From Isoetes taiwanensis (lineage: Eukaryota > Streptophyta > Lycopodiopsida > Isoetales > Isoetaceae), in the NCBI GenBank assembly GCA_021234155.1, contig JAJEKV010000005.1:27618689-27682688 (forward strand): DNA of 64,000 bases, given 5' to 3'. How positions within the stretch are numbered: the stretch's first letter is position 1; each line of letters begins with the position of its first letter. The notes beneath the pieces are model-generated. The model had not been told where the DNA came from and did no database searches. It worked only from the letters and a program-made list of their open reading frames with translations. This document shows positions 1 to 64,000 of the stretch, one piece after another. The translations under genes and the position numbers were made by a program.

Positions 1-977
1 TTAGATATGCCAATTAGATCTCCATGATTTCATATCTTTGTATAATAATAGCATATGTATATGAGGTGGAAATAAGGAAAAACCTATTTTATTTTCTGTT
101 AGGAGGACCATTTGAGACCCCATATTTTTTCTAATGAACTCGGTTAAGAATTAACTTAACCTAACTGTTAAGTGAGAAAAGGATAGCAATCTAGTTAAGT
201 TATTTATTTTTTATGCGAATATGGTATATTCCCTGTTGCCTCTAGAGTAGCTTGAGGATTCAAAAGCTTCTTGGATTGCCTCCACTCAAGGGACAATTCA
301 TTAGAATCGAATTCAATTGAGGGCTAGTTTTGGTAACTTGGAGCATATTTTGTGCATATCTGAACACTAAAGACTAGACTTTGTGGTTTTTTTGGGGTAG
401 TGGAAAACATTTTTTAGATTTTTTTAGGGAGTGTGTACCTACAACTTTTCCTTTCTAATGCCAAGAAAAATGTAACACCTACCATAAATAATTAGACATC
501 AAAATTTAGGATCAAATAGAGAGAGAAAAAAATAGAGACAGAGAAACAATATCGAAAATATGGAAAGAGAAGAGATAGAAAATAAACCATGTATCTCTTC
601 ATGGATTATTGGTTTCTGTCACATTTAAGGCCTAATGGTTAATCGTCACAGTTTCAAAGACTAAGTACTTGAGATATATTTAACTTAGTGGCATCTCTTA
701 ACTAAAAGTGAGAAACGAACATAGTTATCTCTAACCTAACAAAGCCTCTTAACTACTAGTGCGAAGCTCCAGTTCATTGTTAATGTTAGGTTAAGTTGAT
801 TTTATGAATTTACCCTAAGGGATCTCCAACAAATCTAGTGGGAATGTATATCTTCGTCATCCGTTAAGTTAGCCTTAACTTAACGACCTTAATGGAAAAG
901 CATAATCTCTTTTCGATTAAGTTAGAAGATAACCAACCGGTTAAATTAACTTAACTTAATGGCGAGTGGGAAAAGGC
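1..977 (+). mobile_element. Right-hand part of a PIF/Harbinger-related element
   Basis: The last 30 or so bases (about 945-975) carry the motif TTAATGGCGAGTGGGAAA, the same terminal sequence that ends the complete element at 9,949. Short stretches inside (a GGATTCAAAAG segment near 256 and a GGGATCTCCAACAA segment near 818) resemble sequences in the left part of that element. TTAAGTTAA-type motifs are scattered through the region. The left end must lie before the window. The terminus reads GGCCGCC rather than GGCCC and no TAA duplication follows, so the end is altered. No coding sequence is visible. Family membership is inferred from terminal similarity only. Confidence 0.45.
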
Positions 978-1249
978 CGCCCTTTCGGGTTTTCGAGGAA
1001 AACCCTAATGAGAAATGGTCGCCAACAACCTTGAATATGTTGCCTGGAGAACCGAACCGCGAACCCAAAAATAGCAGGACCCCAGAAGACGGCGTAAAAC
1101 CTGCAAGCAACGCAAAGAACCCTAAAAAACACCCGTGAATGGTTAGAGAAATCAAACATGCATGGCAGTGACGAGGCAAGCCACACAACAACAAGCCCCC
1201 AACGATATGAGTGAGGAAAACATATGAAAAAGAACATAGCAAAAAAGGA

Positions 1250-1479
1250 GATAGCATCGCCCATAGGATGGAGAAAAGCGTCACCCAATGGGTGGAAAAT
1301 AATCATGTGAAAAGAAATATGCGTCACCCTCGAGGTGGAAATAAACAGCATCACCCGCAGGCGAAGATAGCATCATCCTTAGGGTGGAGAAAAGCGTCAC
1401 TCAACGGGTGGAGAACAATCATGTGAAAAGAAATATGCGTCACCCTCGAGGTGGAAATAAACAGCATCACCCGCAGGTG
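1250..1479. repeat. Tandem repeat, 116-bp period, two copies plus a distant third
   Basis: GATAGCATC starts at 1250 and again at 1366, giving a 116-bp period. The sequence from AATCATGTGAAAAGAAATAT to the ACCCGCAGG end is almost identical in both units. A third, more diverged unit starts at 2061. Open frames running through the repeat reflect its lack of stops, not coding. Confidence 0.8.
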
Positions 1480-1617
1480 GCGAATAATGCGGCATGATGC
1501 CGAAAAGAAGAAAAACATTAGTATAGCAACACCCAAGGTGAATAACAACAAAGAGTGCATGAACAAACATATGTGAAAAAACGACGTGCACCCCTAACAA
1601 GCAGGGCGGGAAGGGAG

Positions 1618-1752
1618 GGAAGCAATGAGAATGGAAGAAGTGCGGCTGTGAGAAGACGCTGATAACCGGTCCCGAATGGAGAAGAGCCTTATATAATGGC
1701 TCGTCCCTGCCCAGAATGACGATCCGATGGCTCGGATTGATGCGATTCTGGG
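1618..1752. repeat. Dispersed repeat with TATA-like box, copy 1 (copy 2 at 30,826-30,957)
   Basis: About 130 bp, beginning GAAGCAATGAGAATGG and ending GGCTCGGAT, recurs in the same orientation 29 kb downstream with only a handful of differences. It contains CCTTATATAATGGCTCG, which looks like a TATA box with a start-site context. The two copies could be parts of LTRs or promoters of the same element family flanking the nested block. I could not define LTR ends around either copy. Confidence 0.75.
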
Positions 1753-2289
1753 AAGGGACTCGCAAGAGACACAAAACCGGTCGACTACCAGAGAATTTCC
1801 TAAACTATAAGCCCAGCTGCCACGAAACCTCCAAGTGTTGAGTCGGGTCACGAAGCACGTAGCGAGAGTGAGAAGAAGAGGAGCCAAATTTAACCGCGGA
1901 GGCGCGAGAAGAATTGGAACATATAGAAGGCACCCATTAGCGGTTAAGGAGAACAAGAACGTGCATGACGGTGAAGCGGCAAGCTGCACAACAACAAGCA
2001 CTCAAATCAATGTGAACGATTAGTAATGAGGAAAAAATCAACAATACATGAAAAAGAGAAGATAGCATCACCTGGAGGATGGAGAAAAAACGTCAACCAA
2101 CGGATGGAAGAAAAAACATGATAAATAGAAATTTGCGTCACCATCAAGGTGGAAATAAACAGCACCACCCACCAAAAATGGTCCAATAGAAACCCATGTC
2201 ACAAAATTGCAATGGAGTGCCAAACGCAATATTTGGCACATCCAGACATAGTTAAATAGCAAAGATGATGTCTAATGATAGTACAATGC

Positions 2290-2457
2290 ACAATGATAGC
2301 ACAATGCACTGTGAAAAAAGAGCTCGACAGCTAGCTAGAAATGAATTCCCCGGCAAATGATGCATAATGATAGCACAATGCAAATGCACAATGAGAGCAC
2401 AATGTACAGTGAAAAAAGATCTCAACAACCAGCGAGAAATGAATTCTCCAAGACAAC
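2290..2457. repeat. Local duplication, ~100-bp period
   Basis: The stretch ATAGCACAATG...GTGAAAAAAGA...AGAAATGAATTC occurs at about 2290-2355 and again at about 2390-2457 with several substitutions. It lies in a patch rich in AGCACAATGCA motifs. No coding potential is seen. Confidence 0.65.
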
Positions 2458-2740
2458 TAGAATTAGGCAGGACTAGCACCCTGCACAAAAATAGAATGCG
2501 CCCAAGATAATACCTCATGCACAATAACTCAATTCCAATATAAAGGAAGAAGGTATATAAAGGAACAAACGATATGCCTAGTCTGCCAAAATGAAAAGAT
2601 CAAACTACGAACCTGAAATGTCAACCACATCCAATAACATAAAAAGCAACTTCTCTAAGCTGACCAGATGCATGACAAACACCAACATAATGATCAATCT
2701 CCGAGCAATATCAAGAAAAAAAATGAGGTAGCATTGGGCT

Positions 2741-4866
2741 CGTAGGATGAGGCAGCCCCTTGTTTTTCTTAAGCTGGATTTTGCCAAGGCTTATGACAGT
2801 GTTAGCTGGCAGTTCTTGGAAGATATGATGCAGGCCTTTGGGTGCGGACCTAGTTTCAGGGAAACGGTTATGAAGCTGCACGTGTCTGCTAGGGCGACAG
2901 TGTGGTGTCAGGGTGAGACCTCTTCAATCTTCTCTGTGGGCCGAGGCATTAGGCAGGGATGTCCGTTGGCCCCCTTCCTGTTCACTATAGTGGCAGAAGC
3001 TCTCTCGCAGCTTTTTCAGGTGGCAGTTGCTGACAATGTGGTGCAAGGTCTCCGCATGGATGATGGGTCACAACAGGTTTGCAATCAATTTGCGGATGAT
3101 ACATTCCTCTTTCTTCATGCAGATGAGTCCAATCTCCGGCGCACCAAGAATATTTTGGATGCCTTTTCTTTAGCTTCGTGGTGCTTGCTTAACCGGGAAG
3201 TGCTTTCGGCCATGTGGGTACTTGGAGGAACCTCCTCCCGCGTGGTTGAGTCGGGTTTCCACGGGCTCTTACACCGCCATACACGGTACCGCCAAACTGT
3301 TAGGCATACCATTTGGCTTGGACATTAATGCTAGGGCAATTTGGGCGAGACATTTACGAATCTTAAGCAGCATCTGAACTGGTGGAGGGGAAGTAAACTC
3401 ACCATGGCTGGTAGGATTCTGGTAGCCAAGTCAGTGCTCTGTAGCACTCATGTTTACGCAGCCTCCTGCATACTTGCGCCAGAAAGTGTGGTTAAGGAGT
3501 TGGATGACATCATTCGCAATTTTGTTTGGGGAGGAAATGAGGAGGGGGCTACACCAAGGTCGCATGGTGGAAGTGTGTGTGTGTCAAAGCGGGGGGGCTT
3601 AGGTATGCTTGATGTGTCCTTGCACACGAAGGTTCTGGTGTCGAAATTCATCTGGCAGTTGTTGCAGGAGCAACAATCCCCAGGATTGGCTCTGTTGGCA
3701 CAGTCGCTTTGCCACTCTATTGTGTTTAGGAAGCCAGCAATTCCGGGCTCAGTTGCCGTGGGCTCTGTTTGAGGATTTGCGGCCATTCCCTCATGCTTCG
3801 CCTTTTCTTAAAGGTCTCCTCAAGGCCTGGAAGGTGGTCAAGGTTCTCTTTTCATTGGACCCTAGCAGGTGTATGGTAGCCTCATCGCCCTTTCTTTGGG
3901 TACCCTTAGATTCTGCATCTCCCTTGGCCTCTTCCCTACATCCAGGTACTCAGCGCCGATGGATTGCTGCAGGGGTAACATCCATCCGTGACTGGTATTG
4001 GGAGGGTCATCTGGCGCCGTGGGAGTTTTTTAGGGATCAATTTCGCCTTCAGCGCTGGGACATTCGGACTTGGGCCAGGACTTGGGCCAGAATTGCGAAT
4101 GCTATTCCATTGCAGTTGTCTTCTCAAGTCAATCGCGTTTGGAAGTCGCATAGTGGACTTGATGCATCTCAGTTTGTAGCATCGGCTTATGGGCTTCTAG
4201 CGCTTCAGGACACATTGCCGCCTTCGGATAAGTGACCACTTAAGCTTCCAGGGAGTAAGTGGCCCGCCATGTGGAAGTGGGCGTGGAATACATTGCCTCC
4301 TCCTAAAATCTGTACCCTTTTATGGCAGATCTTGCACCGTAGCCTCAGGGTGAATGTCCGAGTACATAGGTTCAAGCCTCAGGTAGCGGAAACATGCCCT
4401 CTATGTGGGAGGCGCCGTGAGACCATTGAGCACTGCTTTGTCCTATGCACAGAGGTAGGGGCAGCTTGGTCCTGGGTGAGAGCCCTCTTTGGGTCTTCAC
4501 TGTGCAGTCAGAAGCTTCTCATGGGAGTCTTTCCTAGCAGTTGGTCAGTGGCCAAGCAGCAGGCGTTCCATTTATGCAGAGCTTGGCTTCTGTGGTTGAT
4601 TTGGAAAAGACGGAGAGCGAAGGTCTTTCAGAATGCAGTGCTTAGCCCTTTTCGGTTGGTTCCGATCTTGAGGCATAAGTTGTGGCAGGCTTACCAAGTC
4701 TCAAGCTTGTCTGGCACAGTTACGCGGGAAATTTGGTCGATATTCTTACAGATTGTGAATCATGATGGGCACTTCATTTCTTAGCACCACACTTATCATT
4801 TTACTTGATCACATTCTAGTGGTTTAATATATTCCTATATTCTTCAAAAAAAAAAAAAAAAAAAAA
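2741..4866 (+). mobile_element. 5'-truncated LINE (L1-type) retrotransposon with poly(A) tail
   Basis: The element starts abruptly inside the reverse transcriptase domain, so the endonuclease and first ORF are missing, as expected from incomplete target-primed reverse transcription. It runs through RT and zf-RVT regions, a short 3' UTR and a 21-bp A tract at 4846-4866. I could not identify a convincing target-site duplication, so the 5' boundary is approximate. Confidence 0.85.
2747..4784 (+). pseudogene. LINE ORF2 remnant: reverse transcriptase and zf-RVT domain, frameshifted
   Basis: The product would be a non-LTR retrotransposon polyprotein that copies its own RNA at a nicked target. The reading frame opens at FLKLDFAKAYDSVSW (first catalytic Asp region of RT), continues with GIRQGCPLAP and the catalytic FADD motif (FADDTFLFL), then a thumb-like part (LKQHLNWWRGSKLTMAGR). 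The C-terminal zinc-binding zf-RVT region has CPLCGRRRETIEHCF, a CxxC-Hx4C pattern. The frame is broken at least between about 3200 and 3345, near 3745, and by a stop before 4269. Only roughly the last 680 codons of a normally 1,200-codon or longer ORF remain. It is inactive. Identity as a plant LINE is secure; the subfamily is not determined. Confidence 0.9.
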
Positions 4867-7287
4867 GAAGTCCAAAGCAGAGAGGTTCATAAGGTCTGTG
4901 AAATGGTTTGGAGCAAGATTAGGAGAGCGAAGGTGCTACGGTCTGGTTCAGGTTAGCAGAGGAGAAATGTGAGGTGACGTGAGAAGACAAATAATACCAT
5001 ATGCTTAAAAGCCGTGAATAAAGGCCCCAAGATGAATCATACATTTGCAAACGAGGGACGAGATTGAGGAAGAGAATGTAGACATGTTATATAGCACCAA
5101 TCAAAAGGAAGGTCAAGAAGGAAATTGAGATGAAAGTTAATGCGGATCACAACGCAAAGCGAACAAAAATGAGGCTTAAGTAGTCAAAAGTGAGGTTATG
5201 GCCAATGAGAAGGAGGATATGGAGGTCAAAAGTGCCAAGGTTGGGGTGGAGTGCAAGGAGGTTAGCCATATGGTAGAAAAGGACAAATGAAAACATAATG
5301 GCTAGGTAAAATGACATATTATTAATAAAGCGAGTGCCATATACATATGGTCTGCTATTACAAGCAAAAGAAGTAATGGACATGATAAATGGACCAAAAA
5401 CACAGTGACAACGTGAAGTGACATATTAGTAGTAAAGCTATCCATGGAAAGTGTCAGCTACTAGAGAAGAGTGAATTGAGGTGTTAATTGTAGACAAAGT
5501 GGAGACGAAAAACGTAGATGGCTAGGGCAGATGCACTGCTTCTCGTGAATGAGGTCAAATCAATCGAATGGTTAAGAGGCCTATGTAGAAATAGACAAGC
5601 GAACAAAACGATAGAAATCAAGGTTGAGGTTTGGGGCAAAGGAGCAGAAATCAAAGTCAAAACTAACTGAGATTGAACTCTGGTAGAAGGATATGAATAG
5701 ATGCATGAAAACAAGCAAAGGCCAAGTCAAAATCGAAAAGGGCAAGATTGAGATCATATCAAGAACACAGCGAATGTCAGGGCCAAATCGAAGAGGAGAT
5801 TCAAAGTAAGCAAAAAAATGCAAAGAGACAAGTCACAAAGAAAATATAATGTAGCGTAGTATCAAATGAGAGCATAATGATAGAGAATCAATATCTTGAG
5901 AATATTTAAACGCAAAAGCAAAAGGGCAAAGACATATGTAAATGATGATGCAATAGTGTGATAAGTATCCAAATATTCCGCAACTCATAAGAAATATATA
6001 AACATATAAAATATAACCCACTCAAAAACTAAAGGTGCAGCACACCCGGATCGGGTTCAAAGACATAATGTATATCCATAAGCCAAACAAAAAATGCAAA
6101 GAAATATGTCCAGAAAAACAATAACAATATGCCGATTGTCATAATCATCAAATCCCAATGCACAAGAATAGAAATATCATGTAACTAGAAATCGAAAATT
6201 GAAAGGCAAAAAGTGCACAAGTCCCACCATATGGCAGATCACCATGTCTGTAGAAAAACTGACCCAAGGTAGATGACAGAGGTGACCTCCCGACGATGTG
6301 CAGAACTTGCAACTGATGAAGATGCCCATGTCACAAATCATATCCTTCCAAGAATGACAAACCAACAACTAGTAACAAGATTAGAGAAGATATCTCCAAC
6401 AATACATGGCATGACGATGCCCCAAGAAGTGTCAAAGAGAGATTAACAATGCAATTTGAGCTCGAAAAATCGAGCACAAAGGAAACTTTCAAACCTAGGA
6501 AAGCACCACCATCAGGAACTCAAGAAAATCAGCGAATTGTAAATCACATAGTCGTCACATAGAAGCAAAGGCAAGGTCGTCACTCGAACTCCTGCACTAG
6601 TAAAAAATGTAGAAAAGACAAATCATATAGGAAAACAATATCGTGAATGACCAAAATGGCATACTATATAGACATGCCCAAAACCATATAAAACTTAAAG
6701 ATAAAGATAGAGGTGCTAAGCCCCAAACAATATAAATTGAGGGCCTCCAGATGTCGAGACACAAAAACTCCCACCAAATGGCAAGCACAAAAAAACCCTC
6801 AGGAGCAATATGAGAACGTATAAGTTTGTTTCCATATCCAAATTGTACATATGACAAGAATTGAAAGCATCCATATAATATGAATGCAAGTCATTAACCA
6901 TATTCACCCCTTTATGTTTCAAAATAAAATACACATGCAAAAATACATCTCACGAAAAAACATTCCAATTATTAATCCGTAACCATACTCAAACGAAGTA
7001 ATGCCAAGAAATATGGATAGAAAAACAATAGCCTAAAGCAAGTCAATGTAATCATTGAAAGAAGCAAACCTAGAACGGATACCTCACCTGGGCCTCAACT
7101 TGTATAAAAACGCGACAAATGATGTATGCCCCAAGTCCGAATCAAACAAGTCAAAAACCACAGTCCCTATGGCAAGAGCCTGGACTAAGGAGAAGATAAC
7201 AAAATAAGATACAGAATGTACAATAGTGGATGGAATGACGTGAGGGAGTCATGGAAACAAGAGGAGAACATCCCCCTATTGACCTAA
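4867..7287. other. Intergenic, no gene seen
   Basis: This A-rich stretch has frequent stops on all frames and no recognisable domain. Motifs such as AAAGTCAAAACT and CAAATGAGAGCATAATGATAG recur loosely, suggesting decayed non-coding transposon DNA. I see no LTRs or terminal inverted repeats inside it. Confidence 0.5.
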
Positions 7288-7290
7288 TAA

Positions 7291-9949
7291 GGGCCATTTC
7301 CCACTCGCCATTAAGTTAAGTTAGCTTAACTATTTGGTTACCTTGCAAAGAACATGAGCCAGCCAGACAAAGCTCATGTTGCTTCTGTTAATGGAACATT
7401 GTCCACGAATGCCCAACAATGACGGACAAATGTATAAACGGATAAGGGAGAGAGTATATGACAGGGCTACATGTTAGCTATTGGATTTAGAAACACGAAA
7501 CAAAGTTGAGATGGTATATCGATGATTTTAACTCCCCTTAACCGAAATAATAGGATGTCGTTTGAAGGATTCAAAAGTTTCCTGAAAGTTGGAACGTCTT
7601 AATGCTTGCTGGAGTCTAACTATCAGGGTCTAACTATCAGAGGGACGTTGTTGGAGATCCCTAGTTCTAACAGTTCATATGATACAAATATTCTGCAGCA
7701 ACAGATACATCACATGACTTAGCTGTATTTTGGGGTTACACATAGCTGAAACAGATGGAGTGCAGTCCTAAGACCTTTGCAGTAGAAGCTATTTCAATAC
7801 AGAATGGTAAAGCCATGTGCAAATAATGATTTGGTGTTTACATACCTGATTTGAAGTCTCTATTGAATACATTCGGGCAGACATGATCTTCAAATAAGGA
7901 CCAAAAGACCAGAGCAATACTAGGGATTCTGATAACGGTTGCTGGGTTGGCCAATACTTCTAGTAATGCTAAAAGTTTTCGCATGCAGAACTAAAAAGAG
8001 GTCTTTCATATCTTCATTCAAACAAATTAAAAATATAACGGATGAACACCATAAGAAGCTTCTTATTGGTCTTCTTGTCCAGCTTCTGCGAGATGGCTTT
8101 GGAGGCATGTAGATGCCCTTGAAGATGATATTAAGAGGTGGATTTGCTTCTGATATACCTATGCATGCCTATACTTGGCATTTTACAGTTTATATGCAAT
8201 TGATAACATAAGCTATGACTACTGTTATCAAATGAAATACTATCGAGGTACGTCCAATCTTTCGCCTTGCTGTTGCAATGGTCTTAAAGTTCTTGTTGAA
8301 GTCCCTTTGCTGTTGCAACTTTTCTTGCTCAATCTCCAACATTGCTTCAACCTGTTCCTTTCGCTCTTCTTTTGTTTTTGCCAAAGCTTCTATCAAGTTG
8401 TTGTTTGCTTCTAATATAGTGGCAACCATTGTATTTCCAAAAGTTTTTCTCCTTCTTCCAGATGAGCCCGCCTCTCCATTGCCGTGTGAATGATGCTCAA
8501 TTGTTTGGCCAATATCCAATGGCTTCTTCACACTTGTATCAACCAGATTAGGTGGATTCACATTCGGCCTTGAAGATTGAAATGAGTCCATGGCATCAAA
8601 TATGACATGATGCAAATTTGGAAGCTTTCGTTGCTTTCTTTCATCACTTGAAAGAGAAAAGAAATCGGGATTTCCCGTGTGCTTCTGAAAATCTTTTACT
8701 GTTTTGTAATCCCCAATCAGATTTTCCCACTTGTTTCTACAACCTTCTCCATCCCTATCATTGTAGCCATGTTGTTGCATCTCATCGGCTATCTTCTTCC
8801 ACTTTAGATTAGCATACTCCATCTTCTCCCTAGAATGTTTCTGCTCATACATCAACCACTCCCTCTTCCTCAATTCAACAAGCAACAATGCTTCATCAAG
8901 CTGCCAATTTCTACATCTCTTTCTCTTTCCACTTGCATTTGGAGATGGATCGGTCATAGCAACCTCAGTTTCTTGCAATTCTTTCTCTTCTTCATCAATC
9001 TTTTGCTGTGATTGCAAAACTTCTTCGCAAATAAGGCAATGCAACCATATTATGCATGCATGTATTAAATAAAATAAAAACAAAGAAAGTACCTGTGTAT
9101 TATGTATGCCAAATTGCTCGTAATTCAAGAGATTGAATCAAGATTTACAACCTGCAATAGGAACAATAATTATGATGATGCAATCAAACTGTCTGTACCA
9201 AATAGAGCTAAAAACATCCTTACATTCTATATGTTTTGAGATTATAAACTTAACATCTTCTAATGCACTAAACTATGTGTACCAAATCGAACTAAGAATA
9301 TCCATACATTCCATATATTGTGCCAAAGAGCTTGATAGAATCAGAATTTTGCATCATAGAATCAGAATTTTGCATCGTGCTAATGAGTCACCAACATAAA
9401 AAACTTTCTTTATTTGCTATATTTAGATAATGTCTCGCTTGTTTAAGCTTGTTTTATAGGTAAGAATCTAAACCGGATCATAGAAAAATGTATTACTGAA
9501 ACACACCTCGTTATCTGCGGCATTATTGAAATAGGCTTCCTTATTTCCAGATTTATTTGAACCTTCGGGAGACCACGTCATTGCCATTGTTACAAGGAAT
9601 ATGGCTTCCTCCCTTCGCCATTGTCGGACGTTTCAGAGCTAGCAGGTGGAAAGCTTTCCCATTTCGTATAGTTACGTTAATGCATGTTAAGGCTTAACCA
9701 AAAAAATAAAAATTAAATCGACCTCCTAAGGTCACTTTAAGTTTACATTATTTCGGTTAAGGAAAAAAAAAATTCAGTTAAAATTTTAATTTAACTATGA
9801 CTAGTATGAAAGTCATTTTTCTTAAGTTAATTATAACCAGAACTTAACCAAAAGCTAACTTAACTAGCATATCTTAAGGGTCAGTGGGAAATCAACATTC
9901 AGTTATATACCCTATTTAACCTAACTTAATGGCGAGTGGGAAATGGCCC
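7291..9949. mobile_element. PIF/Harbinger-type DNA transposon, transposase not seen
   Basis: Both termini carry the inverted repeat GGGCCATTTCCCACTCGCC followed by ATTAAGTTA; about 28 bp match before the first mismatch. The trinucleotide TAA directly flanks both ends (7288-7290 and 9950-9952), the TWA-type duplication typical of PIF/Harbinger. These elements normally encode a DDE transposase and a Myb-like protein. Here only the Myb/trihelix gene is visible, on the minus strand. The remaining 1.7 kb has no frame resembling a DDE_Tnp_4 domain, so the element appears non-autonomous. The subterminal DNA is rich in TTAAGTTAA/TTAACTTAA motifs. Confidence 0.85.
8190..8957 (-). CDS. Myb/SANT-like (trihelix) DNA-binding protein of a PIF/Harbinger element
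   Basis: The predicted protein has a basic start (GKRKRCRNWQLDEALLL) leading into a trihelix/Myb_DNA-bind_4-like domain with conserved tryptophans (NWQLDEALL, KWKKIADEM, CRNKWENLIGDYK). A Ser/Pro-rich linker follows, with a basic GRRRKTF patch, then a C-terminal coiled coil rich in Glu and Lys (about the last 80 residues). In PIF/Harbinger and Ping-type elements such a second protein binds the subterminal DNA and helps the transposase; that role is inferred here. I chose the Met at 8957 because the upstream open frame (to 9128) reads like intron or leader and has a possible acceptor near 9000. The extreme C-terminus may also be intron read-through. About 255 residues, uninterrupted. A host trihelix factor is the alternative, but the TIRs around it argue for the transposon. 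Confidence 0.75.
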   Translation of the reverse strand: MTDPSPNASGKRKRCRNWQLDEALLLVELRKREWLMYEQKHSREKMEYANLKWKKIADEMQQHGYNDRDGEGCRNKWENLIGDYKTVKDFQKHTGNPDFFSLSSDERKQRKLPNLHHVIFDAMDSFQSSRPNVNPPNLVDTSVKKPLDIGQTIEHHSHGNGEAGSSGRRRKTFGNTMVATILEANNNLIEALAKTKEERKEQVEAMLEIEQEKLQQQRDFNKNFKTIATARRKIGRTSIVFHLITVVIAYVINCI

Positions 9950-9952
9950 TAA

Positions 9953-12187
9953 AAATGAAAAAGGCCACAAAGGAACTTCCTCTAGAAAAATGTCTCAACA
10001 AATAATTGTCGACATCGACGATTCGAGAATTCTGAAGCGAGAACGCCCAACCCTATAAGTCCAACTTTACACAAACCTTCTGCCAAGTTTATAATCAGCA
10101 CATATCCACCAAGGATCAAACCCAGAATGATGGATGATGATAAGGTAAACTGCAATTAAATGCCCACCGAATGTAAAACCAAGCATAAGTCCAGATGCAA
10201 AAATTGATATTTAGGACATGCATATAAGAAATTTGGTCTAAAATAAACTTGATGTATTGATCAAGGCGAAGAAACCCATAGAAATATGTGAATGAGCCTG
10301 GAAAGCAACGTGTAAAAAAGTGAAGTGCGTAAGTGACGTAAAGCATGAGAGCAACAACTTAGATCACAATGAAAGTAAACTTGCAAAGATTAATATTAGG
10401 ACCAAATTAGGCTAATATGGGCAAATACCAGATAAGAAATCAAGTATACCATCTCCCGGATTAGCATGCCACAAAGGACCGAATGCACTGTATAAGTAAA
10501 AACAATTTACACTTGCAAAAGGACATCGTATAAAAAACACACTGCAAATTACTAATTGAAACCCTGCCAAGGCACCCCATGTTCTAAACAAAAGTCCTGG
10601 CATGATTAATAATAAATAACAATTGTAGGCAAACCATGGGTTAGAAAAGATGAATGTCCAACAATAAATGAGGCCGCAAAGTCCCAAAAAAGATCACGTG
10701 GCTATTGAATCCAAACAATGACTTGGGAATTATACATTCTCGGAATGCAATTCAAATCTACTAGACCCTGGTAAGAGCTACCCAAATTTGAATTATTAAG
10801 GAAAATGGTAGCATATGGCGGTCATGTAATTATCAAAACATGAAGCACCATTATCAAATGATGCAGGAATAAGAATAAATGAGTATTATACGAGGTGAGT
10901 GGACTAAGCACAATGAATAGAGAAACGAAGTATGAAGAAGTGTGGGTGGAGCAAGCTAAATCCAATAACACTGCAGGAATTATAAATCTACTAAAACCTT
11001 GGTGTCACCCCATAGTGAAGTACGTTAGCAGATGAAGGCCATTTATATTATCAAAACATGAACGCGCATTATGAGCAGATGAGTAGGACACACGATTAAC
11101 AATTTCGACTGGGTTAATAAAAGGTGCAAAAACAACAATACACAATTAAGTCCCAAGGCTGGTAAATAGTTGCAAGAAGATTAACAAACTAGAAGGGATA
11201 CAGGGTGACTGTATCCCTCCAAGATAAAGCAGCAAATTGAACAAATGGAGAAACGATGAAGCCGGCCGGATTAGGGAGAAAAAAGAACAGGCCAGATCGA
11301 GGATGGCAGAACTGATTACGTCCAGTCTTGAGACTGAGCTTCTGAGTAAGCTGCAGCCTGAGAACATCTACTGTTAGGCTTCTGAGCAAACTGAAGCATG
11401 AGAGCTCTGGGCCTCCTGATGCAAGAATCGCAGAGCAAAAGAGATGATGGAAAAGCGAGAAAAGGTCAGACAAAGGAAGGAAATTTGTAAGCTGGAAATA
11501 GGCTGGGCGATGACGCCGAAGACAGCAGATTAGAGGCGACGAAATTGAGCTGAGAATGAGCTTCGACTCCGGAAGAACTGGCCGAGTTGGGTGGATCGAA
11601 CAGAGCCAAGAAGATCGGTTAAGCTGGATTTCGTAGCAAAACTGCACAAGAATTGGAACTACCAAGCAAATCCGAGAAGTCTGTGCTGTCGTATGCCTTT
11701 GGCCCCTTGTGAACTGCATAAAATCCAGTGGACCGGAATTGTGGTATCCCGAAGTGAACCGAATCTGGCAGAAATGAATCTAGCCAGGTAGGCACAAAGG
11801 GGTTAGAGATGCAGAGCCATGGAATCGAGTTTTGGCGGCTGGGCAGATCCGACTGAATTCCGGCTTTGTTAGACAAAAAACCAGAAGGAGATGACAGAAA
11901 ACTGTTAAAGAGAATGGAAAAAACAGTAAGATCGTTACCAATAAGTAGCCGAAACTTTTGCTTTGGAGCTCTCCCCAACTTGCAGATGCACAGATCGATG
12001 CAACAGTCTTCCCTCCTGCAATAGCCCAGATAAACCCAGGCAATCTCTTCCCTTTGAGAAAACGACAAAAGATCCAGAAGAGCGTGGCATCCAAATCCAA
12101 TCGACCTCCGTATACAATCGGCAGCAACCTCTGTGGCCTCTGTGACATGGATGTGTGCAACTTCCCCGCCTGCAAGATATGGACAAA
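9953..12187. other. Non-coding DNA between the Harbinger and CACTA elements
   Basis: No domain is recognisable. From about 11,150 to 12,187 the base composition rises and long minus-strand frames overlap in several registers, which is typical of stop-poor non-coding DNA. No LTR, TIR or tandem structure is apparent. Confidence 0.45.
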
Positions 12188-12199
12188 CACTACAAGGGA

Positions 12200-12618
12200 C
12201 CAACGTAGATAATCGACATTTGTCCGTCGATTCTCGACCTAAACAGGTCGACAATCGACGGTCAACGTCGATCGTCTACGTTGACCAGTCAAACGTCGAC
12301 CGGTGACCATTGAACGTCGATCATCGACGCTCAGTTGGAGTGACGTGTCGCCTTTGGCCTCGTGGCATGCCTACCTAGTCGCCCGACGGCTGCGTGGCTG
12401 TGCGCGTGGCGTGGAACGTCGATCATCGACGTTGTGTCGATGATGACATGGCATGCTGGCCTGGCCGATGCCTACGTGGTCCCCCAGCGCCAGCGTGGCT
12501 ATGCGCGTGGCGTGGAACGTCGATGATCGACGTTGTGCCGAGATGACGTGGAATGCGGGGTCTGGCCGAGGCCGACGTGGTCGCCCGTGTGGCATGCCTA
12601 CGTGGTGTTGAACGTCGA
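12200..12618. repeat. CACTA left subterminal array: CGTCGAT-N-ATCGACG palindromes
   Basis: AACGTCGATCATCGACG, AACGTCGATGATCGACG and variants occur repeatedly. Two successive GCGTGGCGTGGAACGTCGAT units are spaced by about 100 bp. In CACTA elements such subterminal repeats are bound by the TnpA-type accessory protein; the role here is inferred. The array ends abruptly inside a palindrome where the GC-rich tandem array begins. Confidence 0.75.
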
Positions 12619-12619
12619 T

Positions 12620-15229
12620 GATTTTCGCACAACCGTCCAAAGCACGCTTCGCGGTTTGGCAAGCTCTGCCGGACGGATCTTGAATTTTTTGAAACCTGCT
12701 CGAAGCAGGGCCATTGAAAAGAGGATTCAACGGCCAAATAGATGAACCGAGCTTCGGGAGGGCGGGCATTCGTCACGGCTCCCGCGGAGGGGAGGGTGGC
12801 GTGACGGGCTCCCCCGGGGAACTTTTTGGGGTCCGTCTCTTGGGGTATGGCCTCTACCCTCCCTTGAGGCCTCCACCAAAGTCCCGGACTCGTTCAATTG
12901 GGGAAGGGTGCGCCCAACAACAAAGGCCCGGGGACGGGGCGGGTGTGTTGGCACCCTTGCCCTTGCCGGATCCGTCCAGGACCTTGCACAGTGTCCCTTG
13001 CGTGAGGGGATCTTGGCGCCCGAGGAAGACGGAACCTTAAAACCATTGTGGAGGCAACTTGCCCCGACGCCCTCTCCCAAAGGGCCCGACGGCGGGGCGG
13101 CAGCTCCCCGCCTCTGGAATTGTGAACCGGATTGTTCCAATGGACTCGAACGCCCGGCATTATGCAGGGGACCAAGGCTTGGACTCGTTCGAATTGGGGA
13201 AGGGTGCCGCCCAACAACAGGCAGCCGGGACGGGGGGGCGGGTGTGTCGGCACCCTTGCCCTTTCCGGATCCGTCCAGGACCTTGCACAGTGTCCTCGCC
13301 TAGAGGGAGGATGTTGACGCCAGAATACGGAACCTTAAAACCACCCGGAGGCAGCTTGTCCCGAGCGTCCTCCCCCAAAGGCCGCGACGACGGACGGGCA
13401 GCTTCCCCTTCGTAATCGCGAACCGACCGTTCCAATGGACTCGCTGCATTAGGCATTATGCAGGTTACCAAGTTTCGCAGGCAGAAGACCACCCCATCTC
13501 CAAGAAGCTCCAAAGCGCCTCATATCCAGCACTCCTGTAGTCAATTGGCTTGGGAGGTGGCTGTGGAATACTGCCATGTGTGGCGTTCGTGTTCCCTTCT
13601 TTGGAGAAATTGACCGTGTAACCTGGTCACTAGGGTAATGCCGCCATTCCGGACATAATGGCGAAGTCGAATCGCCATTCCGGAGACCCCTGACTGCCCG
13701 AATGGCAAGACCCTTGGATTTTCGCACAACCGTCCAAAGCACGCTTCGCGGTTTGGCAAGCTCTGCCGGACGGATCTTGAATTTTTTGGAACCTGCTCGA
13801 AGCAGGGCCATTGAAAAGAGGATTCAACGGCCAGATAGACGAACCGAAGCCGGGGAGGGCGGGCATACGCAGCGTCGGCTCCACCTGAGGAGGCGGTGGC
13901 GCATGAGGCTCCCTCGGGAACTTTTTTGGGGTCCGTCTCTTGGGGTATGGCCTCTACCCTCCCTTGAGGCCTCCACGCGAAAGTCTGGACTCGCTCAATT
14001 GGGGAAGGGTGCCGCCCAACAACAGGCAACCGGGACGGGGCGGGTGTGTTGGCACCCTTGCCCTTGCCGGATCCGTCCAGGACCTTGCACCGTGTTGTTG
14101 CGTAGAGGGAGGATCTTGACGCCGTAAGACGGAACCTTAAAACCATTGAGGAGGCGGCTTGCCCAACGCGTCCTCTCCCAAAGGCCCCCGACGACGACGA
14201 CCGGGCAGCTTCCCGCCCAGAATTGCAAACCGACCGTTCCAATGGACTCGTAACGCCGGCATTATGCGAGGGGACCAAGGCTTGGACTCGTTGAATTGGG
14301 AAAGGGTGCCGCCCCGACTTGGCGGCGAGGGGATGGGCCGGTATGTCGGCACCCTTGCCCTTTCGGATCCGGTCGGGACCTTGCATGATGTCCTCGCCTA
14401 GAGAGAGGATGTTGACGCCGTATCACTGAACCTTAAAACCACCCGGGGCGGCTTGTCCCGAAGCGTCCTCCCCAAAGGCCTTGACGCCGGACGGGCAGCT
14501 TCCCCTTTCGTAATCATGAACCGATCGTTTCAATGGACTCGAACGGCCGGCATTATGCGAGGGTTACCAAGTTTTCAGGCGGAAGACCACCCCATCTCCA
14601 AGAAGCTCCAAAGCGCCTCATATCCAAAGCACTCTGTAGTCAATTGGCTTGGGAGGTGGTCGTGGGATCTTGCCATGTGTGGCGTTAGGTGTTCCCTTCT
14701 TTGGAGAAATTGACCGTAACCTGGTCACTAGGGTAATGCCACCATTCGGACATAATGGCGAAGTCGAATCGCCATTCTGGAGACCCCTGACTGCCCGAAT
14801 GGCAAGACCCTTGGATTTTCGCACAACCGTCCAAAGCACGCTTTGCGGTTTGGCAAGCTCTGCCGGACGGACATTCGCGTACGGCTCCACGGAGGAGCGG
14901 TGACAGTACGGGCTCCCTCGGGAACTTTTTTGGGGTCCGTCTCTTGGGGTATGGCCTCTACCCTCCCTTGAGGCCTCCACGCAAAGTCCTGGACTCGTTC
15001 GAATTGGGGAAGGGTGCCGCCCAACAACAGGCAGCCGGGACGGGGGGGCGGGTGTGTTGGCACCCTTGCCCTTGCCGGATCCGTCCAGGACCTTGCACCG
15101 TGTCCTTGCGTAGAGGGAGGATCTTGACGCCAGAAGACGGAACCTTAAAACCACAGGGAGGCAGCTTGCCCCGAATGTCCTCTCCCAAAGGCCCCGACGA
15201 CGGACGGGCAACTTCCCCGCCCCAGAATT
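12620..15229. repeat. GC-rich tandem array, 1,097-bp units (left portion)
   Basis: The landmark TTTTCGCACAACCGTCCAAA begins at 12,622, 13,719 and 14,816, giving two equal periods of 1,097 bp. Each full unit contains two related sub-repeats about 295 bp apart, marked by GGATCCG-(G)TCCAGGACCTTGCAC-type text. The third unit is cut by the retroelement insertion and resumes after 25,535. Long open frames on both strands here are by-products of high GC and are not coding. I know no named family for it. Confidence 0.85.
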
Positions 15230-15389
15230 TGTAACGGGTCCATGGTAGACCGCTCGAGTATTCGAACCATGAATGTGCCTGTGGGGCATTCCCGAGACAC
15301 CGGCATAAATGGGTAGAAGCGACTACTCATAAACGTCTAGACGGTTTTGCCCAGTTGGTTAAGGGCATGTCGGTTAGGAACGTTACAGT

Positions 15390-15404
15390 TGGTATCAGAG
15401 CAGG
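15390..15404 (+). other. Primer-binding site, initiator tRNA-Met type
   Basis: TGGTATCAGAGCAGG follows the LTR end after two bases. TGGTATCAGAGC is the standard plant LTR-retrotransposon PBS complementary to the 3' end of initiator tRNA-Met. Confidence 0.85.
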
Positions 15405-15529
15405 CCTCGAGTTCGAGTCTCCATGGGTGCCTATATGCATGGGTAATTTGCAAAGACTTGGTAATCATTGTGACATGGTATGACATAGACATAGTATAGC
15501 CTTGGATGCTCGAGGACGAGCATAGTTCT

Positions 15530-15541
15530 AGTGGGAGAGAC
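15530..15541 (+). other. Polypurine tract of the TRIM-like element
   Basis: GTGGGAGAGAC lies immediately before the TGTAACGGG start of LTR 2, where plus-strand priming would occur. The same tract appears in reverse complement at 23,049 before the inverted copy. Confidence 0.75.
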
Positions 15542-18182
15542 TGTAACGGGTCCATGGTAGACCGCTCGAGTATTCGAACCATGAATGTGTCTGTGGGGCG
15601 TTCCCGAGACACCGGCATAAATGGGTAGAAGCGACTACTCATAAATGTCTAGACGGTTTTGCCCAGTTAGTTAAGGGCATGTCGGTTAGGAACGTACCAA
15701 CTGTGACGAGCCTGCCGAGTTGACCCTCTTGGCAACTCGGGAACTTGTCTATACTTAAGGCTAGATCTATGTTGTTATGAAAACTTTAATCAACTATGTT
15801 GGTGAAGAATTTAATCTTCCAATAAATAATAATAAATAATGGAAAATGATTCCCTTCTTACATATAGCTAATATCCGACTATTGTAATATAACTCCAAGA
15901 GAAATACATCCATAATAGATTTATGCAAAACCAAAGCAAAGATTCATCTTCTAGAAACTCCAACTCAGCCACGATCCTGAGAAGTATTGTTGTTACTGGC
16001 CCGAGCACCACCTTGCTCAATCACTGCATGCACTCAAAGGGGTTAGTCCTTGTGACTAAGTGGGGATCCCATAGCTGCCTCTGCATGCATAAAACATCTT
16101 GGAAGTCTTGAATAACAAACATAAATGACTCAAAGACACAAGAATCTATAGTGCAACGCTAGACTATGACAATAAAGAAAACATCATGAACATCAAGAGC
16201 AAAGAACATAACCAGAGTACCAAACCATCATAAACAACTCCGGGACAATGGGTAGCTCAGCCAGCCTACATACAGGCCCTGTTAGCAGCATGTTGCCCAG
16301 CCAACTTACATTCCAAGCCCTGTAGCAGGTGGTGGGGTGAACCTCGTATGCGCATACCCTCTCAGCCCATGTCTGGCACTGGAGGACCTCTTACCATGGG
16401 GTTTCACAAGAGTTGACTGACGTAGCAATCCCTGACAGGAGAACTAACGCCCAGTGTCACAGAGCACAAGAACCACAGAGAATCACAGATGAACATGAGC
16501 ATGCCGGAGCAACCTAGGCCACCGAACCTAGAAGTCCGACCGCGGAGGTTCCAAGTACATACATAATATCAAGAACGACAGTGGATCAATTCAAAGACCA
16601 TAACATGTATGTTCATTAGAGAATTAACTATAAATGTGCCTAGATCATACTCTTAGCCCTTGTCGAGGTTGCCCATACTACCTACCCATGCCGAAGTAGC
16701 TAGATCGGTGATGAAAACCCTGATGATAACTCAAATATTGTTGTAGCATGCTCAAACCACCCCTATAAGGTCGATGCAGTACTCACTTCAGCATATTATT
16801 TACTTAAGCTACCTTAGTTATGGTTTCAAGATTTTTATATTAAAATTCCACTTTCATAGCTAACTAATTTATTGAGACAAGTAATGCGGAGTCTTATAAT
16901 TCTGTGCTTACAACCTTAAAATCTACAGGATCTTATGACCGCAACTGTCGGTAAGCCTTGTCCGCTGATCCCAGGCTATGCCCCATCTCCAGGAACAAGC
17001 TCGTACAATTATCTGAGTTATTTACTTATAGAAGAGAGATTTATTCTTCCTTAGCATGTTATATTCAAGAAATGCAGAGCACATATTATTTCGCATGTTT
17101 CATCTAAATCTTTTGCGACAGGACCTGGGTGTACTCTGTGGATGGTCGGTCCTCAATCCAAACCCTTGAACTTTCTATTGCTTTCCTTTGAGCCACTAAT
17201 ATATGTATTGAAGCTAAATATGAATTACTTAACAAACAATGGACAAAAGTAACAATTAGTACCAAAAAAAAATAACAAACAAAAAGCAAGCAAGATCCAA
17301 AGACTGTGGCAGCCCCCAAAATGCATCGATTCTTCCGATTGAAGACTCCACAAGGCAAATCGGCCTTTCTAAGCCCAAATCGGCCCTTTGTTTCGGCATG
17401 ACCCAAAGATTCCACATGGATTAATCCCTTCCGACCAGCTCTTGGATGCCCGAAATCTGCAAACTTTTCAGCCCTTGTTCACTCAAATCAACGGATGTTG
17501 GAACCAAATTCGGCCCTTCTAGGCCTAAATCAATGCCCTCTAATCAATTTTGGCATGTTTCGATGATTTCGAATCCAGCCCGATGGCTCCAAATAAAACG
17601 GCTGCAAACAAGATCCTTGAGAAATCCAACAAAAGATCCTTCTGATTATGAACTTGGGCATGGTGGAATCATGTCCAACTGTGGTAGCAATTCACGGACC
17701 TCGAAAGCGGATTCTATCACGTAGCATCCAATTCAATCTCCATAGTTTCGCTCTGAGATAACTCCTAATCCAGTCTTAACAATGAAGGCATGGCAGTTTA
17801 CCTCTGTATCTCCAGTTCACAAGCTTATGATCTCACAAAGCATAGACATCTCTAATCGTGGCTACAACATATCTCCCTTTAAGGGCCATCACAAAACCCA
17901 TCTGATTAGATCCAAGTCTGGCCCTTACCAGACCTGTACAAAGACACGCACAGATGCATAGCATATGCAACCTTTAATTGAATCCTAAAAATTAGAATTC
18001 AAACCCCACCTCTTAGAGAAGATTTGATGCAGTCTTCAAGCTCTAGCGTCCCTGCTTGCTTCCTTCGACAATCCTCCAAAAAGCACGGTCTCTACTCCAC
18101 GTCTCCAAAAAAGCTTCTAAACTCCTTTCTCAATTTCCTCTCCAATTTATAGAGCTTATACTTATTTTTAGTTCTGCATTCT

Positions 18183-18628
18183 TGTTAGCCCTTTGGGCTA
18201 AACATATGTATGAGTGGCATAGGCCACATGTATTTATCACATTGGACCACTTGATCTAGAGCCCAGATTTAGCCCACATATGTGGTAGGTGGCATAGGCC
18301 ACATGTATTTGTCATATTGGACCCCACAATCTATGGCCCAGATTTAGCCTAGATCTGTGAAGGGTGAGATATCATTTAGGGTTAGGGTTTTGCTCTACTA
18401 TTTAGAGAGAGCATTTCCTCTCATTGTTTAGGCTTTTGCTCACGTTTTGGAGCACCTCCTTTTGGAGCATCAATATGATTCAGTTTTGTTCATTCTTTGC
18501 TTTGTTCTTGTTCTTGGAGTTCTTCCCATCTTCTTTTGTTGATCCATGAGCATTTGTGGCAGCCTTGTGGCATTCGGCAGTCATGGACTGCTGCTGCAAG
18601 GTGATGCCAAGAACCCCAAACATCAACA
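18183..18628 (+). repeat. LARD 5' LTR
   Basis: Starts TGTTAGCCC and ends ATCAACA. Carries a GTGGCATAGGCCACATGTAT palindrome-like motif twice (near 18,216 and 18,290). Followed at once by the PBS. Confidence 0.92.
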
Positions 18629-18629
18629 C

Positions 18630-18646
18630 TGGCGCCGTTGCCGGGG
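18630..18646 (+). other. Primer-binding site, tRNA-Asp type
   Basis: TGGCGCCGTTGCCGGGG is complementary to the 3' end of plant tRNA-Asp, including its CCA. This primer is typical of several plant Ty3/gypsy lineages and their non-autonomous derivatives. Confidence 0.88.
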
Positions 18647-21600
18647 TCTCTTGGGCTCATGATCACCCTCTTGTTTTTTCTTTCAAGCATCTCCAAAAGT
18701 TTTCAAGAAAAAATTTGGTTCTACATCGACACTGTCTTCACTCCTCACCTCTGCTATATCTGCCCACGTTTTTTTAAAAAGGGGCGAACTAAGATTGTTA
18801 TTCGTCACATATGGGTTCATTATCCACCTTGTTTTTACTATCCATTATCCACCTTGTTTTTACTATCCATACTCTGTTCTGTGTAAACATTCAAGCCACG
18901 AGCATATATTTGTTCCATTTATTTGGGTTCCTCATAGACACATTTTATTTTTGCTATCCTGTGTTTTCTGTGTTCTGTCTATACATTCAGGCCTAGAAGC
19001 CCCATTTCTTCTGCGACATTTGGAACAGAGAATGGTTCTTCTGCAATTTTCTGCCAGCACAGATTTTCTGCACAGAGGCCCAACGGCTCTGCACAGATCT
19101 TCTTCTTAGCACAGAGGCCCAACGGCTCTGCAATTTTTCCTGCTCAACGGCTTGCAGAAGTTTTTAAGCTACGATCAAAGCCCACCAAAGGGATCTTTCT
19201 TTTCAAGAATATCTGCTTCCAAACTCGGCAAATCATCATTATGTTGCAGTTTTCTACAGCCACAAAGCATGTCTTCGGATCCGCTTGTGACACCGTCCGG
19301 CCTGGCAATTTTCAAGTGATACCTGGGGCTCTGTTTTGCACATAGTTCCTTACAACACCTCTGTTCTTCCATACCTGCAACCATTGCATGACATTCGTTC
19401 TTCATCGACTTTTTATTCTCTGTCCTTTTTGATGTGGTCTTGCTTGGACAAGCAAAACCCCCAAGAAGAGGCCCAACGGCTCTTCCACAGGCATCTGTCT
19501 TTTCTGAACCTCTGCAGAGTTTTTCTTTGGGTTACCACTTGGAGCAGATGTCTTGCACATTTTTCAGCTCCAGCCTTGGATTCGTTCTTTTGATTCTTCA
19601 CAGACACTTGCTTGGGATTTATTCCTTGACATGCTGCACAGATATGGAGACAATAAGGTTAAATCCCCATCATTCTTTGGAGCTGATGCATTTTTATCAG
19701 GCCGCCCATCTGTTTACCTGCAAAAAGGGGCAGGGCCTCTGTTCGATGACCCATTCGTGGTAGAACTTTCTACGCCAATCAAGGCTATATCGATTGGCAC
19801 CGCGATCCTTTCACCGAGGATTCTTCTCTTATCCCCACTTTCACGTAATTTTAAGTCGCGCCTATTATTTAACCTTCGGATGATTTTGCACAATCGATAC
19901 AAAGTCATTCCTTTCCTCGCTTAACCAACTCAAGAGCATCAAGACATCTAGTTATACATCAAGGTTATCATTCAATATCAAGCATGTATTCCGTTCAACT
20001 TTCCTCCTCTCATTCTTCCAGTCACAGATAGCTCTGGTTTTGTCCACATCATAGCAGACCAGTAAAATCCGACGCATCTCTTGGAGCAACATCACAGGAG
20101 CCATACTATCTCTCTACTGAAGTATTTTGGTGGCCAGGAATGCCCTCTTCCTACACAATCTTTTCACACATAATACACTGGGAAAGCTTTTCACATTGTG
20201 GCTTTCGCTGCAACCTAGAACCGCCCCTGTTTATGCAGTCTTCATGTGCATCTACCAACCAGCCACGCCCCACACTGCAACACTTCACCCTTCATAGCCT
20301 ATGGTCTGGCGTCAGTCTAGCAAGCAGAGCATCCATGTTACAAATATTGAAGGCGTTCCACCTGCAGCCATCTAGATCTACCACGGCCCACCTATTCGCA
20401 GAAGAAACTCGGCTTCAGCCATGGATTTGTAAGGAAACATCAAACATCCTACAGCACTCTATAGATCAGTTGCAGACAAAAGCGTGAATAATCTATCTCC
20501 CTCTACCATCTGGCTCCACGACCTTTCATGACTCAGAAAACTCACGGCGTGACTTTGCACCCCACGGCCATCACGGCGTGGCTTCTCAGACCTTTGAAGC
20601 TTCACGGTTTGGCAGTCAGGCTTAGCCACAACACATTTTTGTTCTTGACATCACGGCCTTCCACGGCGTGTGTTAGCCCATCACGGCGTGGCCTCTCTGC
20701 CCTCAAGAACCTCTCCCGTCAGAGCACCAAACTGTTCCGTCAGAGCATCAGCGCCCCACGGCCCCTCACGGCGTGGTCCGATATCAGACCCCCCACGGCC
20801 CATCGCGGCGTGGGCGGCTCCCCGGCCCATCGCGGCGTGGCCTCTTCGCCAGTAAGAACCCGCGGTCTAGCCACCACAACTTTACCGGCCCTTCACGGGT
20901 GTGGCACCACGGCTATCTTTAGCGCCCACGGCCTTCCGCGGCGTGGCACCGGATTTCGGCGTGAGAAATGGCATCACAAATATCTTCAATGCCTCAGTTT
21001 TTCTCCTTTATGGCAACACTTGGTCCTTAGGCCATTCACGATGGGCAACATTTTTGGTATTTTCCACTTCTACTATTGAAGAGTTTTTTTATACCATCTA
21101 TCTCGTTCTATACATGGCATGCTTATATGAAAATGGCGTGAAGATGATTCAACCTTCCGCCCCTTTCATACCTCAACCTTACATGGCCCAACGGCATGTT
21201 AAGGTCATTCTTCAGCAACTCAATGCACAACTCGATCCCAACCCCTTGGCGTGATTTTTAATGGTGACTTCTTGACCTCTTGTCAAATTTTTGAGGCATT
21301 ATGCCTTTGGAGGAACCACTTTTCATCAATCCATAATTCCCGCATCATCCTTCTCTTTCGGCAACAAAATCACGGCCCAAAGGCGTGCGTTCATCAAAAT
21401 TGTCACGGCCCCTCACGGCGTGACTTTGAGCACAACTTTCAATCCTCTTTTCATGCAAGAAATCTTTGGAGCATATTTTTGGCACATTTTGGGGGACGCC
21501 TCATCTTTTGCCCGACGATTCTTAGATCTGCTTTGCACCTTTGTACCAACAAATTTCAAGTTCCTGCAATGGCGTGAAGATGAATTCTGCCTTCCGCCCC

Positions 21601-22097
21601 TTCGTACATCAACCTCACATGGCCACATGGCGTGTGCAGGCCAATTTCAACAATTTCTCTTTGGTGTCAACTTTTTCAAGTTCAACCTTTTGATCAACCA
21701 CATCCGTCCATAATATATGGCGGTTGAGCCTCGTTCAAGTTCAACAAATGGCGTGAAGATGACTTAGAACCTTCCGCCCCTTCAAAAATTTTCCTTTCCA
21801 AATTTTTGTTCAACTCCTTACAAGACACTTTGATTGGCGCATGTATTTAGAGCTAGTGGCACGCTCTATGAGAAGTGGTGACAGCCTTCTCAACCTTAGA
21901 TTCGACTTCTATGGCTTTAAAGGAGCTTGTGGCAAGCTCAAGAGAAGTGGTGACAGCCTTCTCAACCTCTTACGATTTTTGTACTTCATCGACATTGGCA
22001 TTTTTTTCAAGACTTCGGCGACATTCTCATTATTTCCCCTCACTTTGGACACTGTTGTAAATGTTTAACCTGATGTTATAAAGGTTCTACATAGTTT
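18647..22097 (+). other. LARD interior: non-coding, repeat-rich
   Basis: No retrotransposon protein can be found. About 19,070-19,500 has several CCCAACGGCTCT motifs. About 20,540-20,960 has a dozen or so CACGG-CC / CACGGCGTGGC motifs. GGCGTGAAGATGA followed by CCTTCCGCCCCTT occurs three times (near 21,137, 21,571 and 21,750). GAGAAGTGGTGACAGCCTTC is repeated near 21,870 and 21,943. The open frames through these repeats are accidental. Confidence 0.7.
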
Positions 22098-22114
22098 GGT
22101 GTGGTGGGGGGGAG
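22098..22114 (+). other. Polypurine tract of the LARD element
   Basis: A GGTGTGGTGGGGGGGAG run directly precedes the 3' LTR start TGTTAG, the usual plus-strand primer site. Confidence 0.8.
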
Positions 22115-22560
22115 TGTTAGCCCTTTGGGCTAAACATATGTATGAGTGGCATAGGCCACATGTATTTATCACATTGGACCACTTGATCTAGAGCCCAGAT
22201 TTAGCCCACATATGTGGTAGGTGGCATAGACCACATGTATTTGTCATATTGGACCCCACAATCTATGGCCCAGATTTAGCCTAGATCTGTGAAGGGTGAG
22301 ATATCATTTAGGGTTAGGGTTTTGCTCTACTATTTAGAGAGAGCATTTCCTCTCATTGTTTAGGCTTTTGCTCACGTTTTGGAGCACCTCCTTTTGGAGC
22401 ATCAATATGATTCAGTTTTGTTCATTCTTTGCTTTGTTCTTGTTCTTGGAGTTCTTCCCATCTTCTTTTGTTGATCCATGAGCATTTGTGGCAGCCTTGT
22501 GGCATTCGGCAGTCATGGACTGCTGCTGCAAGGTGATGCCAAGAACCCCAAACATCAACA
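22115..22560 (+). repeat. LARD 3' LTR
   Basis: Same length as the 5' LTR and, by eye, identical to it except for one base. Ends ATCAACA and is followed by the ATTCT target duplication. Confidence 0.92.
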
Positions 22561-22651
22561 ATTCTACATGCATTATCTTGCATGCATGTCAAACATGTAT
22601 CTACGTACATGAGTATGTATACTGGCCCATCAAGCGGCCAGGACCGTTACA

Positions 22652-22890
22652 GTCTCTCCTTCTAAAATTGGACCCATGTCCTCATGGGTCGATCCCAGGA
22701 ACTATCATGCTTACTTAAAATATACTAACAATGGGAAGCAAAATAGACAACTGTTTTAAGCAATGAGATAGAATCCAAGCTATTACAAACCTTACCTGGG
22801 ATTCGCACTATAGAAGCTTCCTGAGCACCGTCACGTGGAGCTTCTACGACGTAGATAATCGTTTGGTGTCGCGGAAGATCCATTCTCAAC
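22652..22890 (-). other. Internal retroelement segment between LTR-like blocks
   Basis: Read on the minus strand it begins after GTTACA of the 158-bp LTR with GTTGAGAATGGATC and ends with the purine tract AGAAGGAGAGAC before TGTAACGG. This is an internal-domain layout, but the PBS text differs from TGGTATCAGAGC. No coding potential. Confidence 0.5.
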
Positions 22891-23048
22891 TGTAACGTTC
22901 CTAACCGACATGCCCTTAACCAACTGGGCAAAACCGTCTAGACATTTATGAGTAGTCGCTTCTACCCATTTATGCCGGTGTCTCGGGAACGCCCCACAGG
23001 CACATTCATGGTTCGAATACTCGAGCGGTCTACCATGGACCCGTTACA
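22891..23048 (-). repeat. Inverted copy of the 158-bp TRIM-like LTR
   Basis: This is the reverse complement of 15230-15387, same length, with a few differences (for example GCGTTCCC instead of GCATTCCC). With the next feature it forms an inverted repeat of the left-hand TRIM, about 7.2 kb away. Confidence 0.9.
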
Positions 23049-23202
23049 GTCTCTCCCACTAGAACTATGCTTGTCCTCGAGCATCCAAGGCTATACTATG
23101 TCTATGTCATACCATGTCACAATGATTACCAAGTCTTTGCAAATTACCCATGCATATAGGCACCCATGGAGACTCGAACTCGAGGCCTGCTCTGATACCA
23201 AC
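23049..23202 (-). other. Inverted copy of the 154-bp TRIM-like internal region
   Basis: This is the reverse complement of 15388-15541, same length and nearly identical. The purine tract is at its low-coordinate end and the PBS (GCTCTGATACCA in plus orientation) at its high end. It abuts a long LTR-like block instead of a second 158-bp LTR. Confidence 0.9.
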
Positions 23203-25535
23203 TGTGACGGGCCTGGCCAGTTAACCTCTCGGTAACTGGAGATCCCATCGATCTCTACCGTTGGATCTATTTAACCGTTGCAACTCAAGAAATTAATACA
23301 TGCATACCTAGGTAAAGAATTTAATCTTTATACGTGCTCTAAGGTCCCAAAAATTCTATACTTGCCATTGCACGTCAAAACCCCACACAACAACCAAGTT
23401 TAAAAAATAATTATAGTTTTAAGCCAATCCATAATGATAATAAGAATATTAAGCAAATATATGGTCTAGCAATCCACACACTCCTACTCTCGCCTTTCTG
23501 CAGCTTGGCTACTTTCCGGAGCATCTCGCACTTCTGCTTACACCATTTAACCACGGGGTTAGTCACACGGACTAAGTGAGGATTGGGAATTTAGAATATA
23601 TCAAGCATCAATTACCACAAGCATTAACTTAGAACAATAACTTAGCCTTACCGTAACCTCGCCCCTGCAATCCAAGTTACTAGTCCAACCAACATAAACA
23701 CAATGCATAATTATTCTAAGCACAACCATTGCAACTTGATTCCAGCATTAAAAACCACATATACTCTAGCCAAGCAACCATAGCATCAACATTGCAACCA
23801 ATATTCCTCTGGGTCTGAGCAAGGTCAACTCGGCTGATCAGGCCAGTGACATAGAGGCGGGGTAACCACGTGTGTACACACCCTTCCACGCTGCGTCCAG
23901 CATTGGAGGACCACTTACTGTGCATGACGTTGTACCTTACGGTACCAACGCCCGATGTTCAAAATACCATTTACATAGCACTGTGCAAACCGTGAGTCTA
24001 GACCATCGCACCTAGACTCCGGCCCCAGAGGTCTATATCAAAGAATTTCACCAAAGACAATTACATACATTTCACCATCATGCCCATGCCTCAACATACT
24101 CAACATCAAATACATTCCATAATTCACACTTTATGTAACATGAAATGTCCAACCATGCAAAAATGCAACCATCATTGCTAAACTAAAAACTAACGTCTAC
24201 ATTTTCTCAAAAGTTCCCTAGCTATAATTAAGACTATGTTAATGGTATTTAATCTATAGCATTTAAATATTATTATGCCTCCGTCATAAACTTCCTCCAT
24301 ACGGAGCACTTGTATCTTGGGTTTTTATTTTCTTTCTTACCTTAACTAATTTCTAAGGCTTTCAATATCTATAGCTAGATAACTTGTTAGACTCTACATG
24401 TCGTGCATAAACAGCTTCTACTCTCTAACCTATTATTGCTCATCTTACCCCTCGTTCCTAGATCAATCTGTGAACTCAAGGCCTTTTAACCACCCATCAA
24501 TGTTTTTAATTTAAATTTAACCTTAGCTATAGCTTAAAACTTTTAACTTTATTTCTATTACTACCTTACTAACAAAACTAAACTAATTGTTAACATCTTT
24601 TTTTCCTTTAACCTAACCCTAACTGCGTTACAGGTGACGAATCCGGCCTGCTGCTCCCGGATATGGCCTCCAGGCCATCGAATCCATGCCAAAACTCCCT
24701 AACTCCTCCCGATTTTGGTTGCAAGGAGGTTTTCTGGCCATTTCGGCCAGTTTCTGACCTAAATCCGGCAGTTCCGGATCAATTCCTGAGCACCAAGATC
24801 ATGGGATTTACAGCTGAATCTTGCTTTGATCTTCCTGATTCCTCATTCCTTTTCCATTTCGGCCTCCCTAAGGCCCAAATCGACCCATTTCTCATCACAT
24901 TTCATGCTTCCAGATCATCACCAATACCAGCATGCAAGGGAACTTTTACAGTTTTAACACAGTTTTAACTGATTCCAGCCATCCCTTTACCTTAATCCAT
25001 CCCTCATGTTCTAATATGAGCTATTCCAGTACTTCTGGCATGATCTAGATGCTTGTCTCACTTAGATCCGTGATACTTTTTGCAACTGTCAATATGCCAT
25101 CATAAAATACTTCCAAATTCAATCATGCAAGCTTTTTCCATATTCACGCACTTTTAGTTTAACTCTAAATCAATACTAAGTTTCATAACAATCCTACTGC
25201 ATCAACACAATTCAGCATGCACAATTTTGCTACGCTAGAAAACCCCAGGTGTAAGGCTTGATCCCCACCTGGAATCCCGCTTGTTGCTTTTTCTGTGCTC
25301 CAACACGCTCCCAGAGCTTTGCACGCGATTCGCTCCGTCAGCAATCCCTCTGCAATCAATCTTTTCCCAATGCTTTTCTCTGTACTTATATTTATTTTTA
25401 ACCACAATATTTCGTCCGTATAATCTCTACATATACGACGTATTTCTCTGCATACGTGATATTTTGATTAATATTCCTTTGCATCTTTTAAATAAAATAA
25501 TCCACAATTTACCTCAAAATCCTAGGTCCATTACA
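23203..25535 (-). mobile_element. Long LTR-like block (minus), right end of compound insertion
   Basis: It runs from TGTGACGGGCC to CCATTACA on the plus strand, 2,333 bp, and is preceded by a reversed PBS, so on the minus strand it is in 5'-LTR position. It is alignable in places with the block starting at 15,702 but diverged. No gene is seen; the roughly 2.3 kb is AT-rich with scattered CTAACCTAACCC-type text near 24,610. Confidence 0.7.
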
Positions 25536-25540
25536 GAATT

Positions 25541-26871
25541 GCGAACCGACTGTTCCAATGGACTCAGAACGCCGGCATTATGCAGGGGACCAAGGCTTGG
25601 ACTCGTTCGAATTGGGAAAGGGTGCCGCCCAGCAACAGGCAGCCGGGACGGGGGGCGGGTGTGTCGGCACCCTTGCCCTTTCCGGATCCGTCCAGGACCT
25701 TGCACAGTGTCCTCGCCTAGAGGGAGGATGTTGACGCCAGAATACGGAACCTTAAAACCACCCGGAGGCAGCTTGTCCCGAGCGTCCTCCCCCAAAGGCC
25801 GCGACGACGGACGGGCAGCTTCCCCTTCTCAGAATCGCGAACCGACTGTTCCAATGGACTCAGAACGCCGGCATTATGCAGGTTACCAAGTTTCGCGGGC
25901 AGAAGACCACCCCATCTCCAAGAAGCTCCAAAGCGCCTCATAATTGGCTTGGGAGGTGGCTGTGGAATACTGCCATGTGTGGCGTTCGTGTTCCCTTCTT
26001 TGGAGAAATTGACCGTGTAACCTGGTCACTAGGGTAATGCCGCCATTCCGGACATAATGGCGAAGTCGAATTGCCATTTTGGAGACCCCTGACTGCCCGA
26101 ATGGCAAGACCCTTGGATTTTTGCACAACCGTCCAAAGCACGCTTCGCGGTTTGGCAAGCTCTGCTGGACGGATCTTGAATTTTTTGGAACCTGCTCGAA
26201 GCAGGGGCATTGAAAAGAGGATTCAACGGCCAGATAGACGAACCGAGCTTCGGGAGGGCGGGCATTCAGCGTCACGGGCTCCACCGGAGGAGGCGGTGGC
26301 GTCTGGGCTCCCGGGGAACTTTTGGGGGTCCCGTCTCTTGGGGTATGGCCTCTACCCTCCCTTGAGGCCTCCACGCAAAGTCCTGGACTCGTTCGGAATT
26401 GGGAAAGGTGCCGCCCAACAACAAAGGGGCCCGAGGGGGGTGTGTTGGCACCCTTGCCCTTGCCGGATTCGTCCAGGACCTTGCACCGTGTCCTTGCGTA
26501 GAGGGAGGATCTTGACGCCAGAAGACGGAACCTTAAAACCACAGGGAGGCAGCTTGCCCCGAACGTCCTCTCCCAAAGGCCCCGACGACGGACGGGCAGC
26601 TTCCCGCCCGAGTTGCGAACATTGTTCCAATGGACTCGAAACGCCCGGCATTATGCGGGGACCAAGGCTTGGACTCGTTGAATTGGGAAAGGGTGCCGCC
26701 CGGCGGCGGGGCCGGGGGGCGGGTGTGTCGGCACCCTTGCCCTTTCCGGATCCGTCCAGGACCTTGCACAGTGTCCTCACCTAGAGGGAGGATGTTGATG
26801 CCAGAATACGGAACCTTAAAACTACCCGGAGGCAGCTTGTCCCGAGCGTCCTGTGCAATGCAGCCTGCTTA
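25541..26871. repeat. GC-rich tandem array, continuation after the retroelement
   Basis: The unit interrupted at 15,229 resumes here (GCGAACCGACTGTTCC), continues through TTGGATTTTTGCACAACCG near 26,112 and ends near GTCCCGAGCGTCC. The spacing of the landmark is about 1.0 kb once the insertion is removed, so this unit has small deletions relative to 1,097 bp. No gene. Confidence 0.85.
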
Positions 26872-26908
26872 GTGACCATGTCACGGTCAATTTCTCCAAA
26901 GAAAGGAA
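26872..26908 (-). repeat. Short inverted fragment of the array unit
   Basis: GTCACGGTCAATTTCTCC and its flanks are the reverse complement of the TTTGGAGAAATTGACCGTG segment found in each array unit (for example near 13,600). It marks a rearrangement breakpoint at the array's right edge. Confidence 0.7.
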
Positions 26909-27195
26909 CTAGGATATACACCATTTATGTTGTCTTTATCTAAGCCATGCAACAGAATAATATTTTGGCGTTCCACCCTTATCTCCATCTTCAATACTTG
27001 ACATACTTGGCTTTGACTATCATCATCTAGGCAAGAATCTGCTCCATCCTTTTCTTTCTCTACTCTTTGGTTTTGATTGTCATCAACTATCTCAGCATTA
27101 TCTAAGCCATGAGTTAAATTCGAGCTCATAACCCTAACCCAAGAGACGGACCCATCGAACGCAACCAATTCGTCGATATGTCCGTGAGATTGCAC
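26909..27195 (-). pseudogene. Unrecognised coding-like fragment inside the CACTA element
   Basis: A minus-strand frame of about 95 codons starts MQSHGHIDELVAFDGS and is acidic in the middle (EIVDDNQNQRVEKEKDG). It does not match a family I recognise. It lies just inside the CACTA element beside the tandem array, so it may be a relic of the element's own gene or a captured exon. It could equally be a chance frame. Confidence 0.3.
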
Positions 27196-27559
27196 ATTCC
27201 AATTGGGATTTTAAATTTCTATATTGATAATCCTTATTGACCGATTTGAGCATAGGATCTTCAGATTTTGCAATGCTATGTAGATGAGTCCAACTTAATC
27301 ATATGCAAGAGGAGATGTTTGCTATTCCCACTTCAATCCAAGACCAGAGCCTATCTAACAATAACATCCTTAGATTGAATATGAGAATATAAGTATAAGA
27401 AATGCTAGAACAAAAGATAACTGATTATAAAGATCCAAAACTTGAACAAAATACTCAAATATTCTCAAATACTTATCCAATGTCGCTCGAGTACACTCGA
27501 ATACTTATCTAAATAAACTTGAATACACTATGATTAGAGTACAAATATCACGCAAAAAT

Positions 27560-27880
27560 GTCGAGATCGTGAGGTTGCCTCAAAGGTGGAAGAGGAACAG
27601 CCTCACACTCAATGTCGTCCAAGACATCCAATAATGCCTTCAAAGAAATTCAGCTCCCGCAAATAATTTGCCAACTTCTCTCCAAAAATACCGACGGCGG
27701 TAAAGTATTATCAGGCAAGCTATTGTATTCATCTCTCTTCTTCTTCAACAGCTCTAGCTAGTCTTCTATTTCCTCTAATGCTTCATCTTCGCAACTGCAT
27801 AGTTCCTGGAGGATTTCATGACGCTGCTGGCACACGATCAACCATACTCTGAAACGTCTTTCCAATGGCGTTATTCAGAT
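27560..27880 (-). pseudogene. Exon-like, stop-interrupted fragment, unrecognised
   Basis: On the minus strand a stretch reads ILQELCSCEDEALEEIED, then, past a stop, LELLKKKRDEYNSL and a later DDIECEAVPLPPL segment. Composition is protein-like and acidic, but there are at least two stops. It may belong with the neighbouring fragment as decayed CACTA or captured-gene exons. No family assigned. Confidence 0.3.
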
Positions 27881-28141
27881 ATAGTAGGCGAGGCATCCCT
27901 GCATCCTCACATTAGAAAGAGCTACAAATAAGGGGCGAAGAACGATAATGAACAAGGAGTGATTGCGGAGAAAGGAAATACAAAATATAACCTTAGATTG
28001 CTCGAAAGACGCCTGGGATGCTTGCTAGAACTAGATGTGAAGTGGCCAAGCTCTTGTTGCCTCAACCAAGAATATTTGAAGCGGCTAGGGTTTTGGATGT
28101 CAGGGTTTTTGCTTCAATTCGAACCTTTGTAGGTACAATTA

Positions 28142-28280
28142 ACTTTTTTTTTTTTTTTTAATGTTTTGCCAACGTCGATATTGACCGTTTTGTCGGTATA
28201 TCCGTCGAGCATCGACGTTTATACTGAACGTCGATTATCGACGTCGCGACGTCGATTATCAACGTCGCGCTATAATATTT
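28142..28280. repeat. T-tract followed by CACTA-like subterminal palindromes
   Basis: A run of about 18 T is followed by AATGTTTTGCCAACGTCGAT and then AACGTCGATTATCGACGTCG. The text after the T-run resembles the sequence just inside the right CACTA end read inwards (AATGTTGAGCC...CGTC). It may be the damaged left end of a smaller CACTA element that shares the 30,428 terminus. Confidence 0.45.
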
Positions 28281-28599
28281 CCGGAACAGGGCGGAAAACC
28301 CGTGACCTATTTCGAGCAAGCAAGAAACTTGGAGGAGCGTTTATTCCGGCGATTTTTGGCGCCCATCGGTCTTGAAGCCCATTTCCTTTGCCAAGCAAGC
28401 TCCAGAAGGTATGTGCTTGGATCAACCATCTCTTTTTTTGAATCCATGCTTGTTTTTTTCCAAGTTTTAGGGCTTTATGTTCTTGTTGTTTGTTCTTCCC
28501 ATTCTCATCAATCTTGGCCTCTTTTAGTTAATTCTTCCATCCCCTTTCCATTTTGATCCCTTCCAATGTTTCTATCCTCATATTTGCCATGCCCTTTTT

Positions 28600-28870
28600 T
28601 ATTCTTGCTTCTTTGCTCTTCCAAATTCTTGCTTCTTCTTCCTTCTTCCAAATCCCTCCCTCTTCTATATTCTTTTCCGAATCGACCACATCCCTTTCTC
28701 TCATCATCTCTTCCTCTATTTCTTCTTCTTCTATTTCTTCTTCATCATCCTCCTCCACTTTTTCTTCTTCTTCCTCCTCCTCCTCCATTCTTCTTCTTCG
28801 AATTCTTTTTCATCATTCGTTTTTCCTCTTCGATTCTTCCTCTATTCTTTTCTTCGTCGATGAAGGACGG
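28600..28870. repeat. Pyrimidine-rich low-complexity tract
   Basis: Nearly pure CTT/TTC/TCC composition on the plus strand. Its translation as poly-Ser or, on the other strand, poly-Glu is a composition artefact. Such tracts often occur in leaders or introns. Confidence 0.8.
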
Positions 28871-29416
28871 CTTCCTTTGTTTTTGTTTTTTTCTTTTTTT
28901 AATGCAAGGTCGATGAACGACCTTGCAATGTTTTGTTTCTTACTTAGTTTAATATTTTTTTCTAACCATTGGATGTCTTGTTTTGCATGTATAACTCCTA
29001 ACAAAATGCGTTGCTTTTGCGAACGACAACGAACACCTTGTACTTATTCCAGGTAAGAATTTATTTTTAATACGTTTAAGTTTAATGCTTTGTTTAGGTT
29101 TAAAAAGACTTGGGGAGACTTGGGCAAGGGGCATGGTCGACTCCACCTTGAGTGGAGGGGACTAAGTGCTTCGGGTCCAAGCTCACCTACTACTCTTGTA
29201 AATTTATTTGCTAATGTATTTAGGGTAATCCACGAATCCTAATGCTTAGCACAAGTCGTAGACGTATATCTAGATTAATATAAAGGGACTAAGGACTTGT
29301 GTTGTGTTGCAGTCTTGCAAGGCCAACATATTGTCAGCGAGAGGAGTAGCGGCAACTCGTGCAGACTTTGGCGGCAAAGAAGGTACGACGCATAATCGGA
29401 GCGCTATGCTACCAAC

Positions 29417-29652
29417 ATGACTGGATCTGGTGGTTATAGTAATTTTAACAGCTTGTGCCAAACAATCCTTAAACGCCCAGCGACTAGGGCTAATCGATTG
29501 GGCAATGCGGCGGCCATCCGATACGCTCTTGGTGAAAAGGGTGATGTATGTATTATTCACTACATAATTCTTTGCAAGTATTTAGCTTTAAGCTTCGTGA
29601 TATGTTTTCATGGCAGGGCGACGAGGAAGACGAGAGGTCATCACGTAGCTAG
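29417..29652 (+). CDS. Small spliced gene near the right CACTA end, acidic C-terminus
   Basis: An ATG in good context (ACCAACATGAC) opens 43 codons starting MTGSGGYSNFNSLCQTILK. A GT-AG intron of 71 bp (29546-29616, GTATGT donor, CATGGCAG acceptor) joins in frame to GDEEDERSSRS and a TAG stop. The predicted peptide is about 54 residues: a basic middle (KRPATRANRLGNAAA) and an acidic tail. The neat splice that yields an immediate in-frame stop supports a real 3' gene end. More 5' exons may exist, because transcribed-looking sequence extends back to about 28,290. I do not recognise the protein. Its position just inside the CACTA right subterminal array suggests an element-encoded accessory gene; that is inference. 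Confidence 0.45.
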
Positions 29653-30059
29653 CGGCTTGAACTCTTCGATTTTTATGTTATGTCTCGCTATTCTCCAACT
29701 CCAAGTGTAGTGAATAGACTTTACGTATTTTGTAGTTCAATGATACATTAACTTTTGTTGAATATGATTTTGAAAGTATATTTTCTCACTACTTTTTATA
29801 TTTGATTTTGATTAATGGTATGCGCCTCGATACCTAAGTCTATTTTAAGAACGATCTTTAATTGATTAATTTAGATTTTAATTAGATTTTAATTGATTAA
29901 TTTAGATTTTAGTTGATTTTAATTAGATTTTAATTGATTAATTTAGATTTCTCCAAATATTTTATTTGATAAATAAAATTCGAAGTCTTTACAACTTAAT
30001 ATGTCTTAAATTGCACCCATTAAATTTTTTAATTTTTTTAATTTTTTTTTAATATTTAG

Positions 30060-30418
30060 AGACGTCGATGATCGACGTCCACCGTGGCACGCCACCTGGC
30101 ATGGTAGCGCGTGGGTTTGCCACTCACCGCCCGGCGCGTGCCACTCGCGTTAACGCAACGCCGCGATCGACGATCGGCGTTCGATGGCGCCGACTGGGCG
30201 GCGGCATCACCGTGGCATCGCCACGTCACGAATCGTCGACGATCGACGATTCACCGTCGACCATCGACGCCGCTATTTCGACACGTATTTCGACGGTTTT
30301 TGGTCGACGATCGACGGTCTTCAGTCGATATAGAGGTTTACCGTCGACCTTTGAACGTCGATGATCGACGATGCATCGACGTTAAAAGGTCGATATAGAC
30401 GTCGAAAAGGCTCAACAT
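30060..30418. repeat. CACTA right subterminal array
   Basis: GACGTCGATGATCGACGTC, CGTCGACGATCGACGATTC and further GTCGAT/ATCGAC words occur densely, matching the array at the left end. The intervening CGTGGCACGCCACC-type text also echoes the left array. Confidence 0.78.
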
Positions 30419-30428
30419 TTTTGTAGTG

Positions 30429-31150
30429 AAAGGGCATGGCTGCAACTTCCCTACCTGAAACTCGCATGCATCTAATAATTATGAGTAAACAGAGAATGCA
30501 AAGAAGACCGTACACAGGAATCCAGAGATCAAACACAACACAGTAGCATTCCAGGAGCTAGCATGCAGATCCCATTGAGAATGAGAATGCATGAAGATAA
30601 AAACGCCAAAGTAATCTTAGACGCATGCAAATTCATTTCTGGTCAAATTCCTGCGGTATGAAGAAGAACCCGATGCAAAAAGGAGGAGCATCCTTTGAGA
30701 GAAAAAGCAGAAGACCCGATGCAAAAAGGGAGGAGCATCCTATGAGAGAAAAAGCTAGAATAAGATGGGCTAAGAGAATGGACGAGGAAGAGATATGAGA
30801 TGGGCTGATGGTCAAAAAAATAGAAATGAAGCAATGAGAATGGAAGAAGTGCTGCTGTGAGAAGACGCCGATAATCGGTCCCGAATGGAGAAGAGCCTTA
30901 TATAATGGCTCGTCCCTGCCCAGAATGATGATCCGATGGCTCGGATCGATGCGAATGGATGTAATTTCAAATTGTATGTGTGGAAAATCATGTTGATTTG
31001 GGATGATGCATTCCCCAATAGGTTGTCGTAAATTATTTTGTCCTAGCCATTTGAACATACATCCTAAACCAAAGCTCTTCCAACTAATGTATGACTTGTA
31101 CATCTAATATATACTTCCCACGAGACTCGCTTGGGTCATTTTTGCCAAAA
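30429..31150. other. Right flank of the CACTA element: repeats, no gene
   Basis: A 46-bp period duplication (CCCGATGCAAAAAGG...GAGAGAAAAAGC) lies at about 30,669-30,760. The dispersed TATA-containing repeat described at 1618 recurs at 30,826-30,957. Minus-strand frames covering these are repeat-derived. Confidence 0.6.
30826..30957. repeat. Dispersed repeat with TATA-like box, copy 2
   Basis: Direct-orientation copy of 1618-1752, with differences such as GTGCTGCTG for GTGCGGCTG. It again contains CCTTATATAATGGCTCG. Similarity stops at about CGATGCGAATGG. Confidence 0.75.
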
Positions 31151-31179
31151 ACAACTGGCTAATAGCAAGAGTTCCTGCT

Positions 31180-31910
31180 CCATGTCAAGCACTCAAAGAT
31201 GGCATGAAACCAAAAATTCAAAAAAGAAGTCCGTGAGATTTCTTTCATGAACAAGCATGTTGTATCTAAGGCTGTATCGATGGTTCTACAAGGCAAGAAA
31301 TGTGCCATTTTTGAGAGCTTATCCACCATTTCCATGAAGACAGCATGGCCTCTTGTTGCTAATGGAGTCCATTGTGATTGCCTTCCATTTTACATCTCAA
31401 ACGCCTAAGGGTTCCAACTCCCTTAAGATGCTCAAGTGCTTTTGCTTGTCTACTGGCATAACTAACTGGAGAGGCTTTTAATCATGACAATAATATGTTT
31501 GTTGTGCTCCTTAGCTGGGTCCGATAGACTTATTGATATCCATAGATGATAAATATCCATTCAATTCAATTCAATTCAATTCTTTATACCCAACCAGAAG
31601 TAAATACTTCTTATTTTGAAATAAGTTTTCATACATCATGCAGGACTTGCTATTGGGCTATTGTATATGTCATAGAGTATGAGCTTTCTCATTTTCAAAG
31701 ACGGTCCATATCCAATTGAAATCTTCTTCCAAGCAAGCAATGTCTCAAAGTCTACAATTCCCTTACTACTGCAAGGAGTTCTTGGTCATAGGTGGGATAG
31801 TGTTGTTCGACATTATTCATTTAGAATCATCTGTCACCCTCCTTTCCTGCATAAGGATTCCTCCTATGGAAATTTTCTTGGTGTCTACTACCACTAATTT
31901 ATCCTTTTCA
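31180..31910 (-). pseudogene. Ty3/gypsy pol remnant: RNase H and integrase fragments
   Basis: At the high-coordinate end the minus strand encodes an RT/RNase H-type stretch: IGGILMQ, then in another frame NVEQHYPTYDQELLAVV, a stop, and RHCLLGRRFQLDMD. This matches the connection/RNase H region of plant gypsy elements. Lower down, broken frames contain DKLSKMAHF and DTALDTTCLFMKEI, typical of the gypsy integrase core. Order and orientation are correct for RT-RNase H-integrase, but most of the sequence between has been deleted and there are several frameshifts and stops. No LTRs are visible nearby. Clearly dead. Confidence 0.8.
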
Positions 31911-32031
31911 GAATCTAGCAATATAAAAACCGATGTCGTTGACAACAATAAGTGTTTTCTATTGGAGGAATACCCCTATAGAAAGTGAATGATTATAAGT
32001 ATCTTGATGTCGAAATATTACACAATTACAG

Positions 32032-32935
32032 GTGGAACGTGGCAGCCCAAAGGAGGGCCCCAAAAGGTCTATGAGCCCTATACAGTATGCTTCACCAGTG
32101 CATGATTAATCATTTTGACCATTAGCATTTAAGATGGTTGTTATTGCGCGTGCAAGTGCAGTCGGTAATCCTTTCTGGCGGTCCTATCTGGGGGTTTGGC
32201 TTATCAAGGAAGTGAAATGAAATAGAAAAGGTGGAGAAAAGATTCTTGGTATTCGGGGTAAAACCCCACATAACATATGAGATGTTATTAGCAGAAGCGA
32301 GTATGCTTCCACTACAGGTGGAGGCTCTTTGCAGGACCATAATTTATGTTAATAGGGTGCTACACAGGGAGTATGATAGATTTTCTAAATTGGCTCTAGA
32401 GCAGTCTATATCTAAAGGTTGGTATCCTGCTGTTAAACAATGGGCATAAAGATGGTTGGGTGATGCAAGTTGGCCTAGATCACTTAAATTTTAGGAGTCC
32501 ATACACAGGTTTATAAATTAGTTGTAAAGAGAATGTGGATACTTAAGTTAGAAAGAGATGTTAAAAAGCAGTTTTATATGACTACGATAAATGATTCACA
32601 AAAATATAGAGAACAACAATATCTTCTTTCCCATATGGACGAAAAAAGTCGAATGCTCATTTCTCAACTAAGGTTATCTTCACATACATTTCATATAGAG
32701 ACTGGAAGGTGGAATGGTACTCCTCGTAATTAGAGGTTTTGTCCTAGATGTTTAAAGCTATAAGTTGAAACAGAGGAGCATGCATTCTTGATATGTGCTT
32801 TGGAGATATTCGAGGTTAGATATGGCATTCAGGCAACCACTCTAAAAGATCTTTTTAAAATGCCAACACACCTTCTAAGTTCATATGTGAAGGCTATCTA
32901 AAAAGAAAGGAAAATGCGATGAGCCTGTTTGAATT
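32032..32935 (+). pseudogene. Second LINE type: C-terminal ORF2 fragment
   Basis: Broken plus-strand frames carry VEKRFLVFGVKPHITYEMLL, EAEASMLPLQVEAL-like text, then REQQYLLSHMDEKSRML, LSSHTFHIETGRWNG and a zinc-binding-like tail CPRCLK...VETEEHAFLIC. This layout is seen in the C-terminal part of a non-LTR element group distinct from the angiosperm L1 type. Stops lie near 32,449, 32,523 and 32,733, with frame changes around them. There is no poly(A) tail that I can place confidently. The catalytic RT core is absent. Confidence 0.65.
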
Positions 32936-35900
32936 GATGAATGACTTTGAGTCTACTTATGCTTTAGAATGACTCTCTTGAATAAGGAGAATATGTATCC
33001 TTTTGCCACAGAGGCATGGAGACCTAAATGGCTTGATCAATACATTTACATGTATATTTACATTTTTGGGCATTATTATTTTTTGTAAGGTGGCTTTTTT
33101 CTTCCACTTTGCCTTTGTATTTTTCTTGCTTCCTTCTTCAACATCCTCCATATGCATAGGTTCATCTCCAATAATCACGTCTTACACATCCCTTTCCTCT
33201 AGCACGCAGTGCATATGCCAGAACTAGTAGACTGCACTAGTATGACCTAGCTTCTCCATGCTTTGACTTCGATTTGCAGATACGACATCCTACCTTTCTT
33301 GTTCCGTGGACCCAAAAAAGGAAATAGGCACAGCCTGCTCCTACACTAGTTAGATACTTCCCGAAATCTGCTTCCCATAGAGTTTCTTCTCTAGAATACA
33401 AGCTTTGATACCATGAGACAAATAGGAAAGGCGCCAAGATCTGATGAACACAAGAGACTCTCAACTAAGTGATGTTGGGATTTGAGTCATATTTCTTACG
33501 GTTACACCAGAATACGTAAAAATCAGGTAAGTGCAATTCTTTCCCCTCCCCAATCATATCACGCCATGTGGCAAGTTTCAAACCATGAATCCCCCAATCA
33601 CTGCCACCATTGTTTACCCTAGAATCCCTCTTATTTACTTGCATTCAGGCTTATTCTACTTGAATTCTACTAATTTTACTTGCATTCCTTCAAGAACACC
33701 TCCATGGCTTCCACATTATAGTAATGCCAATGTACTTGACATTCTTGAGATATCCACAAGGCTCTGCCCTCCACGCATCGCCCTATTTCCATTTCAGGAA
33801 TGTCGACGTTCCTATATAGACATTCTTGTATATATAAAAAAAAAATGCAACTTATGTTGCATTCAGCCCCCTAGGCCTATCCTTGTTGCCACGTTGTCTT
33901 AAATTCTTTTCCAAGAAAGTTAACTCACATTACATTCTGAATATTTACTTCACATTCTAAATAACATTCCGATATTTCATTCTATTTTTGCATTCTATGT
34001 GACATTCCAGTTTTCATCCTGCAAAACCAAGAAAAAATGGTCGATTGGTCGATATTCTATATGACGTTTCAGTTTTCATTCCGTAAAACCAAGAAAGAAT
34101 GGTCTAAAATCAATAAACTTTGGCATTTATTAGCATTAGTACAGTTCAAAATAGTGCTCCTAAGTCAAGACACTCGTAACTCAAATTCGAAACCTATTTA
34201 CTGTCCAGGACTGCTGAACTTCTGATAGCAACAAAATGCAAATTGTCCTTATTCCAGGTCATTCTTTATCTCGCGCTCTACTTCCAAAACCACTTCTGGC
34301 ATTTAAGATACATGAACTGGGTCTTGGGTTTGAACAGTGGATCCTCATGGTATAGGTTACAAACCATGCTCGGAGAAGGCACAAAACAACATTCACAACT
34401 ATTCCTAGGATGGGTCCTAAAGTGAAGTGGAGTTCTCATTGAGCTTGAAGTTGGTGAGTACAATACCCCAATAAAGATGGGAAAAAGGACTGAAATTATA
34501 GTCTAAAAAACATGCTCTGAAAATAGACAATTATCGAGAGCATAGCATATTATAGCAACATATAGTCCTACATGAACAATTGAGTTGGTCATTTGTTTGC
34601 TTTCCCTATTAAGGACCATCGTAAAGGTGACTTCGACTTCATGCAAAACAAGATCCGCTGAAGAATCCGATAGATCCGCTGTGAACCTAACATGCCGTAA
34701 CGCCGACCAACCTACAGGAATTGAGACAGCCACACGTTAGAAGGTTAGGGGTCCTTAGTAGGGACACGATATACTAATGATACATCGCCGAAGTAGATAA
34801 AGAAGGGGGGAGGACCGGAGGTCGCAGGATTACGCCGGATCGAAACAAGGCTAAAATCAGTCGCCCAATTTGGTGCAAACTTCGTAAACGTGCATGGGAG
34901 ACCACCAAATGGTACTGCCTCGAAGGCTACGTTGCCACGCCGAGAGAAAGAAAAAAGGTCAAGTATCCCTAGAAGTCACAGGACTACGCGAGAGACACCA
35001 AGCACAACTATGCCAAAGACAACATGCAAAATACCATAAATGCTGACCTTTCCTAAAAATAGAGAAAGATAATCAGATACTATTGAAAAACTGAAGGCAA
35101 AGAAGGACTGTTAAAGGGAGGGTGAGGTGAGAGGCTAGAAGACTAAGTGCAATTCCAACAGCAGCTCAAGAGAACGCCAATGAAAAGGCTAAAGAGGAAC
35201 ATGAACCTATAAATAGAGGAAACTGAAGAGGGAAGGTGGAAAGACGTCCCCATCCAAGGAATGATGGTTCTATTGCTCATGCAATAGAACCATGGCATTA
35301 TTTGTGGGATAATGTGTGTAATGAGAAGGTCTTCGGGAACCTATAGAACTCCCAAGATATGAATTAGGATAATACTTCTAGAAAATGAAGATTCACTGAA
35401 CAACATCAGATAAACTTAGAATCTCAAAAAGTAAAATCTTATAGTCTATGATTACCTTGTGATTATTCGAATAGAGTTATTTGATGGCCAACTAATCTAT
35501 TTTGTTTGGAAGATCCTAAAATGACTTCCATCATTTCAATATATAACTAGGATGTTGATTGTTGGCTTGTGTACATGTTTAAATAGGATAGAAAAGTACA
35601 CCCTTCAGCCTGTAGCCCCACTTGAAGCACCTATACAGCAGCCCTTAGAGAATTTAAAAAGACTGTTTAATTTCTGCCATCGTTTCATTTTCATAAAAAG
35701 AACCGTTGTAGGAATTGCAATCTTTAAGATAATTGATGACTGAAACTAAACAGCCGGCATCAGAATCATTGCCAGAGTTTTGTCAATTATCTGCTGAAAG
35801 AAGGAAGTTAGTGCCGAGTAACTTGATGATATCCAGTTTATAAATGTAGCTATGGCTGCTTGTGTAAATGATGGTGGCAAATAAATCATTGTGCTAACCA

Positions 35901-36165
35901 GTTTTGGGATAAGCGGCTGGAGCTTCAGAAGTGAGATGATATCAGATAAAGCTTCCACATGTAATAACCATCATTCAATTAAATTGGGATTATGTCTTAA
36001 TTTTGGGACAAATTTCATATTGCATGTTTTTAGTAGCATATTCAAATTCACACATTTCACCTCAAAATTATGAAAACGTAATATCATGTTATTTACAAAA
36101 TAGTCAATATTTCACAATATAGCACCATATCATAAAAACGTGATAACAAAAATTTACATAGTTAT
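32936..36165. other. Mostly non-coding interval
   Basis: Contains the TTTACTTGCATTC-rich repeat at 33,603-33,790 and otherwise AT-rich DNA without recognised domains. A minus-strand frame at 35,746-35,958 (MEALSDIISLLKLQPL...) is protein-like in composition but unrecognised. Confidence 0.5.
33603..33790. repeat. Dispersed repeat rich in TTACTTGCATTC, copy 1
   Basis: About 190 bp matching 63,801-64,000 in the same orientation: GCCACCATTGTTTACCC, several TTTACTTGCATTC words, CTTCCACATTA and TCTGCCCTC in the same order. Further TGACATTC/CACATTC words follow to about 34,080. Function unknown; probably part of a transposon end. Confidence 0.75.
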
Positions 36166-39065
36166 TCAACTTTCTTCAAGCACCCCCAATGATATCATAG
36201 CCTTCTTCCTGACATCCTGAGGTATTGTAATTCTCGCATTTCTAGCTGGAATAGTGTTTGGAGTCCATGAGTACAAAACACTTTCATAGTCTAGCCAAAG
36301 ATCAGGATCACTCGGATTTCTCCTCCATCTCTTTGTCCAACAATCTGAGTACCTTTCTTTATCCAATACATTGGTCAACTGATGCACTGGACACCACCAT
36401 TCCACCCGCACATGGTTGAAGTTAATATTACCTTCTTCTTTGCAAATATCAGAGATAGTGAACCCCAACCACACTGGATATGTATCTAAATCTGCTGGCT
36501 TTACTACCACAAATTGGTGGCATTTCAAGTCAGTGGAAGGTTCATAAGCATCCATGCCTAGAAACTTTGGGCTATTGTTCTTAGGACCAACATAGTGTTT
36601 GTCAGAAGGAGGAGGAGCATATTGCTTGCGAATGCTACTTACAGTGTCATCAACATCCTCAGCACCTGCTAAGGTCTTTCACCTAGTTTTAGGCAACCAC
36701 CCTTCTTTCAATTCATCTGAGGATGTGTCTATCTCCCCCAACAGGTTAATCACCTTTTTCGAAGAAGCCACCAAGGCATGGTTGGTGTCATCCGGATTGG
36801 TTTGCCAATGCTTTATATAGTCCCGGATTCCTTCCTTAGTCAATCCCAATTGCTTCACTTCTTCATAGGTTTTAGAGCTTTTGGTTGACCGGAGGTATCA
36901 TAGGCTTGCCATTCTCATCTCTACGCCATATTTCCTACCCTCCTCTCCACTCATCCTCTGAAGGTCTCATCTTCCATTGGAAGATTGGAATCCCATCTCT
37001 CACCCAAAAAGTGAACTGCAGAGGCCTGGAATGACCTTCAAGATCCAATGTATAACCATCCACAAAGCTCTTCCAATCGGGCACTTCTTCTATGAGAGAA
37101 GCTATAGGGTTTGGAGTAGTGCATTCATGCAAGATTTCCATTAGCCTAGGAAAGTTGGTCTTTGTCACGCTGCTTCAAAGATACAACTATATTTGCCAAA
37201 TAATGCATCCACATCCTCATGGGTATGCCGGGCATAAGAAACCCTAAATTAACTCTTTCAAATATCCCCACAGCTGTTAAGTAGGATAGGAAAGAAAACA
37301 TCCACCTGTTCTTATTTTGGCCAGCACAATTATCAAGTTGCAAGAGAAACCTTTTGGGTAGATCTTGAGGTCTAGCACGTGAAGTTGAAGCTCCAACATG
37401 TTCATTAGACCCATGCTTCCTAAACCTTGCCTTCTTTGAACTTTTCAATATTGTTAGGGTTTCCATCTAACAAAGGTTGCTCTATGTATTGCCTGGCTAG
37501 CTGTAGGGTCCTGGAGGTGACCATTGTATCCATTTTCATAGTTTCTCAAACACCTCATGATACTCCCAATATGAAAATCTGGACCATCACTCCACAATTC
37601 CAAACTAAAATGGCCATAGTAGGTTTGAGTCTGCCCATGCAAGATTGCCCGATCATTGAGATCTGTAAAGGGTATGATCTTCCACATGACTTTGGTATGT
37701 ACTTGAATTGTGGAAGACAAGTCTTTTGCTGGTCCATCTTGTCATGTATAATGCATAAATAGTTATTGGGTTCCAATGCACATAAAGTCCTCCACATCCA
37801 ATAACATGATCTACATGATAGTTGGTCAGTCATATGGTCCTTCATATGCTCCCTTATCCTAGCCCTTTGACTAGGTTGCACAGTCTTATCAAGAGTCTCC
37901 TTCAACTTAGCACATAAATTGCACTTTGCAAAGTTGTGTGAAGTTGCTATGGTGACATGATTGAAATGCTTCTTCCATAACCTACTAAAGCTAGGTTGGG
38001 ATATTGGAAGAATTCCCAATTCTCGAAGTAGGGAATTCACTTCTTCCAAAATACTCTTTTGAGTACAATGTGATGGCAACCTTTTCTCAACAACTGCTCT
38101 TCCCTTTTCATCCCTTCGCTTTTTGTGTGGCATAGACTCGTGCATTGAAATCAATATATTTTTCAAATATCTCCCTGGCGATTAAGGTCCTAGTTTGTTG
38201 GTCCCAACAAACCATTATTTCCATGTAAAGCAATCCCTGTTCCCCTCACTTTTTTTTTTGCCAATTATGCCATGAAGAAGTTGGAATTGCATGGATAGTC
38301 TGCCATGCTTTTGCACATATCTATTTGCCTAGCAAAGGGTATCTTTTTCTGTTTGGGTTTCTTTCATCCTGAAGTGCATGCTCGAAGATTGTGTACATGT
38401 AGGTCCTCCTCTCATCAACAGTATACTCTTGAAAAGTGGCTCTTGCTTCCACCAATTGTTCTATTGTAAAGAATTGCATACAAGCACTCCAACAACAATC
38501 TGAGCCCCTAACCTTCACCATTGTCTCACGTTTGGTGTCACTAATCAACTTGGCTCTTTTGCTAGGATAATGTCTGGCAACTGATACTTCTCCCCTTTTG
38601 CCTAGGTTTAGAGTTCCAACTGTCAATGGATCAATATCAAGACAATCATTGTCCCCAACAACCTCAGGCTCTGGAAAAATATAATCCTCCACAAATTGAA
38701 CACTACTTATAGGCCATGCCATGATGCAAGGAACCTCCAATTGCTTGACACAACCAAAACATTCCTTGTCACCCAAACCTTTACCTTTCCAGTTGTCTTC
38801 CAACATCGAAATCGCAATACCAATATTGTCTTCCCCTAGCCTTTCATCATTAACAGCTTGACCAGGATCTACTAGCACAATGACTCCTTGGCCTACTATT
38901 TCCTTGTTGCACTTGTGCATGATTCTCACCTTCTTGTTCCTCCATTGCACCCTACTATAGAGGACTAATTGTTTTTCTTCAACATTCTTGCTAGGAGTTC
39001 CTTTTTCTTTGATATTGCTCTTTTCAATATGTTGCACACCATCTTGAGTTGGAGAGGCACCATTG
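36166..39065 (-). pseudogene. DUF7869-type transposon-associated gene, frameshifted
   Basis: Minus-strand frames line up collinearly over 2.9 kb. The N-terminal part (from about 39,065, after a likely acceptor TTTGCCTAG) contains CFGCVKQLEV and a basic SKRAKLISDTKRE patch. Then come a CAKAWQTIHAIPTS region, QPSFSRLWKKHFNHV with a CNLCAKLK zinc-knuckle-like pair, HDKMDQQKTCLPQF, and the hallmark LQLDNCAGQNKNRWMFSFL followed by LGFLMPG. This last block matches the DUF7869 domain found in repetitive proteins of many eukaryotes. The gene is broken near 38,200-38,320, 37,560, 37,460, 37,150 and 36,900. A normal protein would be about 950 residues. Its biochemical role is unknown; association with mobile DNA is inferred from repetitiveness. 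The 5' exon(s) between 39,070 and 39,500 are not resolved. Confidence 0.7.
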
Positions 39066-39442
39066 ACCTAGGCAAATTGCACCCTTTTTAGTCAATGAGT
39101 AGGAAAAAATTATTACACCATATAAGATAAAAAAAGTACGTACATTTATGGAATATGTAGAGGTAAATCCAATTTTTTTAAAAGCAAGAAATTCCTTGGA
39201 AATAGGTTTAATATAATAATAACAATGGGTGTAAACAAAATCATTTAAAACAAGAATTTTCGTGGCAACAACAAGGAAATGACATTTATATAAATATATC
39301 CAAATTTTAATTATCGAAAATTTGGATATATGATTACGAAAAGACATATATAACTGATAGACGTGAGAATTTATTATCCATATAATAATATACCCTAGAT
39401 GATATAGTCATGGAATTTAAATGCGCTGGCGTGTTATTTGAG

Positions 39443-39505
39443 GCAATCAATTATTCACGCTAATTTCTAATTAACCCTATATAAATCCGGTTCACGCTCT
39501 CAACA
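39443..39505 (+). promoter_or_regulatory. Promoter copy 1 with TATA box
   Basis: GCAATCAATTATTCACGCTAA, then CCTATATAAATCC, then TTCACGCTCTCAAC, ending about 35 bp before the ATG at 39,542. The same three blocks in the same spacing occur at 40,610-40,674. A GCGCTGGCGTG half-palindrome lies just upstream. Confidence 0.75.
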
Positions 39506-39541
39506 CCTCCATTCTGTCCAAATTTTTTTTTTCTGCCCGCC

Positions 39542-39989
39542 ATGAAGCGTTCAGCCTCAGCGCTCGAGCTTCATGAAGAACCCGAGGTCTCTTCAAAGAG
39601 ACGTCGGGTTGAAGAGCTTCCGCTCAATCCCCTCCCCCCCCTCCCCCCCATAGATTTTCTTTCCCAATTCCTCCTCTGATTCTGATTCAGAGGATGAAGA
39701 GGAGGAAGAGGAGGAGTTGGAGGAAGAGGAGGAGATGTCCTCTCAAGAACACATGACCGCTCTGCTTCAGGGTTGGCTTGACCCTGAAACAGAGAATGAA
39801 AATCTCTGAAGAGGAGGAGGAGGAGGAGGCGGAGGAAGAAGATTCGGAAGAAGGTCGACAATTCGACCAGTTTTTAGAATGGTTGAGAGATGAACCAGGT
39901 TTGCATGTCTGCTTTTATTTTTTTTTTCACCTTTCTTTCTTTTCTAACACCTTTCTTTCTTCTTTGTTGCAGACGTGGAAGATCAATGA
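39542..39989 (+). pseudogene. Acidic protein gene, two exons, frameshifted
   Basis: An ATG directly after the promoter opens MKRSASALELHEEPEVSSKR (basic NLS-like RRR at 19-22). Past a frame change comes a long Asp/Glu run (SDSDSEDEEEEEEE), then EHMTALLQGWLDPETEN. After another frame change more Glu and QFDQFLEWLRDEP follow. A 74-bp GT-AG intron (39,899-39,972) leads to a final exon giving DVEDQ and TGA. Intact length would be about 125 residues. At least two frameshifts (near 39,650 and 39,805) break it. A 3' UTR with AATGAA near 40,133 follows. Family not recognised. A nuclear acidic accessory protein of a transposon is a reasonable guess, but only that. Confidence 0.55.
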
Positions 39990-40609
39990 TGCAGATCCCG
40001 GGCGGCCCCTTTTTTTTTTGGTTTTCTACAGAAGCTTTGGACACGCCTCCGGGCATTTTTTTCCTGTAATTTTGTGAAAAGCCTTCGGGCACCTGCTTAC
40101 AAGCCTTTGGGCAGCTGTACATATAACTTTTATGAATGAAATCAAACAATTTTCATAAAATTGTCTTCAAACAGTGTTCTTCGAACAGTTTTTCTGTACA
40201 TAAAAGCATTTGAATTAAATCCAACTGTTTTCTCCAATTATTTTGTCTCCTGTTCGTCTGATGTTTTCTCTAAAATTTTGTCTCTGCATTTGTCTCAACA
40301 AAGTCTCGGGAACACTATAAATCAACCACATGAGAAATCTCTGATTCATCACAGTAACCATAGGGAAATTTTCCTATACGACCTAAAACAAGTCCCCAAC
40401 TCTACAAGTCATTTTTTAGCCTTGATAATTTTGCCTTTAAAATCATTTTTAATTTAGCCTATATAAAATTTCTGAATTCTATTTTTTCGAATGCAATAAA
40501 TGGAATAAAATGCCGTGAGAATTTATTGCATAAAATGGAATATTCTCCATATATACCATATACATGTCATGTCTGGCGGGAAGACCGTACGCCAGGCATG
40601 TTAATTCAA

Positions 40610-40675
40610 GCAATCAATTATTCACGCTAACTTATTTTTAATTATGCCTATATAAATCCATTTCACGCTCTCAAC
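40610..40675 (+). promoter_or_regulatory. Promoter copy 2 with TATA box
   Basis: Same ordered blocks as at 39,443-39,505: GCAATCAATTATTCACGCTAA, CCTATATAAATCC, TTCACGCTCTCAAC. It would drive the plus-strand transcript covering 40,700-42,330. A CGCCAGGCATG palindrome relic lies just upstream near 40,591. Confidence 0.75.
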
Positions 40676-41210
40676 GTTCCTACATTTTCTTCCTTCCTTC
40701 ATACGATTTGCCGGTTGCGCTTCTGCTGTGTTTGGATCCGCCCTCCTAAAATCTTGGTGAGCCGATTTATTTTCAGCAATGTTAGATGTTTGGTTTCGGC
40801 AATTCCTAACTTACTAAAAGACTCCGCCTTTTGTTCTCAGAGCATCCATCAGAAGCGAGAGGACATCGAATTAAAACCGTAAGCGAGAGGACTAAGGTCT
40901 GCGAATCTGAAAGCCTCCGAATTAAATCCAAAAGCAGAACTCAGAACTCAAGGTTAGTTTTCATTTAGTTTTAAGCTGCATCTCAATGGCAGGTTTAATC
41001 CAAGAAGACAAGCTTTTGCATTTGCTCGAGGCAGAGGAAGCAGATGATGTTTATGAAAACCAGAATAGTTTTTTATAAACTTCATCTGCTTTTTTTTGTT
41101 TCGAGTAAATTCTTGAGTTTCTCTTCCTGAATTAATCATGCTATTGCATGCAAGTTTCTATTATGAATAAGTGTAGTAGAAAGCATTAGAAAAATCTGAA
41201 AGATAATATT

Positions 41211-41692
41211 TGAAACACGCTAAGCGTGTTTCATGCTAACCTTAGCCTTCAACATGAATACACGCTCGGCGTGCATTCAGCAGAGAGGGAGGAAAAAAAA
41301 CCTGTACAGATAGATAAGTAAATAGATAAAGGCCAGGCAATTATTTACACGCTTATAAAAAAAAAAAACTATAAATTTCGTGCATTCGTGAGAGGGAGAA
41401 AAAAACACATGCTGGATAGATAAGTAAATAGATAAAGGCCAGGCAATTATCTAAGTGTGTAAATAATTGCCTGGCCTTTATCTATTTACTTATCTATCTG
41501 TACAGGTTTTTTTTTCCTCCCTCTCTGCTGAATGCACGCCGAGCGTGTATAGTTTTTCCTATATAGCAGTTTACACGCTGAGCGTGCAAACAATTTTATC
41601 CCTAGTTTCAACTTTTAAGTTAAACACGCCGGGCGTGTCTCTTAGTTTCTAAGTTTATAAATAAATAAATAAACATAACACGCCAGGCGTGA
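41211..41692. repeat. CACGC-N3-GCGTG palindromes in a leader or intron
   Basis: Six copies here: AACACGCTAAGCGTGTT near 41,214 (part of a 23-nt perfect palindrome), then near 41,260, 41,534, 41,574, 41,624 and 41,678. Spacer bases vary (CTCG, CCGAG, CTGAG, CCGGG, CCAGG) while the CACGC/GCGTG arms persist. They precede the next coding exon at 41,727. Confidence 0.8.
41258..41550. repeat. Foldback (hairpin) repeat with ~93-bp arms
   Basis: The left arm (41258-41350) and right arm (41457-41550) are reverse complements with essentially only a one-base difference in an A/T run. The loop contains a third, partial copy in the left-arm orientation (41,381-41,456). Each arm carries GATAGATAAGTAAATAGATA and one CACGC-N3-GCGTG palindrome. 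No target duplication was found. It lies between promoter copy 2 and the coding exon. Confidence 0.9.
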
Positions 41693-41726
41693 ATACTGAT
41701 ACTCCGCTCACTTCCTATTGATAGAT

Positions 41727-42324
41727 GCCAAGTTACATTAATCACCCGGTTGGTGACGAAGATGCATTGGAATTACATTTGGGCCAGCAATCACCACGAC
41801 CCAGCTCCGGTTTTGGCTCCTATCTCGGTCGGTTGAAACGCGGTAGAGCACCGGTCCCTTTGGAGCACCCGATCTTGCAACCCCCGGAGTACTTGGATCA
41901 AGTAATGATGATGGCAGCAGAGCGCAGGGGCAATGATAGATCTGGGCTCGAGTCCCTTGCAATTGCACGCTGAGGTGGCCCTCTTATCTAATCACGCCGA
42001 GAATGCGGTACATGCATTGATCGAGAGTGAATCTCGTGATCCGTCATTTCGAGATTCAAAATGAGGAGCTGCGTTTCTTAGTGGTTAGCCTCTATGCCCG
42101 GATGCCACAACACGAACCACTACCCAAAGCGGTATAATGATGCAATGGAGATGGCTCAACCAATGGAGCGGGGAGGTGGACCGTGGTGGTGGAGGTGGAG
42201 CAAAGCGGGGAGGTGGAGCTAGAGCCCGGTGTTTTGCTTTGGGGTTTTACCGGAAGAATTCGCTATGCCCTTTGACCGAAATGGGGAGTATCGATAGCCC
42301 GCCTACTCAAGAGCTGGCGCTTTG
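41727..42324 (+). pseudogene. Unrecognised gene, second plus-strand unit of the 36-48 kb block
   Basis: A frame starts MPSYINHPVGDEDALELHL and runs 82 codons with a GSYLGRLKRG region and EYLDQVMMMAAERR. After a frame change the sequence continues as HAENAVHALIESESRD, NEELRFLVVSLYARMPQHEPLPKAV (possible coiled coil), then a Gly-rich GGT-GGA repeat and a FGVLPEEFAMPFDRNGEY-like tail. Stop codons occur near 42,324, followed by a 3' UTR with AATGAATAC. Several frameshifts separate the parts. The layout (short helical protein, Gly-rich segment) is consistent with a transposon accessory protein, but I recognise no family. Confidence 0.45.
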
Positions 42325-42422
42325 AAACGATGAGTCCGGAATTTTGTCTGGTTTATCCAGTTTATCCAGATTATATACAATTGTAAACTTTTTTTAATGA
42401 ATACAACAAATTTTGTCTACTT

Positions 42423-42689
42423 CTATATTTCTACAATGTAGTACATGTTACATACCTTTTTTAAGCGGTTTCTTGGCCATGCAACAAATGTTCCTACACT
42501 TTCTCCAACCGTATCCCCCCACCGGGGTGTCTCATGAGGTAAAGCTTCATCCATAGCGCAAAGATTAATCAACGTAACTTCGGACATACTTATCCCCGCG
42601 GAATTCCATGGCGGTTTTGCGGCGGATCGATGGAGTCGATCTTGCATAATCCTACTTTCCTTTTCTGATTTGTAGTTAACATGAAACAC
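42423..42689 (-). pseudogene. Fragment resembling plant transposon DUF8039-type domain
   Basis: A minus-strand frame includes EVTLINLCAMDEALPHETPR followed by WGDTVGESVGTFVAWPRN. The pattern G-[DE]-x-VG-x-x-VGT-x-VAWP is typical of a short domain found in CACTA-associated plant proteins (DUF8039 as I know it). Only about 90 codons remain and the upstream part is absent, so it is a relic or a single exon. Opposite strand to its neighbours. If right, it links this block to CACTA-like elements. Confidence 0.45.
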
Positions 42690-43659
42690 TCATCTTCGAC
42701 ATTGCAGAAAATTGCCTATTCAGACACCTTTACTGGAAATTATTGTACAAGCTATAGGAATGAGATGCTTACCAGAATTCTGTAGCCATTCTTGAGAAGC
42801 CGATTCGAGTTTTAGAAATCACAGGCGCTATGGAAACGCAGGCGGCCGGGAAAAATTCGAGTTACAAGAAAGCTTAGGTTAATTACATTTTGGCGGGATA
42901 AATGTAATCAATGAAAGAACAAGGTAGATTGGTTTTTAAAAACTCAATGAAAGAAGCCTGGGACGTTTTTTTTTTTTTGAAAGTGAATCTTCGTCATTAT
43001 TATTTTTATGTGTCAAGAATATTTCGAAACTGCATTTTGTGTTTTCTTGAAATTCAAATTTCCCTCGTGCAGGTAGAAAACGCTATTTCTCGTACAGGTA
43101 GAAAAAGCTATTTCTTCGAGCAGCTCGAGCGCGTATCCGAGCGACCTTCCGACTCTGTTACTAGGCGACTCCGGAGATGTCTTCTAAAACGAGAGGTGGT
43201 CGAGGCGGACGGGGCCGAGGAAGCGGTGGAAGAGGAATCTCAAAACCCGGCACTTCTCAAGCTTCAGAGGACGTTGATCAGAATACACAGAATACACAGA
43301 ACCCTATTCAAGGTATTTAATTTGCCACAGAATACACACTGTGTGGAGAGTATTATGCTTGCATGAATTTGAGATATTTCCTTGCCTTCAGTTAATATGC
43401 TTTGCATGAGTTTGAGTTATTATGCTTTGCATGAATTTTAAGTATTACCATCAGTTAATGCTCTGATTGTCCGTTTTGTAGAACATAATTTTCCACTGTT
43501 TTATAGAATGTAGCAGTGTTAGACAGTTGGAGATAGCAATGTTCAATGAGGTTAAATAGTGTGAAATATGGATTCATAAAGGGTATGTAGCTTAAAATGT
43601 GGATGCAAACTAATTTAGTTTCAAATTCACGCATAGCATGGTCAATAATAGGAGCTACT

Positions 43660-43713
43660 AACACGCCAAGCGTGTTTTGTACTAATTTAGGTTTAAATGC
43701 ACGCCAAGCGTGA
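43660..43713. repeat. Two CACGC-N3-GCGTG palindromes in intron 1
   Basis: ACACGCCAAGCGTGTT and GCACGCCAAGCGTGAT lie about 40 bp apart inside the 43,313-43,761 intron. Confidence 0.8.
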
Positions 43714-44954
43714 TCTCTTGTTCTAAAAAGTACTCTAAAAAGTGCTCATCTTCTTTTGCAGTGCCCAAGAGGAAGAAAACCCCTAATAATTAGGGTTCTA
43801 ATCCCCGCCAAGAAAGCAAGGGGCGAGGCGACCCGGATCATGGTACCATATGATCTCACCTTAGATGATGAAGGGCCGATTCTTATAGCAACCACGACCT
43901 GCCTGCCTCGAAGAGGAAATGGGCCGAGGGTGCCGAGGTGGTACGTTGACCTTGCCAAGACAAATGGCAAGCTCGACTTAACTCTCTTCTCGAGGAAAAG
44001 GAGGCGGCAACAAGATGGCCAAACAAGGGATCCTAATCTCATGTGAGGAAGAGGCGACACCAAGCGCAAATTGCTCTTGGAGATTACACATAAGCAAAAG
44101 AAAGATCTGCTCGGACTTACTCCTTTGTAGAGCTCGCATACAAGGATACGTTCATGAAGACAGGATGTGAGCGGTGAGACATGTTTTAAATATGGTTGGC
44201 CAACCAATGTAGCGATTCACGCCAATATCTATTTGCCAAGGGGTTCTGGCTATGCGTAGAGGCATGTTCACTAAACCGACAAACAAGTCACTATGTGCAG
44301 CAAGCTAGGGAATTAGTGAACTTGAAAGCTTCTAAGAGGGTCCTAGATCTAGGGAAGGATGTTCAACCTGCGGTTTGTCGAAGGAATGGAGGCTTCGTTT
44401 TTGAGAATGAACAGACGGGGTGGCGCATGACTAGAGGCCATGAACAAAATTTGAATAAATATTCGACCATTATCCATTGGGTCTTAAGGAAACTTTTGCG
44501 ATCCATGTGAAGTCCCTCATCCGTTCACCAAGCTCCATTTATGTTAGCGAGAAGATATGATCCGGCACATGCCATGGAGATTGTTGAGCATGATTAGTAA
44601 TCCGAGGTCAAATGCCTATGCCCGGCGGATGTGTTACCTTGGGATATGATCTCGAACAAGCCCCCTGAGTGGGCGAACCGAGGGCGTAATGTTAAAGGAT
44701 AACATTAAATTGCGTCGTCATCGGCGGGCAAAGCGTCTGTTGAGGCCTGAAGGCCCTCATCGAACAGCAGGCCGAGAACAAACAGGCCAAAACGCGTTCT
44801 ACAATCATTATGCGTATAGGAGGCCCTCATCATCTTGGATGCCAATACTTCACCTGCAGATTTGGCTGAGATTAGTGCAACTTTGAATGAAATGGGGAAG
44901 ACATTTCTATACAAAAGGTAACTAACTGTATTAGGATGTTAGCACTTTCATATT

Positions 44955-45250
44955 CACGCCAGGCGTTCATTCAAATGTAACCAATTCACGCCAGGCGTGA
45001 TTTCCTGTAATGAAACCAAATCACGCCTGCTTTCAAATCAAACCAATTCAGGCCAGACGTGAAATGTTAAAGCACGCCTGGCGTGAATTGATTTGATTTG
45101 AAAGCACGCCTGGCGTGATTTCAATTCATTTGAAATCGCGCTGGCGTGAATTCAACCGATTCAGCACGCGCTGGCGTGAATTGCATTGGTATTTAATTCA
45201 TTTCCGCCCAGCGTGCTTTGAGGTTGATCTTTTCTATTGAAATCGCGGCG
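44955..45250. repeat. Cluster of CACGCC-(A/T)-GGCGTG palindromes in an intron
   Basis: About nine or ten copies in 300 bp, for example TCACGCCAGGCGTGATTT, GCACGCCTGGCGTGAATT, GCACGCGCTGGCGTGAATT, with degenerate versions between. They are separated by about 15-25 bp of AATT-rich text, and start just after the splice donor at 44,918. Confidence 0.85.
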
Positions 45251-47364
45251 TGTTTCTTGTCTCGATCTTTGATTCAATGCACGTACTTTTGGCGGTCCAT
45301 ACGTGGAGCAACTGCGCCACGCCCGTCAACGATGGGTGGAATATGGCTGCCCATTACCCACCGCCAACGCAGGCGGGTCAAAGTCACGAGGCTTTCAAGC
45401 TCTTTGGAGCGGACTCTGTCGCATGAACAATTATCTGAGGAGAAGAAGAAAAGCGCAAGAAAATCAAAGAAAAAAGGTGGTGATGACATTGCGGATCCTT
45501 ACGAAAGCTCATCTAGCGAGGTCAGGCCCAACAGATTTCGTATAAGATTGTGTTTTGTAAAGAGGCGATTATGGCAAAAGTGGAATGAATTGCGGGGCGG
45601 CTTATGCACAAAGGAAGGCGCCGGATACTATGGGTAGGGTGCCTCTGTTGATGTAAGCATCTTTGACTTGAATGTGACGGAGATGATAAAGACTCGGGGG
45701 CTAGGCGTATTTGAGACCATTTGGGTTTTAGACCCGATTGCTTAAAGAAGGAAGTCTTATACAAGAAGAGTGCTTTCACTAAGGATAGGATGTCCTTCGT
45801 TGAGTCTTTGCGACCATGTGAAGGATGATATGCGTACAATGAAGTCAATTTGTAGACTGAGTTACAAAGGCTATCGGGGGATGTGGCATTATCCGAAATT
45901 GGATTCTTTGGACAAATACAAGGTCAAGAATGATGACATCAAGAAGTTTGTATTCTGGTCAAAGGACTTCCTAAAGAATTGGAAGGCTAAAAATACAAAA
46001 CATAAGGAGACTCTACCCCTAAGGTGCTTGGCCGAGTTGAGAAGAAAAGTGACCCTTGTGAAGAAGATTCTTGGAGAAACGCGGCATTTGTCCAAGATTC
46101 AGTCTCCATTGGGTACAAAGGTCTCTTGCGGGAATCAACTTCCGGCCTTAAAAATATATCACTCTTTGTGTTGGGGCCAGGGGTGGGAGAGGAGATATGG
46201 GCATGAACCGGAAAAACTACAAAGCAGACTTCTTTACCGGTGTATAGGATTGACAACTAAGAGGTCCTTCACTATTGTCATCGTTTGTCCTTTAGGTGAG
46301 TCACATCTGCATGCACTATCCGCTGCTCATGATCTGGAGTGCCTCAAAGTTATTAGGGAGGGATGCCTAATATATGATGTTAAGGATAATGAGCTCGAAC
46401 GAATCCGGAAGATGGCACATGTGATCTTTATTACGATAGCCATCTTTGTCGGACGAGGAATATGATATTGCTAAGGCCAAGGGTGACAATAGCAGTGCAT
46501 GGGAATGTTTTCTTCTAGATGATCCAGACTTAAGAACTATATTCTATCATACGGATCAGGATCAGTCAGAACAGGATGAGATGAGAAGAGGATGAGGATC
46601 GGGACCCCCTCCTAAGTGGGGAAATCAAGGCACGAGCTACAAACTAAGGAGAAGGGCCCCTTAAATAAAAATGGATTTCCCCCGTCTATGGCTGCTTACC
46701 TCGTCGAGGCATTTGCTCCAATTGATACAACCTGGCTGGAGCTTCATGTTGGAGGTTATATTGCGAGAGGCTCTTATGGGTGTTAGAAGATGTCTTTGCT
46801 TTGTGAGTGATGAGCGGGGCCAAAGACTTTCTTGAACCATTCCTCATGCATGTGCTTGCCAAATCTCCTAAAGGCCCTTATGGCAACCTGAAATCATCAG
46901 CAATCAAAAGTCTCGTAGACTTGTCCAATTCGAAAGTGGGACGACGCTTACGGTGAGGGACCTAGTAATCCCATGACGATAAGGAAAGCAATAATGAACA
47001 AATAGGCTGCTAAAGTGGCTGCTCAAAATCTTGTGATGGATCGTGGCGAACTTAGGGAATATCTTTGCCTCCCTTGAGTGGTGATGCAAGCAACAATAGA
47101 GTAGATTCACGGGTTAACAATGAACTAATTGGCGGGAGAACCGAAAATGAAGGCAACCAAGGCGACTCTAGTGATTCCGCAGGTTTGCCAAATCAATAGT
47201 AAAATAATGTCGGTTGTGAAGGACGCTTGGCGGAACTAATAGAAAATAACAATTCTAACGGTCGAGGAAGAGCATGATGATTAAGGGTGGCGAAGGGGAG
47301 AATGAAGTAGGCGGCGCACGGAAATAAACCGAAGATGATAGGTATGGCCTTGCCCGCGAAATCG

Positions 47365-47500
47365 GCGCCCGCAGCGTGATTTAATTTGTATTACCTTTGA
47401 ATTAAATCGCGCCCGGGCATGCTTTGATTATTTTTCGTTGTCAAACTAAATCACAGTAGAAGCCGATTTGGTTGACTATCTCAAATCACGCTTGGCGGCG
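47365..47500. repeat. Degenerate CACGC/GCGTG palindromes before the phosphatase exon
   Basis: GCCCGCAGCGTGATTT, TCGCGCCCGGGCATGC and TCACGCTTGGCGGCG are decayed versions of the same motif, in a stop-rich stretch that looks like an intron. Confidence 0.55.
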
Positions 47501-47577
47501 TTTGTATTGTTTGTGTTATCGTATCTCTTTGACCGGATACATGTTTGATGTTTCGGCTTCCATTGCGTTTCTAAGAA

Positions 47578-48084
47578 GCTTGTGGTGTTCGACCTAAACG
47601 GAGTTCTTTGCAAGACTTTTCCGAAAAATAAAGTGGCTAGAGATCAGTTTCATCAGACACCGGTAGAATCAAACACCAAGTGGATCTATCCGCCGCCGCA
47701 AGGAGATGCTAGATGAGGCATTCAGGGTTATTTGAAGTTGGTATTTGGTCGTCCATGGACTAAGGAACATCAAGGATACTTTGGAGGCAGCGGGGAAATG
47801 CGTAGACATTGGTTGACCTTTTGGGATCAGAACAAATGTGTGAAGTTCACTAATCCCAAAAGGATCCAACAGCAAGCCTATCTTCATCAAACACTTGAGT
47901 AACATGATGGGCCGAACTTGGTATCGAGAATAAGGATGATATAATCATAGTGGATGATGATGCTCTCAAATGCTTCTACAATCAAACGCAGGCCTTGAAT
48001 CCACCATCTTACGATCCAAAAAACTTTGCGACAGATGATTTTCTTATTATGCATAATTTGGCTATGGGGATGACCGGTGGGTGA
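47578..48084 (+). other. FCP1/NIF-like HAD phosphatase domain remnant
   Basis: In active plant relatives this domain removes phosphate from Ser/Thr or acts on CTD-like substrates, using two Asp in a DxDxT/V loop. Here the loop reads VFDLNGVLC: the first Asp is kept and the second is replaced by Asn. Downstream GIWSS, FWDQNKC and IIIVDDD correspond to motif II-IV regions. At least four frameshifts and an internal TAA break the frame. The last 55 codons up to the stop at 48,082-48,084 are uninterrupted. Confidence 0.7.
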
Positions 48085-48849
48085 AGTGTTAGATTCATAC
48101 CAGGCTGGATAGAGCGGTGACATGGAACCACACCTTGTTAAATCACGTGGAAAAACATGGATTGATCCCTTAATGTTTTATTGGAATATATGATACTTTT
48201 GTATGATATTTGTGCCATGTATCGATAATTTGAAGTGCGGAATTGCCTGCAAAAATAATGCAATCTGTTATTATCAAACCTAATATTATCATCCAAATGC
48301 TCTTCAATTTTGGTCTCATCTATGTTAGCAACTTGCTCTTCATTTTTGCATATTTCAATTAGCATATGAAGCGTCACGTGAATCGTGACCTTGTGTTATT
48401 TTTGAAAAAAAAAGATTAAAAAAAACAAAAACCCCCTAGAAGACAACAGCAGGTTGGCGTGATTTTGGAGTTGACATAATCCCAATTTAATTGGATGATG
48501 GTTTAATAGTGGGTTCAGACAGACAGAGCAAAATGTTAAGGCAACTGAAACTGATGAAATGTCCATAGACTGAGCATCCGCAGCAACAAGCCTCCAAAAG
48601 TATTGTAGTTCAGTTGAGTCCCCATGCTCTGATAGTCTGATTAAATCCCCCCCATGCCATATTATAGAGAACTCCTTCAGAAACAAACAGAACTCCAAAT
48701 TTGCAATTCTTCGGGTCTAAGCACAAAAAGGGCAATATGCAATACCTCTTCCTTCACTGCAGTCAAGTTTAGAAGTTAACGGAATATTGTCCAAGGAGCC
48801 CATTGGAGACAATTAATATATCAAAGAAGACAGATTCTCAAATCATTCA
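48085..48849. other. No recognised gene
   Basis: Short minus-strand frames at 48,138-48,377 and 48,396-48,698 have no recognisable domain. The DNA is AT-rich. Confidence 0.45.
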
Positions 48850-50040
48850 TAAATATCTTTTTTAGTTCAAACTTTTGCACTTCAAATTGCATCCTAAAAT
48901 CTACTTGGCTTTTACTCTTAGATAGTTGTTTTGAGAATGGACTAGAGCATGGTGTGCTCTTACTGCAGATAGATTTTAGGAATGCATCGTAAGCCTTGAA
49001 GCTGTCTACAACAGCTGCATGGAACCTTACCTTTAACTCTTTATGCCTAAGTTCTAAATAAGTTGGAACTAGCCTCTTCTGTTCCCAGCCTGATTGACAT
49101 TGTGAATCATCATTTTTGTCTAAATACTCATCATTTTCATCATCAGCCTCCTCGCTGCTTGGAGCATCTTTAACTCCTTCAGTTTTCTTTTCATTGGAAT
49201 CATCGATAACTTCAGTTTTAGTATAATCATTAATGTATGCTTTTAAACCTAATGCTTGGTCACCAACATTTCAAATTCCTCAGCAAGCCTAGAAATGTAG
49301 CAATGGATTCGTCATCTTCAGGTTTATCTGATGGTAGGCCCACCAATGGCGAAAATAAGTCATAACCTCCTTCCCACAGATCTCGGCAAGTGTGGACGCA
49401 AATTTCTGACTCAGTTGTAACCCATCTAAACCAATTTACACGTTTTGGGCATGCTCTTGCATTGAATAGAATGATTTCAATATGTTCTCGATAAGATTAC
49501 CAGCAACATCTTTTGAGATACTCAATGTCTTTGAAATCTATTAAAATAGTGGCACATTTGCAACTCTTAGAGATGCTGATAGCAATTTCAAACTATGAAC
49601 GACACCTTTTCCAACAAGAATATCCATGGAGACAACAACTCCCTTGCATATAAGATCTTTCCTAAAAGGATCGTCGTTTTCAGTGAGAAGAAACAAGAAA
49701 TTCAGCAATGAATTTGTCATATCTGCATATTTATGAATTGAATGCACCATAACAAGAATAGCTGATTCTATTATCATAATATTGTCACTTTTGCTCATGG
49801 AAAAAAACTAGTCATAGAACAAGGCTAGCTTTGCATTCGCCTCCCCATGGAGGAAGAGCATCAATGTTAGGAAAATAGCAAACATGAGATTTGGCGCCAG
49901 GGGTACTCGAGTCTCAAGGACAAAAACATTATTGGTGCAAAATGGTTTTCCTGGCAGAATTCCATGCAGATATCAAGCACAATCTGAGGCTGTAACAAGT
50001 GGAATAATGACTGTACATGACCGATAATAACAGAGGCATT
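48850..50040 (-). pseudogene. Degraded gene with helical-repeat-like protein, unrecognised
   Basis: Read on the minus strand, successive pieces are ASVIIGHVQSLFHLLQPQIV, DICMEFCQENHF, then from 49,798 an 85-codon frame (MSKSDNIMIIESAILVMVHS...LLNFLFLLTENDD), then EICGKEGYDLFSPLVGLPS, SEEADDENDEYLDKNDD and LVPTYLELRHKELKVRFHAA. The Leu-rich amphipathic pattern suggests ARM/HEAT-like helices, followed by an acidic linker. The pieces are collinear without clear introns and are separated by stops and frame changes, so this may be a processed or captured pseudogene. I cannot name the family. Confidence 0.4.
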
Positions 50041-53000
50041 AGGAGCACATTTGATTTGTATCTTTAATCATAGGTTGAGGAAAGGGAATAAATCCTTTTG
50101 GCGCATTATTCAAAAGCATTTGATGTTTAAAAGAAATTTATGCCATGTTATAAGAACCATAGGTAACGTGCCGATTCAGGCTATTGCATCAGATTATTGC
50201 AGTACTTGATAGTTGTATTTTGTTGTTGTGATTAAAAGTTGTGATGGAAAGATTATGTGATGCAATGCAGGAGGTGTAGGAAGATGCTGTCTTTGAAGTA
50301 ATGAAAGACAAGGATACCGTGCTCTGCTGCTCACATTCTTGCCATCATGCCAAAAAACGGATTGTTTTGGTTCCCACTGTGAGTTGTTTGCATGTAGGCA
50401 CCAGAAACAGATTTCAGGGAATGTACGCTTTAGAGCTTTTCCTTTGCTTGCAATTTTATTATTAGTTGGTAATTACTAGGTGGTTCTGACCGTAGATTTA
50501 AAGTATGAATCGGGTTTGTATTTCATAACCTGTTAAATGCTGGTTCTCATGAATTTGATCACTCCTGTGAGACCATATTCTATTAACTGAAGGCGTATAT
50601 TGCAATGTCCATTCTCGCAATTACGTATTTCTATTTTTTCGAAACCTTCTTTGTCTTTTTTCTTATTGCTATCACTTTTTTAATCCCTCTCCTTGGCAAC
50701 ATTGGAGTTGGTTGATAAACCTATAGAATTCAATCACATTCTTGGTGTGAGTATGATGGAAGTTAGCTTTTAACTTTTCGCTCGCAAGTTTATGATGTAT
50801 AATGTTGAATTCAACAAACTATGCAGGACACTACACTTGCTCAAGTCACCAAACTCAAGTCTGCTGTGGAGGCTAACAAAATGGTCCTATAGAGGATGCT
50901 ACCTTAGATGCATGCACAGTAGGACACATAGCATGATGTTGCAGGGCTGCTGGAGGATTATAACCTCATCCCTACATGGAGCAAGCTTTCCAAGGTATGC
51001 CTTCAAATTTTCTATATCTGCACATTTGAATTTGTTATATAGGAGATGTCTTTAGTGTCACATGTCCGATAGGACGCTGCCTTGTGGCGTGACGTTAAAA
51101 TCTCTTCTTCTTCTTCTTCTTTATTCAAATTGCATCTAGCAGACACGCCTTCTATAATAATACTTAATCTACAAAATACTTCATGCTGCATTTGTTGTGT
51201 TCTTTGAATTAAATGTCCAATTAAACTCGCCTTTAGGTTGTTCAATCTCTTTTTTGTTTTTCTTGTTTTCCCGTGTAATTTGGTTCCCATAGGCCGATTG
51301 GCCTCCGCGGACGATAAAAGAACCTTCCTTCCTTCCTTCCTTCCTACATAGTGGAGGCCCTGGAAGATACTTCATGTTTCTGCTGTTGTAGTACTAAATG
51401 CAACAATATTGACTCCTGCGTGAAGGCGAGACGCTTACACATCTCTCTCTATTTCTTCTATCAATTAAGCTATCAGTTACAACCTATACCTAAGTACGGT
51501 TCAAGAAATCATAAATATGTATCCTTATCATACCAGATGAACATGCAGTTGCCTTCAACTTTTCTTTTTGCTATTATTATTTGTTGATTATTGCCTCGTC
51601 TTAACACTTTTTCAATATTGCACATCTCTAATAGAGTTGATATATTTATTTAGTGTTTTGGTTTTACACCTAAACTATTAAACCATGTACTTTGAGCTCA
51701 TCCCTCATAGCTTATTTAGGGCTCTATGGGCATGTATAATGTAATTGTTGCATTGTCCATAGTTCTAAATAATCTTCTCATATCTGTTATGTTAACATGT
51801 ATGTTTGGACCACAAACCTTCACATCTATTTAGCATTTAGTGTTTAAACTAGAACATGTATTTGACCTTGGGCCATGATAACATACCTAGGGTTGCCTAT
51901 GCATGTAAAATATAACTTCTAATGTTCTATAATGACAAAATAACTTTTACCCGGTGAATATCATCATATTCTATATTTCATGATGTTCTTATGTGAACAT
52001 TTATGCATACACCAACTAAAAATCACAGAATGTTGGAAGTCAAGAAATTAGCATATATGACAATGAAATATGCAGGAAGGTTTTTTAAAAGAAAGGAATA
52101 AAAAACCTCTCCCTCTTAAAAAAGAAAAAAAATGCAAGAATTGGTGTGTAGTGCAAGATGTGCATGCAAATTTGCAAGTTTGGAGAGCAAAAGTCTTTCC
52201 TTGATGAGGATGTGCATGCAAATTTTCAAGTTTGGAGAGCAAAAGTCTTTCCTTGATGAGAATACACTTGACTATTGCTACATGTTGATGCAACATACCG
52301 ATTTTGAAGCAAGAGAAAGAAGACTACTTTTCCTTTATCTTCATGAAATGAAAAAATCTCTGGCTTCTACTACATAGGTTTTTGCACCAAAGAACTAAGA
52401 TTAAGAGATGCACATAAATTAGAACAACTTTAGAAACTCGTGCCTTACCATTTAGAAGCAACTACACAATAGGAGTAATAGACCAGCAAGCACCTTCCAT
52501 GGGTCTAGGATTAAGTGGTTTAGGATTATCAACTAGGGCTTATGCTTTGTGGGATCTAAGATTACATGGTATATTTATAATCATCACACTCATGACGAAT
52601 ATCTGACATTAAATCCCGAGCAAATTGCCAATTATTGTCTTGAACAATGCTCCAATTATTATCAAATATGAAATGTACATATTTCATTGCGTTCCCTCGT
52701 ATGTAGCTCTATACTTCATAGAATTGTTCGACATCCGTGGGCATATGGAGTCTAGAGAATGCTAAGTATTGATTTATAGTTTAAAATCTAATGGTTTAGT
52801 GGTTAGCATTTGTTAGGTTTGTTTCTCTTTTCGTTTTTCTTTTTTCTTTTTTGCATTTCGACTTGTATTGTTTAGGACTTGGAGTTTAGGGTTTCAATTG
52901 ATATCATTTCAGACCCACAGTCACTGCAAATAACCTCTGATAGATATTCCATATTTATTGAAAATCATTGTGCTTGCACGGGCCGTTGTTCAATGACCAG

Positions 53001-54201
53001 TATAGAATTACTCATAGAACCCTAGGAATTTTCACGAAATAAAATCTTCATATGTAATTGACTTCGACTTCTTATCCTAATGCTATATATTGACTTCACC
53101 TCATGGATTGGCTTTGATAGGACTATGTGGTTTGACTTTCACTTTTGAAGTTGTTTTCATGAGCTTCCTAACACATGCATTTCCTACCTGTGATTTCGAC
53201 ATTTTGAAAATGATTTTGATCAGTAGGTCCATAAAATATTTTATTTTTGACTTTAACATTATAATTTTATTGTACGTTTGGAGTTGGTTTTTACATTAGT
53301 CCTTACATATGACTTTGACTGCGTGTTTCTCTCAATTTGGGCATGACTTTTGTTCTTGCAGTTTGACATATAACTTTGATTGTGTGTCTAGAAAAAGTAG
53401 TTTAGGATCATCAACTAGGGTTTATACTTTGGAATTTAAGATTGAAGGTTCAATAGTAAAGCAAAGGAAACACAAAGCCAGAGTAATAACTCATCCATTA
53501 AGTTGTAACCATGATTAGTGGGTCGTCCCTCACAGAACATTGATGCGAAGCTTTTCAATATGCCTTCAACACGACATCTCTTAGATTGTTAAGAGAATTA
53601 ATGAATCTTCGTCAAATTCACTAATTGAGTTTGGCTTAGGTATAGTAAAACACTCATCAAAGTTTACTAAAGTTCCAGCCATGCAATTTCATATATACAA
53701 CTTGGTTGAAGTATGATATGATTGCTTGGCGTTATTACTTCTTTATTGTTGCTTCTTTGTCATCATAGTCTTTACAGAAGTGCAATGAACAATCTAACGA
53801 AGGTTTGCTGATCCATACACAACCGGTCTCATATAGTCCTTAAATAATAAGGGACTTGTATACATATATAAATAATGTGCATAAAATTAGAAATTTTTAA
53901 AAATGATACCCATTCTGTTTAATGGCTACATTATTTTTTGCATTTCGGTTTGAATGGCACTTTTTTTATGTTGCCGTTCTTTTGCATGGTTATAAAATGA
54001 AGTGTCATTCTCTGCATTGCTTGAGGGCGGTGTGACGCCGGTGTGCCCTTTTCCGGGCATTATTTTTCGCACCTGAAATAGGTTCCCTTCTTTCCTCAGT
54101 GGACGATAAAAAATCATTCTTATTCTCATTCTTTTGCCAAAGACGTTTTTTTTTGTTTTTGTTTTTCACGACTAACCATATGCTAGGTAACCGACCGGTA
54201 A
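50041..54201. other. Intergenic with small repeats; no convincing gene
   Basis: A short plus-strand exon-like piece near 50,822-50,995 (DTTLAQVTKLKSAVEANK, then VAGLLEDYNLIPTWSKLSK after stops, followed by a GTATGC donor-like site) is unrecognised. TTC repeats lie near 51,105 and TTCC repeats near 51,325-51,345. The rest is AT-rich without domains. Confidence 0.5.
52157..52260. repeat. Tandem duplication, 52-bp period
   Basis: GATGTGCATGCAAATTT begins at 52,157 and 52,209; the two units differ at one or two positions and both end AAAAGTCTTTCCTTGATGAG. Confidence 0.9.
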
Positions 54202-54242
54202 ACCGGCAGGCGGCGCTGCTCGTGGCGGCGCCGCCTGCCGGT
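54202..54242. repeat. GC-rich perfect palindrome (14-bp arms)
   Basis: ACCGGCAGGCGGCG at 54,202-54,215 and its reverse complement at 54,229-54,242 with a 13-base loop. It sits in an island of CCGG-rich DNA quite unlike its AT-rich surroundings. Confidence 0.85.
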
Positions 54243-54284
54243 CTACCAGCCGGAAACCCCGAGATCCGGCCGGCAACCCAGCGT

Positions 54285-55024
54285 GAACCGGTGGTTTGTA
54301 GAAATTCCATGCTTATTCTCTTGTTAGCTTATAAATCAATCGACTGAGGTACAGTTTTTCTGTAAATTTTTGAGGGCAAATCATTAACGGGGCCAGTCAC
54401 AGATCTTTGGATCTTTTTGTGAAATCACAGAAGCCCAATACTTGATTCTGTTTTACCGCCCTTGATGCTTCTTGCTCCGACCCTATTTCTTGCTTCTTGC
54501 TCCGACCCTGTTTCTACCGCCCTTGATGCTCCGCCAAATCTGAAGAACAGAGGCTAAAATCTGAAGAACAGAGGCCAAATTTGAAGAACAAGGGCTAAAT
54601 CTGAAGAACAGAGGCCAAATCTGAAGAGTAGAAGCTAAATCTGAAGAACAGGGGCTAAAAAACGCTCTTGTTTTGCTACTTGAAGCTCCTCCATTCCTGT
54701 TTCGTTGTTTGATGCATTCAAGCTCTGCCGGATCTGCAAGTTGGATCTAGCTTAAGAAACTGGATTAAGAAACTGCCACTGAAGCAGATCTTGAAATAAA
54801 GTTCCACTGAAGCTTGGCGGCTGCTGCAAACACAAGCTATGATCCTTGCGTCGGCAAGAATACTCTGCCATCAAGATCATTCCGCCGGCAAGAATACTCT
54901 GCCTGCAAAGGTGCTTTGCTATGGCGGCACTATAAGCAGCGCCGCTAGAACAACATAAACCCAAAAATACCTAAAGTAAAGAAATAGGGAATATTCCAGG
55001 AATTTCTACAAACCAGCGGTTTAC
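54285..55024. mobile_element. Inverted-repeat-bounded segment, MITE-like candidate
   Basis: GGTTTGTAGAAATTCC at the left (within 54,285-54,310) is matched by its reverse complement at the right (within 55,000-55,024); about 24 of 26 positions agree when extended. No clear target duplication was found. The interior is non-coding and holds a 19-20-bp tandem repeat. Superfamily unknown. Confidence 0.5.
54535..54655. repeat. Minisatellite AAATCTGAAGAACAGAGGC, about six units
   Basis: Units of 19-20 bp, variants such as AAATTTGAAGAACAAGGGC and AAATCTGAAGAGTAGAAGC, head to tail inside the inverted-repeat segment. Just upstream CTTGCTCCGACCCT is also duplicated. Confidence 0.88.
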
Positions 55025-57347
55025 TAGACTGTAACGGGCTTGGCCTTCATTTTGTGAGCCGTCGTTTTCCTTAATGCAAGAAGAATGGCGCCAGCCTGGA
55101 GATGGCCTATTGTACTGAGGTAATAGACGATGGTATGGTGCAAATACAGCTTCATTCAGGGTTATGCAGGATTTTTAGCTGTGGCAGATGAGGAGTTCTG
55201 CCAAGGGAAGCATAGCTTCATGTTCCTTGCTTCAGTCGCTTCAGGCTTTACAAGAATCCTGCTTAATTTATCCTGCTTTTGGTTCAACTCACAACTCAGG
55301 TAACAATCATTCTCGCCTTTAGATCGGCCTTACACGATGCATAGCCTCTGTGTTTTTCAATTTTACAAGGGGAGTTCACAGTTTTAGGTGTATAACCTAT
55401 CTGCATGCACGGGAAGGGGGTTTTTTGGACCCATTTTCGTACATATACGGTCGGCAGGGGGTCCTTTTTCTGGTATTTTTTGCACTATCCTAGGTAATTT
55501 TTATTCGAAAGGGGTCAAAATTTGCTTTTAAAGATCCGTATACAGGGGGGTTTTTTGCCACCCCATGCACGCAGATGGCATATCCCCCTTATACATGAGT
55601 GAACCCCCCTTGCAATTTTGCCGGAGTTATTCTCCCATTCTTTTTCAAACTTTTCTCTGATATAAGGATATGATTCGTAGCTTCCTTTCAAGGTTCAAAA
55701 TCTGATCTTTCTTATTATTACAGCTTTTGTATGAAGCGGAGGTAACAGAACTATCTGGACAAATGGTTTCGTAACCCAAGGTCATGCAAACCTAAAGGCA
55801 TCCACGTCTTTGTTTAGGAAATGTATTTCGGTGCCTCAGGTAATTTTGTAGACATGCTACCAGAAACAAATATGATTTTGCCTTAGCCAATCTGTTTTGT
55901 GTTCGCATTCTTTCTTGCATTCTTCAGTTTTTGAAATGCTTTCAACTGCATAATTCCTGCATATTTGTTGTTTCTTATGTCAACTGTGGAATTCCATCTG
56001 TTGTGTAGGCTAACTGATCGGAAACCGACAGCTATAGGATCACGCATGCACTTTCAATAGAATGCTAGGTGCCCCTTCAGCCGAATATTATAAACCAAAA
56101 GATGTGCCACCATTTGCATGGTCTGACCCCATTTTTTCAGATGAATTTCTTGCATACAACTTATTACAGATTTGATTTGCAGCTTCTTCGTATGGGGGAG
56201 GAAAATATAACTGTATATACGCATTGGAATATTGATATGCAGTACAGACAAGCCTCACATTCAAGCTTTTGGTGCTGCAACTCTGGTAATCCTTTGATCA
56301 TATCAAGAAAGGTTCATCTCCAACTCTTATGTGGTCAAAACTTACATGCCGTAGATATTCTTAAGTGACATCTTTTGCCACACATTCCATAGAATGGATT
56401 TGGAGAGTATCATTCGCAGTGTACAAACAGATTTTATTTATTTACCCAACTGATTATTAGCTATGGGATGTAAGCAGTAAAAACAATTTGCTTTCAGAGA
56501 AGTTAACGGCGTGACCTTACCAAATCATGACAGTGAAAGAAGGTTACTCTGTGAGCCAGGGACACGCACAATAATTGTTATATTTTATCTTCAAAGCTGG
56601 AGTTGAATGTTCAAATTACCAGAGCTTCTATAATGATGAGATTAGAGTTGCCTCTGCATAGGTCAACAGATTTTGTAAAGTAATAATCATTTGGCCATTC
56701 CCATGATGATGAGATTAGAGTTCTCTGCAACAGATCAACATATTCTGCAAGGTAATAATCATCACATCGAACACATGAGAGATTGCTGTTTTTGAAACTT
56801 TGGTTATGGCTATTAATAGAATTCAAATTCATCGCTTCTCAAAACCCCAGTGTCTTTGAATTACCTTTGACCACACAATCAGCAAGTAACAATAAACACT
56901 ATCTTTCTTGACTTATCTAAAGTTGTAGCGTGTCTTCTATAAGGTTACATGGAAATCTTTATTTTGCAAGTGTAAATCTAACATTTTTAATGTAGGAGGT
57001 TTTGTTGACCAAGAATTCTTACCTTTTTGGAATAGTATCTTTAAATGGTGGAGCATGGAAAATGTGCCATGTAATTTTCTGTTGAGACATCAACGGTGCA
57101 TTTAAATTGATTTTAATTGATTTCAATATTCTATTCTATTCTAAATACAAGATTGTTCCCGTCCATTTCATGCATGTTAAGTTTCCAAAATGTTGTTTTG
57201 GTCTGGTGTTACATAAGGTTTCCTAAGGTTTCTAAGTGTATTCGTATGCTATTTTCGTATAAGTTTGATGTCAGCATATGGGTTTTGGTGTTTCAATGGT
57301 GTTTAGGTTTTTGTTTGGAAATTTCAGTTTTTAGAAGGCCAGTGGTG
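55025..57347. other. No recognised gene; one local duplication
   Basis: Near 56,632-56,765 a segment with GATGAGATTAGAGTT, TCAACA and AAGTAATAATCA is duplicated with a ~72-bp period. Runs of G and T near 55,420-55,560 are notable. No domain-bearing frame. Confidence 0.5.
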
Positions 57348-57738
57348 GCAATGCCTTCGCGTCCGCGTGGAGCGGATGGATCAGAGGAGAGGGAGTTCCA
57401 GCCAGAGGTCAGGAGGCCGTCGCCAGGGTGCTTGGCGATGGCAGAGGTCAGGGACCATAAGCAGAGTAAGCAGAGTAAGCAGAACATCGATTTCATATGC
57501 TTTTTTCATGGCTTATAAGAGAATGGGTCTCTCTTATAAGAGAGGAGTTCATGGCAGGGCATGCAGAGCAGTTAGGCCTGAGGGGCGGTTCAACAAGAGA
57601 TTCACTCGGGGTTTTTTTCCTCTGGCATTCGATTTAACTGTTTCTTCTGGGCTATTTCGTTCACATTCTTCCTCTACTAATTGTGGTCTGCGGAGCAGGT
57701 CAGATCTTAGGGGCAGTCAACCAGCAATTCAGTCGTGA
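57348..57738 (+). CDS. Arg/Ser/Gly-rich open frame, uncertain
   Basis: A 123-codon plus-strand frame contains RRGSSSQRSGGRRQGAWR, a KRFTRGFFPLAF segment and a Ser-rich tail, ending QPAIQS and a stop. A possible acceptor (GAAATTTCAG) lies upstream at about 57,329. The Arg/Gly-rich start resembles the RGG-rich exon at 43,177 only in composition. No known domain; may be a chance frame in a GC-richer patch. Confidence 0.25.
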
Positions 57739-57971
57739 TTAGTGGTTTCTTACATCTGATTCTACTAGTTGCCCTTTTTTATTTGCAAACAGAGTAGATT
57801 TCCTGGAATTTCTCTGGACGACTTCATATGTGTGTTCTAGTTTATCACAGTAGGAGTTTTTATTTTGTTCTTCTGAGAATATGTTCATCGCAGGGCATTG
57901 GTACTGCCGTCTCTTGGCAGGGGGTTCAAATCCCCAATTGATTTGCTGAAGCTGCAGTATGTTGGTGGATA

Positions 57972-58033
57972 AATGCTGTGTGGATGTCTTTGTGAAACAG
58001 AAAAATGCTGTGTGGATGTCTTTGTGAAACAGA
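57972..58033. repeat. Tandem duplication, 32-bp period
   Basis: AATGCTGTGTGGATGTCTTT followed by GTGAAACAGA occurs at 57,972 and again at 58,004. Confidence 0.85.
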
Positions 58034-58799
58034 TTCATGGTATGCTGTGGGCGATATGCTGCTGGGTGCATGCAGGACGCCCTTCTGTAGATTTCTTTGC
58101 AAGTGACACAATTATGCAGAATATTGCTTCATAGCACATATGGTGCTTTAACTGTATGTTTGCAAAACAGGTTGAGTTGTTTGTTACTTGTGTGTATGTA
58201 CGCATTTGACTTCAATCGAATACTTTGTGATGCACCTTAGGCTGACGTGGAAATGCGGTTTTGATCCCATCTTGACTTCGGTTGGACGGTTGTGGTTTTG
58301 GGGCAGGGCATGTCCTTGGGAATATGCCCTGTTTCGATGGCTAGGATGGAGCGATTATAGGATGTTGTGTAGGAGATACGTACATTCTAAAAATTTTCTG
58401 GTTTGCAAAAGCCTTATGGTTTGGTATGTCCAATGCAGTGAATTGCAAAAATTGTTGAATAGTAACAAACAAAAATTCATTACTGGGAGACCTCCATACC
58501 TGTGTTATAAGCAGTTCCATTGTAAATGCATTTTTGTTTAGGGCATAAAGCATTTTCAAGTTGGAATTATTTTCATGCTATTTATCTTCCTCGAATTTGC
58601 AAGAAAAATGCTATACAAATTGGAGAATAGCTTTGTTTGATTATGCTCTCCCTACTTCCCTCCCTTTTTCCTTTAGCTGCACTTAATAATGGGAAATATG
58701 AATTTCATTTGAAATGCCATGTTTAACCAACCCACGTGTCAAAGCCTTAAGTGTCTCAGATGCCTAATCCTCATGTGCCTTGCAATCCTTAAGTGATAT

Positions 58800-59082
58800 C
58801 TTTGGTTTGGGTGCATATTCACACGGGGGGTGACTCCGGGCAACGAGAGCTGTTGGATAGGCATATTCACCCCTTATTTCTTAATCTAAACCGTACGTAA
58901 AGTTCCTCGTTTGTGGGGTATGCAAGTACAAAATTTGCTATACTGTATAACAAGATTTGCAAAATACTATAAGATTTCAAGCGGAATACTATATGGTGTT
59001 GATTTCGTACGTGCAAAATACAATTATGAGGGCTCTCGCTGCCCTACGTCACCCCCCGTGTGAATATGCACCCAAACCAAAG
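58800..59082. mobile_element. MITE with ~35-bp perfect (52-bp imperfect) terminal inverted repeats
   Basis: The left end CTTTGGTTTGGGTGCATATT...GGGGGGTGAC is repeated as its exact reverse complement at the right end for 35 bp. With a few mismatches the pairing continues to GGGCAACGAGAGC. Total 283 bp, no coding. I could not find a target-site duplication outside the ends, so the superfamily is open and the true ends might lie slightly inside or outside. Confidence 0.82.
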
Positions 59083-59948
59083 GGGGTTTAAGGGGGATTT
59101 TAATTTAAATGTGTTGGACCCAATGGTTGTGTTAATTAATGTCAATGGTAGTTATGTGTTGGTTGTTAATGTCAATGGTTGTTATGTGTTGGGGGATTTA
59201 ATTTTTATATGTTGGATGGCTCATAATTGTATTTTGCACATAACTAGAATTCACTTGAGGCTTTCATCTGTAGCTTTTGAATTTGATCACAATAAAGCAA
59301 ATAGAACATAAGTAAAAGTTACAATAAAGATAGAGCAGATTGATCCCATTATTCTGAAAGTTATAAAGTTTGCAATACAAAGAAAACCCCCTGTTATTAT
59401 GCTACATATTGTTACTTCCGCTACAACTATTTCTCTTTCACAATGACACCATTGTTTATCAATCCATATGATTTTGGATGCTTCATCTCTAGCTTAAAGG
59501 TAATGCATGATTCACCTTATGGTTCGATTAAAGTTCCAAACCTACAATATAAATGCATTCTTGTGGCCACTGTTTGACTGATCTACGTGACATGGAAAAG
59601 GGCGTGGAATAATCCTTTGTTGTGTGCATAAGAATCCGTTTGTTGATTGAAGCTAAAGGCTGGCTGCTATGAACAATTCGGCAGCCAGGAATATCCAAGA
59701 GTTGGAAGCAAACATAGGGCCTAAACTCTAAACTCTTTTTGAATCTGCAGCAAATCTTAGGAAGGAAACAAAAAGGGGTTTTGCAGCACTACATTGTAGA
59801 ATCAGGAAACCAATACCTTGTAAAAAAAAAACATTATGCTAACTGAAGAAACATTAAAAAACAAATACCTTTGTAAGTGTGAGCAAAAAATCCATCTCGT
59901 GGTAGTAAAATCCACTTCGGCAATAAGAATCCAAGAGGGCAAGTACAC

Positions 59949-60240
59949 ATGCATATGCACACATGCACACACATGCACACATGCACATGCACATGCACAT
60001 GCACATGCACTTGCACTTGCACTTGCACATGCACATGCACAATACACATGCACATGCACATGCACATGCACAATACACATGCACATGCACTTGCACGCAC
60101 ATGCACATGCATACACATGCGCAGTGTTCATGCACAAACACTGCGCATGTGTATGCGCAGTGTTTGTGCATTATGCACATGCATGTGCATGTGCATGTGC
60201 ATGTGCGTGCATGTGCATGTGTTCATGCACAAACACATGC
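59949..60240. repeat. CACATG microsatellite forming a large inverted repeat
   Basis: About 170 bp of (CACATG)n, interrupted by CACTTG units, is followed after a GCGCAGTGTTC/GCGCAGTGTTT palindromic centre by about 60 bp of (CATGTG)n. The two halves can pair to a long hairpin. Frames of Cys/His/Met/Ala through it are artefacts. Confidence 0.92.
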
Positions 60241-60653
60241 AGAGAAAGACAACAACCCTCGGATTGTTCCAACCAACAAAAATCAACGGCCCATAAAGGG
60301 TGCACTCTAGAAATACTATTTAGTACACCTCAACGAATACAACAACGAAATCATAGAAAAACCATGTGAAAAAACGTATAAAAATCTAAAAGTAACCCCC
60401 TGTTATTGTGCTACATATTGCAATAGGCATTGAGCTCAAGATATGAATAGCTATAAACAACATATTTGGCGTTTCTTTATGCTACACGATCCTTTCTATC
60501 ACATACTAATGCATAGCAACACCGGGCACAGATTGGCAGTGATGGAATTAACTTATCATTGATTTGGCCCCCCATTATTTTCTGTGCGAGACATTAACAG
60601 TTCAATCACAATTTTTCTATCTCTGATTTTCTGATCCTATTAAGGCAACATAG

Positions 60654-61117
60654 CACAGTGACAGAATACGGCCTTATTCATGTTAGAATACGGGGAATAC
60701 GGATTTTTAAAAAATCCCGTATTCAAAATCACCATACGCCGTATTCAATCTTTGAAATCGAATACGCCCGTATTCCTGACGTATTCATACAGAATATGCC
60801 CGTATTCTGTTACAAGCCAAAAAAAAGTCGAAAAGGGCATCCATCAGTCTCGTCGAACGAAAGGGAGAAAAAACAAGTAAGCATTAACAATCTGTACCTT
60901 TTGGGTGACGTCATGGAAGCTGCGGCGAGTTGGCGAGTCGTTACAGTTCTTATAATTAAAAAATAGAGATTAAGCTGATCAAAATGAGTACAAACATGTT
61001 TCTTGTAGAATATTCGAAGGGAATATTCCCGTATTCTCCGTATGCATATTTTCCGTATTCAAAATCCATATTTATTTTTGGGGCCCCGTATTCATTTCCG
61101 TATGCGTATTATGTCAT
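60654..61117. mobile_element. Candidate hAT-like MITE with GAATACGG subterminal motifs
   Basis: GCAACATAG lies immediately outside both ends (60,645-60,653 and 61,118-61,126); an 8-bp subset would fit hAT duplications. The interior has about a dozen GAATACGG or CCGTATTC words, concentrated near both ends. Imperfect inverted ends share TGACA-N-AATACG. 464 bp, no coding. TIR quality is poor, so superfamily assignment is tentative. Confidence 0.6.
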
Positions 61118-61126
61118 GCAACATAG

Positions 61127-61851
61127 ATCACACATGTGGTAGAACTTTTAAGTACAACAATACCACACATGACATCATAACAAGTTATCAATACCAACGT
61201 CCCTACTTGCACGACACTATAATAAGTTATCGAAGAGATAACATAAAGTAATTGGATATTACAAAGCATATTTGGTTAGATAATAGTCTAGATTCTTGAT
61301 TGTTTTCTTAGATGATTAGGCCTTCAATGTACTATCTTAGATCTTATTGGCTTTCAATACTTATCCTAAAGAATAGTGATATTTTTTGTAACCTCGTGAG
61401 TTTTGCAAATGCCAGAGCTATAACAATAGTATTTAGACAATGCACCTAAGTGTTGGCGAGTCCAAGTTGCAAATAACACGCATTAGCAATTAACATATGG
61501 CACCACAAATGGACTATCGCAACATGGCTTGATATACTTACATTCCTAAATACAAGCATCTTATATTTGAACTTGGTCACGGAAAATTGAGGTTACATAT
61601 AATAAAATAGTGCATTTGGGTCGTGCCATATGATCCATGGCTATTATCGTACTTCAAGTGCTATATCAATGTTGAGGCAAGGTCATTGAATATTTGTACA
61701 AGTATGTCTGAATGCATGTTACTTCTCAGCTTCTCAGGCTTCATGGAGAATTCTCGCATACCAACAGTTTCCTAATGTTAATAGACTAGCTGTGCATCTC
61801 CCAATGCAACAGGATGTATACTATCGAGAAGGTATGAGCATGGACACTAAT
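61127..61851. other. No gene seen
   Basis: AT-rich DNA without recognisable domain or repeat structure. Confidence 0.5.
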
Positions 61852-62007
61852 ATGTAGCAAAATAACAGGGGGTTCCAGGGGGATTTGATATGGATGTAAA
61901 AAATAACAATTCCGGAAACCATAGACCATAAATCCCTAAAACAATTGAATGGGTTGTTATAAAAAAAACATAGATTCAAGATGAAAAAATAATCACATTA
62001 ACTCACT

Positions 62008-62071
62008 GGGTATATTGGTTAAAGTTGTCTTATCAGGACATTGAATTGTTTTGATAGAGGTTCGAGCCCCC
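62008..62071 (+). other. tRNA-like A/B-box region, repeat copy 1
   Basis: TATATTGGTTAAAG (A-box-like) at 62,011 and GGTTCGAGCCCC (B-box consensus GGTTCGANNCC) at 62,059, spaced as in a tRNA gene. No acceptor stem pairs well, so it is a tRNA-derived promoter rather than a functional tRNA. Suggests SINE origin. Confidence 0.6.
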
Positions 62072-62461
62072 GTATTTCATATTCTAAAATCTTAGGTAAA
62101 GCCGTATAGAGGTTCGATATTCCCTCAAAACCTTAGGCGAAATCGTATTTCATATTTCAAAATCATAGGCGCCTCCAATCATAAATGACTATAAGTGAAA
62201 CGAGAGGTGCTAACATGCCCTAACATATGATCTGGGCCATAGGATCGACGAATCCGACGACTATGGTAGTCCAGGGTACATCTCGTTTAGAATATGTAGC
62301 GAATATGTAGCAAAATAACGGGAGGTTCCAGGGGGATTTGATATGGATATAAAAAATAACAATTCCTGAAACCATAGACCATAAATCCCTAAGACAATTG
62401 AATGGGTTGTTATAAAAAAAAACATAGATTCAAGATAAAAAATAATCACATTAACTTACTG

Positions 62462-62524
62462 GGTATATTGGTTAAAGTAGTTTTATTAGGATATTAATTT
62501 ATTTTGATAGAGGTTCGAGCCCCC
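62462..62524 (+). other. tRNA-like A/B-box region, repeat copy 2
   Basis: Same pair: TATATTGGTTAAAG near 62,464 and GGTTCGAGCCCC at 62,512. Confidence 0.6.
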
Positions 62525-63005
62525 ATATTTCATATTCTAAAATCTTAGGCAAAGCCGTATAGAGGTTCGATATTCCCTTAAAACCTTAGGCGAAATCCTA
62601 TTTCATATTTCAAAATCATAGGCGCCTCCAATCATAAATGACTATAAGCGAAACGAGAGGTGCTAACAGAAACGAAAGGTGCTAACAGGCCCCAACATAT
62701 GATCTGGGTCGTAGGATCGACGAATCCGACGACTATGGTAGTCCTATAAGCGAAACGAGAGGTGCTAACAGGCCCCAACATATGATCTGGTCGTGGGATC
62801 GACGAATCCGACGACTATGGTAATCCAGGGTGCACCTCATTTAGAACACGTAACAAAATAACAGGGGGTTCCAAGGGGATTTGATATGGATGTAAAAAAT
62901 AACAATTCCGAAAACCATAGACTATAAATCTTTAAAACAATTGAATGAGTTGTTATAAAAAAAAAACATAGATTCAAGATTAAAAATAATCACATTAACT
63001 CATTG

Positions 63006-63068
63006 GGTATATTGGTTAAAGTAGTCTTATTAGGACATTGAGTTATTTTGATAGAGGTTCGAGCCCCC
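63006..63068 (+). other. tRNA-like A/B-box region, repeat copy 3
   Basis: Same pair: TATATTGGTTAAAG near 63,008 and GGTTCGAGCCCC at 63,056. Confidence 0.6.
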
Positions 63069-63309
63069 GTATTTCATATTCTAAAATCTTAGGCAAAGCC
63101 GTATAGAGGTTCGATATTCTTTCAAAACCTTAGGCGAAATCGTATTTCATATTTCAAAATCATAGGCGCCTCCAATCATAAATGACTATAAGTGAAATGA
63201 GAGGTGCTAACAGGCCCTAACATATGATCTGCGTCGTAGGATCGACGAATCCGACGATTATAGTAGTCCAGGGTGCACAGAGGTAAAAGTGGGACAAAGC
63301 TGGCATCCT

Positions 63310-63696
63310 TTTTTTGAGATGAATGCATCTGGAAATAAAGAGGCTACTCAATTGCTCCACCATGATTTTCTTAAAATGTTTACCAATGATAAATCCAGTA
63401 GAAAATGGTAGGTTAGATCCAACAATCAGAAGTTTCCCACTATTGGACGCATGCACTTTGTTAATACTTCAGAAGCAGAACAATACTATCTACGACTTTT
63501 ATTGACCCGCGTGACAGGTGCAATTAGTTTTGAAGATTTACGTTCTTTCGATGAGGAATTGTATGCAACATATAAAAACGCTTGCATTCATCGTTGGTTG
63601 CTTCGAGATGACACGAGTCTCTTTAGGAAGCAGCAGCATGGGGCATGCCACCACAATTGTGGCACATGCTCGGGGCACAAAAATAATTGCAAATAG
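63310..63696 (+). pseudogene. Helitron Rep/helicase fragment
   Basis: The frame reads FFEMNASGNKEATQLL, HHDFLKMFTNDKSS, a TAG stop after RKW, then FPTIGRMHFVNTSEAEQYYL, RLLLTRVTGAISFEDLRSFD and NACIHRWLLRDD. This is the conserved region between the Rep nuclease and the PIF1-type helicase of eukaryotic Helitrons (pattern F-x-N...LLYHD...GR-x-x-F...YYLR-x-LL...SFEDLR...AC...LL-x-DD). Both the Rep catalytic motifs and the helicase motifs are missing, and one in-frame stop is present. It is followed 40-70 bp later by a Helitron-type 3' end, so the element is internally deleted. Confidence 0.85.
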
Positions 63697-63732
63697 ACGT
63701 TAAAGGCCAAGTAAGAATACATAGTAGGACAT

Positions 63733-63764
63733 TAGCCCAGCAACGTCGGGCGCATGTTTACTAG
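63733..63764 (+). other. Helitron 3' terminus: hairpin plus CTAG
   Basis: GCCCAGCAACGTCGGGC can form a short stem-loop and is followed by GCATGTTTA then CTAG, with T as the next base. A hairpin 10-12 nt before CTRR, followed by T, is the canonical Helitron 3' end; Helitrons insert between A and T without duplications. The 5' TC end was not located. Confidence 0.75.
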
Positions 63765-63800
63765 TCTAACCCTTTTTTTTTAATGCGCTTCATCGTTGTC

Positions 63801-64000
63801 GCCATTGTTCACCCTACAATCCCTCTTATTTACTTGCATTCCAGCCCCTTTACTTGCATTCTGTCTTATTCCACTTGAATTCTATCTAATTTTACTTGCA
63901 TTCCTCCAAGAATTGCACCTCCATAGCTTCCACATTACAGTAATGTCAATTTACTTGGCATTCCCGGGATGTCCACAAGATTCTGCCCTCTGCACGTTGA
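63801..64000. repeat. Dispersed repeat rich in TTACTTGCATTC, copy 2 (cut by window end)
   Basis: Matches 33,603-33,790 in the same orientation with moderate divergence. Begins about 35 bp after the Helitron terminus. Confidence 0.75.

Follow-up and report, generated by a model that had tools for sequence, protein, structure and literature searches.

An integrated mosaic of inverted LTR retrotransposon pieces under a single target-site duplication in Isoetes taiwanensis

Four complex insertions, each with two core sequences, one LTR in the interior and outermost LTRs that resemble each other, were described by Sabot and Schulman in 2007 and explained by a model of dimerisation through R (PMC1950507). 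Gao et al. (2016) reported tandemly arrayed TRIMs, including one case in maize of two inverted TRIMs with the duplication CTTCA, and this establishes that plants do carry such insertions (PMC4717578). Intact junctions of HIV-1 2-LTR circles are defined by GTAC, and primer-site or tRNA sequences are inserted at some of them (PMC5618025). As far as the accessible text of the open-licence literature goes, integrated head-to-head cDNA composites with an analysis of their end junctions are not described beyond PMC1950507 and PMC4717578; the term "head-to-head" is used for other things in the corresponding text of PMC12312487 and PMC10794571.

The insertion described here lies in a 64,000-nucleotide stretch of Isoetes taiwanensis contig JAJEKV010000005.1 (hereafter the window). 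It comprises a plus-strand TRIM, followed on the minus strand by LTR-D with the 3' part of its element and by an LTR-A/TRIM chimera. Its parts are as follows.

15225..15229, no strand: left copy of the target-site duplication GAATT, placed by the boundary flanks and an empty site seen in three array units
15230..15387, plus strand: LTR-B (158 bp), the TRIM 5' LTR, recognized from ordinary TRIM copies elsewhere; its U3 start is the left outer end
15388..15541, plus strand: TRIM internal region, beginning with GTTGGTATCAGAGC (primer-binding site) and having GAGAGAC last before the next LTR
15542..15695, plus strand: LTR-B, the TRIM 3' LTR without its last 4 bases, 97.4% identical to the first LTR-B over 154 bp
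15696..15701, minus strand: ACCAAC, reversed GT plus the first four primer-binding-site bases, the scar of a U5-U5 joint
15702..18182, minus strand: greater part of LTR-D, U5 end at 15702 (the LTR is ~2.57 kb in copy L009)
18183..22560, plus strand: separate, later LTR element nested in LTR-D, its LTRs 99.8% identical over 446 bp
18178-18182 and 22561-22565: ATTCT duplication of the nested element
22566..22651, minus strand: LTR-D, U3 start
22652..22884, minus strand: 3' end of the D-family internal region, up to the purine-rich tract, broken at 22884
22885..22890, minus strand: junction bases GTTGAG, of which GTTG fits the bases after LTR-B at the primer site and AG is unexplained
22891..23048, minus strand: LTR-B (158 bp), 3' LTR of the LTR-A/TRIM chimera
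23049..23202, minus strand: TRIM internal region with primer-binding site, directly joined to LTR-A
23203..25535, minus strand: LTR-A (2,333 bp); its U3 start is the right outer end
25536..25540, no strand: right copy of the target-site duplication GAATT, placed by the boundary flanks and empty site

Both outer ends of 15230-25535 are LTR starts (U3) that face outward, the left one that of a 158-bp LTR in plus orientation and the right one that of a long LTR in minus orientation, and each is bordered by GAATT, all as the first-pass annotation had read them. That annotation had also proposed searching for the empty site. When the flanks are joined without the segment and one GAATT, they align with three uninterrupted units of the surrounding array with small gaps only (left units, 92.3% over 599 and 88.8% over 596 alignment columns; right unit, 92.5% over 549). 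Removal of the segment thus restores the array as claimed, but the fixed period of 1,097 bp does not hold, the offsets being 1005, 1080 and 1097 bp. Separate duplications around the internal blocks, which had been named as a sign of sequential nesting, were sought among 72 pairs of block boundaries, and equal 5-base flanks were found only at the outer pair (GAATT) and at the nested element (ATTCT). Ordinary nesting therefore fails as an account of the segment, except at 18183-22560, which is an ordinary nested LTR retrotransposon younger than its LTR-D host. The segment is one insertion, a mosaic of several element pieces under one 5-bp duplication.

The left block (15230-15695) has the 158-bp direct LTRs, 154-bp interior and primer-binding site of a TRIM, its non-coding nature being judged by length, and its primer site we take to be that for initiator tRNA-Met. 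A genome search gave 1925 first-look candidates, of which 40 were scored; in the three ordinary copies whose flanks were compared on both sides, 5-bp duplications (AGTGC, ACCCG and ACTAT) are present. LTR-A and LTR-D show no blastn match at E 1e-3 and resemble each other only in short terminal motifs, and are, judged from their sequences, different families; the idea that the two long LTRs (15702-22651 and 23203-25535) are related copies was not upheld. The D family is non-autonomous and of Ty3/Gypsy type, with gag and without reverse transcriptase between its LTRs: copy L009 carries a 408-aa frame matching Retrotrans_gag (E 8.6e-18) and Ty3_capsid (E 8.5e-9), and the interior between its LTRs amounts to only ~1.18 kb plus 0.23 kb. 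The D element in the window consists of the 3' end of the interior and LTR-D only. In an A-family copy (L010), separate frames match the protease domain RVP_2 (E 2.4e-5) and Integrase_H2C2 (E 3.9e-10), and a reverse-transcriptase domain is absent from the three scanned pieces of this copy.

At 15,695 the TRIM 3' LTR stops four bases short of its end and is followed by ACCAAC, which is GTTGGT (the beginning of the primer-binding site) in reverse orientation; next comes the end of a minus-strand LTR. This bears out the earlier description of an LTR meeting a reversed primer-binding site. The junction has one base of overlap and keeps six primer-site bases. Even when up to 3 mismatches are allowed, the assembly has no second occurrence of a 27-base word spanning this junction or of a 25-base word spanning the one at 22,885. 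The uniqueness of the 27-base word led us to reject a replicating family that carries the exact inverted junction; two matches that at first appeared to continue across the junction turned out to be ordinary TRIMs with flanks of similar initial letters. Insertion of a TRIM into a D element at 22,885 found no support either, since in all six D copies compared AATGGATC is preceded by GCCACAAT rather than by the GTTGAG of the window, and since the 25-base word occurs only once; at the 22,884 break, the match to the other D copies compared starts only at query position 7. Folding of the joint into a hairpin is unremarkable (z-score -1.04), and a search of the window with Rfam gave no match at gathering scores.

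The inverted LTR-internal pair noted at 22,891-23,202 is indeed nearly identical (98.7% over 315 bp). The arms 15376-15706 and 22884-23214 are inverted repeats with 97% complementarity. Both TRIM parts have T at LTR position 10 and A at LTR position 40 (2 and 0 of 114 other LTR copies), as well as C at internal position 18 and A at internal position 106 (2 of 52 and, with three copies gapped, 3 of 52 other copies). That both parts carry these four rare variants suggests one source for the two. A simple count of differences does not pair them exclusively: the first LTR-B is 2 differences away from the minus-strand LTR-B but also from two LTRs of L005 and one of L064, and the left interior is 1 difference (gaps excluded) away from both the minus-strand interior and that of L024. 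It is the rare variants alone that set the pair apart.

A search for other copies of the 15,695 junction, as had been advised, found the exact junction nowhere else, but its class recurs. A word for TRIM/long-LTR U5-U5 joints gave 12 matches against none with the reversed pattern; 11 were kept, and one (L029 on C1029), which has no LTR-B, was dropped. A U3-U3 word gave 6 matches (control 0), and the four inspected are all real (those on C930 and C1019 were left out), while a longer TRIM-TRIM U5-U5 word occurs at 3 places (control 0). A looser TRIM-TRIM U5-U5 word was not above background (13 rows versus 39 for the reversed control; the matches inspected are those on C1062 and C1078), nor were words for U5(TRIM)-U3(long LTR) joints, which random joining would be expected to produce (7 versus 13 for the reversed control; one of the 7 inspected). 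U3 words may be less sensitive.

One matching 5-bp duplication occurs at the outer LTR termini of 10 of the 13 composites with a definable left end; among controls, foreign duplications matched in 1 of 154, and 0.05 were expected by chance. For the other three (C199, C1038 and C907) no matching duplication was found in the fetched DNA or after its extension. The left end is undefinable at C996 (L028), C1030:1.40M (L030) and L018, which were left out of this test. L018 (C1062:2.235M), considered as a second clean head-to-head TRIM pair, was rejected as rearranged, and a U5-U3 match at C1072:4.64M (L044), whose left block is not an LTR start and for which no duplication was found, is not counted. 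Five loci, the window among them, have U3 ends on both sides together with their own matching duplications, and one composite, on C1050, spans 29.1 kb. With nine further composites besides that in the window, the arrangement looks like a recurring accident of element copying.

The junction letters bear on how such accidents occur. Exact GT/AC fusions are present in two of the 11 U5-U5 joints (C1030:1.40M and C1050), in U3-U3 joints (C907, C1067 and C1050) and in a U5-U3 joint (C1050), and nine of the U5-U5 joints, including that of the window, have no clean fusion. Some junctions read ACAGT/ACTGT, as produced when unprocessed cDNA ends fuse bluntly in retroviral 2-LTR circles. Loci L021-L023 likewise have a long LTR that passes at the primer-binding site into a TRIM interior. 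The 5' ends of the long-LTR/TRIM chimeras at C930:14.985M and C913 were not found within 2.7-2.8 kb upstream. The C913 locus is itself a mosaic upstream of its chimera.

The best explanation, which we consider probable, is that linear cDNAs made at the same time were end-joined, either before integration or in its course, and that template switching also took part. The TRIM, A and D families, putatively non-autonomous and of Ty3/Gypsy type, have primer-binding sites and LTR tips that are almost identical, and would have been reverse-transcribed together. A switch of template at the primer-binding site, the best account of the LTR-A/TRIM chimera, would have produced a molecule with a 5' LTR-A, a TRIM interior and a TRIM 3' LTR, whose U5 end, with primer-site bases still on, would have been end-joined to a D cDNA truncated at its 5' side. 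This D cDNA, with ACCAAC left on its U5 end (two bases from the template and four that correspond to the 3' end of the tRNA primer), would then have been linked to a TRIM cDNA at a U5 end that had lost four LTR bases, giving a product with two outward U3 ends that integrase could insert with a normal 5-bp duplication. We infer both the joining step and its enzymes; joining would have taken place either before integration or as repair once integrase had inserted two molecules by one end each.

A bolder reading, which we hold only tentatively, is that the integrase of this lineage has a recurrent habit of inserting two different cDNAs at one target by ends of the same kind (U3 and U3, or U5 and U5), and that the free ends, unprocessed and with GT or tRNA-primer bases, are then sealed by host end-joining, directly or via further cDNAs. 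If this is true, the composites are fossil evidence of concerted integration between molecules in vivo, and insertions of up to 29 kb are built from many cDNAs, with long inverted repeats placed in the genome.

Alternatively, reverse transcription could have jumped near the U5/primer-binding site onto a co-packaged template of opposite sense, and the resulting inverted chimeric cDNA could have been integrated by its two U3 ends. Junctions of the template-switch type do exist, as at L021-L023, and the window joint, with its one-base overlap, primer-site bases and lack of a clean GT/AC, resembles most of the U5-U5 joints; any one such joint alone could be a strand switch. However, exact fusions of unprocessed ends in three arrangements fit finished linear cDNA, with no evident reason for a switch to stop there. 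End-joining, which also fits the primer-site remnant ACCAAC in the window, is therefore the better explanation, and we regard the jump as unlikely. The first-pass annotation had offered an aberrant multi-element cDNA that entered in one integration, and the single duplication and outward U3 ends agree with this; its strand switching or self-recombination as the origin of the joint is disfavoured by the fusions at sister loci.

It is also conceivable, although improbable, that a TRIM first inserted at GAATT and that an LTR-D/LTR-A cDNA was later captured at a break near the TRIM 3' end. TTACA closes both an intact TRIM and an LTR-A in reverse orientation, so the right edge would look alike and the second join would be hidden. 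An unrelated resident TRIM is not expected to share four rare variants with the minus-strand TRIM piece, and U3 ends on both sides with matching duplications recur at five loci. Still less probable is ordinary nesting followed by a chromosomal inversion or deletion between inverted repeats; suitable arms are present, but a segment flipped between them still has outer U3 starts by inspection, equal flanks are confined to the outer pair and nested element, and the outer signature recurs at other loci. An assembly error at 15,695, where the junction is unique and the region repetitive, has the slightest chance, since a false join should yield neither matching GAATT and shared rare variants nor a recurring class with matching duplications.

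Linear cDNA ends in their state before integrase acts, with AC at U3, GT at U5 and sometimes tRNA-primer bases, seem to be preserved in the composites; such ends can otherwise be read only from extrachromosomal DNA. The composites also suggest joint reverse transcription of different non-autonomous families, and provide a one-step route to inverted LTR repeats, which are possible silencing triggers; head-to-head or tail-to-tail LTR copies have been suggested as such triggers (PMC11624286). Programs that expect two direct LTRs would likely miss or mis-date these insertions.

Ordinary nested LTR retrotransposons bring their own duplication, as at 18183-22560, whereas the rest of the segment has several pieces under one. 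2-LTR circles resemble the composites in having GTAC from unprocessed AC/GT ends and primer-site remnants, and their circularisation is attributed to end-joining, but they form from one molecule and are unintegrated, whereas the composites unite different molecules in several orientations and are integrated (PMC5618025). The inverted TRIM pair of Gao et al., among the PCR-tested cases of a figure, likewise lies under one duplication; it is mentioned in a figure legend, in the accessible text without a mechanism, junction analysis or long-LTR partner (PMC4717578). Like the complexes of Sabot and Schulman, the insertion in the window combines a number of LTRs and interiors within one 5-bp duplication (GAATT, with its empty site), and involves a single integration and more than one RNA. 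Their outermost LTRs are highly similar and, by implication, in the same direction, whereas LTR-B and LTR-A are of different families and opposite; an inverted U3-to-U3 composite or a cDNA-end junction is absent from the accessible text of that paper, while the partners in the window are inverted and of different families (PMC1950507). Compared with what these sources describe, the composites are a new variant of the complex insertions known from PMC1950507 and PMC4717578.

The segment at 15230-25535 of the window (10,306 bp) is bordered on either side by GAATT. Its flanks, joined with one GAATT, align across the join to three further units of the surrounding GC-rich array, so the whole segment was inserted as one piece, as the first-pass annotation had proposed from the restored array. 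That annotation's reading of the two termini also holds: on the left the segment opens with the first base of a plus-strand LTR of 158 bp (LTR-B), and on the right it closes with the first base of a minus-strand LTR of 2,333 bp (LTR-A). Both outer ends are thus U3 starts, whereas a normal element has a U3 start at one end and a U5 end at the other. A check for separate duplications round the inner blocks covered 72 pairs of block boundaries within the segment, and equal 5-base flanks occur only at the outer pair and at a nested element. The array itself (about 12000-15229 and 25541-27000) has 57-59% G+C and units of about 1.0-1.1 kb with inner sub-repeats of about 296 bp; an Rfam search of the window, array included, gave no match. 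From left to right, the segment contains:

15230-15695, plus: TRIM, a short element with LTR-B ends and a 154-bp interior; its second LTR lacks the last four bases
Directly after the TRIM, before LTR-D: ACCAAC
After ACCAAC, minus: LTR-D, split by a nested LTR element
18183-22560, within LTR-D: nested LTR element flanked by a separate duplication, ATTCT; its two LTRs share 99.8% identity over 446 bp
After LTR-D: 3' end of a D interior
Between the D interior and the minus-strand LTR-B: GTTGAG
After GTTGAG, both minus: LTR-B, then TRIM interior
Last block, minus: LTR-A

Three families are mixed here, because LTR-A and LTR-D have no blastn match to each other, the short interior of D copy L009 includes a gag-type frame (Retrotrans_gag, Ty3_capsid), and A copy L010 carries protease and integrase pieces, each in its own frame. 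The primer of these elements is presumably initiator tRNA-Met. The nested element is young, and numerous short CACGGC/GGCGTG-like repeats lie around 20540-20960.

Rare variants common to both TRIM pieces point to a single TRIM as the source of the plus and minus parts of the segment, and argue against unrelated insertions having met by chance. The comparison set comprised 114 further copies of LTR-B and 52 further TRIM interiors, from 39 TRIM loci among the best matches of the genome search and from other fetched loci. In all three window LTR-B copies position 10 is T (2 of 114 others) and position 40 is A (0 of 114); in both window interiors position 18 is C (2 of 52) and position 106 is A (3 of 52, with three gapped). 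The window LTR-B copies show 2-4 differences in 154-158 bases. This case rests on the shared variants because plain distance does not set the window copies apart: the minus-strand LTR-B differs from the first LTR-B at 2 bases, but so do two L005 LTRs and one L064 LTR, and the minus-strand and L024 interiors each show 1 difference from the left interior.

Genome searches covered one assembly (1.66 Gb; the window lies on contig C1056) and detect intact words only; repeat counts are lower bounds. Other copies of the exact inverted junction at 15,695, which the first-pass annotation had suggested seeking, were not found: words across 15,695 and across 22,885 are each unique with up to 3 mismatches allowed. 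Although both words are unique, the class of joint recurs. A U5-U5 word, with a TRIM end facing a long-LTR end within 30 bases, occurs at 12 places including the window (reversed control, 0); C1029 lacks LTR-B and was set aside, and the other 11 hold it. The U3-U3 word occurs at six places (control, 0), of which four were inspected and all proved real (C907, C1067, C1030 and C1050); the remaining two places are C930 and C1019. For TRIM-TRIM U5-U5 joints, a long word gave three places, two of them one duplicated locus (control, 0), and a looser word 13 rows versus 39 for its control. The duplicated locus (L019 and L020, C1078:20533256-20534482 and 20565097-20566321) shows the same head-to-head composite, CAAGT duplication and flanks at two places about 31.8 kb apart, so the duplication of the locus followed the insertion; the spacer is similar to the primer site read in reverse, except for TTGGTA in place of TACCAA. 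Elsewhere, D-family interiors recur every 3.8-4.1 kb or so (C984:77103-89565, C1055:3674099-3685798, C926:1919180-1939494), suggesting head-to-tail arrays with shared LTRs, which either unequal recombination or cDNA concatemers could have produced.

We compared 16 loci (the window, L018, L019/L020 as one, L024-L028, L030-L032, L034, the C1050 locus with L033, and L041-L043); a 17th, L044, was excluded, its left block being no LTR start. The left LTR terminus could be defined in 13 of the 16, and in 10 of these 13 the five bases beside it reappear to the right, immediately beyond a further LTR terminus, with 0.05 matches expected by chance over the 54 termini scanned. As a control, each locus was tried with the duplications belonging to the others, which gave 1 match in 154 tests. 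C199, C1038 and C907 gave no matching duplication, extended DNA included.

Duplications of composites, by outer LTR ends
U3...U3: window, GAATT; C1078, CAAGT; C276, ATCAA; C1031, ACACA; C1062, CCAAG
U5...U5: C1030:10.44M, TTCAT
Mixed ends: C667, CTGTA; C935, TGGAA; C1050, ATAGG; C1067, CCAAG

The C1050 composite (7049300-7078402, 29.1 kb) spans L038, L009, L039, L033 and L040, holds all three families in both orientations and three GT/AC joints, and has ATAGG at its outer LTR ends. Some stretches match no reference, and its repeated D units could have been amplified later. It also contains a 41-base stretch of LTR-D end, minus, followed by D interior, plus. At L031 (513-670), L034 (494-651) and L043 (398-555) the TRIM partner is a single 158-bp LTR-B and no full TRIM, either a later solo LTR or a joined strong-stop-like cDNA.

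LTRs of these families are adjoined by AC before U3 (...GAGAGAC/TGTAAC) and GT after U5 (...CACA/GTTGGTATC; GTTGGC in D copy L009), and blunt fusion of unprocessed ends gives the reading ACAGT/ACTGT.

Bases at LTR joints
U5-U5, exact GT/AC (2 of 11): C1030:1.40M, C1050
U5-U5, GTTAC (1 of 11): C1062
U5-U5, primer-binding-site bits (3 of 11): window, ACCAAC; C667, G then CCAAC; C935, GTTGGTATC then AAC
U5-U5, G (2 of 11): C199, C1038
U5-U5, nothing between ends (1 of 11): C276
U5-U5, other (2 of 11): C996, TTTAAC; C1031, TT
U3-U3, GT/AC: C907, C1067, C1050:7054062
U5-U3, GT/AC: C1050:7064348

The first-pass annotation had suggested a strand-switched or self-recombined cDNA. Joins of template-switch type do occur: LTR-A joined to TRIM interior at the primer-binding site is not unique to the window, a 37-base word matching at 66 places when up to 3 mismatches are allowed, five of them with an LTR-B-like tip (GGAACG). 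In all three loci fetched for this (L021-L023) a long LTR is followed by TRIM interior and then LTR-B; a search for the outer ends of two such chimeras did not find them. Such recurrent joins would be expected if the strong-stop DNA of another family can serve in strand transfer at the primer-binding site. At the U5-U5 joint the evidence fits end-joining of linear cDNAs. End-joining probably acted at 22,885 too, since LTR-B plus GTTG there abuts a D interior that breaks off at a point past which the six other D copies displayed continue. Random joining predicts U5-U3 joints as well, and the word for a TRIM U5 facing a long-LTR U3 gave 7 places versus 13 for its control, no excess, with a U3 word whose uncalibrated sensitivity may be lower.

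Linear cDNAs may have been joined first and the product then integrated; or integrase may have inserted one end of each of two molecules, with repair then sealing the free ends. The 29-kb composite favours some joining before integration.

Single-duplication complexes with three LTRs have been described (Sabot and Schulman 2007, PMC1950507). Among tandem TRIMs, a single example from maize is listed in which a pair of inverted TRIMs shares the duplication CTTCA (Gao et al. 2016, PMC4717578), and the passages describing it give no mechanism. Our searches of open-licence papers showed no description of composites that are inverted, draw on several families and have junctions of cDNA ends. In HIV-1, 2-LTR circularisation is ascribed to non-homologous end joining, the intact junction is defined by GTAC, from the AC and GT ends of the cDNA, and some junctions contain primer-site and tRNA sequences (PMC5618025). 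The parallel with the composite joints, some of which carry GT/AC or bits of the primer site, is close.
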